From: Stenocarpella maydis
Lineage: Eukaryota; Ascomycota; Sordariomycetes; Diaporthales; Diaporthaceae
Assembly (NCBI GenBank): GCA_002270565.1
Contig: NQMI01000081.1
Location: forward strand, 3,748 to 67,747
Length of the DNA: 64,000 bases
Direction: 5' to 3'
Part shown: piece by piece, positions 1-64,000 of the stretch
How the letters are laid out: every line of letters begins with the position of its first letter
How positions within the stretch are numbered: position 1 is the stretch's first letter
Translations under genes and position numbers: made by a program
The notes under the pieces: model-generated
What the model saw: only the letters and a program-made list of their open reading frames with translations
Told to the model about the DNA's origin: nothing
Database searches by the model: none

Positions 1-2640
1 AAAACTTAAGAAGATAGAAGCCTCATTCTTAACCAAGAACTTAATGCTATACTTAAAGTTAACTTCTAAACCTAAAGGACCTTTACAAATCTAAAGGAAT
101 AATATATAAAGCACTAGCATATAGCTACTAAAGCATTATAATAACTACTAAAAGGATTTAAAACAACTATTAGATTCCTAGCCTTAGGAAGAAAGTTAAA
201 AATATTATTAGTAAATATAACTTATATAATGAAAACAAAGCCTCTAGGAATATACTATATAAACTATTAAAGCCCCTACCAGTACCTTTAACTATATGGT
301 TATCCATTAGTCTAGACTTCATTATTAAGCTACCCCTCTTATAAGAACTCTTAACTAAAGTACTATATAATAGCATTCTAATAGTAGTTTATAAACTAAG
401 TAAGTATATATACTTTATACTATATAAAGAAGCTAGTATAATAGAAGAACTTATATATATATTCTTATAAATTATTATAAGTAATTATAGAATACTATAT
501 AAAAATATCTTAAATTAAGATAAGCTCTTTATATTAAACTTCTAGAAGTTACTAATAAAATAAACTTAAAGTAAAACATAAGATCATAATTATAATATAT
601 TTGAATAAATAAATAAATGGATAGAATAAATCAACTAGATTATAAAATAATACCTTTAATATTATATTAACTAATTATAAAATAATTAGGTTAAATTACT
701 ACTACTAGTATAGTTTGCCTATAATAGTATAACCTCTAGTATAACTAAATAAGTACCTTTCTTTATACTCTATAGATATAAGCCTTAGGCATACTACAAG
801 TTACTACCAGATACTATACTAGTAGAATTAGTAGAATGAAAAGTAATGCAAATTAGATAAATTTAATAAGACATTTAGGAAGAAATTTCTTTTATATAGT
901 AATAAATAATAAAATATATAAACTAGAAAAAGATTAAGGAATTAATTCTTAAGAAGTGAAATAAAGTCTACCTTATATACTAAAATATTAAAACTAAGCC
1001 ACCTAGTAATAAACTTAACTATAAGAAAATTAGCCCCTTTAGAATTTTAGAGAAACTTTTAGATACTAACTATAGGCTTTCATTATCTTACGAAATAAAA
1101 TAATATCTATTCTTTTGCATTTTACCATTAGAATTAGCACCCTAGAATACAAAACTTAAAATCTAAATTAAGACTATTAATAAGTATAACAAGGAATACA
1201 AATAAAAATAATTATAAACTTAAGATAATACTAAGGAATAATAAAGTATCTTATTAAATAGAAAGGTTATAATTTAAGTAAGAATATATAGGAACTAGAG
1301 GAATACCTAATTTACTATAGAATAACCCTAAGGGACTATATAAGCCAAATAATCTTACTTAGCTAATTATAGGAATCTACTAAGCCTACTAAATAATCTA
1401 AAGAACTCAACTAGCTAAAACTTTAAGTACTAAATGAGTTACCCATAGGCATATTTCCCTTAAACCTAACATCTAGCAACTTTAACTAATCAGTACTCTT
1501 ATCTACTATTATACTCTAATTAAAAACCCCTACCTTACCCTTAGAATATAATCATACCTCCTATACCACCACTCCACTAGCCTCCCCTATATAACCTCTC
1601 CATATAACCTTAATAGATTCTCTAATAATCCATATATATTCTACTTCAGCTTCTTCCTTTTCTATATAATCTAACTCATTTAAGTTCAATAAACTATAGT
1701 AAATAGGCCATAATATCTTCTTATACCATATATGCTTCTACTTATGCAAATAAAAGAGCTTATTTTCTAACTCCTTAATCTCATCTTCCAGTTTTTAATA
1801 TTAATCTAAGATATATAAGAGGTCTTTTAAGTTATCAAGCTCCTAAATATTACACTTTAATCACTACTACTAGACATATTTAGCATAATAATTAAAGACC
1901 TTCTTTAAAACTTTACAAGACTTAATACCCTATACCTTATAAGAAGAATAAGGTTGCATTATAATAGCATTTTATAAGAAAGTAAATACTAAAGAATTAT
2001 ATTATTTAACCTTCTTAGAATAATAAGGTAATTTAAAGACCTAAGAATCCTTAACTCTAATAATATAATAAATTAAGAAGGTATAATAGTAAGTATAATT
2101 AAATGAAAATAACTTATAGAATACTTTTAAAAATAAAAGTATAAAAAGTAAGATAGTATTATGAACTAATATAATGGCACCCTAGGACCTAAGGTAATCA
2201 AGACTAACTACTATAATGCAACCCCGCAGGCATATAATCATAAAATACGCCCAGGCTAGGGCTAGGGTCCAGCTTATAACGCTTAGTTATAAGTCATATA
2301 AGCTGCTTAATAAAGGATCCTTTAAGCCTTATACTATAACTTAAAGGCTTGTCCTATAAGTTAATGAGTTACTAAAGAGTCAGGATATATATATGAATAT
2401 AGTTATCATTATAATAGATAGCTTTTATAAAACAGACTCTTTAATCATCAATCCAAGTATTTAGTTCTACCAACTAGATAGCCTTATAGCTTCTAATTAT
2501 ACCCTCTTTATAAATAGTATCTTTATATACTACTACTTAGTCAAGTATTACCTCTGCACCGCTCTACTAACATAAACCCTACAGATTACCTACTAAACCC
2601 CATAAAGGTTTAGTGTGATCATTACATTAAGTATAGTTAG
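1..2640 (+). mobile_element. RIP-degraded Ty3/gypsy retrotransposon, copy A (cut by the window edge)
   Basis: AT-rich block in which frames are broken by many TAA/TAG stops. Read on the + strand with stops ignored, about 280-1320 keeps the order integrase core, then a motif resembling RPSNKLNYRKIGPF, then an HPVF-like motif, then a chromodomain-like YLIKWKGY motif, typical of the C-terminal pol of fungal chromoviruses. About 1480-2050 holds a second, reverse-oriented coding remnant. About 2180-2640 is an LTR-like stretch. The whole order is repeated in inverted orientation at 30775-33270. The excess of TpA and the C-to-T/G-to-A differences between the copies fit RIP. The left end lies outside the window and the right limit is approximate. 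No part can be functional. Confidence 0.8.
1480..2050 (-). pseudogene. Reverse-oriented accessory ORF remnant inside gypsy copy A
   Basis: On the - strand this stretch matches 31380-31990 of copy B base by base apart from mostly transition differences. In copy B the deduced product is a lysine/glutamate-rich, coiled-coil-like protein (contains EDKIKELEEKL) behind a Cys-x-x-x-Cys-type segment. Here every frame is broken by stops. I recall small proteins of this kind being associated with fungal gypsy elements, but that is memory, not something shown here. Confidence 0.5.
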
Positions 2641-3795
2641 TATTAATTAGTGCTAATTTATATTACTTATTTAGCCCTAGGTAGGTATTAGAGTAGCCTA
2701 AAGTTAATGAATTTGCTAAAAACTAGCTACTTCCTGGTTCTGGCTACTTCTTTATATCTTATATTATTATAAATTAATTATTTATAATTTAAATTAATTA
2801 GATATTATTTTTTAAAAGTAATTATCATTTATTTTAATGAAGATAAGAACTTAAGAAATATAACTAGTAGATAAATTATATAAAAATATTTCTTAGGAAG
2901 TAATTGAATTCTATTTACTATATACTAGAGATAATGCGTTTATAGTAACTTAGGGCAGTGAAACTAGTACTAAGGGGATATTGCTTTTCTACTTATGTAC
3001 CCTAAAAGCATTTTCATTTATACGCGCTGGCCAAGGTAACCAAGGCAACCAGGACAATGGTACTCAAGGCTGGCATATCTAAGCACAGAGGGGCCCTATC
3101 CAATCAGTCTATTTATGACAGTGTATTCCAGTATCACACATTATAAGTTCTGTCACGAATCGTAGCCATGAGGCATCAAGACACGTGTGTGGCCAACGGC
3201 ATTGCAATTGTGCTGCAGAAAAGCCTGCCGCCTACAACGACCCAATGTTTATTGTTAATCTGAACTGGGCTGTGTTTTTTTCTTAATTTAAAAAAAGAAC
3301 AACAAAAACGCAAAAGGCTAATGCTGCCGCCACGACCAGCGCGCGGTCTACCTGGTTCAAACCCGGGACGTGAACGCCCTTCCGCCAATATCCCAACAAT
3401 TTGCCCAGAAGACCAGCTACTGGGGATGAAAATGTACAAGAAGATGCAGGAGTCGTACAACGCTTGCGCTTCCAAATTAAGCCCCCTCTCGGTGAGCTTT
3501 GGTGCATGATGTGGCTGAGAATACGTACACCTGTGATGAATGCACCTGGCAACATCACATGCGCACCCGGGGAGTCATGGTGAGGCTTCTGTGGCTCGGC
3601 GTAGGAATCGCAAATCTCTTGAGTCGTTGTGTGGCCGTCCTAGTGTCAGGCATGAGACGCGATCCAGTAGGAAGAGTTTTCCCCGGAGAATGAAAGAGGG
3701 GATACTAGCATCGTCCCGGACAGATCGTATGTAGAGTAGCGATCCGAGCTCGCCGCCGCCGCCGCCGCCACCAGACACCCCGGGCGCTGTAACCG
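2641..3795. other. Transition from AT-rich block to gene island, no gene recognised
   Basis: Base composition changes from AT-rich to mixed around 3000-3170. About 3000-3100 carries short degenerate repeats around ccaaggtaacc/ccaaggcaacc. The segment 3340-3370 contains a tRNA T-arm-like string but no cloverleaf. Open frames here overlap on both strands without codon bias or a recognisable domain. The last about 200 bases are probably the 3' untranslated region of the - strand regulator ending at 3796. Confidence 0.5.
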
Positions 3796-6289
3796 TCACG
3801 GATTAGACATTGGCATGTCTGTGTAGAAAAGAGCCTGCCCGGTCATGTCCATATACACCTGCCTCGCCGCAGGATCGAGGTCCATGATGCTGAAGCTGAG
3901 TGCTGAAGGATCCAGCTGGCCATGCCCCAGCTGTGCTTGGTCGTACATGGCCGGATCAAATGGTGCGACCCGCGGGGTGGCCTGCTCAACAGGCGAAATT
4001 TGCGGGGGCGTGGGCAAGGGCCCGTTCATGCGAGAAAGACTGTGCCGAGGGAAAGAGTGCGGCTGTGAGTGAGGTGGCATCTCTGCAGCGTTCATCTCTT
4101 CCAACGAGTAATACATGGATTTGCTGCTGCTGCTCGTAACTGGCGAGTGCGCCATGTCTGGGTCGTCAAGGGAATCCTCCACCTCCCGGATGGCGGCAGT
4201 GAGGAAGCCGACGCCCCTGGACCGCACCTTCAGGCTCCACTGGAAGTCTATGAGCTTCTGCCGGTGGAAGCCGGCCTCCATCTCGGTGCCGCTGGTTGCC
4301 CAGAGCAGGCCGCCGAATGACCTGATGAGTGCCAGAGACTTGGGCGCCGCAGACCACCAGAAGGCCTGCAGATGCTCGGGACGGAGGAACTCTGCAAAGC
4401 TCATGGCCTTGTCCAGACAGGCCTTCCCTGCCTCGCGGGCGACCTCCCTGACTGCAGGTGGGGTGTCGGGGGTCACCCGGCGCAGGATGAAGCGGTAAAT
4501 CATGATCTCAATGGCGAAATACGATAGGTGGAGGTTTCCGTTTGAGCAGAGCCTCCTCGGCTTGGTCGAGTCCATCTCGAGGCCCGGTGGAATCTCTTCG
4601 GCCCACGCCTCAAGCCTTCTGACCATGGGCTTCACCATATTCATGAGGCCCTGTACGCCGTGCTGGGCGTAGACGTTCTCCACGCGCATCTGGTTCGGGC
4701 CGTACAGAGACTCGAGGGTCTCTGCCATTATCTCGGTCAGGTGTGCAAGGTGGATGAACACCTGCCGCCCCGTCTCGACATCTGTGCTCCCGTCCTTGCC
4801 GTCGTCGTCAGCAGCCGATTCTGGAAAGTCATCGAGTGACAGCTGGGGTATCCGCCAGGATCCTGGTGTGATGTGTGACGGCCGGCCGTGGGTGAAGGCG
4901 CTCCACTTGTCCTGCATGAAGACGGCCCACGCCAGCCTCTTCCTCAGCCCCTTCTCCCAGTCCGGTATGTTCCACAGAGAGCAGTCGATGTGTAAGCCGA
5001 GCTCCTCGGCAAGTGCAACGACCTGGCTAGTCAGCACCCACGAGTCGCCCCCTGACCTTTGCAGCAGCAGCAGGCCCGCCTGGACGGTCGAGAGCTTCGG
5101 GCGGTGTACCACGGCGGCTAGGGTGGTCATGGCGACCTTGAGCAGGGCCACGGCGTCCGGCTTGTCCTTGGACGCCAGCTCAGGATCGTACTCCCACCAG
5201 TCCATGGCGAGAAGATAGAAGGCGGCGAGCTGAGGCGGCGAGAACTCCTTGTAAGATCGGGCGTACTTCTCTAGCCAGACAGCCTTGTGGACCACAGGAA
5301 AGCTGGGGTGGACCGTCCTGAAATAGAGGTTGACCAGCGCGGGGCCGTAGGGACGGACGAGCGACTCGACGTATTCGAGGTCCTCGTCGTCGTCGGCGCT
5401 AAAGAGAGACTTTGAATCTGACCGCGACAGGAACGCGGTGCCGTTGTCGGTGCGGCGGAATTTCGGGGCTGTATCGTCATGGCCATGGTCGACCAGGCCG
5501 TGCAAGACGTCCACGAGCTGTCCCTCGTATACAGAACTGGGGCCGACATATCTGAAATGTGTGTTCCCGTGGAGGCCCAAGGTGCAGTCAAGAAGTGACC
5601 TCGCACTAGAAGGGCTGGTGGCATGGGAGTCATCTCGAGAGGCAGCGGATTTTGACTTTTTCCTGGACGAGCTAGAATACACACGCGATTGTCAGCCATC
5701 GTGTGGAACAACAGTCTTGTTCCCCCTTTTCTCTCCGACACTTTCATTGCCCCTCCCCCTCCCTTTCTCTCTCCCTCGGCCTCACATGAATGATCCTGCT
5801 GTCGGGGGAAGAGAGGGAGAGGGAGAGGGAGAGGAGGGGGGGTGGGGCTGAGCGAAAGACAGGAGAGAATAGCAGGGGAGGGTGTTAGATGTGCGAGCTG
5901 AAGACGAGGGAGGGGGAGGGGGAGGGGGCCAAGTCTTACGGATCGGAGCTCTGCCTGCGGTGCTCTGGCGTCGAGGAGATGCTTGCCAGGCTGTCAGCCT
6001 TTGGCCTCTTCCTCCGCTGAGGCTCGTCGAGATATGTGCAGGCGCGACGGTGGAAGGAGCACAAGACACACTTGTCCTGGCCGGGCTCCTTGACGCATCT
6101 CGACTTCCTCTTGCGGCACGTGTCGCATGGACGGTCGGCGCGGGAGCGGGTGGCTTGCGAGGAGTGGGCGGGGTGTGGCTGACCCGCGCTCGCGCCCGTG
6201 CCCGCGCCCACGCCCACCGCGGCGCCAGCGTCGGGGCTGGAGCAGGTGCTCGCCTCGGAGGCATGGCATTTGTCTCGGAGGAGGTCCAT
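3796..6289 (-). CDS. Zn(II)2Cys6 transcription factor with fungal-specific domain (possibly TamA/DAL81-like)
   Basis: Nuclear DNA-binding regulator. Two exons, 6289-5940 and 5671-3796, give 741 aa. The 268-bp intron has donor GTAAGA and acceptor TTCTAG with a CTGAC branch site, and the phase matches (CC|C). The start is the first ATG in the Zn-cluster frame; the frame runs further upstream only from non-ATG codons. The binuclear cluster is C55-x2-C58-x6-C65-x8-C74-x2-C77-x6-C84, followed by a basic RRKRPK linker. The middle (about residues 140-480) fits the fungal_trans domain (PF04082) with the motifs FRYVGPSS, HPSFPVV and HRPKLSTVQAGLLLLQR. The C-terminus is low-complexity and Ser/Pro-rich. 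Spacing and the CVLC-x-FH string recall TamA/DAL81 nitrogen regulators, but that sub-family call is from memory and uncertain. The intron holds long polypurine/polypyrimidine tracts. Confidence 0.88.
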
Positions 6290-7166
6290 GTGGAGGATGT
6301 GTCGAGGTTGTCGAGCGGAGGACTGGCTGACTGGCTGGCTTGCTGGCTTGCTGGCTGGCTTGCTGGCTGGCTTGTCTCCTCTTGCCCATGGCTCAGCGGA
6401 CGAGAAGCATCGCAAAGGAGCACAAGACAAGGCTGGGCTTGGAAAGGGAGGGGGGGATGTGGGGGGTATTCTATGTGTTTCCCCTCTCCCTGTCTCTCCC
6501 TCCCTCTCTCTCTCACTCTCTCAGATAGACTCGCTGTGTGTCTGTGTAGCGAGCAGGCAGACCCGGCCAGGAGGGTAAGGCGAAGTATGGGCGAATGTTC
6601 CGCTCCCGGATCCCCCGCAGGGATCAGACGGCGCGTGTGTGTCAGGAACAAGGGGCGGACGATGCACGATGCAGTCCCGCTGTTTGTGTCGTGTGTATGC
6701 TACAATACTACGGTACGGCACAACGTCAAGTTTAGACGGTAGCAGTCCAAACGTCGAGCCATGGACGACCCCAGGTTTGACCAGACGTTGCCGTATTCCC
6801 TAGTGTACCGGGCGGCAGGGCTGCTTGACGTCAAAACGCGTCGCGGGTCTTGGCCATGGGGATTCCGGCTGCCGATCAGATCTGCGCAACTCACGACGCC
6901 CATCTCTGTAGGGCCGTGCAGCCTGGCCAGACGAGGGAGGGAGCCTCCGATGAGTGAGTGGCGCGGAACAAAAAGATGGGACGACGACCTGAAGGGGCAT
7001 GCATACATGGCCACCTCAGCACCCCTTCACAACAACGCGGTGAGTGGGTTGATCCCAGCCATGAACGCGGCACCTGGAATGAGGGGATAACAAACATGTG
7101 CGGCAGGCCAACTGGCATCCAGGTGTGGTGGAGGAATGAGGGGGTGGCTGTGGTGGTGGCGGTGAC

Positions 7167-7200
7167 TGCAGCAGCAGCAGCAGCAGCAGCTGCTGCTGCA
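7167..7200. repeat. CAG/CTG trinucleotide run able to form a hairpin
   Basis: About seven GCA units run directly into GCTGCTGCTGCA, so the tract is partly self-complementary. It lies in non-coding DNA. Confidence 0.85.
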
Positions 7201-8122
7201 GAGGTCGGCTGTCGAGCTGGGTCGGGGCGTTTCGCTGTGATGGTGCAACATGGAGGCTCAAAACCTTATCGCCCCCTGCCGGGCCCGTGTCCATTTCAAA
7301 CTTACACTAGACTACGGAGTAAGCATGGATGGGCCGGCTAACCAAGTAGGGAGTCGGTTGCTAAGTACCTGGGGGTTAGTACGGATTAGGCCTTGTGTGT
7401 TATACCATGGTAGACAGAACACAAGATATACGGAGTAATGCTGTGGCCCAGGTCGACGGCTACGGCAGGGCTATGCATAATACCTAGTTATAAGTCTAGT
7501 ATATGAGTTGGCGGTTGGCGGTTGGCACATGTACCTCGGTAGATAGGTAACTATGTATACACCTCAGACTACATTGGGAGTCGCGGCCATGTGTACTTGG
7601 TAACCTAGGTACACTAGCATGTATGCACCTGCACGCACATGCTCCCTACTACGTACCACGAAGGTGGACCAGGTAGAAACATGACAGAATTATATCGACT
7701 CCCGATCTGCCAGGTAGTATAGAAGAGGACGGTACAGCACAGCACATGGGCAGGGTCCTGCCTCATTGCCAGTCAGCCTCTGATCATCCGCGATGCGTCC
7801 CGACTCGATGCACCTCGCTGACTGACGCCAGCCATGGCAGCCATCTGAAGTTAGATCTGGCCGAGCCCGTCGTGACCGGCTGTGTGGCTGCCCTGCAGGC
7901 TCACAAACATGGGCCGGCGGTTATTGAATTGTCTTGTCTTGTCATGTCGTGTCATGGTTACATGCAGTACTTGAGTATACCTAGCCATGTTTTGTTTTTC
8001 TGTTTTTTTCTATTTACGGACCCCTGGCAGGAGCCATGCAGTGCATGTCTGCACGCTTGTACGTACGTGCCTGTACATGGACTGCACCTGCCGCTACCGC
8101 CACGGCTGCTCAGCCTGCTGTG

Positions 8123-8149
8123 TACGGAGTACCCAGGCAGTACTCCGTA
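8123..8149. repeat. 10-bp perfect inverted repeat TACGGAGTAC/GTACTCCGTA
   Basis: Arms at 8123-8132 and 8140-8149 with a 7-base spacer (ccaggca). The arm motif TACGGAGTA recurs singly elsewhere in intergenic DNA of this window (near 7313, 7428, 38030, 47394). Confidence 0.85.
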
Positions 8150-8283
8150 TTATGTTTCGGTTGCCCTCACTGCGGGCTGCTGTTGTCGTTACCAGTGCTG
8201 TCGATGTCGCTGTCGCTGTCGCCGTTGCTGTTGCTGCTTGACATATCTTCAAACCGATCTGAGACCTTCCGGATCCGGAGTCG

Positions 8284-8284
8284 G

Positions 8285-8332
<48 letters not shown>

Positions 8333-8334
8333 CC
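8284..8334. repeat. (GCCT)n tetranucleotide microsatellite
   Basis: About 12 uninterrupted units in the intergenic region, roughly 290 bases upstream of the ATG at 8627. Confidence 0.95.
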
Positions 8335-8520
8335 GCCAGCCTGCACCCAATCATCTATTCTATTCGTCCTGGCCTTCAACCATGGATATCCGTCCACCTG
8401 ATGCATCCATCCGTCCACACGGCATCCCGGGATCCGCGCCAGATCCACCACGCAACGCCCGCCGTCCATCCTCTGCCACACCACACCATCTTCATCCCGG
8501 CTCTTGATCTGATCGGCCGT

Positions 8521-8626
8521 CTTGTCTTCTCTCTGGCCTTCTCTCTGGTCGATCTTTCGTTTTTGTTTCCTTCCTTCTTCCTTCTTCCCTTCTTTTCCGC
8601 CTCGCCCTCTGGCTCGACCCGCCACC
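8521..8626 (+). promoter_or_regulatory. Pyrimidine-rich leader upstream of the ATG at 8627
   Basis: A strongly CT-biased stretch (for example tccttccttcttccttct) ends just before the start codon. CT-rich tracts directly upstream of fungal start codons commonly mark the transcription start region. The start codon context is gccaccATGG, close to the eukaryotic optimum. Confidence 0.5.
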
Positions 8627-10026
8627 ATGGGCAGGACGCTGCCGTGGAACCCCGTCGGCCACCCTTCGATGACGAAACCACCGACCATTCTACATCCGAC
8701 AGCAACCGCCTCACCACCGCCTGGGACGCCTCTCTCCCGTCCGAAACCTGCCGCGCCTTCGGCTCGCCCAACCCTTGTGTCAGGCCCTGTCCCACCACCC
8801 TCGCCAGCCCACAGCCCTGCACACTCCCGCACAGACGGCTCCGCCTCGTCGCCCGCCTCGAGTCCCTTGCTCCCGCCTGAGGGTCCCCTCCCCGAAAGGT
8901 CAGTCCCCTCCCCCCCCCAAGGACGCCATCCCGTCGTGGCTGGGTACCCGAGTCTATTCACCCACGTTTTCCTTCAGCTTCCGCTTCCCCCATCCCTGGC
9001 CCTAGAGTGCACGTCCTCCGTTCAGGCTGACTCCCGTATAGTTTCATGACCCAGGGCTTTGACAAAGACGACCGCTGGCGCATGGTAGAGGACGAGTTCT
9101 ACTCGGTTGCTGCCCGCTTTACTGCACACCTACACGCCGCTCAGTACCGTCGTCTGAAGGACGAGGCAAAGAGGCAAGTTCCTACCATCCACAGTCCCCC
9201 GCGGCCCGTCACACGCTCGCCGACTCTGGATGTGGTGCGACGCCAAGGCGCCTCTGCCTCGGTTGCCTCCCGGCGCCGAGCCATTGCAACGGCCAAGCTA
9301 CATTCCAAGGCCTCAGGCCCAGCCCGAGCCGCTGCCCGTCATGACGATAGCGACCGATTCCAAATCCAGCCCCCAACAAAGCGCACCCGTCTGGCCAGCC
9401 TGTTGGACAGTCCTCGCAAGATAGCACAGCCCTTGGCTAGCACCGCAGCCTCCAGCACCGAGAAGCATGTTGCTGCTTTGACCACGACCACTACTCCATC
9501 GGCCCGGCCCACGCCTGTAGCCGCGCGCCACAAAATCTCAATGTCGGCCTCTGAGATCGCACATGATCGTCATGGGCCAAGTAGTATCCGCAGGCGGGCT
9601 GCCGTAGGAGCTGCTGGCCTGACGGCAGAACCGGCCCGTTCTCAGTCACACCATGACAGCCAGGTCGGAATGCACTCAGCCGTATCTCACAGTACATCTG
9701 AAGCGGCGCGCTTGGCCGCCCCGACCTCGAGGGGCCCAGTGGCAGGGAGAGGCATCTCGGCTCGGGGTGTCGCCTCGCAAAAGCCTGCGTCAACAGACTA
9801 CACGCCACTGGCCCCGACACCGCACTCTGCTGAGGCCAGTGATGGTTCGGGCAGTGGTTCAGAAACATACTTTCAACGACGCTTGAGGGCACGCCGTAGC
9901 AAGCCCAAATCCCAGCGCGCTCACAGACATCCGGCTTTGGACGAATCGAGTGGGAAGGAGCAGATTCAGCTTGAGCACAAGCGCGAGGACACATCGAGCG
10001 CCGCACTCTCAGTCCCATCAATCTGA
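8627..10026 (+). CDS. Conserved-looking protein of unknown function
   Basis: I do not recognise a named family. Two exons, 8627-8898 and 9042-10026, give 418 aa. The intron has donor GTCAGT, a GGCTGAC branch and acceptor TATAG, and the phase joins AG|T to give Ser. The start was chosen for its near-perfect Kozak context. The N-terminal about 90 residues are Pro/Ser-rich. Residues about 91-130 form the only dense, ordered-looking block (ESFMTQGFDKDDRWRMVEDEF, then FTAHLHAAQYRRLK), which I believe recurs in other filamentous fungi. The rest is basic, low in hydrophobics and likely disordered, with KPKSQR-type nuclear-localisation-like stretches near the C-terminus. It converges tail-to-tail with the dioxygenase gene, stop codons 147 bases apart. 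A nuclear role is a guess. Confidence 0.75.
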
Positions 10027-10173
10027 GCGTCGACAACCGGGCTCGCCAATAGGACAGGCTCCTCCGGATGCTGTTCACGCAGTATTCAGGGCCGTACTAT
10101 ACTATGTAGTGTGGTCCTGGGCCGCCAAAATAACGCGCCCGAGGGGAGCCACCTCTGCTAACAAATCAATCTT

Positions 10174-11513
10174 CTAGGCCTTGAAGGGCGTCTCAAAGGG
10201 ACGCTCCGCCTGGGGGGTGATCCTGGCCAAATGCCTCCTCTGACCGTTCTTCCAATCTACCAAGGCCGAATGCTGAGTGACTCTGTTGTCCCATACGACC
10301 ACTGTGCCCTCCTCCCACTTGACCCTGGCCTGGAAGTCTGCCCCGTATGCCAAGTGGTCATATAGGAACTTTAGCAGCACGTCCGACTCTTCCTTCTTCA
10401 AGCCAACGATTTCTCGGGTGACTACTCTCGACATCAGAAATTTCCTGCCCGCAAGAGGCTCGGACCGAGTACTCACATTGAGGGTTGACATATATCGCCT
10501 TCTCGCCCGTCGCCGGGTGCGTCCTCACAATGGGGTGTGCGTGATAAACTGGTTCTCTCCTCACAATACCACCCCTGGAGACCGCGGCATTGACCTGCTC
10601 GATACCAGAATGTACCGCCTGCAGCCCATGCAGTCGCTCCTGGAACAGCGGGCTCAGCCGGTTATAAGCCTCCACAGCGTCCACGAACAGCGTGTCGCCT
10701 CCCGTCTCCGGCTTGTCCAAGATGTATAGGAATGTTGTGCCGGGCGGCTGCGCCTCGTACGAGACGTCTGAGTGCCACGCGACAGAGCTCGTTCGAGTCT
10801 CAAAGAAGGTCTCATGGCTCTTGTCACCCTCGGCTCTGTGGACGAGGTGTACCTCAGGATACCCGGCGGGCGACCCAGAGGTAGGATGAATGTGGTGCCG
10901 CCCAAAGTACCCTCCCCACTCCAGCGCGTCCTGGATAGGGAGATTGGCAAAGTCCTGCCCGCGAAAGGCAACGACCTTGCGCTCGGCAACGAAACGGGCC
11001 AGCTGGTCCTTGCCCGCGCTCGAAAGTTGGGAGAGCTGGACACCGCGGACCTCGGTCCCGATGGTTGGTGTCAGGTCCACGACTTTTGAGCCTGCTGGGA
11101 GGAGATCCTTGAAAGATGTGTCGGCATCCTTGCCGTGCTCGTAGTGCTCGAACGGCGTCAGGGGTGGATATTTCTGGCTTGGGTCCCAGGTGGGGAGGTA
11201 GTTGGTATACTGTTACCGATGGGAAGAATAAGGTCAGTCTGACCAATCGGGCGATCTGGTCACCAGCACCCGTGGGCCCGGGCCAACATATTCAAGACGA
11301 CGAGGATATGCATGAGAAGGCAGGGGAAGTCGGGGTATGAATGTTGGTTTCTCTCACCTTGGCAGCCTTGATACCTTCCTTCCTGCCTTCCTCTGCGTCC
11401 CTATCGACATTGTGTGCTTGTAGTTGCTTGTAATCACCCGTGCCGGACTGGGTAGAGTGCAGCTTCAGCGGCTGCTGAGTGATGGTGAGGGTCTCGGTGG
11501 CGGATGGAGCCAT
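10174..11513 (-). CDS. TauD/TfdA-type Fe(II)/2-oxoglutarate-dependent dioxygenase
   Basis: Likely oxidises a small sulfonate (taurine-like) or related carboxylate using Fe(II) and 2-oxoglutarate, freeing sulfite if a sulfonate. Cytosolic, no signal peptide. Three exons, 11513-11358, 11209-10477 and 10424-10174, give 379 aa, the usual length for fungal JLP1-like members. The introns are 148 bp (GTGAGA...AACAG) and 52 bp (GTGAGT...GAGAG), phases matching. Iron ligands are visible: WHSD gives His198 and Asp200, and His348 sits in WDNRVTQHS; Arg residues that could bind 2-oxoglutarate follow at 359-364. The conserved N-terminal string NYLPTWDPSQKYPPL starts exon 2. An in-frame ATG 30 codons upstream (11603) is possible, but the chosen MAPS start fits the family better. 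Substrate cannot be read from sequence. Confidence 0.9.
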
Positions 11514-13728
11514 GTCTGCGCGTTGTTTGTGTGCTTTTTTGTTCATGTACGCGTGTGGACGAACCGTGCTGTCTGTCCCCTGGAACCAGAAAAACCTTTT
11601 CATCCGAGGACAGAAGGACCTGCGCCGCTGGAGAGCACAAGAGCCATCATTTTATACCCAACTATTGCTATTCTGGGGCCAGAGCGATGACACCCCATGC
11701 GGGGTACTTTGCCGTCGCCACCATCCAAGAAGCAGATTGCGTGAGGTGCTCCCCTTCTCCCAAGCGGCCCGGCGCAGGTCTCCGACATCGTTTGAGCATG
11801 CGTCTAGTGCATCGACACCCATGCCTTTCCCGTAGCCCGAGTACATGACCCTCCACACGGCTGTCGTCGCTCCTGCAGGCCCGGCCGGCTCTCGCACAAG
11901 ATGGCGATTCGTGTAATGCGAGTGGGTGCCTTCATGTTGCTATCGCCGGGCGATATCACGCAATGCCGCCACCACGCTCGGCACCAATAGGGCCGTTCCA
12001 GACGGCAGCGCTCAACCCCAAATGCCCTGGGGCCCGTCGTCATTTGGATCACGCAATGCTGCTTGCGATACAGACATGTCCCCATCCCGAGTCCTTGGCC
12101 AATAAACTGCTGCTGTCCATAGAATTAGCTGGAAATGATTGCCAGGCGTCTATCACTTGCCCTGTGGAGGCTGTCTTTTCTTCGACGAGATCCCAATATC
12201 CCATAGAGTCAGGCCCGATCTCGCCTCAATCATCGCAGCGGTGGAGCCCGTCACCCGTGAATGAATGGACTTCTTCCTATCGCAACAACCACTAAGCCTG
12301 GGACTTAAGACACTACATACTTATCATAATGGGGCGGGGCCGTGTTTCCAAGTGACGCTTTGCACTGCTTTGGTAATCGCGTAGTTACAATATGTCTGTC
12401 CTCACTCGCCGTGCGGCTCCCGAGTCTGTGAGAGACGACACCTGAGCACCACCGATGACCTGCCGTGACTGGTGGAGGTTATACCCCCAGCAATGTGCGG
12501 AGTGCTCCCACGCACGCTTGTTGGGACTCCGAGCTGTGCGGATGTTTCCCTCGTCAAGTGCTTTCTTCCTTACACCCTGCTGCTGATGGTGCTTGCCGAA
12601 GTACTGCAGCGGCGAGGATGTGACTGCTCTTTGGACATCCCATGTTGTACGTCCAATGCCATGCCATGGCCGAAGGGGGCGGGTACCGTGCTGCTAGCAC
12701 GAATGGCTGACTAGGTCCAGCAAAATCTGCGCTGGCAGAATCAGGAATGAGTGTAACTACGGCTACAACTCTGACCGCAGACGGAGCCAAATGAACCCGT
12801 TCACATCACCATGCGTGCGTAATCAGTTATGAAGTACTTGAGCTCTATCGTCTATTCGCCATGGCCCCTGACTATCTATACTCGACTACACTGACGGTGT
12901 GGTCGAGGTTGAAGGTATGACCATATGCTAACAGACAGTTGGTGGAATGGAGTAAAGAAAGTTGCACACGTGCATGCCTGGGCAAGCTATAGAGACGAAC
13001 GACATCAAGACGTGGACGACGATTATGCTTGGGTATTGGTCATTTAGAGCTTATATAGTATGTACCTAGGTGGTTAATTCAGTAACCGCGCCGGTGGTCT
13101 GGACCACCAGGAATGAGACACATAAGTATATTGATATTTACTTCGTTGACCTACTCCTATCTGAGCGAATAACCAAGAGCACTGAGCGCCCTTGTAGGAT
13201 GTCAGGTTTACCTCACAGGAATGGTACCCATGGATGTATGCTGCGCTCTGTGGCGGTGTCTACTTTGCTCAACTTCTTGCTTTTCTAGGATTGTATGGTC
13301 TGTCAGATCAATTACCAGCTAGCGGACTTTCAAAGGAAAAATACCTAGTTAGGAGAGACTAGGTCTCACTTGCAAGACCTAAGTTTCAACAGAGGGATTT
13401 TCAAATGTTTCAGCGGCTGTTTTAAGGCTGCCAGGGATGCAACCGTTCATAATAACCTTTGTGCTATCCTCAGAATCATGTCTGCGCGGCTTATTGCTAC
13501 TGGTTGGGCTTGTGCGCATTTAGGAAGTGGTTGTGCCTACATAGGTATAACTACCCAAATGCATATATGGATCAATAACTTTTATCTCGCGAGAATCCAA
13601 CTCTTGTTGCTACCTCCGTGGTAACCCTATGATTGAAAATATCAGTGGTAGTACAAATTACACTGGCAGTATATGACTGATATGGACTCGAGAAAACATT
13701 TCAGAGAACCGCCCCACTCGGTGTAATA
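11514..13728. other. Intergenic region, no gene recognised
   Basis: Mixed composition between the dioxygenase start and the inverted-repeat element. Frames of up to about 120 codons overlap on both strands without domain, codon bias or splice support. One gtacctaggt motif lies at about 13072-13081. Confidence 0.5.
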
Positions 13729-14230
13729 TTCTGACTTGCAAGCGAGAGTATTAAAACCACGCTAAGTGCGCGCATGTAACATACCACACCCTTTTAAGTC
13801 TCTTTAAATCCAGGTAAATTTAAAAAGACTTAAATATTAGATTTTAATACTCTTATTTAGAAGTTAGAATTCTTAATAAATATATAATTAAGAGTTAAGA
13901 GAAAAACTATTAAGAAAATACTAATAAATTTATTATAAATAGTTAAAATTACCTCCGTCTTTAAAAAAAAATATTAATTCTTTATTTATTCTCCTTAAGT
14001 TTAGCTAACTTTACTTATTATAGCTTTATAAAAGCTTTAAAAGAAATAAGCCTTATATTAAAATAAAGGGCTTTCTTTACTCTTTATTTTAATATAGGGC
14101 TTATTTTATTCAAAGCTATTGTAAAGGTATAATGGTTGGAATTAGCTGGATTTAAGGCGACTTAAAAGGGTGTGGTGTGTTATATGCGCGTACTTAGCAT
14201 GGTTTTGATACTCTCGCTCGCAAGTCAGAA
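13729..14230. mobile_element. 502-bp non-autonomous inverted-repeat (MITE/foldback) element with TA flanks
   Basis: The first about 90 bases (ttctgacttgc...) and the reverse complement of the last about 90 bases pair almost throughout. Nearly all differences are transitions, fitting RIP. The element is flanked by TA on both sides (13727-13728 and 14231-14232), the duplication expected for Tc1/mariner-like insertion. The AT-rich inside contains a second, nested inverted repeat (about 14032-14070 against 14079-14117). It has no coding capacity. A closely related terminal arm occurs at 33678-33752. Confidence 0.88.
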
Positions 14231-14829
14231 TAAGTAAGCGCTGCTATAGGTACAAGTTGCAAAAGCTCCGACCGTCCAATCCATGTATGATCAAAGAGTA
14301 GAGAAAAGGTGAGGAATCCCTCTATACAATTCTTCGCAGCAGCTCTAAAGAATTACGGACACGGAGACTGTTCAGTGACCAGAAGACACCCCCGTGCGAG
14401 TTGGAAAACCACATGAGGTAGATTTTTACCTTTGATTTTTGAGAGTAAAGCTGACCCGGGGAGAAGAGGACTGGTACCTTGCAGCAAGATGCCCAAGGGC
14501 AGGCATCTGTCTCCACCAGGAGAATTGAACGGGGGCTATCCTACAAAGGAAGACCACACAACTAACTTCAAACTGGATAAGTCATAAGCCACAAGAATTA
14601 AACGGTCTAGTCCGGCCCTAGCCTAACAGGTGACACATAGATCATGTCAAGAGGAATACTAATCCCTGGCAGTAATTTGACATGTTTTATGAACCCTGGC
14701 TATTCCTATTGTGCTCCCTCCTACCCGCACAAAATACTACCATGCATAAATTCACCAAGACCAGTTAGTGCAGTATTACTACATACATCCGAAACGGCAA
14801 ATTACCCTACACTGACAGTGCCTTTGGGT
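14231..14829. other. Intergenic, 3' flank of the phospholipase D gene
   Basis: About 600 bases with no supported gene. The part next to 14830 is probably the 3' untranslated region of the - strand phospholipase D gene. Confidence 0.5.
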
Positions 14830-17800
14830 TTAGGTATAGACGCTTTCCGTGATCTGGTTGACCTGAAGCCCGGTCTCGGCCATGTTGGCGTCCTTCAAAA
14901 ACTCTAGCGGCATCCAGACGAGATGACCCTTGACTTTGTCCAACTTCTTGCGTATCTCGATAGAGTCTTGCATACGGTCGAAGATGTGGCCTGCCTTGAC
15001 ACCTTTTGGGGGCAAGAAAAGATCATAGTCCTCAAAGGTTTTGACTGCCATCGTGTTAGCCCCTGCCAGATTGTGTTTCGATAAACATTTGATCCAAGGC
15101 GGTCAGATCTTACCGTGGTCGTCTGGATCAGCATGAAAGAGCTGCTGGAAAATCCTGGTGTTCACTGTTGCGCGCTCCGTCCACATGTCCCACAGCTTGT
15201 CGCTCAGTGGATCCTCCACGAACTTGTAGCCCTCGGCGGCCTCACCTTGGTCCCAGATATCGTTCATGGTATCCTCGCCCGGGGGCCGTGCGTTCACATC
15301 GTGGGACGCATCATTGACCTGCGGCGGAAGCAGGCCAAGGTGCTCACGCCACAGGTACCTCCGCAGGGTTGCGGCATGGTAACCAGCCTCAAACTCCTTC
15401 CCGTCCATGACGGATGGTATCCGTTTCCTGTCCTCCATTACGATGCTGAGCTCGCTGTCGTGGTATCCCAGCTGGCTACGGTCGTTGAGGTTGCTCGAGC
15501 CGCACACCACAATGCGGTCGTCGACGATGAGAAGCTTGGCGTGGATGTATAGTTCCTCCTGTATCCAGTTGTTGACCTCATCTTCCTCCTCGCCCTCCCA
15601 GACCTCGCCGAGGAGCTTGCCTGTGTTCGACATGGCGCAGTGCGCCACGCTTGCGGATGACTTGGAATCACCCTGGCCCTCCTGCATCGCATCTGCGAAC
15701 CGCCTCTTGATGTCCTCGCTGTGCTCCTGGTCTACGGGTTTCTGCTCCTCGGCCTTTAGCCGCGCCTTCTCCTCGGCCCGGGCCTTGAGGGAGTGCCCTA
15801 TGCAATTCCCCTCCATGTGGCTATCCGTTTCTCCATGCACATCCGTTGACCCGTGGATGCCGGATCCCATAATTTCTTCAGCCTCGGCGCGCTGGACATC
15901 CTGATACTTGACGCCCGACTGCTCCTCCTGCTTCTTTATCGCGGGAGTCACGTTGATCCGGTCGTAGCTGCGGAGGTTGAAGAGGAAGATGTGCTGCGTG
16001 GGGTCCACACCCTCCTTGCGGACCTGCTCAAATATGGAATGCTCGCCGCGGCAGATAGATTTGTACTGGTAGTCCATGATGGCGCGTGTGCCGATGGCAG
16101 CGTCGTCGCGGAGGTCGCCTGCGAACCCTGGTATGGCAGGAATCATGATGATGACGCGGAACTTGCGATTCTCCTTGCCGGCGCGGACCACGGCATCCAC
16201 TATGGCGCGGCCGATGGTGTTGTGGATCGGTGCCTGCTGGTCACCGGTGGCGGTGATGAAGAACTGGTTCTCTATGTACACGTAATGCTCCGCAGAGCGT
16301 ATGATCTCCGAGTAGGCGTTCTGGATAGAGTGGTCAGTCAAGATGCCGCTTGACCAATCCGCACTGGACCGAACCACCTGGGCATGGATGGAGCCCCGGT
16401 TGTCAAGGTTTTTGGTCTCCATCGGAGAGGGGGGATGGAGCACGTAGTCGCCGACGGGATGCTTGGGCCGCTGCACGCCAACGAGGTCCTCGTCTTCGCC
16501 CTGGCGGCCCCGCAGCTCGAGCCAGTCGAAACGCTGGTCGCGCTTGTACTTGTCGCGCTTGACGAAGTTCCAGCGCAGGACAAAGTGCTCGGCAATGTCG
16601 TAGACGCAGGGGCCGATCAGTCCCATGGCGACGTCGTGCCAGGGCATGCGGCCGTACTCAGCCTTGCTGACCTCGTTCTGCTTCCAGTCCTGGACATTCT
16701 TGAAGTCCATGACGCGGTTGTTGTTAAAGTCCTGGCCGGGCCAGATCTCGTGCTGGATGCCTTCGGGGTGCAGATCGGACAACTGGTGCTGGTGGTTGTC
16801 CCAGCGGCCAAAGCACAAGTCCAGGCCGCCGATGAAGGCCATCTCGTAGTCGATGACGATGAACTTCTCGTGGTGGGCCCAGTAGAAGGTCATGTCGGCG
16901 GCGTTCTCGAACACATTGTGGTCAGGGTGGCGCATGATCTTGATATTGCCGTAGCCGGGAGAGCCCTCGGGACACAGAGCCTGAAGGGCATGCTTGGTGT
17001 GGGCCGAGTTGCAGGTTATGGCGGCCTCGACCTCGCGGTAGACGACGACGTAGATCTTGACGCCGGCCTCTGCGCGGCGCTTGAGGATCTGGTCGAGGCG
17101 GAACTCCTGATTGTAATAGGGCGGCCTGCGCATAAAGAGCTCCGGGGAGAGCCACCAGTCCTCGATGTAGATGACCTCCTTTGCCTTCTCCAGGGCCTCT
17201 GAGACGGCCCAGAAGTAGTCACGGCCGTCGACATACCACTTGATGAGGTTGCCTTCCCGCTCGGGGAAGTAGGAGTTGAAGCGGTGAGAGTCGCATATTT
17301 TTGAGCGCTTCTCATCGCAGGCCTTCTCATGCTCCTCGTCATGGCGATGCTGGGGGTTGAACTATTGCCAGAGCGGGTGGTCAATGGCTGTCGCTCTCAC
17401 ACACTTTTCTCAGTCTCTCACACTCTCGTGCTCTCAGCCCCTCTCCCCCACGCACGTTGTTTTGGTGGGCCCGGAGGAATGAAGAACACTACTCAGAGGT
17501 CTGGAGCAAGGAGAGCGGTAGTGGTGGTGGTTTTGGGGGGAGGGGGAGTAAGTGGTGCGCACCAAGTTTGCAAACTTCCCAATCTGATGCCTGTGGAGGG
17601 CGTCATTCATGTCAGCGCGGGGGTCCTTGACGGTGGGATGTGAGGGCCAGGGCCAGACACACGCACTTCTTGTGGATCAAGCCGACCTTGAGGCTGTGGA
17701 GGTGGGTGCCCTCGAGCTTCTCCTTGAGCTCGTGGAAGGGATGCTTGATCTTGTCCTTGAGGCTGCCGTCATCGTCATGGTCGTCATGCTTGACCCCGTT

Positions 17801-17845
17801 GCCGTTGCCGTGGGCATTCTCGTGGGGTAGATGGGAATGAGACAT
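14830..17845 (-). CDS. Phospholipase D, plant-type fungal form without PX/PH domains
   Basis: Hydrolyses phosphatidylcholine or similar phospholipids to phosphatidic acid, acting at membranes. Four exons, 17845-17667, 17590-17563 (only 28 nt), 17361-15114 and 15062-14830, give 895 aa. Introns are 76, 201 and 51 bp, all GT-AG with matching phases (AA|G, phase 0, G|GG). The first catalytic HxKxxxxD is in HHEKFIVID (about 233-240), the second in HAKLLIVDD (about 676-683) followed by GSSNLNDRS. The tail carries the GVKAGHIFD string of this family. The N-terminus is His/Asp/Lys-rich (MSHSHLPHENAHG), with no PX or PH domain, unlike SPO14. A charged, Ala/Glu/Lys-rich stretch of about 90 residues lies before the second motif. 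The micro-exon restores KHQIGKFANLFNPQHRHDEE across the joins, which supports the model. Confidence 0.93.
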
Positions 17846-20676
17846 GGCCAGGGTGGGACCAGCTGGCTGATCTGAGGGCTACTTGAGTGGGAGGAAGGGT
17901 GAGCTGGAAAGGGGGGGGGGGGGATCAGGCGTCAGGGAATCTCCGTCACGCACTGTTCATACGAATCTGCCTTGTCTCTTCACACGCTCCGTTATCAACG
18001 CACCTACCCCGTCCGCCCCAAACCGAGACAGGCCTTAGCAGATGCCGTGAACGCGTGCTCTCCTCATCTGACGCGAGCTGAGACCCTGGGAACGCGTCGG
18101 GCGAGACAGACAGCACAAGTTGGCTGAGTGAGACCTCCTCGGGCCCAAACCTTGTGCGACCGGCTTCCATTCCACTTGACCACAGAGAGTTGAGCCACCA
18201 GCCTGACAGGAGGAATTAGGCCAGATCGGTGAAAGTCCCACGATATCTCCCGCTCCCCCTCCCCCTCCCCCCGGGGCCCGGCTCGAGCTCTCCCGTCCTT
18301 CCGCACTGGCTGGCTGGCTGATAGTCCCAGCACCCCACGCGTCCCGACGCGGTGCGCGTCCTCGCTCTGGAATGAATGTCTTTGCCGCTTCTATTTGCTC
18401 GTCGATCGTGCGGGTGGATTGTGGGACCCGCTGGCCAGTTGGAAATTCGTGCCGACGGCTACCCACGTCAAGGTGAGTGAGCCGGGCAGTATCTCAGCCA
18501 TATGGGCCTCGATGGCTGTTCCCTCCCCACAGAGGTTGCAGGAACTGACGAGAGCGCTCCGGGGGACGCCTATTCGCTGGGAGCCGGAGTACCTAGGCAT
18601 GCAGCGTGGAGCCCTGCAACATTGTGCATGCCGGTTGATGCGAGAAACTGGCCGGTGCCTTGCAGGAGATTGTGGTTGACGTACAGCAAAGACCGCAGCG
18701 GCCTCCTCCTGGGCTGGGCTGGCACTCCAGCCACCCCCATCGTAGCACCCCGACGGGGAGTTTCGAAATTCCCACTAAATCTTAACAGTTGCGCCCTTCC
18801 CCGGGGGGTCCCTTCTCATCATAATGCCGATTGAGGGCCGGGGAGATGACGGCCCACATGACGGACGAAGAAAATAATCATCTGGGTGAGGTCATTTCGG
18901 GATACATGACGCTTCTGCAGGCACTTGTACGATTCTGCAAGAACATGCAGATGCTGGTGCGAACTGGTGCGCGCAGATGAGCCCACGCCTGCATATGATC
19001 CGAGCCAGGTGTCTCATTACGTGCAGGAGAGCTGCCCTCAGACATTATGGGTCCAGGCCGACAGGGGGGCCTGAGAAAGAAATGAAAAAGCAAACCGCCA
19101 GGGTGTTGGAGGGGATCAGCACGAGATCCTTCCTGAGCACCTCAACCAAAGCAAGTGTGACGATGAGGGTGATGAAGTATCTGTCTTCTATGTGCCCATG
19201 TCCATCCCTGAATCTACGCACGAGAAATTGATTTAGGTAAGGTCAAAGACACCAAAAAGTCTGGGGGACCGACAGGGTGTGCGTTGTTGGGCGCTCTCGT
19301 CATTTCCGCGGTCTTGCTACCCCTTCCCATGTTTATCCGAGACATTGTATGATTACGACATCACTCTTCTGATCGACCACCCAGTGCTCTGATGACGGCC
19401 CGTCCTCTGGAGGCGGCCGTCCCAACAGCGGCCCGGGACCAGACTCATGATAGCAGCCTTTGCACGCGCGGATGCGAACTCGCACTACCAGAGAATATAG
19501 CAGAAGCACAGGGCTAATCTGGAATATTAAATAGGTAATATGTGGATAGATAAGGATAGCGAGAGAGGTGGGGGAAGAAGAAAAAAAGAACTCATCTGGG
19601 ACAAGGTCTGTTTGCTTGTTGCGCCAGACTCCTTGCCACAAAAGTACAGATTATGCCGGCGCCTCCTCTTGACACGTACAGTACGACCAACGGAGGAACT
19701 TCGTTGCCCGGAACTCAAGTGTCCAGCACGGCGTTTCCGGATTGCCCAGAGGGCGTGTTGCTGAGCCGCACCAGCGTGTTGGCATCTGGTCCCCGCCACC
19801 AAAAGAAGCCCCATTGGATTATTTTCCGGAGCTGTGGCTGGGCTCCAAAAGGCAACCGTAGTTTGGTCCAGGAACAAGTGCTGCAGCGGGCATTGACCAT
19901 TGCAACCTGCTATGCCTCGTCTGCTGACAGCTGGATTTGCCGCCACACGAGCGAACAAAGGAGAGGGTGGTGGGAGCCGGCGAAAAGCTTCTGTGCATTT
20001 GAATATAGCGGAGAAAAGGACGTGAAGGATAGGTTCTGTTAGCAAGAGGGGCTTCGAAGAGGTCCGCTGTTGTGGCACGTTTTGCGTTTTGGTCGGCTGG
20101 ACTTTGGGGTCGCGAGGCGCTTGTAGAGGATGAGAAAGCAGCTAGAAACAAAGTCCCCAGAAGTTCCTCAAATACTCCGAACGGTGTGGCCTGTTGGTGA
20201 TCCATCGCCTGTAGGACTTTTCAAGATGTATACCCATGGGAACGTGATATAGGTAGACTGTATGTGCACGGCATTGTCTCACACTTGTGCCCGCTGGATA
20301 TAAGAGTAAGAATAGCCTTTATGCTCATAGAACAGGGAAAACCTTTGTATGAACGTGAAGCGTTTGATGGGGCGCACGATAGGTCCGTAGATAGGTCACG
20401 CTCCAGTGTCCTTGTACGGATGAGAGGGAGGGGTTGACCTGATGTGGCCTACTGGGCTCTGAACTTTGTTGGTGTTCATATGTACAGTGTAGTTTCTAAT
20501 TCTTGATTCAAGCTTAGTGTGCCCGTAGGAGGATTTCTGGGTGGTATGTATGCGCCTAAATGAAGGATAATGATAGTAGCTGGCTCCGTATAAGCACAAC
20601 GCTCTCTTATGTCCACTCGGCAGTCTGTCCTGACGACATATATCCTAGTACAATGTCACACACCGGAGGCCATTGC
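17846..20676. other. Intergenic region, no gene recognised
   Basis: About 2.8 kb. It holds a run of 13 G (17911-17923) just upstream of the phospholipase D start and generic mixed-composition DNA. Frames on both strands overlap one another without domains. The part adjoining 20677 is probably the 3' untranslated region of the hydrolase gene. Confidence 0.5.
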
Positions 20677-22937
20677 TCAGTCCTCCTCGGCAAGACCGGT
20701 CAAGCCGCCAGCCAGGCCGTGCATCCTCCTTCCAAGTAGGTCATCCGAGCTGGCCAGCCTGTTCAGCGAGTCCTTCTTGGAGCGGCCGTTGAGCTTTCTC
20801 TTGCCCCTCCTCTCCGGACTCTCACGATCTGCCTCGCCGTCATTGGAATCTTCGACGGGCGCTGTGCCATTGCCGTTTGTCTTGACCCCGCTGGAGGCCG
20901 GCTTAACCCTCGCCCTGGTCATCCCGATCTCGAGCAGCCCCTCATCACCGCTCGACTCGGCCCGCATGTGGTGCCTGCCCGAGCTCTCGGCCGCCTTCTT
21001 CGTCACGCGGCGCCTGCTCTCGCGCTCCCGCTTCTCGCTCGCCTCGAACGCCTCCTCGATCCATCTCGCGGAGCGGTCGATGAGCTTCCACGCCGGCGGG
21101 TAAACCGTCGGGAACTGCAGGAACCCGTGCGACGTGCCCGGTATCAGGTTCACCTCGGCGACGTCTTTGTCGTTGAAACCCTTGGCCAGGGCGTCTGATT
21201 CCTTGTAATCCAATCTCTGCCCTCCCGATGCGTACATGGCGGCCTTCACGCGGCGGAGACGGCCGGCCAGGATGACGGTATCATCTACCAGCGGGTCGCG
21301 CTCGCCGGTCAGGAAGTATGTCTTTGGAAAGCGGGCGATCAGCATGTCGGGTGCAAGTATGGGTGATAATAAGTAGTCCTGGCTGAAGTCGGGCCGGTTG
21401 TGCGGGCCGATATACAAGATGATCATGGCGCGCATCATTTCTGGGGTGAGAACACGATCGTTGAAATAGGAGAGCATGGAAGACATTGCGAGCCTCGTCC
21501 GAAGCGGCTCGGAATGATAGGATGTGCTGCCGGCCCGCTTACTGACGGCTGGTGAGTCAGGTTGCGACGACCGACGAGTTTCGCTCCATTTAGTCGGGGT
21601 CGAATGGGCATATTCGGGCTGGGGTGTGCGAGTGCCTTCCGAGTTCGCCGACTGCTTGTTGTCTCTGTTTCCATCATCTGGTGGGTGGACGATATATTTT
21701 GGTGGATCGTCCTCGTCGTCAGAGTGGTGCGGTGTTCCGACGAGGTTGTTGTACTGCATGCTCTTGCGGCGGGCAATGGCCTTGTTGGTCGATCGCATCC
21801 TCCGGTCTTGGATCAGGGCCATTTGCTCGTCGGACATCCAGTTCCCAATGTTCATGTCGAGAGCCGGGTAAAACAGGACCAAACCATCGGGTATCGGCAG
21901 GCCGGCCTGGCCCTGGAAGTGGCTCGAGGGGAAGAGGTCACCCTCGATGATCATCAGAGTCATCGCCGTCGCTAGATTGCCCCCGGCACTATCGCCAGTG
22001 ACGACAACCTTTGGCGTTTCCTTGCCAGACATTCCGATGCAGCGCCCACGAGTCTTCATCAGAGTGGCATAAACATCATAGCATTCGTTGAGAGCGTACG
22101 GGAATGGATACTCAGGCGCCTTCCTGTAATCTATGCTGAGCACAGGAAGTCCCGTCTGGGACGCCCACGAGAGTAATTTGTCGTCGTTACAGCGCGGATC
22201 CATGGCGACGAAGCCGCCCCCTGGCACGTCCAGCACGGCTCTGTTCTGATGCCCAAGCTCCGAGAGTGGACCGTCGAAGTACAACCAGGCCGAGACAGGC
22301 TCCTTGTAATCGCTTGTGGACGGCCTCGGAATGCGAATAGCGCGCGGGGGCCAACGGGAGTATCGCGGGCGCATGAGTTTCTGGAAGAAGTCGATATATG
22401 GACTGATGCCCTTGTTCCAGCTGACCCTCAGATGCTCGACGGTCAGGTTTGATCGGACCTTGCGCACCTTCTCGTCGGCCTTTTCGGCGGCAAACAGGTA
22501 GAAGATTGAAAAGACGACGCTCGACAAGTCTCTCAGCCATTTGGACTTGATCTTCATGGCGGTCCAAAACCCTGCGTCAAGCGCAGTCAAGATCCAAGTG
22601 GCGCGGAAGTAGTGCGGGTCGTACATATTGGATAGAGGCTCTGGGCTGGCCAGGCCAACCAGAGTGCTGAAATTGCGGCCAGCATAGAGGAATGTCATGG
22701 TCAGGACGACGAGTTGCCATGCTGTCAGCTTCCTGGAACAGAGCCTCGAGTAGAGCCGCACAAGTGGAGGGCCATGTCTGTGGCCTCTGCTCTGACATTA
22801 GACGAGGAGAAGCAGGCTTGGTCGAGGTACTGCGGGACGACATACTTGAAGAGATATGCGGACCAGAAGGCAAGCACGGCTAAGACCTGTAGCCTTCGCG
22901 ACTTGGCAGACGGCCGTCCAAGGACATGGTCTATCAT
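20677..22937 (-). CDS. Membrane-anchored alpha/beta hydrolase (HSL/esterase-lipase type, AB hydrolase-3 fold)
   Basis: Probable carboxylesterase or lipase tethered to a membrane. Two exons, 22937-22846 and 22786-20677, give 733 aa. The 59-bp intron has donor GTATGT and acceptor GAGCAG, joining AA|A. The short first exon (MIDHVLGRPSAKSRRLQ) is needed because the main frame has no suitable ATG. Hydrophobic helices lie at about 15-31, 53-70 and 119-132. The oxyanion motif is GGGF at 220-223, the nucleophile Ser297 in GDSAGGN, then Asp528 in GERDP and His584 in TSHGF, so the catalytic triad is complete. About 130 polar, Ser/Pro-rich residues (about 350-480) are inserted between core strands. The C-terminal about 120 residues are charged and low-complexity. 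It is divergent from the aminotransferase gene across about 1.5 kb. Substrate unknown. Confidence 0.9.
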
Positions 22938-24420
22938 GATGGGCGGAGATGAGATGCCCAGTCTAGATCCATGTGACTTTGAAGGCTCTGTAGGGCGTAT
23001 GAGCCGAGACCCCGCCACCGGCCTCTTCGGATGTCGCAAGGACGATGTCGTCGGGATACAGCCTCGGATATGTGGAAGCCGGCTGTCCAAGGGCGGGTTC
23101 TTGTGAAGAGGGAGATTCAGGGAGACGACAAGCCGGCACAAACAGCCATGCCTGGCGCCGAAGGAGAGTTAGAGGTACGGCTGCGCTCGTGACTATGGTC
23201 AATTACGGAGACAAAGTGGCCCTGTCAGGAGACGGCAGGAGATGGCATTCGGTAGGTGGGGGGGTGGGGGGGGTTGAGAAGATGGACCACCGGAACAAAG
23301 AGTACGATGGCGCGCGAGGGAGGCGAAGGAGGAAGCGGAAGGGGGGATATAAACAAACAAGTGAGTCTACAAGAATGAAGACGTCAAGGTGGTCAGGTCA
23401 GGTGAGGATGCTGATGTTGGGGCCGGAGGACCTGGCCGTCTGACACAGACTGGGATAGGGGACTGGCGTTTTGCATGTGACTGGACAAGCCCCATACTTT
23501 ACCGAGCCTGGACGGTACGGAGAAGCGAATTGGGAGTGGACTGACCGACCACACCGTCATTACCTGGCATGACTATAAGGCCGGCCCGCAGTGACAGCAC
23601 GCACATGCCCGGCTGGGATCGGAACGAGCTGCTTGGGACTCGTGGGACAGCTGATGCAAATAATCGAGGCCATAGATGGTGCAGACAGGACCTAGTCCTC
23701 GGTGTGGAACCGGTTGCGAGCATAGTGCCAGCAGCCACGTAGTGTAGTAGCACTATTGTGTAGTGTAGTGAGGGCGTGGGTGGTGAGAAGTGACAGAAAT
23801 AGTGTAGGCTGTCGATTATCTGTTGGCAGAACCGGCTGGACCCACATGCTGCCTCCTTTCTGGGGTCGTCGGATTGTCGTGGTTATCTTTGTGGAGTGGC
23901 ATGTGATGATGACATCCGAACCTTGGAAGCTTCCAAGCTGGCGGCGTGTCGTGTCGTGTCAGGTCCGTGGCACCGCCCGAGTCAGCTCTTGCCCTGACTG
24001 TACACCAGCAGCCGGACCTGTGGGAACCAACATGTGACGGAGTATATGAGTCTTGTTTGCTACCTACTAATTAGTGTGGTACGAGAGAGTCTGCCCAGGC
24101 CTGGCCTTCTCTTCCCCGCCCCCACCGACCTCGGGAGCGATTCGAGATGGGCCCTGCCTACAGGGACGGCTCCCACCTGGGGTAACCCTGACTCTCACCT
24201 CACGAAAATTTCACCAGGGACCGCTATCGGGATTCGACCATTGTACTCCATACCACATATCTACACAGCATGACTGATGCGCCGACAAGCTTCAACCAGC
24301 AACACTCGCGACAATTCCTGCACGCCAGCTCGGCATTGACCAGAGCGACTTGTTCTTCTCCCCAACTACCCAAGGCCAAGTCATTGAGCATATCGAATCT
24401 CGATTTCCCAACACCTCGAC
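22938..24420. other. Divergent intergenic region between hydrolase (-) and aminotransferase (+)
   Basis: About 1.5 kb expected to hold both promoters. Short gtgtagtgtagtg repeats lie near 23740-23770. No gene recognised. The aminotransferase frame is open back to 24270, but that part is 5' leader and intron read-through in a different phase. Confidence 0.5.
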
Positions 24421-25922
24421 ATGGCTTTCCGGGCTCGAATCCACAGGGCCGCGGCAGGCCTGGCTGCCCGTCCCTGTCGCCCTTCCTCTTCCTCGTGTTC
24501 CATGCCAGCGAGCTTGCGCTCCTTCTCGCAAGCCACGGCCGCCCCGGCCAGCAATCTCGGCTCACACATCAAGCAGAGCATAGCTGTGAGACCACCGTCA
24601 TGTCACAGTGCTCCGGGTGCCTCATCGCTGACCCCAGCCCCCCCCCCCAACAGAGAGATGCCACCCTCCCGAATCCAGATCCCGCCGCCGACTCACCCAG
24701 CGCCGCCTTGGTCGACGGCCATGCTCCCTACATGGTCGCCACCTACGCTCGCCCCCCGCCGGTGTTTGTACAGGGCGAGGGCTCTTACCTGTGGGACATT
24801 GAGAACAGGCGCTACCTCGACTTCACATCCGGCATCGCCGTCAATGCCCTGGGTCACTGCGACCCTGAGTTTTCTAGGATCATAGCAGACCAGGCCAGGA
24901 CCCTCGTCCACGCCTCCAACCTCTACTACAACCCCTGGACCGGCGCTCTGTCTAAGCTCCTCGTCGACAAGACGCTCGAGTCTGGTGCCATGCGCGACGC
25001 TGCTTCCGTCTTCGTCTGCAACTCGGGCTCCGAGGCCAACGAGGCTGGCATCAAGTTCGCCCGCAAGGTCGGCAAGGTCCTCGACCCTTCTGGTGCAAAG
25101 CACGAGTTCGTCTCCTTCAACAACTCCTTCCATGGCCGGACCATGGGCAGTCTCTCGGCCACACCCAACCCCAAGTACCAGCAACCCTTCTCTCCCATGG
25201 TCCCCGGCTTCAAGTACGGCGACTACAACGACATCTCTGCCATCAACCATCTGGTGACAGAAAAGACGTGCGGTGTCATAGTCGAGCCCATCCAGGGCGA
25301 GGGCGGTGTCCAGGTAGCGAGCGATGACTTCCTGGATGCCTTGGCGAGGCGGTGCAAGGAGGTCGGCGCTGTCTTGCATTATGACGAGATCCAGTGCGGT
25401 CTGTCGCGGACCGGCACATTCTGGGCTCATGGCAGGCTGCCCAAGGAGGCCCACCCGGACATCCTGACCACCGCCAAAGCACTCGGCAACGGCTTCCCCA
25501 TTGGAGCTGTGCTAGTGAGCAAGAGCGTGGCCGACAAGATCAAGGTGGGCGATCACGGCACCACTTTTGGCGGCAACCCACTTGCGTGTCGCCTTGCGCA
25601 TTACATCGTCAACAGGCTTGCAGATCCTTCTCTGCAACAGGATGTAGTGGCCAAAGGGGCTGTATTTTCCAGCGGTTTCAAGCAGCTGCAGGCCAAATTT
25701 CCAGACCTGATCACCGAGATACGCGGCCGTGGCCTGATCCTCGGTCTGCAACTCTCCCAGGACCCAACACCCATCGTAAAGGCCGCCCGCGAGAGGGGGC
25801 TACTCGTGATCACGGCGGGAACCAACACGCTCCGATTCGTGCCACCATTGACCATCTCCGAGGCTGAGATCCAGGAAGGTCTCAGCATCCTGGAAGAGGC
25901 GATTGTTGCAACTCGACCTTGA
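24421..25922 (+). CDS. ARG8: Acetylornithine aminotransferase, mitochondrial
   Basis: PLP enzyme of arginine biosynthesis: N-acetylglutamate semialdehyde plus glutamate gives N-acetylornithine plus 2-oxoglutarate, in the mitochondrial matrix. Two exons, 24421-24585 and 24654-25922, give 477 aa. The 68-bp intron (GTGAGA, GCTGAC branch, run of 11 C, AACAG) is phase 0. The N-terminal about 50 residues (MAFRARIHRAAAGLAARP) are Arg/Ser/Ala-rich without acids, a good mitochondrial presequence. Class-III aminotransferase motifs follow: NSGSEANEAGIKFARK, GVIVEPIQGEGG, and the PLP lysine Lys330 in TTAKALGNGFP. A read-through frame starting at 24270 in the leader is not the real N-terminus because only the spliced frame gives a presequence. 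Ornithine aminotransferase is the nearest alternative, but the presequence and motifs favour acetylornithine. Confidence 0.93.
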
Positions 25923-26843
25923 ATGGCTTGGACGACTCACAAGACACGGCCCATGTACTCAATGCGGCCCCTCCTCCATGCCGGTGAAACTTGTATATAT
26001 TTACTTCAGCAGGCAGGCGTCAGGGCTTTAAAAGTTGGCTAATGTTTTGACACACCTGATCACGTTTTCTTGTTGGCCTCATGTCCTTCTGGCCTACTTA
26101 CCACAAGCATTTTGATACTCATTCATCCCTCGGGGCAAGACGACGTGTATGAGACAGTCCGCGTACTTTTCGTGGAATTGGAGGCACACGCTTAAAAACA
26201 TAAGAAAGTATCCTCTTTTTGTCTTCTCTGAAACTTCCCGATCCATTTCGGGGTACCCCAACCGCTGCAGCCAATCAGTGCATTTCAGCCTTCTGAGATC
26301 AAGTGATCACTAAGCCTCAAGGCCAAGGCAACAATGGCGATCGGGTTACGGACTGTTCCTGAGCACAATGCTGACCACCGATGATGTCTTCGCATCTCTC
26401 ATCGCAGAGTTGAAGTAAACTTGCCTGTTCTTTGAGCTGGGAGGACAAGCACACAGACTGCAGCCAAATGCAGTTGAGACACCCACCTTCACAAAACGAT
26501 TGGGCCATCTGTACTTTGCACATCCCATCAAGGCCGCCGTCCCTTCTGCCGTCTCGTTCAAAACTTGAATGTTTTTCCCTTCACCATCACCCACAAGCCT
26601 GGCGCCTATTGTCACTTCTTCTTCGATAAAACCCATATGACGTTGAACGTTGGCGCCTTGACATGAAAGAGGTCTCATGAATAGCCTTCGTTTTCGACCT
26701 TTTCAGGCTTACCGTTTCGGTAGCGTCTGTTGGACCCCAACTTACTGGCATCTTCGTCATCAAGCGACTCCTCGCCATTACCTGATCGCCAGCTTTTTGC
26801 ACAGTTATCTTTTGCTAAGCGGGACCCTGTATCGAAGTTGCCC
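25923..26843. other. Intergenic, no gene recognised
   Basis: 3' flank of the aminotransferase and promoter region of the F-box-like gene, same strand. Nothing coding or repetitive stands out. Confidence 0.5.
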
Positions 26844-29358
26844 ATGATGGAGCAACTACCCTCTTATCAGGATGCTACTGAGAAGAAGGAATGGCTTGAG
26901 ATTGTGGCGCCCTACATCGATCCCTCAGACTACCAAAGCCTGTGCTGCGTGTCTAGACACTTCCACAAGTTTTTCGTCCCACGAGCGTGGAAGGATCCTC
27001 TTGCAGTCGTGCGCACCTTGAATCGGGATACTGCTTACGGTGAGTATCCGCTTGATTGTCGCTTCCGGCTTGGTTGGGCTCCCGGACAGAGGGGTTGACA
27101 CACCTCAACAAGATTTCCAGTGGTATTCGAAATTCCTTTTTCGTATCAAGGAGATAGGCCCATATACCGCGTCGATGGTGGCTGTCATGGACTTCCGTGG
27201 CTTTGACCCTGTTCTCGGACCAGACGACCATCAGGAGGCGTACAACCACAGCTTTCGCGAACTAGCAACTCGGCTCCCCAACCTGCGCTGTCTGTTGCTC
27301 GACGGTCATCCGCAGCTGAACCTCTCCAAGCTGTCCAAGAGTTCAATGCGCTCGAGCACCGCCGTTTCTCTAGATAAAATCCACCTCATCAGCATTGCTA
27401 GTTGCGGAACACCGCTCCCTGCGAGGTTTTTTGGCGGCCAATGGCTCATCGGTCTGGTCTACCTCGACCTGTCCAACACCCCTGGTACTCTCGGAAACCA
27501 AGGGGCGCTGATACCTCACGACCTACCGCATCTCCGCATCCTGAAGCTCAGAGGCAAGAACCTGACTGATTCGACTGCCGGTGCCATCGTGCGGGAGTTC
27601 GGTACACGGCTATGGAGCCTTGATGTGTCCAGGAACGGTCTGACTGACGACTTCCTCAGCATGCTGTTAGAATTCAGCCTCCCTATTTACTCAGCCGACC
27701 GGCTCCAGTCAAATGACCATTTCAGTGTTGAAGGACAGTTAAGACGTGTTTATGACAATGGCCGTCCCCATGCCAATCGCGGACTTCATTTTGTTGACGA
27801 GTCTGAGTGGAGCGCGACGTTCTCATCTACCGACAGGTATTTGTCGGACGCCCCTCTCTATGGCACCATGAACGGCGATCCCATCGGCGAGCACAGTCAA
27901 GTCATGATGCGTGGCCGATCTAGGGGAAACGAACGGATCAGAGGCGACTCGGCAGAGGATGCTGTCAAGGTGTTGGCAGGTGCTCAAGGGCAAGAGTTAC
28001 CCGATGCATTACATCCCCAACACCAACGGCTTCACTGGCCTCCCCCACAGGCGGGCACCACGCATCTCCACCTCAATGAGCTCAGCATAAATGCATCTGC
28101 TGTCAAGTGTCTCCTTTCCGAGTCTCCTGGATACATTGAACGCCTGGACTGTGATAGAACATTGCTCCCACCTCACTACATCTCGGCCTGGCAGAGCAAA
28201 ACACCTTACCTCTCCAAAGCGGTGGTCGTGTATGCCCTCCCAGGAGCTGCGTACCTCTTCCGGCCTGTCATATCATCGAACTTGCGCGTCCTCAAGGCCC
28301 ACCACTCCCTGATCACCAACACTCCGACTCTCGAATCTCGCACCACTGACGGGTTGACCAACTTGTGGCTAGCTGAGACTTATATGCGCGAGAGGCTCGA
28401 CCTTGCATACCCACAGACATACAAACCGGACATGAATCCACGCCTGTACTCACTCACGATCTCCATGATCCCGCGCTACTCGACCGGTGTTGTCACTCAA
28501 CGGCTGAGGGAGTTTCTACGCCTTGCCGCTCTTCAGGAGCAGGCGATCGAGGCCACGAGGGCCTTGCTGCCCTTCAAGGGCCCCCCTGTATTGCTGGGCC
28601 TCCGCCACATCCGATTAGAGTTCGAGCCAGACGTCAAGGACGAGCTCGATTCTCTCGAAGCCTATGCCGTCGGGTTGGACTCGGAGGGGTTGCTAGAACA
28701 GGGCACAGAAGCATTCTCGTTCTTTAGTGAGAGCGCATGGGGGCCATCATCCTCACCGGTAAAGCCTGAAGTGAAGAAGCAAGCGGCCGAGGCCGCGGAA
28801 GAAGGAGTATCCGAGATCAACGACAAAGAACCCTACCCCACGGCTGACAAGAAAATCAACCACTACCCCTTCACCAAGGCGAGAGGAGAGCACGTCAGCT
28901 TCACCATCAACCCGGGCGGCAGAGACAACGACCAGCCCCCCAAGCTCGTCCCGGTGTGGATCGGGCCGGGCGTCATCAGCCCGGGGAACCCGCCCGCCGT
29001 CAACGAATACATGCACAACGTCTGCGACGCCGCAAACCGCGCCCGAGTCTGCGCCGCGACGCCCTGTCATGTCGCCGCGGGCGTGCCGCCCGGGTCGTTC
29101 GTCTTCGAGCGCGCGTGGGACTCGACCATGCTGCCGCCGCGCGAGGCCGCGGGGCTCAGGCTGCCCACCAGGGCGGAGCTGCGGGGGTTGGAGGACGTGG
29201 TGGCGCGGGTCAGGGAGTTCCGGCTCGAGTCCCGGCGGGGTAACGCCGCGCTCGACGGTGCCGGCCGCACGAGTGCCAGCGGGCACGCGTACTGGACGGG
29301 CCGGCTGGAGCTTGTGATAGCCCAGGGGCGGGCGCACTCGTCGGATTATTGGAGGTAG
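26844..29358 (+). CDS. F-box-like protein with leucine-rich-repeat-type region
   Basis: Probable substrate adaptor of an SCF ubiquitin ligase. Two exons, 26844-27039 and 27113-29358, give 813 aa. The 73-bp intron has donor GTGAGT, a GTTGAC branch and acceptor ACAAG, joining G|AT. Residues about 15-60 (VAPYIDPSDYQSLCCVSRHF) look like a divergent F-box. Residues about 90-300 include LRR-like units (NLRCLLLDGHPQLNLSKL, LVYLDLSNTP, LRILKLRGKNL, LWSLDVSRNGLTD). The start is the first ATG after a non-ATG frame extension; a second ATG follows at once. The C-terminal third is unusually GC-rich, and the stop lies only about 20 bases from the start of the AT-rich block. Target unknown. Confidence 0.8.
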
Positions 29359-30774
29359 AGGAGCTATACTTTACCGGCTAGGGTTATAACATTATTATTT
29401 TAAGTAATAAGAAGATTATTAATAATAGTAAAGGAATTATAATTATTATTGTGTATTGCTATAGGAGAATAAGATTGATTCTTTTCTAAAAGAAGAGGAG
29501 AATGTCTAGAGAAGGTACCACCATTATATAGTAGCATATTCCACTATACCATAGTGGGGTATTCTCCAAGTGTTCTCCGTACCTATTTAGCTACCATATA
29601 ATAATAGCAGCCACCATAATATAGTAGGGGCCATTATTAGTTAGGGTTCTAATAGTCTACTGCCTAACTTAAGTAATTTACCTTTTAGAAAATATGGTAA
29701 AAGAGTTAATATAAGGAGATAGTTAAATACCTTATTAAATCTAATAAGTTTTACTAATCATATAATAAAGTTACAATAAAATTATAATAAAATTAAAAAG
29801 TTATAATATATATATATTATTGAATATTATATTAAGAAGTAATATATATAAAATTAATATATAAATTGAATAATAATACTAATAAAATATAAAAATAAAA
29901 TAAAAAAAATATAAGCTTTATTAATAATTACTAATATAGGACTAAGCAGTGATTTCTTTACTACAGATGGTATAAGAATAAATATATATTAGGGAAATTA
30001 ATATTCTTTTATTAATAAATTTAAATAATATATAATGTAATAACTAAGCTATTAAAGCTATTCTAAGTAAATAGTTAAACAATTACTAAAGAGCTTTTTA
30101 AGCTATACTATCTAGTAATAATATATAAGTGTGTATGTGTCTTGTAGTCTCCGGATCAGCCTAGGGGGCTTACTAGCTTACTAGCCTACTAGTAATCCAA
30201 GTAATCCCTCCTTAGATAAGTAAGTAATCTAAGTTCTATATACTAATAGCTATGCATCTTTCTATAGGCTTAGCTAGCTAGCTTATAAGGTTTATTTATA
30301 TCTAAGGGACTAACAGCTTATTTTTAGTTTTTATTTATATTATATTTATAATATTATTCTTCTTTTTTATTAATTTTGTATTCTAAAAAAGCTGTAGAAT
30401 AAATCCTTTCCTTATTTTCTTTATTTATTTACTAATTATATTATTAAGTTATATATTTAAAATTTATTTTAAACATATGTAAATATTCTTCATAAAATAT
30501 TATTTAATAAGCTTAAATGATTCTCTTTAATAGTTTTTAATTTAAGTATTTTTTTTTTTTAAATATGTAAGTATAGTTAGAAGTATTTCATATTCAATTT
30601 AATAATAAGAAGAATTATAATAATTATTTTATATAGGTACAAGTATAGTTTATAGTTTTTAATAAGTAATAAATTATTTTATTTATTTATTTTTAATTTT
30701 TCTAAGTCTAGGTTTTTTAGTTAAAACTAATTTTAAAGGAAAAATACGCTAAAGTATTAAGAAAAAGAAGCTAA
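29359..30774. other. AT-rich, RIP-like block, no recognisable gene
   Basis: Begins abruptly after the F-box gene stop. Dominated by TA-rich sequence with stops in all frames. About 30120-30320 is less degraded (ctagc-rich). Probably further transposon relics, but I could not assign a family. Confidence 0.6.
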
Positions 30775-33270
30775 ATGTAATAATCAGAGGGTTTCGCGAG
30801 TGCATTAAACCTAAAAGATCAAGGGTTTATGTTTAGAATACATTATTAGGTGGTTATTAAGCAATATTATTAGCTAACAATAATCACTAGCTGTAAGGCT
30901 ATTTAATACTAGGATTGAATACTATATTAATAACTAAAGAGTCTATTCTATAAAAACTATCTACTATAAGTGATAACTATATTCATATATATAATATCCT
31001 AACTCTTTAGTAGCTTATAGGCTTGCACATCAAGCCATCAAGCTATTGCATGAGGCTTGATACTTCATCCTTCAAGCAGGCTTATATGGCTTGCAATCAA
31101 GTATTGCAAGCCAGACCCTAACCCTAATAAGGTAGCATTACTAATTAGATTAGGCGGGATAACCTTTTCGGGAGCTATTTCCCGCCCTACAAGGTTGTCT
31201 TCTGCAGTAGTCAGCCGCTAATGCGTGTTAGCTTATAATACTATCTCCCTTCTTACTTCTTTTATTCTTAAAAGTGCTCCATAAGTTATTTTTCATTTAT
31301 TAGTGCCTCCGTTTATACCTTTCTAATCCATTATATTATCTGAAGTTAGGGATTCCTAGGTTTCCAAATCATCTCATCATTTTAGGAAGGTCGAGTAATA
31401 TAATTCCTTATTATTTACCATTCTACAGAATGCTATTACTATACAACCTTATTCTTCTTATAAGGCATAGGGCATTAAGAGCTACAAGGTCTTAGAGAAG
31501 GCCTCCAATTGTTATACTAAGTGCGTTTAGTAATAGCGGTTGAAGTACGATATCATAAAACTAAACAACTCTAAGGACCTCTTACATATCTTGGCTTAGC
31601 ACCAAAAACTAGAGGATAAGATTAAAGAGTTAGAGGAGAAGCTCCTTCATTTATATAAGCAGAAGCATATATAGCACAAGAGGATATCTCAGGCTATCCA
31701 TTAGGGTTTATTAAATTTAGATAAGTTAAATCATATAGAAAAGGAGGAAGCTAATGCTAAATAGAAGCAGATCGCCAAGTAGTTCGCTAAAGTGGTTTGC
31801 TAAAGTTCCACTAAAGAGGCTAGTAAGATAGTAACACAGGAGGTATAGCTGCATTCTAAGGGTAAAGTAGGAGTTTTTAATTAAAGTTCCTTAATAAATA
31901 ATAATACTAGTTGGTCTGAATTTATAGGTACTAGTAATAAGGGTAGTAAAGGAAATGCGCCTATAGGTAGCTCGTCTTAATGCCTAATTCTTATTACTGG
32001 AAATGAAACTTATTTAATTGTTACCTGACTGGTTCCAGTTTCTAGCCATTCTTAGTCTACTAGTCATACTATATCATTCTAATCTTATTTTCCCATAACT
32101 AGTATTCGCTAGGGTGCAGGGTGTAGATATTAGTATTTATTTAGATGGGTTTTTAGTATGACCAGTATTTGAGTTATTAATTGGATAGGGCGATTAGTAT
32201 TAGTATGCTTTTCTAAGGGGTTAACTGATTGCTGGCTTCTGGTCATTCCTATAGTAATTAGTCTCTTATTAGTTGTTTTCCCTATTTCAGTCGTAAAGAT
32301 CGGGATTCATTATATGGTCTTATTATAATGTTAGTTCGTTATAGTTTATTATATGTGGGGTTCTTAGGCCGCATTTCTAGCTCCTGGGGCTGTTTCATGG
32401 TGGTTTGCATATGGTACTTTTTGAGTTTATTATAATAGTGGGTCAAGTTTTAGGCTAGTTCCCATATATTTTCACTAGAATCATAGCCTTTCCATTTAAT
32501 AAGGTACTCTATCATCCCTTAGTGCTATTTTAAGTCCACAATGTTTTCTACTTTATATTCCTTATTATATTTATTAAGGGTTTCAATTTATATTTCAAGT
32601 TTTGCATTTTTAGGTGCTAGTTCTAAGAGTGAGATATAAAAGACTGGGTGTTATTTTATTCCTTTAGGTAGCGAGAGTTTATAATTAGTATCCGAAAGCT
32701 TTCTTAAAATTTCAAAGGGGCTAATTTTCCTATAGTTAAGCTTATTACTAGGTCGCTTGGTTTTAATATTTCAGTAAAGAAGGTAGACCTTATCTCCCTG
32801 CTTAAGAATTAGTCCCTTAATTCTTTTCTGATTTACATATTTCACCATTTATTTTTATATAAAAGAAAGTTCTACTTGAATATTCTTCTAGATTTATCTA
32901 ATTTATATTACTTTTTATTCCGCTGATTCCGCTAGGGTATTATCTAGCAGTAATTCATAATATACCTGAGGTTTATATCCATAGAGTGTGAAGAAAGGTA
33001 ATTGTTTAGTCGTGCTAGTAGTTGCACTATTATAGGCAAACTGTGCTAATAGTAGCAGTTCAACCCAATTATCCTATAATTAGTTAATATAGTATTAGAG
33101 GTATTATTCTACAATCTAGTTGATTCATTCTGTTTATCCGTTTATTTGTAGATATACCGTTATTAAGAGCTTATACTTTACTCTAAGTTACTTCATTAGT
33201 AACTTCTAAAAGTTAGATATAAAGAGCTTATCTCTATCTAAAATAATTTCATATAGCATTCCATAATTAC
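30775..33270 (-). mobile_element. RIP-degraded Ty3/gypsy retrotransposon, copy B (truncated)
   Basis: Inverted counterpart of 1-2640. On the - strand from 33270 it reads integrase core, RPSNKLNYRKIGPF-type motif, HPVF motif and chromodomain-like end (to about 32420), then the reverse-oriented accessory ORF (31380-31990 on +) and an LTR-like part (about 30775-31250). It is less AT-biased than copy A, so motifs are clearer, but many stops remain. Homology to copy A stops at about 33270, where unrelated sequence begins, so the pol part is truncated there. Limits are approximate. Confidence 0.82.
31380..31990 (+). pseudogene. Reverse-oriented accessory ORF of gypsy copy B, coiled-coil-like, broken
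   Basis: Runs opposite to pol within the element. The conceptual product has a short Cys-containing part (SNCYTKCV), a helix-forming segment EDKIKELEEKLLHLYKQK and a Ser/Gly/Asn-rich tail, interrupted by several TAG/TAA codons. Because the two copies share it, it belongs to the element rather than to neighbouring host DNA. Function unknown; nucleic-acid-binding or Gag-like are guesses. Confidence 0.5.
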
Positions 33271-33525
33271 TGTTAAACGGAACCGCTCAGCAGGGCGTTG
33301 GTACTCCGTGCAAGGAGTTACCCTAGACTTCGTTGTAAGGAGTTACCCTAGACTTCCTAGCAAGGAGTTACCCTAGACTTGCGAGTCAGGCGATTTTCAC
33401 TAAGTACGCCCAGTGCGTGCGTGACGCAAGATGAGTTTGGTGGCCGTGAGTCGATTATTTTGGCCTGCATTTGCACCTTAATTCAGACCTCTGCATTACC
33501 CTTATTTCTTACCCAAAAAGTATAT
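33271..33525. other. Unassigned segment between gypsy copy B and the gap
   Basis: Composition returns to about normal. It contains the three-copy 25-bp tandem repeat and, from about 33374, a gacttgcgag...taagtacgc arrangement that weakly recalls the terminal arm of the 13729-14230 element. Confidence 0.5.
33311..33385. repeat. 25-bp tandem repeat, three copies
   Basis: The 20-base core caaggagttaccctagactt starts at 33311, 33336 (first base t) and 33361. The cores are almost identical while the 5-base joints differ (cgttg, cctag, gcgag). Confidence 0.9.
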
Positions 33526-33538
33526 NNNNNNNNNNNNN
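33526..33538. other. Assembly gap (13 N)
   Basis: Run of 13 N directly before a trinucleotide microsatellite. The true length is unknown, and the join between flanks may not be exact. Confidence 0.99.
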
Positions 33539-33539
33539 A

Positions 33540-33607
<68 letters not shown>

Positions 33608-33617
33608 TAATAATAAT

Positions 33618-33656
<39 letters not shown>
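33539..33656. repeat. (AAT)n followed by (AT)n microsatellite
   Basis: About 27 AAT units with one ATG-type interruption (33539-33622), then about 17 AT units to 33656. Directly abuts the assembly gap. Confidence 0.95.
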
Positions 33657-33660
<4 letters not shown>

Positions 33661-33677
33661 TTAAAGGTATATTAATT

Positions 33678-33752
33678 TGTATAGCAAAAGGGTATGTATT
33701 ATTATATGCGCGTTACTAGCGCGGTTTTAATACTCTTGCTTACAAGTCAGAA
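33678..33752. mobile_element. Right terminal arm of a second inverted-repeat element
   Basis: Matches the right arm of the 13729-14230 element (aaaaggg...ttatatgcgcg...cggttttaatactc...gcttacaagtcagaa) and ends in the same gtcagaa followed by TA (33753-33754). The partner arm is missing or hidden by the gap and microsatellite. Confidence 0.75.
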
Positions 33753-34525
33753 TAAGCACGAGAGGGTGGATGGTCTCACTCCGTGGCCGGTGTTGGTCTC
33801 TTGGTGGATCATCCTAAGGGATACGTAGATACTCTTGCTGGGGTACCACGAGACGACGGGGATGGTAGTTTTATGGTCTCTTCTTAATTCCATCGCTCTT
33901 GGTTTCACTGGACCAAAGCCAGAACCACTTCATACGCAGATATCGAGATGTCGCCGAAAGAAAGTCGTTGACGGCTGTGCACCTTCTTGGTTATTACGGC
34001 AAGGGCCGATTTGGTGTCGTGTCACAACGGAAAGACAAGTCACGAGGATGTTCTCATCTGGAACTCGTGTAGCCGTATGCGATTTTCATTCCCGGTGTAA
34101 AGCCATCGCGAATTGTTGGTGTCTGAAGACTCGGGCAAAGCACCCGGATATCCGACACCGAGCAAGATTAATCGGCCAAGTCTCTCCTCCAGGGCGTACT
34201 GTATCTTGCTCTGATGCGTGCGGACATTACCACCACGGCTATGATATCTCTGAGAACCTCGCACTCAGTATGTCAAAATTTCCATTTTCGGTCCATGACG
34301 AACCCAGATGAATCCGAAGAAAGGATAGTATCTGTATGTACAAGAAGTGAAAAAACCTTTTGGACCTGACTTCAGGGCCAAGGTATCTCCCAATATCCAC
34401 CGCCAAACCAACAACACGAGTCTAGCTGCTCATTGGAACGCCAGTGACCCATTTCAAAGATTTGGAGCAACAAGAAGAAATGCCAAAGATCAGAAAATGC
34501 AGATGAACACCCAGCGGTCGGGCGA
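33753..34525. other. Intergenic, no supported gene
   Basis: A 158-codon frame (33835-34311, +) is present but shows no domain, no splice context and an unusual Cys/His/Arg mix. The last about 200 bases are likely the 3' untranslated region of the GH128 gene. Confidence 0.5.
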
Positions 34526-35758
34526 TCAAGAGCCGTAGGCAAAGGTGTTGCCATAGCTGCTGGCGGAGGTGCCAGTGACCAGGGAGCCGTCGGCGACGTA
34601 GAAGTACGAGTACCTCTCGACGAAGCTGTAGGTCGAGTTGTTGTCGAGGGCGTCCTGGATCTCCCCGAGGAACGAGGAGATTGTGGCGTCATCGGCGCCG
34701 GTGGGGGCAAACTCTGTGATCCAGACGGTCTTGTCGGCCCCGCAGGCCTCGTGGACCTGGGTGACGTAGTCGAGGAAGTCGCTGCTGCTCGCGGGGGAGT
34801 ACCAGTGGGCGGCGCAGAAGCTGAACAGGCACTGGCCGTTGCAGGCGCTGATCCACTGCTTCAGCCAGCTCACGCCCTCGCCTTCGGCGCCGCTGTTGGT
34901 GATGGCCGGGGAGCCGAGGCGGACGGAGCCGGCATGGGGGGTCAGGTACTGGATGTAGGCGGCGGCAGCGGTGGCAGGGTCCATGTTGGCCTGGCCCGGG
35001 TTGTCGGGCTCGTTGAAGCCGAGGAAATTCTTGGCGCCGTTGCTGATGGCCGCCTTGGCGTTGGAGTCCCAGGTCGAGATGAAGTCCTGTCTGTTGGACC
35101 ACAGCATGGGTACGTACTCGAGAGAGCTGTCGACCTCCTCCAGGCCATCGCTCACCTGGCCCCAGTTGTAGGCCCAGCTGATCTTGCTGCCGCTTCCGAC
35201 CAGGGGTGAGACCAGGCTGGCGATGTTGTAAGCGGCACCGCGCTTGTTGCCAGAAGTCGTAGCCACAGCCGCCGTGGGTGTCGCCGCGGCCGAGGACGAG
35301 GACGAGGACGAGGACGAAGGTGCCACGACAACAGCAGCAACATTAGGGGTCTCAAGAACCTGGGAAGGAGTGGCAGGCGACGGGGAAGCAACACTCGTAG
35401 CCAGGGTAGTAGGAGCCGGGCTTGGGGCTGGGGGAGTCGCGACGACGATGGGGATCACGGCCGATGAGGATGAGGATGACGAAGAAGAAGCAGCGGCCTG
35501 GGCGATGCTGAGCACCGAGGGAGTGGCCTCGACAGAGGGCGGGCTGGAGGGCGAGGTAGCCTCAACGACAGAGGGGGCCGATGGCTGGTTTGGGTCGACA
35601 GTGACGGTGACCCAGTCGGTATCCGTGACGGTCTCCGTGGTCTCATAGATGAGGGCACGCTTCTGCTCGTGAGCGTGGCGGTGGCGGTGATTGACGGCGA
35701 GGACACCATTGCTGGCGAGGGCAGCCGAAGCGAGGGCGAAGCAAGTCTTTGTGAGCAT
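34526..35758 (-). CDS. Asl1-like glycoside hydrolase (GH128 family), secreted or wall-attached
   Basis: Probable beta-1,3-glucan-acting cell-wall protein. Single exon, 410 aa. The start is an ATG followed by a classic signal peptide (MLTKTCFALASAALASNGVL) with likely cleavage near residue 21-23. Residues about 50-170 are a Ser/Ala/Pro/Val-rich linker with two poly-Ser runs, likely O-glycosylated. The catalytic domain (about 173-405, PF11790 type) has ISWAYNWG, the acid/base Glu250 in LGFNEPDNP, AHWYSP, and the nucleophile Glu349 in VWITEFAPTG, so both expected glutamates are present. The frame continues upstream of the ATG to 35965 but lacks a signal-like start there. No GPI signal is obvious at the C-terminus. 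Confidence 0.93.
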   Translation of the reverse strand: MLTKTCFALASAALASNGVLAVNHRHRHAHEQKRALIYETTETVTDTDWVTVTVDPNQPSAPSVVEATSPSSPPSVEATPSVLSIAQAAASSSSSSSSSAVIPIVVATPPAPSPAPTTLATSVASPSPATPSQVLETPNVAAVVVAPSSSSSSSSSAAATPTAAVATTSGNKRGAAYNIASLVSPLVGSGSKISWAYNWGQVSDGLEEVDSSLEYVPMLWSNRQDFISTWDSNAKAAISNGAKNFLGFNEPDNPGQANMDPATAAAAYIQYLTPHAGSVRLGSPAITNSGAEGEGVSWLKQWISACNGQCLFSFCAAHWYSPASSSDFLDYVTQVHEACGADKTVWITEFAPTGADDATISSFLGEIQDALDNNSTYSFVERYSYFYVADGSLVTGTSASSYGNTFAYGS

Positions 35759-38082
35759 CGTGCCGGTTGATAGTTGCGATACGGAATGAGTGGATTGCTT
35801 GCTGGTCGTGGTGGCCAGTGAGTTGCCTATTCGGGGCAAATGAGGCAGCGACGTATAGACGAGAGACGGGATGCGAGGGCCAAGAGGCTGTTTTGTCCAG
35901 TATATCCAAGCTGAAATGACCGGTCGGGACAGAGAAGGGAGTGCCTCGTGCCGACAGGTGGGCAAAGGAGGGCAGGCGGATTGGATGCTTCAGATCAGGC
36001 CAGACGATGAGGCGAAGGTGACGGCTCGCGGAGCGGCAATGCAATGCAAATGAGTGCTGTCTGTCAAAGACGCAAAAAGAGTGCTTGGGCGTTTCCTGGG
36101 CGTCGTGGACGGAGAGGCAGAGGGGGGCGAAGGAGGCTGGCGACCTTTTTGTTGGAACGGGGGACTTGGGGGGAGGGGGCAAAAGACGTGGATATTGTTT
36201 GTCGGCGATGCGCCGTGCCTCGCAGGTCTGGGCCAGGTGGTGACCAAAGTGGGGTTTCTCTGGACTGCGCGCCCGGGACCAACATGATTCGATGCATACA
36301 TAGTATGCATAGTACATGATGTACTATGGAGTTGCTGGCGCCAGGGGCGGCGACAGGGGAGGAGGTGGAGGTGGAGGTGGGACGACGACGACGACGACAA
36401 GGACGACGAGAACAAGGTGTTGGCTCATTGCCTGGACGGACGCGAGGGACAGGGACATGGAAGCTTAGCCACATGCGTGACTAGGACCAGGGGCTTTGGG
36501 TGGGCCCGCTGGCGCTACTACGTCGTGCCTGACGGGCTGGTGCGGTGCCGAGTCACCAGGTGTACGAAGTATGTCTGTTAGGATGTCTGTACGGTGCCTG
36601 TGCCATGTACCCCCGAGGCCATATGCTGTGCTTATTCGGCACTGGAGCTGCTCACCTACCTAGGTGGTACAGAGTACAGAGTACAGTAGTCCATCTGCCA
36701 GCTGCCATTGGTGGCGTGGCAATGCTTTTCCGGCCCCTTGACACAGCACAATCATTTCACCGTTCCCGGCGCTACTGTAATGAAATGGCGCTATACTACT
36801 CTGCCGGGCGCACAACACACCCAGCCAGCCAGCCCAGCACACACGGGTTAGTGTGCTACAATGCTTGCTATGGTGGTGTACCCTGGGCGGCCTGCAGGGG
36901 GCCGGCCGCATTGGTGGGGCCCGAGATGCAGGAACCAGGCACAGATTCTCGCCACAGACCTGCCAAGCCGCGGGGTTCCGGTTCGACCCTTGGATTGACT
37001 TTGACTTTTCCCCCAGGGTGCTCTCTGCTCTGCTCTGCTCTGCTCCCACAGATCTGAGGTCGTGAGAGAACAACACCTCAGTCCCAACTCCGACAGCCTA
37101 CCGTCCCGCTCTCGACGGCGACACTGGCTGGCGCCCGCCGACAATCATGACGACGACGCCCGGCTCGACGGTCGGCCTTCCCAATCAGGCGCCTGAGCTC
37201 GTTTCCAGCTGCCCCACCCCCCTGCCTGCCCCAGCCATCCCTCAGCTTCCCACGCCGTCGTTGGACATCCCCGAGGACCAGGGTAAAAAAGAAAACGACA
37301 CCTTGCCAGCACCAGGCGCCGGGCAGGTCCACCACTGGGCGGGTGCGACTCTCGCAGCGCCAGCCCGGATCTCCGCAGGGGGGTGCGTCCACGCGAAACC
37401 TAACCGAGATTGCGACCGTCCAGAGTCCACGCAACAAAGTCGTGCGTCTGCCCCGACTCGCCTGGCCAGTCGTGCTGGGCTGAGCTGTGCCCTGGCGGCA
37501 CCGCCGGCCACCTGGCAGATGCTCGCTGCAGCCTGTCTGACCATGCTCTTGATCCTATCCGCCGTGTGTGTGTGCTCGCTCCCGCACTCCTGACATGGTC
37601 TTGTTGGGACGCAGCTTGAGGCGGACGCCTGGGAAAGGTTATTTGGAGGGGCCCGGCCCCAGCAGGACCGTGGACGGGACGAACTATTGTTCCCCAGAAG
37701 TTAATCTGGATGCCAAGCTTCGTGTGCCAAAAATCCTCCGCTGCGCACACAAGCTCTTGTCATCCTGTCGGTACCGTACCCTAGTGTGCACTAATACTAG
37801 TCATCGGGCAGGTCGGCAGCCGTTTTCGCCAAACCTCTGCACGGGCTACCAGGCAGTCCACGCTCACCGCAGACATCAAGGAGCGGATATCGGCAGAGGC
37901 AGACTCGTGGCAGGTCATCATTCGCACAGAGGTCGGCGGTGGTGCCCTGTCTCCACAAACCGGAACACTCAGAGCAAGCCACCTTGCGCGCATTTATTAC
38001 CCATCATCTACCTGCTTTCAGCCGGGTCGTACGGAGTCGCACGTGAACGCCAGTGGAACTCATCGACTCTTCCGTATCGCCC

Positions 38083-38120
<38 letters not shown>

Positions 38121-38995
38121 CTCGCACGGCTCCTCCGCCGGCCCCAGCATGGAAGTGCCCTGTCGACCGCATTGCATCTTGTGCTTCCCTCCTGAATATA
38201 CCCCTTGCGCCCTCGCCGAGTTCGTAATTGTGCAGTAATTCATTCCCGGCGCGGCTGATGTGATCCGACGTGACCAATAACCGACACGTGCACTTCTTGG
38301 GCGAGACACTCTAAGATCCCGTCTATAGTGTAGACTATTCTGGATGAATAGCATGTATCCAAGTGACAGTGCACCTGTTGATGACAGCTCAACGCAACTC
38401 TTGGGCCGGGAATGAGATTGCGTGACAATATTGCTGAGTCGGTTCCTTTGTCGCGCCCGTTCCCAGGGCAGGGCTGGGCTTGGGTACCCGCCCAAGAATA
38501 GGGTGTCGCCGTGGCCAAGGCCGCAAATCGACCCGGAGAGCCCGTCCGCACCCCCGCAAAAGTCCACAACAACCACTGCTGGCACAACATGAAATTGATA
38601 TCAAAAGTCGGTAGATGCTCACACGGCCCTTGCTCCTCGATGCAAGAGAAGCTGGATAAGTTGTAAGATCAGTGCTCACCCGATCACAGGCAGGTGCTGA
38701 CGTGATTCTTGACTCACGTACGAGTCCAATGATTTGACGGCGTGCCCCAGCCGTAGGATTCACTGCCACAGCACATGCAAACACGCCGGCCCACCTTGGC
38801 ATCTCAGCCTCACTGCTGGTCGACCGACCACATCCCACGACTCTGTCCGGCTTGTAGGTGTTGACCGCAGCCTCCATCTGCGACACGCCTGCTATCGCCT
38901 CCCTGAAGCCAGGAACATCCAGCGTCATCACTCAGGTCTGCCGGACCACGGGGAGATCGCGCCAGGCCCACAGATATCCAGTCGCTGTTGCGCCA
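35759..38995. other. Divergent intergenic region between GH128 gene (-) and UPC2-like factor (+)
   Basis: About 3.2 kb. It contains two adjacent short palindromes (ATGCATAC-ata-GTATGCAT at 36292-36310 and AGTACAT-g-ATGTACT at 36311-36325), an (AT)n run and several open frames without recognisable domains. The largest with a good start is 37147-37593 (+, 148 codons), Pro/Ser-rich then Cys/Ala-rich; I could not support it as a gene. Confidence 0.5.
38085..38117. repeat. (AT)n dinucleotide microsatellite
   Basis: 33 bases of uninterrupted AT repeat in intergenic DNA. Confidence 0.97.
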
Positions 38996-40752
38996 ATGGA
39001 CTGGAACAACACGGATTCCGGCATCTGGGACCAGCTGGACATCGCTGGGGCCCCAGAGGTCGCCGAGCCCACCGCGTCTGTACTCGACGGCTTCGACTAT
39101 CAACTCAGCGCCGACAACTCTGCCGGGGAGTCGTCATCCTCGGCGACCCTGTTAGGCTCGCCACAACGGGCCATCGTACCGCGCGGGCCGGTGCCGATAC
39201 TCCCCTTGGGCCCGCTCACCAGCGCTCCGTCCAACAGGAAGAAGCTCGAGCGGAGGGGGCACTCCAAGTCCCGAAACGGCTGCTTCAACTGCAAGAAGAG
39301 GCGTATCAAGTGCCAAGAGACCCATCCCTCCTGCGGCCACTGCATCAAGGGGAAGCTGAGGTGCGAGTACCCAGCTGCTCCGCGGGTAGTACACCAGCCC
39401 AAGGACCAGGTGCGGTTATTTGGCCTAGAGGATATGCGCTTTTTCCAGCACTTCCTCCAGTACTCGTTCCCCCACCACCCACTTGGCAACGACCGGATCT
39501 GGACGCACGAGGTGCCCTGCCTGTCCTACAACTACGAGTTCCTCATGCACGCCATCCTGAGCCTCGCCGCGTCCGAGCTCATCGCCTCGGACGCCTCGCT
39601 CGCCCAGGCGGCCATGGCCCACCGACTCAAGTCCATACAGGCCATCAAGCGCAAGCTGGCGGCCAGCAACGAGGGCATTACCTACGCCGAAGGCAACGCC
39701 CTGCTCGCGACCTGCTTTGCGCTGACCTTCCAGAGCGTCATCCTGGAGGACGGCATGGCCGAGTACATGGCGTTCATACGGGGTGTGATCATCGTGGTGA
39801 TACAGATGTGGAAGGCGGGCGTGGGCTTTATGTTCAGGCACCTGCTCGAGCAGGAACAGAAGGACCTCCTCAAGCCTCACATAGACAATTTGACGCTCCC
39901 GGAGGGGATGTGGGAGTGGAGGGCTGGGGCGCTGGCGTCCCTGGCGGGGATCAAAAGCCTGTGTGACGGGGACGACTTGAAGATGAAGTACTGGCAGATG
40001 ACTGAGGACATGGCCAATGGGCTTGACGAAGAGTCCCCTTATAGAGGTTTGTAGCTGTGGACCCCATCTCTCGGCCGGTTGCTCGGCTCTATGCTGACCC
40101 ATGTGCCACCCCCGCCCCCCACACACAAAGCATACAAGGCTATGGGCGATCACTACTCGTGGTGGATGATGCTGCCGCACGAACAGTTCTCCAGGATAGT
40201 TGACCCCAGCGATCAGGTCTTCACACTACTGGCTGCCAACTGTACGTTTGCAACCAACCCTCCAGCCTTCCCAAGCATCCCTTACCACACAAGACATTCA
40301 CTGACTCTAGACCCCCAGGGATCGCTATCAAACAGGTCAGCTTCTAGAGACATTTCCTACCTTCCTGGGAATAACAATCCCCTCCCCGGACCCAGATCCC
40401 AAAATACCATTGACACGCTGCGCCCCTGTCCCACGCTGTGTTGGAATGGGACTTCTTCCTCGGTTCTTTGAAAACTGACTCTCAATGCCAACACAAGATC
40501 ATGGCTATCATCACCGAGGTGGAGAAGGAGTGGACCCAGAAGAAGGGCGACAAGGGCGACGCCAACGAGGGGATGGGCCGCTGGCTGAGGTATCTGAATA
40601 GGCAGGTCGGGTCGGCGCTCGTCCGCTACAACCAGTGGCCGATGTGGGTGCAAGGGCGGCTCGAGGCCGACCCATGTTTCTTCGGCAAGGGGACCAGGTC
40701 TGGGAAGCCCATGGAGCGCTCGTGCGTGGGTTACGCGAAGCTCATTACGTGA
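38996..40752 (+). CDS. Zn(II)2Cys6 transcription factor, UPC2/sterol-uptake-control-like
   Basis: Nuclear regulator. Four exons, 38996-40046, 40131-40241, 40319-40335 (17 nt) and 40498-40752, give 477 aa, with phases G|CA, T|GG and phase 0. The cluster is C96-x2-C99-x6-C106-x6-C113-x2-C116-x6-C123 within HSKSRNGCFNCKKRRIKC, the wording typical of UPC2/ECM22-like factors, followed by the helical region of that class (DUF3468 type: FFQHFLQYSFPHH, FLMHAILSLAASELI). The tiny exon encodes the join LAANWIAIKQIMA, which reads as a natural family motif. The start is the first ATG after a plausible leader; an in-frame ATG at 38858 is less likely. Intron 3 (40336-40497) is homologous to an antiporter intron. 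The regulon cannot be read, and sterol control is only the family precedent. Confidence 0.87.
40336..40497 (+). mobile_element. Candidate introner-like element A (intron 3 of the UPC2-like gene)
   Basis: 162-bp intron, GTCAGC...ACAAG. The block 40433-40488 matches 54476-54531 at about 47 of 56 positions by hand count, including ggttctttgaaa and ctgactctcaatgc. A weaker block at 40367-40390 matches 54411-54434. The two blocks are 66 and 65 bases apart in the two introns. The host exons are unrelated. The ctgac inside the shared block is a suitable branch site. Confidence 0.75.
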
Positions 40753-41975
40753 TGGAACTTCACTGGGCGGGGGCCGTCCCCTTGGCTTGTGCGTGCTGCG
40801 AGACGTTCGGTGTCGTCCAGTTCTCTTCGGGGTGGTATTGGTATGGTGAGATTTGTTGCGCTGTTGTCCGAGCCTAGTTCATTGCCCGTATGCAAGGTCC
40901 GTATGGCCACGGATACTCGCGTGAGATGCCAATACACGGCGTTGCAGTGTGTAAGTGCATATTCATGTTGATCTTGAGTAGTAAGATGTCAGTCGCTCAT
41001 TCGTAAAAGATATTCACGATAAGCCTCCCAAGCTTTGGAAGAGTGGATAGGGCCCGACCAGAACTTTTCCAAGTCCAGATGGCGGCAAGAAACTGTTTGC
41101 AAAGCATCTGCAGAATCCATAATGGTCACGTAAATGCTCATCAGTTATGTTCAAAATCCCAAGCTGTCCACCAGAGTCAGTATCATTCAAAGTCGTTCCC
41201 AAATCCAGAACAATTATCAACCCCTCCCCCCCGACCCTCTCCATAACCCCCCGGATGATCGGCACAGGGTCCCTCCTTTGAGAGTCAGGCCTACCTGCTG
41301 GTAGGGCTGAGGTCGGATGCAACCCCCCTGCAGGATTGGGGGGCATTTGGAATGCGAGCGAGAGGTAGGTAAGGTACCTCCAAGTCCGGGATGAGATTTG
41401 GTGTGACCCATTGTGTATGCAATCTGCAAATGACCTGTCTCCTCGGGTCATTCTTGCACCTGCGCGGTGACATCAAATACGAGTTATCACCAAATAAATG
41501 CCCCTGTGATTTGTAAGTCGCCACTGGGTTCCCATGGGGCCGTGCATATCTATGCACTCTCTCTTGCGCTTGGCCAATGTGGTCTAAGAGATGCCAGTCA
41601 TCAACACGTGGAGACATGGGACGCAGGGTCCGGTGTCAGCAAGAAAGTGGTGGAAAGGGGTGAAATGGAAAAGAGACTCCATGTATGCTTAGGCTGATGG
41701 ACCAGTCTCGCCCAGTTCAACTAAAGTCCATGCAACAATTGTCACTGTCACCCACCATGTAGGTGGGTACCTTGCAGCTGGCACCGAAGTATCTCCAAGA
41801 AAGACCTGTAGCTTTTAGCACTGTAGCTGTTGTCTATGGTCTATCTATCAACCATTCATTGCCAGCCCGAAACCGTGGTAACTGAGGACAGCCATGTCCG
41901 TCACCCCAAAACGCTTGACCACACCACCGCCCTATAGATGTACATGCTAGTGTATCAAGTCTGATCGTAACTGTC
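40753..41975. other. Convergent intergenic region, no gene recognised
   Basis: Between the ends of the UPC2-like gene and the PFK-2/FBPase-2 gene. Carries both 3' flanks and no recognisable coding or repeat structure. Confidence 0.5.
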
Positions 41976-44380
41976 TCAGTTGTTCCTATCAGTCGCCTTC
42001 TGTGGTTTATAATTTGGCAGCTCGTCGAACCATCCAGCTGGCTCGTTGTATTTGTAGGCATGGAATTCGTACCCGTAGGGCTTCGGTTCGATGCAGAAGA
42101 GCATGCCGAGTGGCACGTCGAGGTCGGCGATGCCGTCGCGCGAGAGATCCATGAAGTATGCCATCAGGACACGGCACACAGACCGGTGGCTGATAACCAG
42201 GACATGGTCCGTAACCCGCTCAAGCTCCCGCACCATGTCGCGCAGCCGCGAGATGACGGCGAGATATCCCTCACCGCCGACGCCCGGGTAGATGTAGTTG
42301 AGCTTGTCGGATGTGCGCTTCTGGTACTCTTGTGGATACTTGACGGCAATCTCATCGTACGTCATGCCTTCGAATGTCCCCGCGTTGAGCTCATTCAACA
42401 TTTCCCAGTTCTTAACGTCGTAGTCATCATCATTGTCGAAATACGCCGCTGTCTCGATGGTTCGGTGCATCATCGAGGTCCACACGCAGAAGTTCTTCTG
42501 CTGAAGCTCGTGGTACATCTCAGGGTACGGAGGGGTGTCGTCCCCAGCCTTTGGAGGGAATGAAGACTGAGCAAGCCTGTCCTTCTGGTCGATGAGCCAT
42601 TCCTGGCGTTTTTTGGTGATGAAGTTGTAAAGCGCCGCTCCGTAACACTGGCCACGTTCTGTCAGGTGAGAGTTGCCACCTATCTTTTGAAGTTTGTTAT
42701 CCTCGCTCTGGCCGTGTCGCGTGATCCAGATCTGCCTGGGTGCCAGGTTGAACGTCGTCAAGTAGGAGGCGATGGTCCCGCTCAAGAAGCCCTTCAGCCT
42801 GTGATGGATCACCTTGCGGCCCACGTCAATCATCTGTATGTACTGTAGGTCCCGCTCCTCCTCGTACTGGCCAAGCGGTACGTATGCGCTTTCGTACGCG
42901 TGCACTCTAGCCCTGAAGTCCTCGAGTGACTTGGTAGGGTCCTTGTCTTTGTAGTCAGGCCCAGAAAGCTTGAGGCGCATGTTGGCTTCCAGGAGCTGTG
43001 GACAGTCAGCTATCATCGTCAAGGTGAGCGTCGGGCTTAAAACACTTACGTTCTTGTCCTGGCAAATACTCTCAATGAAGAGAATGCCCAGCTTTGGTTC
43101 CCGCTCTCGTATCTTCTGGACGAGCAGCTCCCTCCTCTTTATTGTGCTGTTTGTCGCATCCAGGATTCCAACGGCACCAGAGCTGTTTACCAGGTAGTCG
43201 AGTAGCTCGTCCAGGGTGTCCATGGCCACCTTTTCACGGAGTTGCGCAGCTGTTGCGTTTGAGGGGTCAAAAAAATTGGCAGACTGGTCAAGGTTGTTAA
43301 CATCATGGCCTTTGCTGAGGTTGTCGTTTGTGGGGTTACTGTTCAATTGTACCGTTTTCTTGTCGACATTCGAGTCGTTGAGGTCGAGGGCTGTTGGCTC
43401 ATCCGATGACGACTGCGTGACGCCGTTCAGCAGGACAGTGGCAGCCTGCAGTCGGCCATCGACGCTTTTGGTGTCGTCGGAAGCCCTGGGGGCTTCGGTG
43501 GGCTTCTGACCGGCAGCAATGCGCCTCCTGTTTCCGACGTTGAAGATCTTGGTGTTGTGCTGCTGCCATGACAAGTAGCGCTGGATCTTCTTGGTGATGT
43601 ATGACTTTCCCCGGGCGGGCAGGCCGACCATGATTATGACGAGTTTAGCAGCAACGTCCCTCTCTGCAATCTTGCCGTCGGGTGACACCCTCGACCTTGT
43701 CATGCCTGGAATGCTGAGTGTGGTGGCGTGGGGCCGCACCCGGGGTGTCTGGTTTCCGGAGTTCTGGCGCACAGGTGGGCTAGACAAAACAAGGGTCAGC
43801 ACAGCAGTCCCATGCGCAAAGGGGGGGTTGTTCCCCCTAGAGACTGTAGGAGGAAGAGGCACTCACATCCGTGGCGATCCGGGCGCAGTCGAGTTTGCGG
43901 AGCGCGCATACGGTGAGTCAAAGGAATGTTCGCGGGGCTTCTCGCGGAGGGTCATCAGGGTGTCAGATGCACCATTGACGCCCTTGAGAGCGCTCGCCAG
44001 GGCCGGGGGAGCCGGGAGCGGTGGGATTATCCGTGGCTCACAAACGCTGAGGCCGTTGGGGCCGTCTTGTTGTCGCGCATCTTCTTTGGGCTGGCGGGGT
44101 GGGCTTTGCGACGAGGAGGTATGGTGTGCTGCGGCGGCTTGGGAGCGCATGACCTCTTTGAAGAGAGATGACGAGGGCTCTGTCGGACGTCCCCAATAAG
44201 ATGTGTCTGGATTTCGAGTCTGGTCAGCCGAGGGCGTTGGGCACGTAAGAATAATACGGGAGGTGCTGTAGGGAAGAGATTGGAATGAGAGGGAGCTCGA
44301 TGCAAGGAAAAGAGAGACGAACCTTTGGTGGTGATATGGTTATTCGGGTGCGATGCTCCGAAGATCGCAGCGGATGCCAT
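41976..44380 (-). CDS. Bifunctional 6-phosphofructo-2-kinase/fructose-2,6-bisphosphatase
   Basis: Sets the level of fructose-2,6-bisphosphate, the switch between glycolysis and gluconeogenesis, in the cytosol. Four exons, 44380-44323, 44206-43867, 43779-43050 and 42995-41976, give 715 aa with phases G|AC, AT|C and 0. Intron 3 is 54 bp, in frame and without stops, so it could be mistaken for coding. Kinase: Walker A GLPARGKSYIT (about 185-195), NVGNRRR, and DATNST. Phosphatase: catalytic His470 in TRHGQSEDN, Glu585 in NAGTFEGMTYDEI and His646 in SHRSVCRV, so both active sites look intact. About 85 extra polar residues (about 211-300) sit after NVGNRRR compared with animal enzymes. The N-terminal about 130 residues are disordered and possibly a phosphoregulatory arm. 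The first two exons are inferred from splice sites only. Confidence 0.92.
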
Positions 44381-47300
44381 GATTTTTCTGGGGGTGGGCG
44401 CCGCAGCTGCCAGGATTTGATTTTGGGGTGTATGGGCGGGCGTATGGGGCAGGGCTGCCAATGCGGTTTAGTGGGTTGACCAGCCTGACTTGGTGCTGCT
44501 TGGGCTGCCTTCGGCTGCTGTGAGATCGACCTTACGTATGCTTGGCCTTGACCGTCAAGCCCTGGGCAGGGGCTGGGTGCTGTGGAGAAGAGTAAAGAGG
44601 CCCACGTCACTGGCGTGGGAGGCAAAGAGACAAGCTGACAAGGTGCCTTGCCGACTAGTAGTGTATAAGTGGGGACGAGACGATGACGATGGGACGGGGC
44701 CGTGGTTTGGGTTCAGAATTTATCAGGGTCCAGCAGTCCAGCAGCCCGGCAGTCCGGCAGTCCAGCACTGATCCCGGCCAAGTCAGCCCACAATCGGGCG
44801 CTGCTCAGCAGGCTGATAGGCTGGCTACCTATGCAGAGCTTGCAAAGTCTTGCGACAGTCTGGCGACTCTCGAAGGCAACCTCTCGAGGCTTCTCCGCGG
44901 TGAGGACGGACGGGCTTGGAGGCGACGCGACGCGTTCTCGACGAGGCTGTGGGCACCCAGACGTCTAGCTTCTTTTCTGCCAAGGTGGGCAGGCACAGGA
45001 CGCTACTGCTGGCTGAGGAGGCTTGGTTGGAACTCGGGAGGAATCTCTCAACAAAACTCCATGAATGGCGACTAGCTTGGTCCTTTGTGGCCAGGTGAGG
45101 CTCTGGACCTTTAATATCTGCAGGTGCTGGGGTGTGCCAAGCCGGATCAGAGCGTCGGGAGCACCCAGCATTGGCCTTGGATAAGATAGGACCGCTTCTA
45201 ATTCGGACGCGCTTGACTTGACGAATTGACGTCTGAGGCCTGGATGTTTGAAGTTTGGAGTAGGGCCGTTACGAAATGGTGATGGGCCACTCTGTCTAAA
45301 TTGGGAGTTCCTTGGCTGGAAGGGGGACGGACGGTCCTCGCTCTCCAAGACGTGCCCAAGAGATGTTGATTTCAGAAGCATCTATAATAATAATGGGGAC
45401 CCAAGCCCTGAACGCGGCTGCTCTGGATAAAGTCCGAGGGGGCTTCCCAAGCATTTGCCCAGAAACACCTGCTGCAAACGCCGATTGGAAGGCCCGTCGT
45501 CTCCCTCATGCACGGGGGAAAGAAGCAAGACGACCGACAGCCACACGTCTCACCCTGTCGCCTCGAGCAATTGGGATATTGTCCACCGCAAATGGCCCGG
45601 GGTCGATCATGACTCTGCCTGTCTCTTGGCGCGCTGTCCATCGTAGACTCGTCAGAAGTTCGCTGGACTGTGTCCGCCATGCCACACCCTGTACTCCCCG
45701 AGCCCTCAACGCCAGCCCTCACCATTTGGGAACGTCTTTCCCGAGGCTGGCCTGAGAATAGCGCGTGATTCGGAATGGTCGCAGTCAACCACCCAGAACT
45801 GCTCCGGTTTTATTGCATCACCCAGGGCTCCACTCTCCGAGCAGACCCCAATTTCTGGCCCCGCTGTCGTCAGAGCGCGTCTGATGTCCCAGACCCTTTG
45901 CCCAGATCTCTGCTGACCATTCGCTCTTCTCCCGCTCGACGCAAACCCCGGCTCCGGGGGCCATATGCAACTTGTGACCGTCTGCCACATATGTGCTGTC
46001 CCCGAGGGAATTAAGTCTCTTCGGCGCATATTCGCATATCCCCATCGGCGCCGCCCTGGCTGGCTGTGCCGACTGTGTCGGAACTTGGTGGCCTGAGGGT
46101 GGGTCTCTCTCATTTCACCAACCAAGCTTACTTATCCATGGTGTTGTTCATGAAACCTTCTGTGAGGAACAGTGGGAACCCTCTGTCTCGAAACAGACTG
46201 CTGCTCAAGAAGCGAGCGGCCTGGGGCGCATGAGACACTTCACCTCGCTTCCCCTCTTCTTCATTCGGTGAAGAGTCAGACACCGACAGGACCTTGGGAG
46301 CCAAGCCGTTGGCAGTTTAGGATCGACAGCCGCGCCTGTCGGTAAAGCATACCCGACACCCGCCTAAGGTAAGCCCTTGGGCATCTCAACCCCAACGCCC
46401 TTCCACAGGTCCCCACTGTTTCATTCCGGAAGTAGACATGAAGAAACGCCCAGTTCGCACGGAGGGTCCCCGGTGCCAGCTTACGACGTACCCCGCGAGA
46501 CGAATCGGCCCACGGTAGCCGAGGGAGAAACCCGAGTGGGGGAAATTCCAGAATTGAAGTGTGCCTGAGCAAACAGACTACGTGTTTGAGGGCGTTGTGT
46601 GCGCATACGGGAGACGCCGGTCTGTCAGATCCAACAAAGCCTTGTGCTGTGGCCAAGCCGGATGCAATAAACATACAGCAAGACAAACTCCGAAGAGCCT
46701 CCAAAAAAGAAAACAGAAGAAAAAAAAAATCCCTCGTACGAACCACGCTGGAGGGAGAGGATAGGGGGTTAATCAAAACAGAAATCCAGTGCAACGAACT
46801 ACCCCCACGCCATGAGGACTGCCGAGATCTGAATCTCTTGGGCGCCATGGCGCAGTGGATCGATGAGACTTCCCCTGGATTCGATACCGTTCTCGTCCGC
46901 AGATCCAGGATGTTCGAGGCTGCTCGCTACATGGATTGGTCTACGGTCAACACAAGAATAACCCTCAGCCAGGCCAATAGTTATCCAATTGCTTGCTTGG
47001 CGCTGACTTCGTTTAGTCCGAGACCGAGACGATGATATGGGTTTAGCTAATACATACCTAGCCACCTTCTCTTACAACAAAATGCTCGTGCTCTGTACTG
47101 GTGCTGGCGGCCAGAAATAGAACAGAGATTTCACGTGCAAGTTTCACCACTGATATCAACACTTGAATACTCCAGGGGGTGAGCCTGGTTATCTTTGCAC
47201 TCGGCTATAGAATCCGCAGTGGTGATTGTTAGACGGGGTAAGGCAGTTGTTGTGAGCCAGCACCTGAAAGCTTCAATAGTCTCCCGAGAGCCTGTCACTT

Positions 47301-47999
47301 GCCTGCCTTTGGGGAGGCTCTTCCGAGCTGGCCATCAAGGTGCCTGTTAGTTTATTTGGGGGGACCCTTGGACCCACAGTGTTGGCGCACTAGTGTACGG
47401 AGTAGTTGACTGCAATTGGGCCCAGGTGCCGCTGCAGGGTACCCTGGTACCCAGCGAACTGCCCAACCCACGCAATGCAACCTGCTGATAAGATCTGCTG
47501 CATTTTCGCGATTGCCCCCAAAGATTCGCATCCAGAAATCACAAGAGGCTTTACTTTGCACGGCTGCGTGAGTCGAACTTTCCCGTCACCCGCACGCTAC
47601 CAAAGAGCTGTGTGGGACATCTTCTCACTCCCCATTTCGAGCTATCCCTTCCAGGATACTTTTCGCAAGAAAGTCGTCAACGCATGCTCTTCCCGCCATC
47701 TCTCAGTTTCTCCTTCTGCCGCCTGTCTGAACCCATTCAAACTACGTCGCGAAGCACCATGCGCACCTGCCAAGACTAGGAGATCTCGACAAAAGCATTC
47801 TTCGACGAGCTGGTTCTGAGCTCGACCCAGCACCTTATTGTCGCTCGCATACGACCACCGTGAGAGTACCAACCTGGCGTTGCTCTCCCCGAATTTTGAA
47901 GCTTCAGGTGGCGCCAGGGCCCCTAGCAGCAACAAGCAGCAACACCACCACAACAAGATCATAACCAAAGTCCGCGTCGTTTGCTCAAACGCTGGCACC
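44381..47999. other. Divergent 3.6-kb intergenic region, no gene supported
   Basis: Between the PFK-2/FBPase-2 start (-) and TAD3 start (+). Several overlapping 130-190-codon frames on both strands (for example 45312-45755 + and 46276-46848 -) have no domain, no consistent codon bias and no splice support. A tggcgcagtgg string at 46848-46858 resembles a tRNA A-box, but no tRNA can be folded. One tacggagta motif lies near 47397. Confidence 0.5.
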
Positions 48000-49344
48000 A
48001 TGGCCCCCACGGACACCTATGCTCCCTCCAACAACCTGGAGCATGTCATAGCGGCCCAGCAGCAGGTGGTTAAAGACATCCTGCCAGCAGGCGTCAGCCA
48101 CGGCGTCTTGATACCTTTAAAGACCACCCTGGAGCTTCGTGATGACCACCTCTGTGTCAACGTGGTCATCACTCGGGTACCTGTAAAGAGCGCCAATGCC
48201 GTAATTACGTGAGTTCACTCTTGTATCCTTTGCCTTGCTCTGCCCAGGACCCTGTCGGCTAATCTTGGCTTCATGCAGCTTGCTTCGCAGTCTCCTGCCT
48301 GAGGCCATTGCTAAAGGCATGCCTCATCTGCGTCGATGTGCGAAGCCCGTTGACCTCCCTGCCCACCTGAAGCTGCAATTCATGCACGACGATGCCGGCA
48401 GCCGGCAGATACACACTGGTAAATCGCAATGGATCTACATCGTCGTCGGGCCAGCAGGCAACCTGTCCAAACAAGAACTGCTCAACGGTCTGTGCTCGGT
48501 CGAGGGGCTTGTAGATGCCAATGGCTCAACTCGTGGCCCGTGGCTCTCTACTATTCCGGTACCCTCGTTAGCCCCAATCTCACAGATCCAGGCTGCCATG
48601 TGGTCTGAGCAATATTGGCCCTGCGTCTACCGAAAGAACAACCCACTGGGACCCCACCCTAGCATGGTGACCCGATATACAGACGAGATCAGACCAGATG
48701 CGTCCATCTGGATGGGCTTGGCATACCAAGTTGCTGATAAGGGCAAGGAGGCTGGCTACGGTGAGCCAATGGGCGCTTGCATCATTCACCGTGGCGCCGA
48801 TGGGTGCCGCATCGTGGCTCTAGCAGCAGACGCCCGGTGGCACAAGCAACCGAAGACCTGCAGCACTGGCAACCCGATGGCCCATTCTGTCATGCGAGCA
48901 ATCAGCATGGTTGCCCAGAAGCTGGTCCGGGCCGAGCGGCGGGAGGGCGGCGGGCCGGAGCCGATATTGGAGTTTGAGGCATTCCAGGACAAGCCCCTGC
49001 TTGATGAGGAGCAGAAAGTCTTTAAGGAGGATCACCCAACTCCGGACGGATACCTTTGCCACGACCTTGAGCTCTACGTAACCCATGAGCCCTGCGTGAT
49101 GTGTTCCATGGCGATTCTTCACTCGCGCATGGGCAAGGTCGTGTTCAGCGAGCGAATGACCCTGACGGGTGGCATGACATCAGAGGTCCGCGGGCACAAT
49201 CAACCACATCTGGCAGAGTTTGGTGGTGGTCATGGCCTTGGGCTCTTCTGGCGCAGGGAGCTGAATTGGAGTCTGGTCGCATGGGAGTGGGAGGGCAAAA
49301 AGTGTGTCCCACATCGCGACGTCCACCCGAAAGTCCATGCTTGA
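48000..49344 (+). CDS. TAD3: tRNA-specific adenosine-34 deaminase, non-catalytic subunit Tad3
   Basis: Partner of Tad2 in the heterodimer that converts A34 to inosine in tRNA anticodons. Two exons, 48000-48208 and 48279-49344, give 424 aa. The 70-bp intron has donor GTGAGT and acceptor ATGCAG, joining AC|C. The start has context caccATGG. Zinc ligands of the deaminase fold are visible: His272 in NPMAHSVM and Cys342/Cys345 in EPCVMCSMAILHSRMG. The position that is the catalytic Glu in active deaminases (HxE) is Val274 here, the known Tad3 hallmark. The long N-terminal half (about 1-190) is the usual RNA-binding Tad3 extension, and the C-terminus is LFWRRELNWSLVAWEW. Divergent from PFK-2/FBPase-2 and co-directional with RNase H1 downstream. 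Confidence 0.95.
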
Positions 49345-50875
49345 CCGCCATGAAGTTGAAAACGGAACACCAGCACATCATGGGCGGAAGAATATCGTGA
49401 ACAGTCCTAGTCAACACTAACACCCGGGTCACAGGCCCTCAAGGGAACGGCTTTGCGGACGTTGGATGGCTTATGAGCGATCCTGCGCTTTCTAAAGGGG
49501 CTGTTCAGCCCAAAAAGTTCAGTCGTACTCTACCGACGAATTTATTCGACCTGGGCTACAGAAACATTATTCAACTGCCGGCAAGGGGGACAAGGCCTGT
49601 GATTGTCGCTCCACTAAAGCAAAACCTTTTGTACGAGAGCTTCCCTTGGTCTGTCAAGCTCTGGGAACAAGTTACGGATGGATACTGACAGCGTTGCAAA
49701 GAAGCCTCAGGCGAAATGACTGACCATATTAGTGTCACTAGACTTCAAGGCTGTTCAAGGGCATGCCCCGTTCCACATCGGATATGGGAGCCCCGCAGGG
49801 AGTCAGGAACACGTTCTAGGGCGAGGCGGACATGAGAATACCTAGCCAGCTTCCATATGGTGGACAGCCCCCCCCCCGGGGGGGGGAGACCCAAAGGCAG
49901 CATTAGGTGCAGGCCAGTTTTACAGTCTAGTAGACTCCTCCACGAGTTGCTGCGTGGCAAGTCCTGAGAGCAGTCGCCGCCATGTATTTTTTGCCCAGGA
50001 TTAACCTGAAAAATCCCAATCATCTCTGGCCACTCCATGTGCACGTGAAGTCGCAGTCCTCACATCTGTCCCGTACCTAGGTATACTCAAGTAGAGGTAG
50101 CCGGGTGGATAGGTTAAATGACCAGAGGGAAACCCACCGGAGGGATGGAGGATTATTGCAGCAGCCCAATGATAAATGGCTGCTTTATGATTCCGAGATG
50201 TTCTTCATGCACTTAAATAATGCCTAGACGGGGACAAAAACCCGGTCTCCTCGGCATTTCTATCCTCATTGCTTCCTGTTGGAATTTATTTCGTTTTCCA
50301 CACGCCACTATTCTAAGCCTGATGAGTGGCATCCATATTAGGCGACTTCTCTGATCCTGTGACCTGCTCTCTTCTTTCTTCGTCGAGATTATGATGTTGT
50401 TTGAAACACAATCACAACCTGTCTGAGTGTATTAGGTGGTTGGTCCTTGAGAATAGATACCAAGTATCCCAGCAGGAGCTGGCGCTTCCTGTTTGGTTGA
50501 TAAATAATTTGCGGGGGCCCCTCCCCTCCCCCCTCCCACATTGCTGGACATCTTACCCAACAACCAGCACAGACGCCGATGCTGAAGGGGCAACAACTCA
50601 TCTGGAGTATATGCGAATACTGCTCGCGACAGACGCGACCTCTGGCGCGTGTATCCGCGCCGTTTGTCCCCAAATTCAACAAAGGCATAGCACAGATATC
50701 CCCCCTTCTTTGCGCCTCATCTGACCCTTTGTCGCCCTGGGCCGCCCGCAACAGCAGCAGCAGCTGTTCGCCAACGAACACGTTCTGGATTGAAACGTAC
50801 GAGACACCCGAACTGACCCGGACGCAACTGATTTCAAACAGCCGAGCGAACACTCTTGCGTCACGCGCTACTACC
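49345..50875. other. Intergenic, partly possible alternative 5' coding of RNase H1
   Basis: No separate gene. It contains a C10G9 palindrome (49868-49886) and a TACCTAGGTA palindrome (50074-50083). From 50579 the RNase H1 frame is open from a genuine ATG down to the main start at 50876 (see findings). Confidence 0.5.
49868..49886. repeat. C10-G9 mononucleotide palindrome
   Basis: Ten C followed directly by nine G, a perfect inverted repeat with no loop. It could be a sequencing or assembly artefact. Confidence 0.8.
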
Positions 50876-52147
50876 ATGCCGGCAGCGAGGACGAAAATGG
50901 GCGACGCGCCCAACGCCTCGGCAATGGCCAACGATGCCAACAAGACAGCCCCCGTCAAGCGAAAGCGCAGGCCCGGCGAGCAGAGATACTACGCGGTACG
51001 CGCTGGCAAAATTCCAGGCGTGTACATGTCCTGGGCTGAGTGTCAGGCCATGACCAACGGCTTTGCTGGTGCCAACTGTGAGCTACTAAACAGCCCTTCG
51101 AGCCTCCCCTCCCCGCAAAAGTTTCCCAAGCAACCCCCCTCCCCCTACAAACCATTCCAGCAGCAACCCGCCTGCCGTCGCTTATATCGCCGCTGACAAG
51201 GCAGTTCTGAGCAGACAAGTCTTTCGCTACCCGTGAGGAAGCCCAGCTCTACGCGGCTGGCAAGAACCCCAACCCAGGCACCGCGCCCACACGTTTCTAC
51301 GCAGTCGCAATCGGCAACAAGCCAGGAGTATACACGGAGTGGAGTGACGCGCAGGCTGCCTACGTGGGCGTGAAGGCACCCAAGTACAAGAAGTTTGAAA
51401 CGCGAGAGGCGGCCGAAGAGTGGATTCAGAGCATTCAGCTGAGCGCAGGCCCAGCGCCCGAGGAGAGGTTCGACTTCGAGGACGAGGATGAGGACGAAGA
51501 TGACGAGGCGGGGGTGAGCCCCACAGCGAAAAGGACCAAGCTGTCGAGCGACGAAATCGCCCTGGCTATCACGGGCGAGGCCGTGGAGGATTTGCTCGAG
51601 ATCTACACGGACGGCAGCACCCTCTCCAACGGGCAGACTGGTGCTGTGGCAGGCGTGGGTGTGTTCTTTGGCGACGGTGACCCAAGGTACGTACTAGTCT
51701 TCTTCTTTTCTTTCTTCTGAAAACACCTGCCTCCTTCTCCACCACGTGGAACACTTTCTGACGTCGTGCAGGAACATCTCCGAGCGGCTGACAGGATCGC
51801 CCCAAACGAACCAGCGTGCGGAGCTGACTGCTATCCTGCGAGCCCTTGAGACGGTGCCGGTGGATCAAGGAGTAATGATCTGGTCCGACTCCATGTACGC
51901 CATCAACTGCGTGACCGAGTGGTTCGTGAAGTGGGAGAAGAACGGCTGGAAGACGCACAAGGGTCAGGTGCAGAACCGCGACCTCGTCGAAGCGGTCCTC
52001 ATCAAGATACGGGAGCGCGAGAGCCACGGCACGACGACGCTAATCAAGTGGATCAAGGGCCACGAGTCGAGCGCGGGGAATATCTCAGCCGACAAGCTCG
52101 CCGTCGGCGGCGCGAACATGGCCAAGCCCGGCAGGGGACGCCGTTGA
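50876..52147 (+). CDS. Ribonuclease H1 with two N-terminal hybrid-binding domains
   Basis: Cleaves the RNA strand of RNA-DNA hybrids in nucleus and possibly mitochondrion. Three exons, 50876-51077, 51215-51686 and 51772-52147, give 349 aa, with phases T|AC and AG|G. Two viroplasmin/HBD repeats (PF01693 type) are seen: YYAVRAGKIPGVYMSWAECQ (about 38-80) and FYAVAIGNKPGVYTEWSDAQ (about 95-145), an arrangement also found in yeast Rnh1. An acidic linker (EDEDEDEDDE) follows. The catalytic domain has Asp200 (YTDGS), Glu242 (QRAELTA), Asp264 (WSDSMYA) and Asp332 (SADKLA), so the DEDD set is complete. The chosen ATG has A at -3. An in-frame ATG at 50579 would add 99 residues. Confidence 0.93.
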
Positions 52148-53158
52148 GGGGCCGCCTCTCTGACGAGGGGTATTATTCCGACATTCACCACAGCCAAAAG
52201 GCTATTGCTCGAACCTTGAGACGGGAAACATGCGCGAGGATATCCTACGATACACGGAGCCCGCAGTTTGTTCATCCTGGGGACTCGCATACCTCAGGGA
52301 TGAGACCTCACGTTGCCCTCACGATGTAGGTGCTGAGTATTATATCGTAGAGCTGGTCCAGTGTGGACTCTTTGGAGGCACAGGCACGGCCTGCACTGGC
52401 TTTATGGCTCGCAGAGAAAGGATAACCTCCATGCCTGGAAAGTCCGGGCGATCTGCGATAGCCAGGTCTGCACGACATTTCTTTTTTGGGGGCGAGGCGT
52501 TGTAGGTTGCGTTTGCCGATACTCTGGCCTCGAGCTGCATATTAGACACGGTTCAACTGTACACATTTGCCTGCGCTCAGACACATAAGAACGAATTTTT
52601 GAACACGAGCACGTGGAATGAAATCCTAATGTGAGCTCTTATCAAATCGCCGTGTCAGGGTGCCAGCAAGTTTGGATGATGTCTTGTTCGCGATGCGTTT
52701 TGCATATCCAAGACATCAACCGTGAGGCGAAATAGCGACCGGTTGGTCCAAGTGTCGGCCACCCCGGCGGCCCCTCTGGCCCGGTTCTCGGTAGGCGGAA
52801 CAAGAGGCAGTTGCGTTTTTGTGCCTTGCCGTGTCGGGCGTCATGGCTTCTACACTATTTGCGCTAGTCGGAAACAACCAGCGACTTATCTCTTCTGACC
52901 ACCGCACAAAGGTAAAAGGCCAAGAAACCCCGGAGCATACGAAGGTGCAAAGCAGTGGAAACGCACGGCATTTCTTGGTGACGCCCTGGCCCCACCTACA
53001 ACCCAATGAGGTCCCGATCAATCAAGCCTACCAGTACTCGCCGGACTCGTTGACCGACAAGGACTGAACAGCTCCCACGTCACCCAGACGAAACAGTTCA
53101 TCCGCTGCCGCGAGAGGCCACCGTTCCCGCGGGTTATCAAGCGAGCGCATAATTCGAG
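52148..53158. other. Intergenic, no gene recognised
   Basis: About 1 kb between RNase H1 and the antiporter, same strand. Short overlapping frames only. Confidence 0.5.
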
Positions 53159-55712
53159 ATGCCGAAGTTGGAAGTAAATAACTTCAACATTGTGCTGTCT
53201 GTCCTCGGGGGCTGGCTCTCTCTGTTCGGGCTCGTCTCGTATCTATGCAAGGAGCACTTCTACCTGTCTGAAGCATGTGAGTTGTTGCACACCCGAGTCC
53301 CGTCTTGCTATACATGCACTCGCTGCTGCAAGGCACTGCGTTCCTGCGTTCGTTCCTGCGCGTGGAGGTACCGAGAGAACGACAAGCCCTTGGCTGACCC
53401 AACCGCAAACCAGTGATATCGCTCTTGGCCGGCGCCGCACTCTCGCCCCATGCGAGCAACCTAATCAGGCCGCTGGAATACGCGTGAGTAGGCGCTGAAC
53501 CAACCCCACCCTTCCCCTGGGCACCAAGGATCGAGTTGATCGGATTTTTTGTGTGTCCCCAGCGGATCCCAGGAGAACCTAGACTCGGCCATCCTCTATT
53601 TCTCGCGCCTCGTGCTTGGCATCCAGCTGGTCCTCGCCGGCGTGCAGCTCCCGAGCCGGTACCTCAAGACGCAATGGAAGCCCCTCGCCATCCTGCTGGG
53701 CCCGGTCATGACGGCCATGTGGCTCTCGACCAGCCTCCTCGTCTGGGCCCTCGTCCCGGACCTGCCCTTCCTGCACGCGCTCGTGATCGCGTCGTGTATA
53801 ACCCCCACCGACCCGATCCTGTCCAACGTGGTCCTGAAGGGCAAATTTGCCGATCTCAACGTCCCCAAGGACCTCCAGCAGATCATTATCGCCGAGTCTG
53901 GGGCAAATGACGGCCTGGGGTACCCATTCCTGTTCCTGGCCCTATTTATTATCAAGTACACCGGGGCTGGGGCTGATTCGGCACCCGGGGGTGTCCGCGC
54001 GGCGATGGGCATGTGGTTTGGTGAGAACTTGGGCTATACGATCCTCCTGTCGGTGGTCTACGGCGCTGTTGTAGGCTGGATCGCGAAGGAGCTCCTGCAC
54101 TGTAAGTTGTGACCACCTGGGTCCCCCACACGTCTGTGGCTGTTCATCAATACTGACTGAGTATCAGGGGCCGAGGACCGCAAGTTTGTAGACCGCGAGA
54201 GCTTCCTCGCCTACGTCTTCTCGCTTGCCCTTTTTATCACCGGCACATGTGGTATAATCGGGACTGACGAGTACGTACCCATCACATCCAGCACCCCGCC
54301 CCCAGTTCCTTGAATACGAAGGCTCACCATGGTCAACAGCGTCCTTGCGTGCTTCATCGCAGGGAACGCTTTCACCGTAAGCAGCTTCTGGAGTTATTTT
54401 TAGCCCGCTTTGGAATAAGAAATTCCCTGCCGGAGTCTCTGTCTCAAATGCTATGGCCACCCAGTGGCCCGATCCACTCTGTGTTTGAATGAAATTCCTT
54501 CCATGGTTCTTTGAAAGCTGACTCTCAATGCTGCAGTGGGACGATTGGTTCCGCCTGGAGACGCTTGATGACTCCCTCCAACCCACCGTCGACATGTTGC
54601 TAAATATTGGCATCTTTATGTGGTTTGGTGCCGTTGTCCCCTGGACCAAGTTCCTGGACAACGAAGTGATCCCACTGTACCGACTCGTGCCTTTGGGTAT
54701 TCTCATCTTGCTCTTCCGGAGGCTACCCTGGGTATACGCTCTTCACAAGAAGATCCCCCAGATCGAAGAGACTCGCCAGGCCATATTTGTCGGGTTCTTT
54801 GGTCCTATCGGAGTGTCTGGTATCTTTTACCTCTACATAACTCTGGAGTTTTTGGAAACGCTGAGAGATGGTGACGGGGAACTTAGGCATGACGGTGAGT
54901 CGCGACCCCCCCCCCCCCCTTCCTTTCCCACACAATAGGCGGATAGATATCGCGTTCCTAGGTTGAGCTGTACCATTACAGCCGTCATACCTCATTACGA
55001 GAGCCCTTCAAGGGGGCTCAGAATGCATCAGCTGTAGCACGAAGCTGCTGCCCTGTGATCCATTCCGAGAACGGCAGTAATTGATTTTGGATCCTGCAGT
55101 AAACAATCTGCCGGAGGCCGTGCTTGTAGTCGTCTGGTTCTTATGCATATGCAGTGTGGCAAGTCCAGACCCTCTTTTATACCGTTTGCCACACAACTCA
55201 GTCCTAACAGCAAGCACAAACAGGTCGTCCACGGCCTAAGCATACCGATGGGTAAGCTCGGGTACTGGACTATCTCCCGGACCACCACAGAAGCAACAGA
55301 CGCGTCTGTCGCTGTGAGCCTCAGGGGTCGCTTGGATAGAATCAGCCTATGCTTGCCGAGCTTCTCTGCGTCACGCCGCAACTCCCTGAGCTGTGAACGG
55401 AGCGGCTCGGCCGCACCGGACAGCCGACTGGCATCTCGTGTCGGCCCCGCCAGGGCTGTTTGGCGCATCGGTGGGACGATCATCCCCGCCGGGACACAAC
55501 CGGAGCAGCAGGATCAGCAATCCCAAACTCCCCCGCAGCGGTCCGGGCTACGGGTCGCTTCGTGTGACCAGCCCGGGGGTGGGGGAGGGACTTCAAGGTC
55601 GCATGCGCCTGCAGACGAGGTTGACAGTGCCCCTGCGGCTCCGTCGCCTGCCCTTCGGTCCGCTCAAGGCCCAGCGAGCCGCACGATACGGTTTCCTGAT
55701 GAGGACCCCTGA
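53159..55712 (+). CDS. Na+(K+)/H+ antiporter, Nha1/Sod2-like, plasma membrane
   Basis: Exports Na+ or K+ in exchange for protons. Eight exons, 53159-53276, 53414-53483, 53563-54101, 54168-54270, 54340-54376, 54537-54894, 55100-55158 and 55224-55712, give 590 aa. Phases agree at every join. About a dozen hydrophobic segments are present; the ion-site motif reads ESGANDGLGYPFLFLALF and the neighbouring helix ITPTDPILSNVV. Later helices include GTDDVLACFIAGNAFTWDD and VVVWFLCICSVVVHGLSIP. The C-terminal about 150 residues are hydrophilic, Ser/Gln/Gly-rich and end RTIRFPDEDP. Intron 5 is the introner-like element; intron 6 contains a run of 14 C; intron 7 has a GC donor (gcaagt). The start fits the family (MPKLEVNNFNIVLSVLGG). 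The tail is short for Nha1, closer to Sod2. Confidence 0.92.
54377..54536 (+). mobile_element. Candidate introner-like element B (intron 5 of the antiporter gene)
   Basis: 160-bp intron, GTAAGC...CTGCAG, homologous to 40336-40497 over two collinear blocks (54411-54434 and 54476-54531). It is more than twice the length of typical introns here (51-90 bp) and of the flanking antiporter intron 4 (69 bp). No clear target duplication is visible at the splice sites. Confidence 0.75.
55159..55223 (+). other. GC-AG intron 7 of the antiporter
   Basis: The only phase-consistent donor is GTG|gcaagt, a GC donor with otherwise perfect consensus. The acceptor is acaaacag. The join gives CICSV|VVHGLS, restoring a hydrophobic helix. 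Confidence 0.75.
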
Positions 55713-57419
55713 TGAGGATTATTGAAGGACATGAGGTGTTGCTCTACCCAACAAGGGGTTGCAATTGTCATCCTAATGAGGGGTTATCGAGCCACCAGGT
55801 CAGGGGATTGCAGATTATGCTTGCCACTGGCTGGTACCTGACAGCCGGCAGGCGAATGGGCGTTGAAGGCGAGGGAACCTCCTTGCCTGCTCTACGACAT
55901 TGGAAGTTATCCGCAGCCCCAATCAGAGTGAGAAACCCACTGGGCGCATATTTGTCGTATTGGAGATCAGGACGCCAATAATCGACGATCACTGCTGCAA
56001 CGCCGTTCGGCTCCCTGGGAAGCAGTGGCAGCCAATGCAGTATCACATCATGTACGACCAGGAGCCACAAGAATGGCCCAGGCTGCAGATGCAGTCGAGC
56101 TCCATCCCAGCTCCGGCAAACCAAGCTCCTGATGATTTTCGTCGTCGTTGAAGCAGTTTAGCAGACTAGGTAGTTGGGAGACGGCCCCATGGGGGCCCGG
56201 ACCCACGGTCGGAACCGGCTAGTTAGCGAACCAGACCGGAGTCAATATGTTTAGCCGTTCACGTCAACACCTACATAGCATGCAGGTCAAAACACCTGCC
56301 AGTCCCCCCTGCCGGGGTGGGTGCCCTTGAGTGTGGACGCGTTGGAAGTGTGCTCGAGTCGTTAGTGCTTGCGTGGTGGCGACCACTCAACTGCGAGCGC
56401 GAGAAAAATGCGAAAGGTAGCTAGCTAGCTGCCTGGGTAGATTCTGAGTAGTGCAGTAAGTCACCGGACACGACCTGGTCGTCGTGGGCGGGGCAACACA
56501 TACCATGTGCGCAATACTCTCGCACACTCTCACACACCTACCTAGTAGGCAGCTGGGCAGTGTCATGGCGCCAACCGACAGTTTGCAAAAAACAATGCCC
56601 AGGGCAAGCGACGGACCGCGATCAGGATTCGCCTTGGTGAGAGGGAGCGGGAGTTTAGTCGTAGAATTCAACCCCTGATGGTTTAGTTTAGTGACCGACA
56701 GACCGGAACGCACGGCCACTCCTGCGAAAAGGAAAAAGGTCACACCACTCCAATGCAGGCAGAGAGAGAGCGAGCGAGAGAAGCTTTGTGCGAGAGTTCC
56801 GCCGGCGAGAGTAATCAATCGTAAAGTCGTTGGGGAATTTGACCGATTTGACAGGGGGCTTCGAGCAGGACAGCTGCAAGTTGGGTGAGGAGGGGGGGAA
56901 TACGACTGCCTCCTCATCCTGCTCTCTCGTCATCATCCCTACGTTTATACCTCGCCCGAGAGCATACACTGCCACGGCCACAGCTGCAGTAGATACTGCA
57001 GCAGCAGCGATGTCGGTCGGCCGGCTGGCCTGATAATGCAGGCAAGGCTGCCGTGCGACGCGCTACGAGCATCAATGGCCCATGTCCGGAAGCGACGGTG
57101 ACATCGAATCTCGCCGGCCATGCAAATGTTATATGCAGTGCCCTGGCTCATGTGTGGCCACACCAGCCGTTGCAAGGCATTGCGAACAGTCGCACTGCAT
57201 ATGTTGGATGCATGGCCACCGCAAGGCTTGCGTGATGTTGCTCTGGACAAGACCGTGAGGGCTGTGAGAAGCAGCCAGGGCTGACCAACCTGGGCACGCA
57301 GGGCACATGTACATCAAGCTACCAGGGCAGCTAGGGCAAAGGGTGCAGGGAGGTTTCGTGGGCGTGCGTTGCAATATAACACAGTACTTGCATAGATGTA
57401 ATCTTTAACAGTAGGACTT

Positions 57420-57420
57420 T

Positions 57421-57458
<38 letters not shown>
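57420..57458. repeat. (TG)n(AG)n microsatellite
   Basis: About 11 TG units followed by about 8 AG units in intergenic DNA. Confidence 0.95.
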
Positions 57459-57459
<1 letters not shown>

Positions 57460-58363
57460 GGCAACAACGGTTTTTTTTTGGTCCCACTACCCCACCCCCA
57501 ACCCGTCTCTCTCTTTCAAAGCGTGGGTCATGCAGGCAGGCAAGGACAAGTTAGAACAAGACCACCCGGCAGCAGGACAGGGCAGAGAAAGCAAATTACA
57601 GTCTCAGAGCCGACGGTTGCAAAAACAAAAAAAAAAAAAGGGAGACAACAGGACACGATGTGGACGGGAAGATGCCATTCTGGGCGTCCCACGGGGAATG
57701 CAGGCATAGAGGATCGAAGATATCCATCGACAGAGGGTCTCAGAGCTCAGAGCCCCCGGGCCGTGTCCTATCGGAGTATCGAGGTACCTGGCCGATTTCG
57801 ATTTCGATTTCGATTCCTCACCAGACCAGGTGAACCAACCAGACCAGAGAGGCGGGAAGCAAAGTTCATCAGGAGGATTGGTGGTGTCGGGGGCCTGCCC
57901 AGTAACCTGGAGACTACGATGTAACAACAATAATAACAGTACCTGGTAAACTACCTCCAAATAGGTATGGTAGGCACACATGGTGTATGTACACATTGGT
58001 ATATACACATGGTATGTAAGCATAGTATGTGCTCTTTTCCTCCTCTTGTCGAGGCGCTAAACAGCGCTGCCAACTCCACTCCTGACTTGTCAATCTGGGT
58101 TTCCAAGACCTGTTGTGTGCATCTTGTCTTGCATGCTCGTCCACATCCCCAATCCCATCCCGCCGGTCCATCTTAACCCCTCGCTGCGGGCAATTTCGGG
58201 ACATTATCTGTCCTTCACCCTCGAGAAGCAGAGGATGAGGAGAGTTGGTTGCGGATAGACACGATGGATACCTAGACACCTCGATAACAGAGACTCCCTT
58301 GTCTCTGCCGTCCCGTGTGCCATGTACCTAGGTATCTTAGATATCTATCTGCCTATCCAACGG

Positions 58364-58480
58364 TGGAAACAGAAGCCCAAGCTCAAAAGACTCACTTGTT
58401 CACCACATGAAGCCCTAGCGAGTGGAAATAGAAGCCCAAGCTCAAAAGACTTGGTTGTCCACCACCACATGAAGCCCTAT
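58364..58480. repeat. Tandem duplication of a 59-bp unit
   Basis: Copy 1 starts at 58364, copy 2 at 58423. Both read tggaaa(c/t)agaagcccaagc, then ctcaaaagact, then accacatgaagcccta, with a few substitutions and a small insertion in copy 2. Confidence 0.9.
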
Positions 58481-59362
58481 ATCAAGGCGAGCAAACACCC
58501 GGCTATCAATCTAGCAAGGTTCATTCATGTCGACTACATGCCACATAGCACGGCTCGGTACTACAAGGTGCCCGCAACCCACGCTAGACAGAAACTGGGC
58601 TGGGCTGATGGTGTAGCATTACAGCCACACGCTCCTGGTCTGCCTGCATGCACCACAACACCACGACACCACGACACCTGCCTGCTAGGGTCCACGTCCC
58701 CAAGAACCAGGAGCCCACCTGGACCAGATCCAAGGTCCCTTGTCCCCACCCTGGCCAGCTATTTACCGCTTCCCCGAGCATTCCTAACCTGCCACACGCC
58801 GCCAGACTGCCAGGCCCTCCACACAGACCTGGTGCGGAGTCTCCACTGGGCCTGCCCTAGCCTGCCCTGCGTCTTGTGCGTGTTGTTCGTGCTATACGTA
58901 CCTAGGTAGGCAGGTAGGCAGGTAGTCAGTCTGCTGTGATTGGGGCCCAGGGCTCTTGTCGCAGTGCGGGCTGGCCCTCCTCCATCCCAAGAAATCTCCT
59001 TCGCTTCCATCTGCCCTGTCATCCATCCATTCTTATTCCCAAACGACGCCACTTGACTCTTCCCACCACCTCGTTGCCACACAAACCCGTAACCCCCATC
59101 CATCCCCTTCTCACCAGTGCTTGCCCACACTGACCAGCGACGACGCCAACGGGCAGCAGCGACCACAGCCACTCTGCTCAATCGGACGCCCAATTGATTG
59201 TCGAGTCATCCAGGTCGCCCAACAGCCGGACAGCAGACGCCCAGCCCAGCCCGGCCCGGCCCAGCTCCGTCCTCGAATCCCACACCTCGCAACGCGCTGA
59301 GTCGGGATCCAGGTCGGACGCCGTCCGACTGGCGACGCCCTGCAGCGCATTTCTCGCTGGTC

Positions 59363-62300
59363 ATGCCGCCCACCAGCCCAAACGACGGTGTCTCCATGTC
59401 CGAGCTCAGCTTCATCAACTACGACGCCTACTCTGAACTCGACCCCGACCTCAGCCTCGACGGCCCTGCCGGCTTCCTCGACCTCATCCAGTCGAACCCT
59501 GACCTCTCCCAGCCCAAGGCCCAGCCCGCCCTGCAGTCCGCACCAGGCCATATCCCCTCCGCCCCGTCACCCACCGCATCCGACCAAGATTCTGCCTCCG
59601 ACTCATCCACCACACACAGGACCGACCGCTCCGCCCTGTCAGCCGCTGCCATGAACGGCGGCGACGTCGACATGGCCGGCATGTGGGACCAGCTCGACAC
59701 ACAGCCGAGGCTGGACTGGGAAGACCACGGTGAATTTGTCGATATTGATAACATGCCATCCATATTCGATAACGCCAACGGCACCATCAACCCTGCCGCT
59801 CTCGACCAGTCTCCATACGGCGGGCACCTAGACATGGCCGACGCCCAGTTTGCTCCCAGGCACGACTCCTCCAGCCCCTCAGACAGCAGCCAGAGCCCCA
59901 CGGCTGCCAACGCCTCTGACGAGTCTCCCCCGGAAGACACCGAGAACAACAATGTCTTCTCTTTCAAGGGCTCCCCCCAATCCTCCGTGCAGTCCCCGTA
60001 CTCCTACCGCAACAAGCGTCACTCTGTAAGTTCGACGACCTGTCTCGATTCGTTGTGCTCTGCTCACATCCTGTACCTTGAAAGCAGAACTATTCTCTGA
60101 GCAAGTCTATGAACGGCCTCCGCACAGGTGGCTCCAGAGAAGTGTCGCCAGCCTCACGCATGGTATTTAGCCAAGGTTCCTCGCCGTCTGCGGTACCCAA
60201 CTTCGCTTCTGTCGAGAATGAAATGCCAGACTACAGCGGCCCCTCGTCAAGCAGCAATTGGTTCGGTGCAAACTCACTCTCGCCAAACAGTGCGGCCACC
60301 GGGCCGATGGAGTTCACAGCCGCCGCACCACAGGCCGGCAATATGAGCTTTCCGATGATGTCGCGGCCTTCTTTTGCACTGCAGAGGCCCCAGTTGACCA
60401 TTCACTCGATCCCCCCGAAGTCCCGCGTGGAAACGCAGATTCCCATCAAGATGACCCTGTACCCCGTGCCAGCGGGCGTCAAGAAGATACACCTTCCGCC
60501 GCATACCATATCGAAGCCCAAACTACTTGCAAAGCCCAGGCCCACACCCGCGCCAGACACGCTTGAGCTCTTCACCCAGCTTGTCTGTACCAGCGCCATG
60601 GCCAAACCAGGACTGAAGGAAAAGGCATTGGCTCGTGCTGCGGTCTCTGGCCATCCTGTCGAGGTGAGGCCAGAGCCAGAGGGTGATGACAAGCCTGAAA
60701 ATGGCGGTGAGGTGCACATCTGCCCGGGCTGTGTCACGCGAGAGCACAAGCGTGCCAATCGCAAGAAGGTCAAGAAGCCAGAGGAGGAGGAGAACTGGAA
60801 AAAGGACGAGACCAAGAGAGTGATCGTCTTCAACACTCAGGAGGTCAAGGAGTGGCAGCAGCCCCCGCCCGAAGAGATCAGGCCCGCTGGGACCCTGCAG
60901 ATCGAGGCGCCGATGCGCATTGCTTGCTACTGTCGCCACCATCATGAGAAACTCGGGTTCCAGGTCATCTTCACCCTCAAGGATCACCTCGGCCAGGTTG
61001 TCACCCAGGGCCTGTCACCCTCAATCATGATCACAGATGATCACAAGACACAGCCGCCACCGAACCCAATCAATCCGATTGTCGCTGGTGATGCTGCCGA
61101 TCCGTCATCAACCGCAGCGGCTCCGATGGCATCAAGCGGCATTAACGACATGAATGCCATTCAGCCTGGACACCCGTTCCGCCAGTCGCAATCCACGTCC
61201 GACATACAGGCTCTGAAGCGCAGTGCTAATGCTCTGCAACCCGCACCGACGACCCATTCCGGAACCACATCTCAGCGCGCCTCTGCCGTACCGACCCCGC
61301 GAGTTCTCTCGAGACCGCCTTCCCCTAGCCCATTCGGACCGTCTGCAAAGAAGAGAAAATCAAGCGCCACGAAGCTGCCCACGACTCTGCACATGACCCG
61401 GCTTGAGACGGCGAACTTTGCGCCGCAACCACCGAATAACATGCAGAATGGGCAGCAGCCAGGCCCCTCGTCCTCGACATCCCCTTTCACGCCACCCAGT
61501 ACATTATCCTACTCGGACGGTGGCGCGGACGGGGGTTTCATGCCGAGCGCGACGGCTACGAACGCACCGTTTTCAGTAGGACCACCCACTCCGAACAGCA
61601 GCGAACAGGTCGTGTTTCCAGATGGCAGTGGCTCCTCAGCTGCTGCTGATGGCATGACAGCCACGCCCATGTTCTCTGCACCTCCTTCGGCACACACCAG
61701 CAGACCGCCAAGTCCAAATGGGCTGAGGAACGGCGGGCTGCAACAGCCGCAGCTCAGCCAGGTCGGCCAAATGCTGGCCCATGGCATCCCCGTACCTACT
61801 CCATTCCCGAACACCAACCAGATGAGACAGCCAATGCCCATGTCTGTCATCCACAAGGTCATTCCCAACGAGGGCCCGACGACCGGTGGGATTGAGGTCA
61901 CCATACTTGGCTCTGGCTTCTACCAAGGGCTGGACGTCATATTTGGAGACACAAAGGCCACGACAACCACATTCTGGGGCGAGCAAGCCCTTCACTGTCT
62001 ATTGCCGCCCTACCATGTGGCTGGGACAGTCCCTGTGAGCCTCAGGGGCCCCAACGGGCAACCTCAGCTCCTACCATCCCTGCACAACAGGCCGCAGGCG
62101 ACCTTCACCTACAAGGACGATAGTGAAAACCACCTGCTCCGACTTGCTTTGAACGTGCTTTCAAATAAGCTGACGGGGAACACCAATGAACTGCGTGGCT
62201 TCGTCAGTCGGATCATTGACAATGCAAACTTCCCATCTCTTAATGGCAACAGCTTCAGTGGTGGTCCCTCGGGTTATAACATGAACCTGGAGACAAAGCT

Positions 62301-63642
62301 GCTACACGTGCTCGACCTCTTGGACATGGATGACAGCACGAACAAGGCTCGCCTCAACCTCCGCCGGAAGACTGGACACACGATGTTGCACCTGTCTTGC
62401 GTGCTTGGACTACATAGATTTACCGCGGGCCTACTGGTCAGGGGCGCCAACCCCAACATACAGGATGCAGGAGGGTACACACCATTGCACTTCGCCGCAA
62501 TGCACAACCACCCGGAGCTCGTCAGGCGGCTCATCCAGCACAAGGCGGATCCTGCACTCAAGACACGACAGAACCTGCTTGCTTCCGATGTTGCCACAAC
62601 ACGGGACGTTATCCGCGCCATCAAGCGTGCGGGTAGAAGAGGCAGCACGATCCACAGCCGTGCGAACAGTGCCACGTCACTGCGCTCCTTCTGGGAGCCT
62701 CCTCGCGCATATCCTCCCTCGGACGAATTCTCAAGCAGCGAGCTGTCCGAGTCGGAAGATGCTGCGGCGTTCAGCTCGGACGAGGACTACGAAGAGGACA
62801 CGTGGCTGCAAATGAAGCGGAGATCCTCGAGGAGCAACGTGGTCCCAGGCACGAGAGCCTCCGTCATCGACATACCGGATGCTCCCGAGCAAGGAGGCTT
62901 GGCCTCGCCGGCGGTTGCCATGGCCGCTTTACGGGATCAGCTGCAGCAGCTCCAGCAGTCCATGACGACACATTTCCACAACCTGCCACACCTGCCTCAG
63001 ATGCCTCAGATGCCTAACATGATGGCAATGCCGGACTATCAAGCCTACAGGCAGCGTATGACAGCACTTTTGCCGAACATTGTGGGCACACGCCCCGTAG
63101 CTCCGGGAGAGGAAAACCGGTGGTGGGATTTGTCTTCCTTGATGCCTTCGTCGGTGCTACCACCTGCGTACGATGAAATCTTCCCAGGTGGACAGCAAGA
63201 CAGGAAGATGTCACCAGATGCATTGGAGCGCATGCAAGAATCCGCTGCGCGGGCTGCTGCCGACTACGACGCGGACAGGAAGTGCGCAGCGCTCTATGAC
63301 CAGCCGGAGTCATCGACGGCGCAGCAGCAGGTGGACGGGCCTCACATGGAGGGGATGCAGACAGCAAGACAGTTGCCGAAGCTGCTACAGATCGGCCGCA
63401 AGAACAACATCACGAAGGAGCAACAGGACAACCTCCGCCAGGCACATGCGCAAAACATGAAGAAGCTGAGCAGAGACCGAAACCTCTTCTTCATCTGGAT
63501 TCCCATGCTGCTGATCATCTCCTGTGCGATGTTATACAGTCACTTCCCGGGCATCTTCACCGCCGCCTGGAGATTGGTGTCTCTGGCAGAAAGGCCACAA
63601 GCGGCGCCGACGGCGGGTGGTTTCGTTATTGGAGAAGTCTAG
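59363..63642 (+). CDS. MGA2/SPT23-like membrane-anchored transcription factor (IPT/TIG, ankyrin, C-terminal TM)
   Basis: By family precedent, an ER-tethered factor released by ubiquitin-proteasome processing to activate fatty-acid desaturase and hypoxia genes. Two exons, 59363-60025 and 60088-63642, give 1405 aa. The 62-bp intron (GTAAGT...AAGCAG) is phase 0; an alternative in-frame acceptor at 60105 would drop six residues. The N-terminal about 230 residues are acidic and Ser-rich (activation-like). About 330-560 is a conserved Mga2-type region (LTIHSIPPKSRVETQIPIKM, ICPGCVTREHKRANRKKVK, MRIACYCRHHHEKLGFQVIF) that fits DNA binding. IPT/TIG domain about 806-890 (VIPNEGPTTGGIEVTILGSG), two ankyrin repeats about 983-1050 (GHTMLHLSCVLGLHRF, GGYTPLHFAAMHNHPEL), and one transmembrane helix about 1355-1375 (FFIWIPMLLIISCAMLY) near the C-terminus. 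All hallmark parts are in order. Confidence 0.94.
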
Positions 63643-64000
63643 CCACTGCCACGGGCCGGGCAGGTCTAGCAGCGGCCAAGGAGTGGTATCTGGCGGGCAG
63701 TGCCTCCACTTCATAATGGGCGGATTGCGGCATTCCTTTGATCTTATGGTAGTGGGAAGCGATGCGGGGCTTTTCGGGATTGGGAAAGGGATTATCACAT
63801 TCAGTCATATTTGGGCTCGGGGCTGTTGGTGTTTGGAATAGGGATCGTGGATTTCCCCATGCATTTGCACAGCTTTAAAAACTGCCTATCACCCTGCCCT
63901 TCCCCCTTTCCCATGTGGCTTTAGGGGGCACACAATTTCGTGCTTAGGTTTATAGACGATCTAATGGACCAAGGTGTATTTTGTGTAACCTTTATTTTTT
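63643..64000. other. 3' flank of the MGA2-like gene
   Basis: Probable 3' untranslated region and downstream DNA. No further gene before the window ends. Confidence 0.5.

Follow-up and report, generated by a model that had tools for sequence, protein, structure and literature searches.

A probable introner-like element family with a CATG-type target preference behind two homologous introns of unrelated genes

Two introns of unrelated genes in a 64-kb window (the whole stretch of DNA analysed here, 64,000 nucleotides) are almost certainly members of one introner-like element family. As a whole, the observations are best explained, in our judgement with good probability, by a single family of such elements that has spread by an RNA-linked route and formed new spliceosomal introns in unrelated genes. 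Where new spliceosomal introns come from has long been an open question, and the process can be observed in few lineages. In the present family, dozens of insertions can be compared within a single genome; their ends are exact and their target rule is measurable. Its two sister subfamilies differ in their site rules and so lend themselves to a natural comparison. Because the ends are exact and the target rule can be measured, reverse splicing, break capture, and DNA transposition differ in testable predictions.

A preliminary description had reported homologous introns in a gene for a UPC2-like transcription factor and a gene for an antiporter. In this study, we confirmed both introns, at 40336-40497 and 54377-54536, with GT..AG ends. 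The features of the two host genes and of the two copies, all on the forward strand, are as follows.

38996..40752, +, host gene 1, UPC2-like Zn2Cys6 transcription factor, four exons; in-frame 477-residue product with Pfam Zn_clus and Fungal_trans_2
40336..40497, +, introner copy of subfamily B, intron 3 of the UPC2-like gene, 162 nt, GTCAGC..AAG, after CAG; full-length homology to antiporter intron 5
40474..40488, +, conserved tail, UPC2 copy, including the CTGAC branch-like motif at 40475-40479; ACTGACTCTCAATGC, differs from the tail pattern at one position
53159..54894, +, host gene 2, sodium/hydrogen antiporter, exons 1-6 as read; in-frame 408-residue product with Pfam Na_H_Exchanger (E 2.9e-37)
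54377..54536, +, introner copy of subfamily A, intron 5 of the antiporter gene, 160 nt, GTAAGC..CAG; genome matches, junction inside Na_H_Exchanger
54381..54385, +, 5' half of the near-terminal inverted repeat, GCAGC, antiporter copy; in the predicted fold it pairs with GCTGC at 54530-54534
54517..54531, +, conserved tail, antiporter copy, including the CTGAC branch-like motif at 54518-54522; GCTGACTCTCAATGC, exact match to the tail pattern
54530..54534, +, 3' half of the near-terminal inverted repeat, GCTGC, antiporter copy; in the predicted fold it pairs with GCAGC at 54381-54385

BLASTN within the window aligned 40431-40488 with 54474-54531 at 84.5% identity over 58 bases (49 matches, E 3.8e-13), in agreement with the 47 or so matching positions out of 56 counted previously in the best block. 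The homology had been claimed to run along the whole length of both introns, and this was borne out by their end-to-end global alignment, which scored 121.5 compared to a maximum of 46.5 among 1000 first-order Markov shuffles. The local alignment score was 85, and the maximum of 2000 shuffles was 32. No third introner copy was found within the 64-kb window. The two introns had also been called unusually long. They are indeed the longest of their genes, but one ordinary intron comes close: the ordinary introns measure 137, 79, 66, and 69 nt in the antiporter gene and 84 and 77 nt in the UPC2-like gene. The name "UPC2-like" is taken from the preliminary description; the corrected exons of this gene are 38996-40046, 40131-40241, 40319-40335, and 40498-40752. 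Its introner lies in phase 0 after residue 393, with the in-frame join WIAIKQ/IMAIITE (the slash marks the junction), and is preceded by the 17-nt exon 40319-40335, which has the 77-nt intron on its other side. In the antiporter gene, the introner is in phase 0 after residue 289, and the join CFIAGNAFT/WDDWF falls inside the Na_H_Exchanger domain (residues 27-382). The CTGAC motif in the conserved tail is probably the branch site.

The genome searched was the window's own assembly (53,543,916 bases, or 53.5 Mb, in 312 contigs). A search of the whole genome, which the preliminary description had named as a check, was strongly positive, with GT/AG-bounded matches inside genes. The antiporter intron gave 40 scored matches among 102 candidates (81-100% identity, self included); of these 40, 34 extend over positions 1-160, and the UPC2 intron gave 33 genome matches, self included. 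The first introns of the same two genes, used as a control, were single-copy and matched only themselves. Pattern counts were controlled by reading the same pattern backwards. A 25-base tail pattern with up to 3 mismatches occurred at 105 places (control, 0), a 20-base tail pattern at 143 (control, 3), and a 27-base head pattern at 55 (control, 0); the corresponding counts for subfamily B were 18 and 5 for its head and 10 and 0 for its tail. The genome thereby holds about a hundred or more similar introns. The loci fetched for further analysis are a sample, not a full census, and are biased to copies that resemble the queries or keep the tail or head well. A profile search of these loci yielded 101 unique hits, corresponding to 99 elements (L109 and L113 are in two pieces each), and L006, L017, L053, and L110 carry two copies each.

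A donor and an acceptor were present at the expected positions in 89 of the 99 elements; with the tail pattern at 143 places against 3, this upholds the earlier identification as introner-like elements. These 89 elements have 89 distinct 5' flanks and 89 distinct 3' flanks. When the element was removed, the best coding frame ran on across the junction in 77 of the 89 and failed to do so in 12. The best sense score was higher than the antisense score in 74, and 15 were no better in sense, in this sample of fetched loci. L007 is a false failure of the frame test, with a perfect alignment to a kinase. Among the 66 copies with exact consensus ends, all with distinct 5' flanks, the frame was continuous in 58 compared to 39% for randomly re-paired flanks, and sense was best in 55. 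Simple frame openness did not discriminate in these copies (51/66 vs. 72% permuted). The 55 copies with a best sense frame were divided into 31 in phase 1, 17 in phase 0, and 7 in phase 2.

The spliced reading frames were also examined for protein domains. For the Pfam scan, 20 spliced ORFs were picked by hand from the 36 longest of the 66, and in 13 of them a domain runs across the junction. Twelve different families are represented: GH43 (twice), luciferase-like monooxygenase, endonuclease/phosphatase, nucleotide-sugar transporter, alanine racemase N, MRJP, aldo/keto reductase, alpha-amylase, 2-hydroxyacid dehydrogenase, GMC oxidoreductase, TrAA12-like, and CoA-ligase. In L011 and L110 the junction is at or just outside the domain edge, and the remaining five ORFs showed no family. 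Searches against solved structures placed no gap at the junction in three of three host proteins. The alignment to yeast CBK1 reads GWPPF/C at the junction and is ungapped throughout, that to the aldo-keto reductase YvgN reads SVGQ/WEIHP, with a 6-residue gap ending four residues upstream, and that to a fungal-type alpha-amylase reads HKRG/MYLM. These results suggest, at the level of sequence, that the introner copies would be spliced out as introns, and they may be recent gains. The clearest non-genic copy is that of L027/L028 on contig C110, where the same copy occurs twice, inverted and about 28 kb apart, with AT-rich flanks and without the donor end. In L078 and L104, the 3' part of an introner is joined to an unrelated 5' part with a donor-like start (GTACGT and GTGAGT), possibly through fusion with an ordinary intron or through strong decay.

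The copies fall into two subfamilies of elements about 160 nt long. Subfamily A (54377 type) has the consensus GTAAGCAGCTTCTGGAGTCATTTTTAAC...TTCTTTGAAAGCTGACTCTCAATGCTGCAG, and subfamily B (40336 type, including the UPC2 copy) starts with GTCAGCTTCTAGAG... and frequently ends in GGACCAG. The subfamily A copies have a mean identity of 87% to their own consensus. The closest pair found consists of the antiporter intron and L002, with 95.7% identity along the full length; the highest value on aligned columns is 96.3%, and the median nearest-neighbour identity is 84.6%. The family had been described as still or recently mobile. This claim is weakened, as the closest pair at about 96% and the median of 85%, both from an incomplete sample, stand against the 98-99% identity of the Dothideomycetes introner families that are called active in the accessible part of PMC4457414. 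Present mobility is unproven because even the closest pair is only about 96% identical. The internal-deletion derivatives L109, L113, and L114 measure 121, 84, and 57 nt and keep both ends; therefore, copies become introns of ordinary size.

In 78 A-type copies, the base after the insertion was never C; it was T in 44, A in 20, and G in 14. CA^T or C^AT (the caret marks the insertion) was found at 29 of the 78, and among the 66 exact-end copies CA^TG occurred in 10 and C^ATG in 7, when 0.38 of each was expected from the flanks. Only 5 of the 78 A-type copies follow AG, and 2 of the 66 lie at AG^G. Subfamily B, sorted by heads, follows AG in 10 of 11 copies; the single exception, L075, has an A-like end and sits at CA^TG. 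No target-site duplication was detected in the 66 exact-end copies, as the counts at lengths of 1-9 were above those of permuted pairs by at most a fraction of a count. Palindromy of the whole target was not higher than in permuted pairs (1.74 vs. 1.61). Pairing of the intron with its target, with the intron CATGG guiding insertion, was rejected: CAT-type targets were found for 12 of 34 copies with the 3'-part motif and 18 of 55 without it (P 0.82).

Selection by splicing is unlikely to be the source of the site motif because it should favour AG^G, which is so rare here, and because C follows three of six ordinary introns of the two window genes, a small control, and none of the 78 copies. The avoidance of AG^G also makes subfamily A a poor fit to simple spliceosomal reverse splicing. 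The CATG-type rule is unlike the way the spliceosome chooses its sites and suggests a distinct site-selective step; no counterpart of it was found in the accessible portions of the introner literature searched. Tentatively, subfamily A may enter by a sequence-directed, CATG-centred step that differs both from spliceosomal site choice and from ordinary cut-and-paste, whereas its sister B, with the same core, enters after AG. If true, intron gain would depend on a nuclease or integrase that is selective for its sites and works on transcribed DNA, and site choice would switch between close introners.

Near its ends the A consensus is symmetrical, with GCAGC-N5-GAGTCA facing TGACTC-N5-GCTGC. The match of 12/16 was equalled by 13 of 5000 shuffles, and both blocks are exact in only 10 of the 59 copies in alignment A1, which contains 59 of the 66 exact copies (L055, L056, L060, L066, L074, L101, and L112, of unusual length, were omitted). 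End-to-end pairing of at least 5 pairs was predicted in 57 of the 59 compared to 39% of shuffles, and of at least 15 pairs in 38 of the 59 compared to 7% of shuffles. The mean fold z over the 66 copies was -2.0. The consensus had a z of -3.2 in sense and -2.6 in antisense, and none of 300 shuffles was as stable as the sense consensus. RNAalifold predicted no consensus structure among the copies, and compensatory changes were as frequent as in shuffles. In the strand test for an RNA- or DNA-level hairpin, sense folded no better than antisense relative to shuffles. Folding for a shared stem had been proposed as a check; the founder consensus does form a predicted hairpin, but no covariation maintains it. 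With no maintained fold, the symmetry is therefore a property of the founder or of the copying act, and it would also fit a DNA element.

The sense-biased, gene-restricted, and seamless insertion is best fitted by an RNA-mediated route linked to transcription, and we lean slightly towards such a route. It has to be weighed against a miniature inverted-repeat DNA transposon with splice sites, which would move as DNA and persist in exons only at places where splicing removes it. This origin is possible but rather unlikely. The imperfect near-end inverted repeats are in its favour, and the CATG-like target motif is what an integrase could impose. The alignment of the consensus with its own reverse complement scored 64 against 34.7 (sd 12.3) in shuffles, yet the largest of the 500 shuffles reached 89. 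The missing target-site duplication and the sense bias (74/89) argue against a transposon. Moreover, few of the 99 elements are without splice sites, and the surrounding DNA, as judged by eye, is clearly AT-rich for L027 alone, although neutral intergenic copies would be expected to be common.

Two other explanations are much less probable. A conserved non-coding RNA residing in introns, such as a snoRNA, might have been copied from intron to intron with the intron as its carrier. Multi-copy intronic RNAs exist, and the introns fold better than shuffles. However, neither window copy had an Rfam match up to E 1, the similarity reaches the splice sites with a middle no better conserved than the ends, and covariation was absent from the copies, which makes this explanation very improbable. 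Whole-gene duplication, exon shuffling, segmental duplication, or chance resemblance can be given hardly any weight. L023 and L033 have about 110 bases of flanking DNA in common at 77% identity, and GH43 appears twice among the 13 domains; the likeness of the two flanks means that related genes may host a few of the copies. As a general explanation, duplication or chance is refuted by the distinct flanks on each side, the Pfam diversity at the junctions, alignment scores far above every shuffle, and the single-copy control introns. The preliminary description had held that the host genes are unrelated and that duplication is no explanation, and the 89 distinct 5' and 89 distinct 3' flanks, which exclude gene duplication, confirm this view. 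The copies in L023 and L033 themselves lie 80 and 59 bases from the similar flanks; perhaps these are related genes with nearby insertions.

The introner-like elements of Dothideomycetes, whose original study reportedly dates from 2012, resemble the present family, a likeness drawn from descriptions. In both cases, near-identical introns are spread over many genes without relation to each other, more than one family or subfamily is found in a genome, and copies decay to ordinary introns (PMC4457414 for the Dothideomycetes). An AG/GY insertion preference is attributed to these elements in the part of PMC8469720 available to us; subfamily A departs from it, and subfamily B follows AG in nearly all copies. 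This mismatch does not exclude an introner-like identity because, according to the same part of that source, the preference is not common to all known families.

The symmetrical sister stwintrons and cropped sister introns of Hypoxylaceae/Xylariaceae, as far as the available text of PMC8469720 and PMC12403724 describes them, are similar in their proliferation, seamless integration, near-terminal inverted repeats, and lack of target duplication. Stwintrons are nested, whereas the present element is a single GT..AG intron. The stwintron repeat GUAUAAAAAC and the palindrome WTTCTAGAAA are absent from the A consensus, as judged by reading it, and subfamily B has TTCTAGA. The stwintron authors reported no bias of site or phase, in contrast to the CATG-type preference of subfamily A. 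A [D1,2] stwintron, in which a nested intron splits the donor behind its first base, was rejected for the present copies, as GTAAGC directly follows the exon and just 27% of the 66 copies have a G before it. A 2022 survey listed 548 putative introner families in 175 genomes (PMC9860276, accessible part). The present family is like those introners in being a gene-enriched, intron-generating family, and the ascomycete families there likewise have no target-site duplication. That survey, in the same part, counted repeats of at least 6 nt within 20 nt of the intron ends and reported no TIRs in ascomycete families, unlike the GAGTCA facing TGACTC and GCAGC facing GCTGC of the present consensus. No account of the present family was found in the titles and abstract openings of the introner literature searched; it is new as far as could be checked and may already stand in the supplementary species tables of PMC9860276.

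A family of elements of about 160 nt has probably expanded within this genome and given rise to new spliceosomal introns in genes that are unrelated to one another; the copies carry their own donor, branch-like motif, and acceptor. In the proposed mechanism, the near-terminal stem would draw together the ends of the excised intron RNA, which would be joined into a transcribed gene by reverse splicing or by capture at a break and then made into DNA. The sites of subfamily A do not follow the AG/G rule of ordinary splicing, with CA^T and C^AT favoured. After insertion, the copies would drift without selection on the fold, and some would lose their middle and become ordinary short introns.

Other repeats were also observed. 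Among 93 non-overlapping sequences (the window and the loci, with introners masked), 24 hits inspected by eye showed no other repeat family with intron-like ends. The window regions 30804-31125, 2371-2500, and 2626-2690 are 84-85% identical to parts of L014 on another contig and represent a dispersed repeat. At 13727-14232, an inverted pair (13727-13817 and 14142-14232, 90% identical) flanks a further palindrome and has the appearance of a fold-back or MITE-type element; a partial relative lies at 33686-33756.
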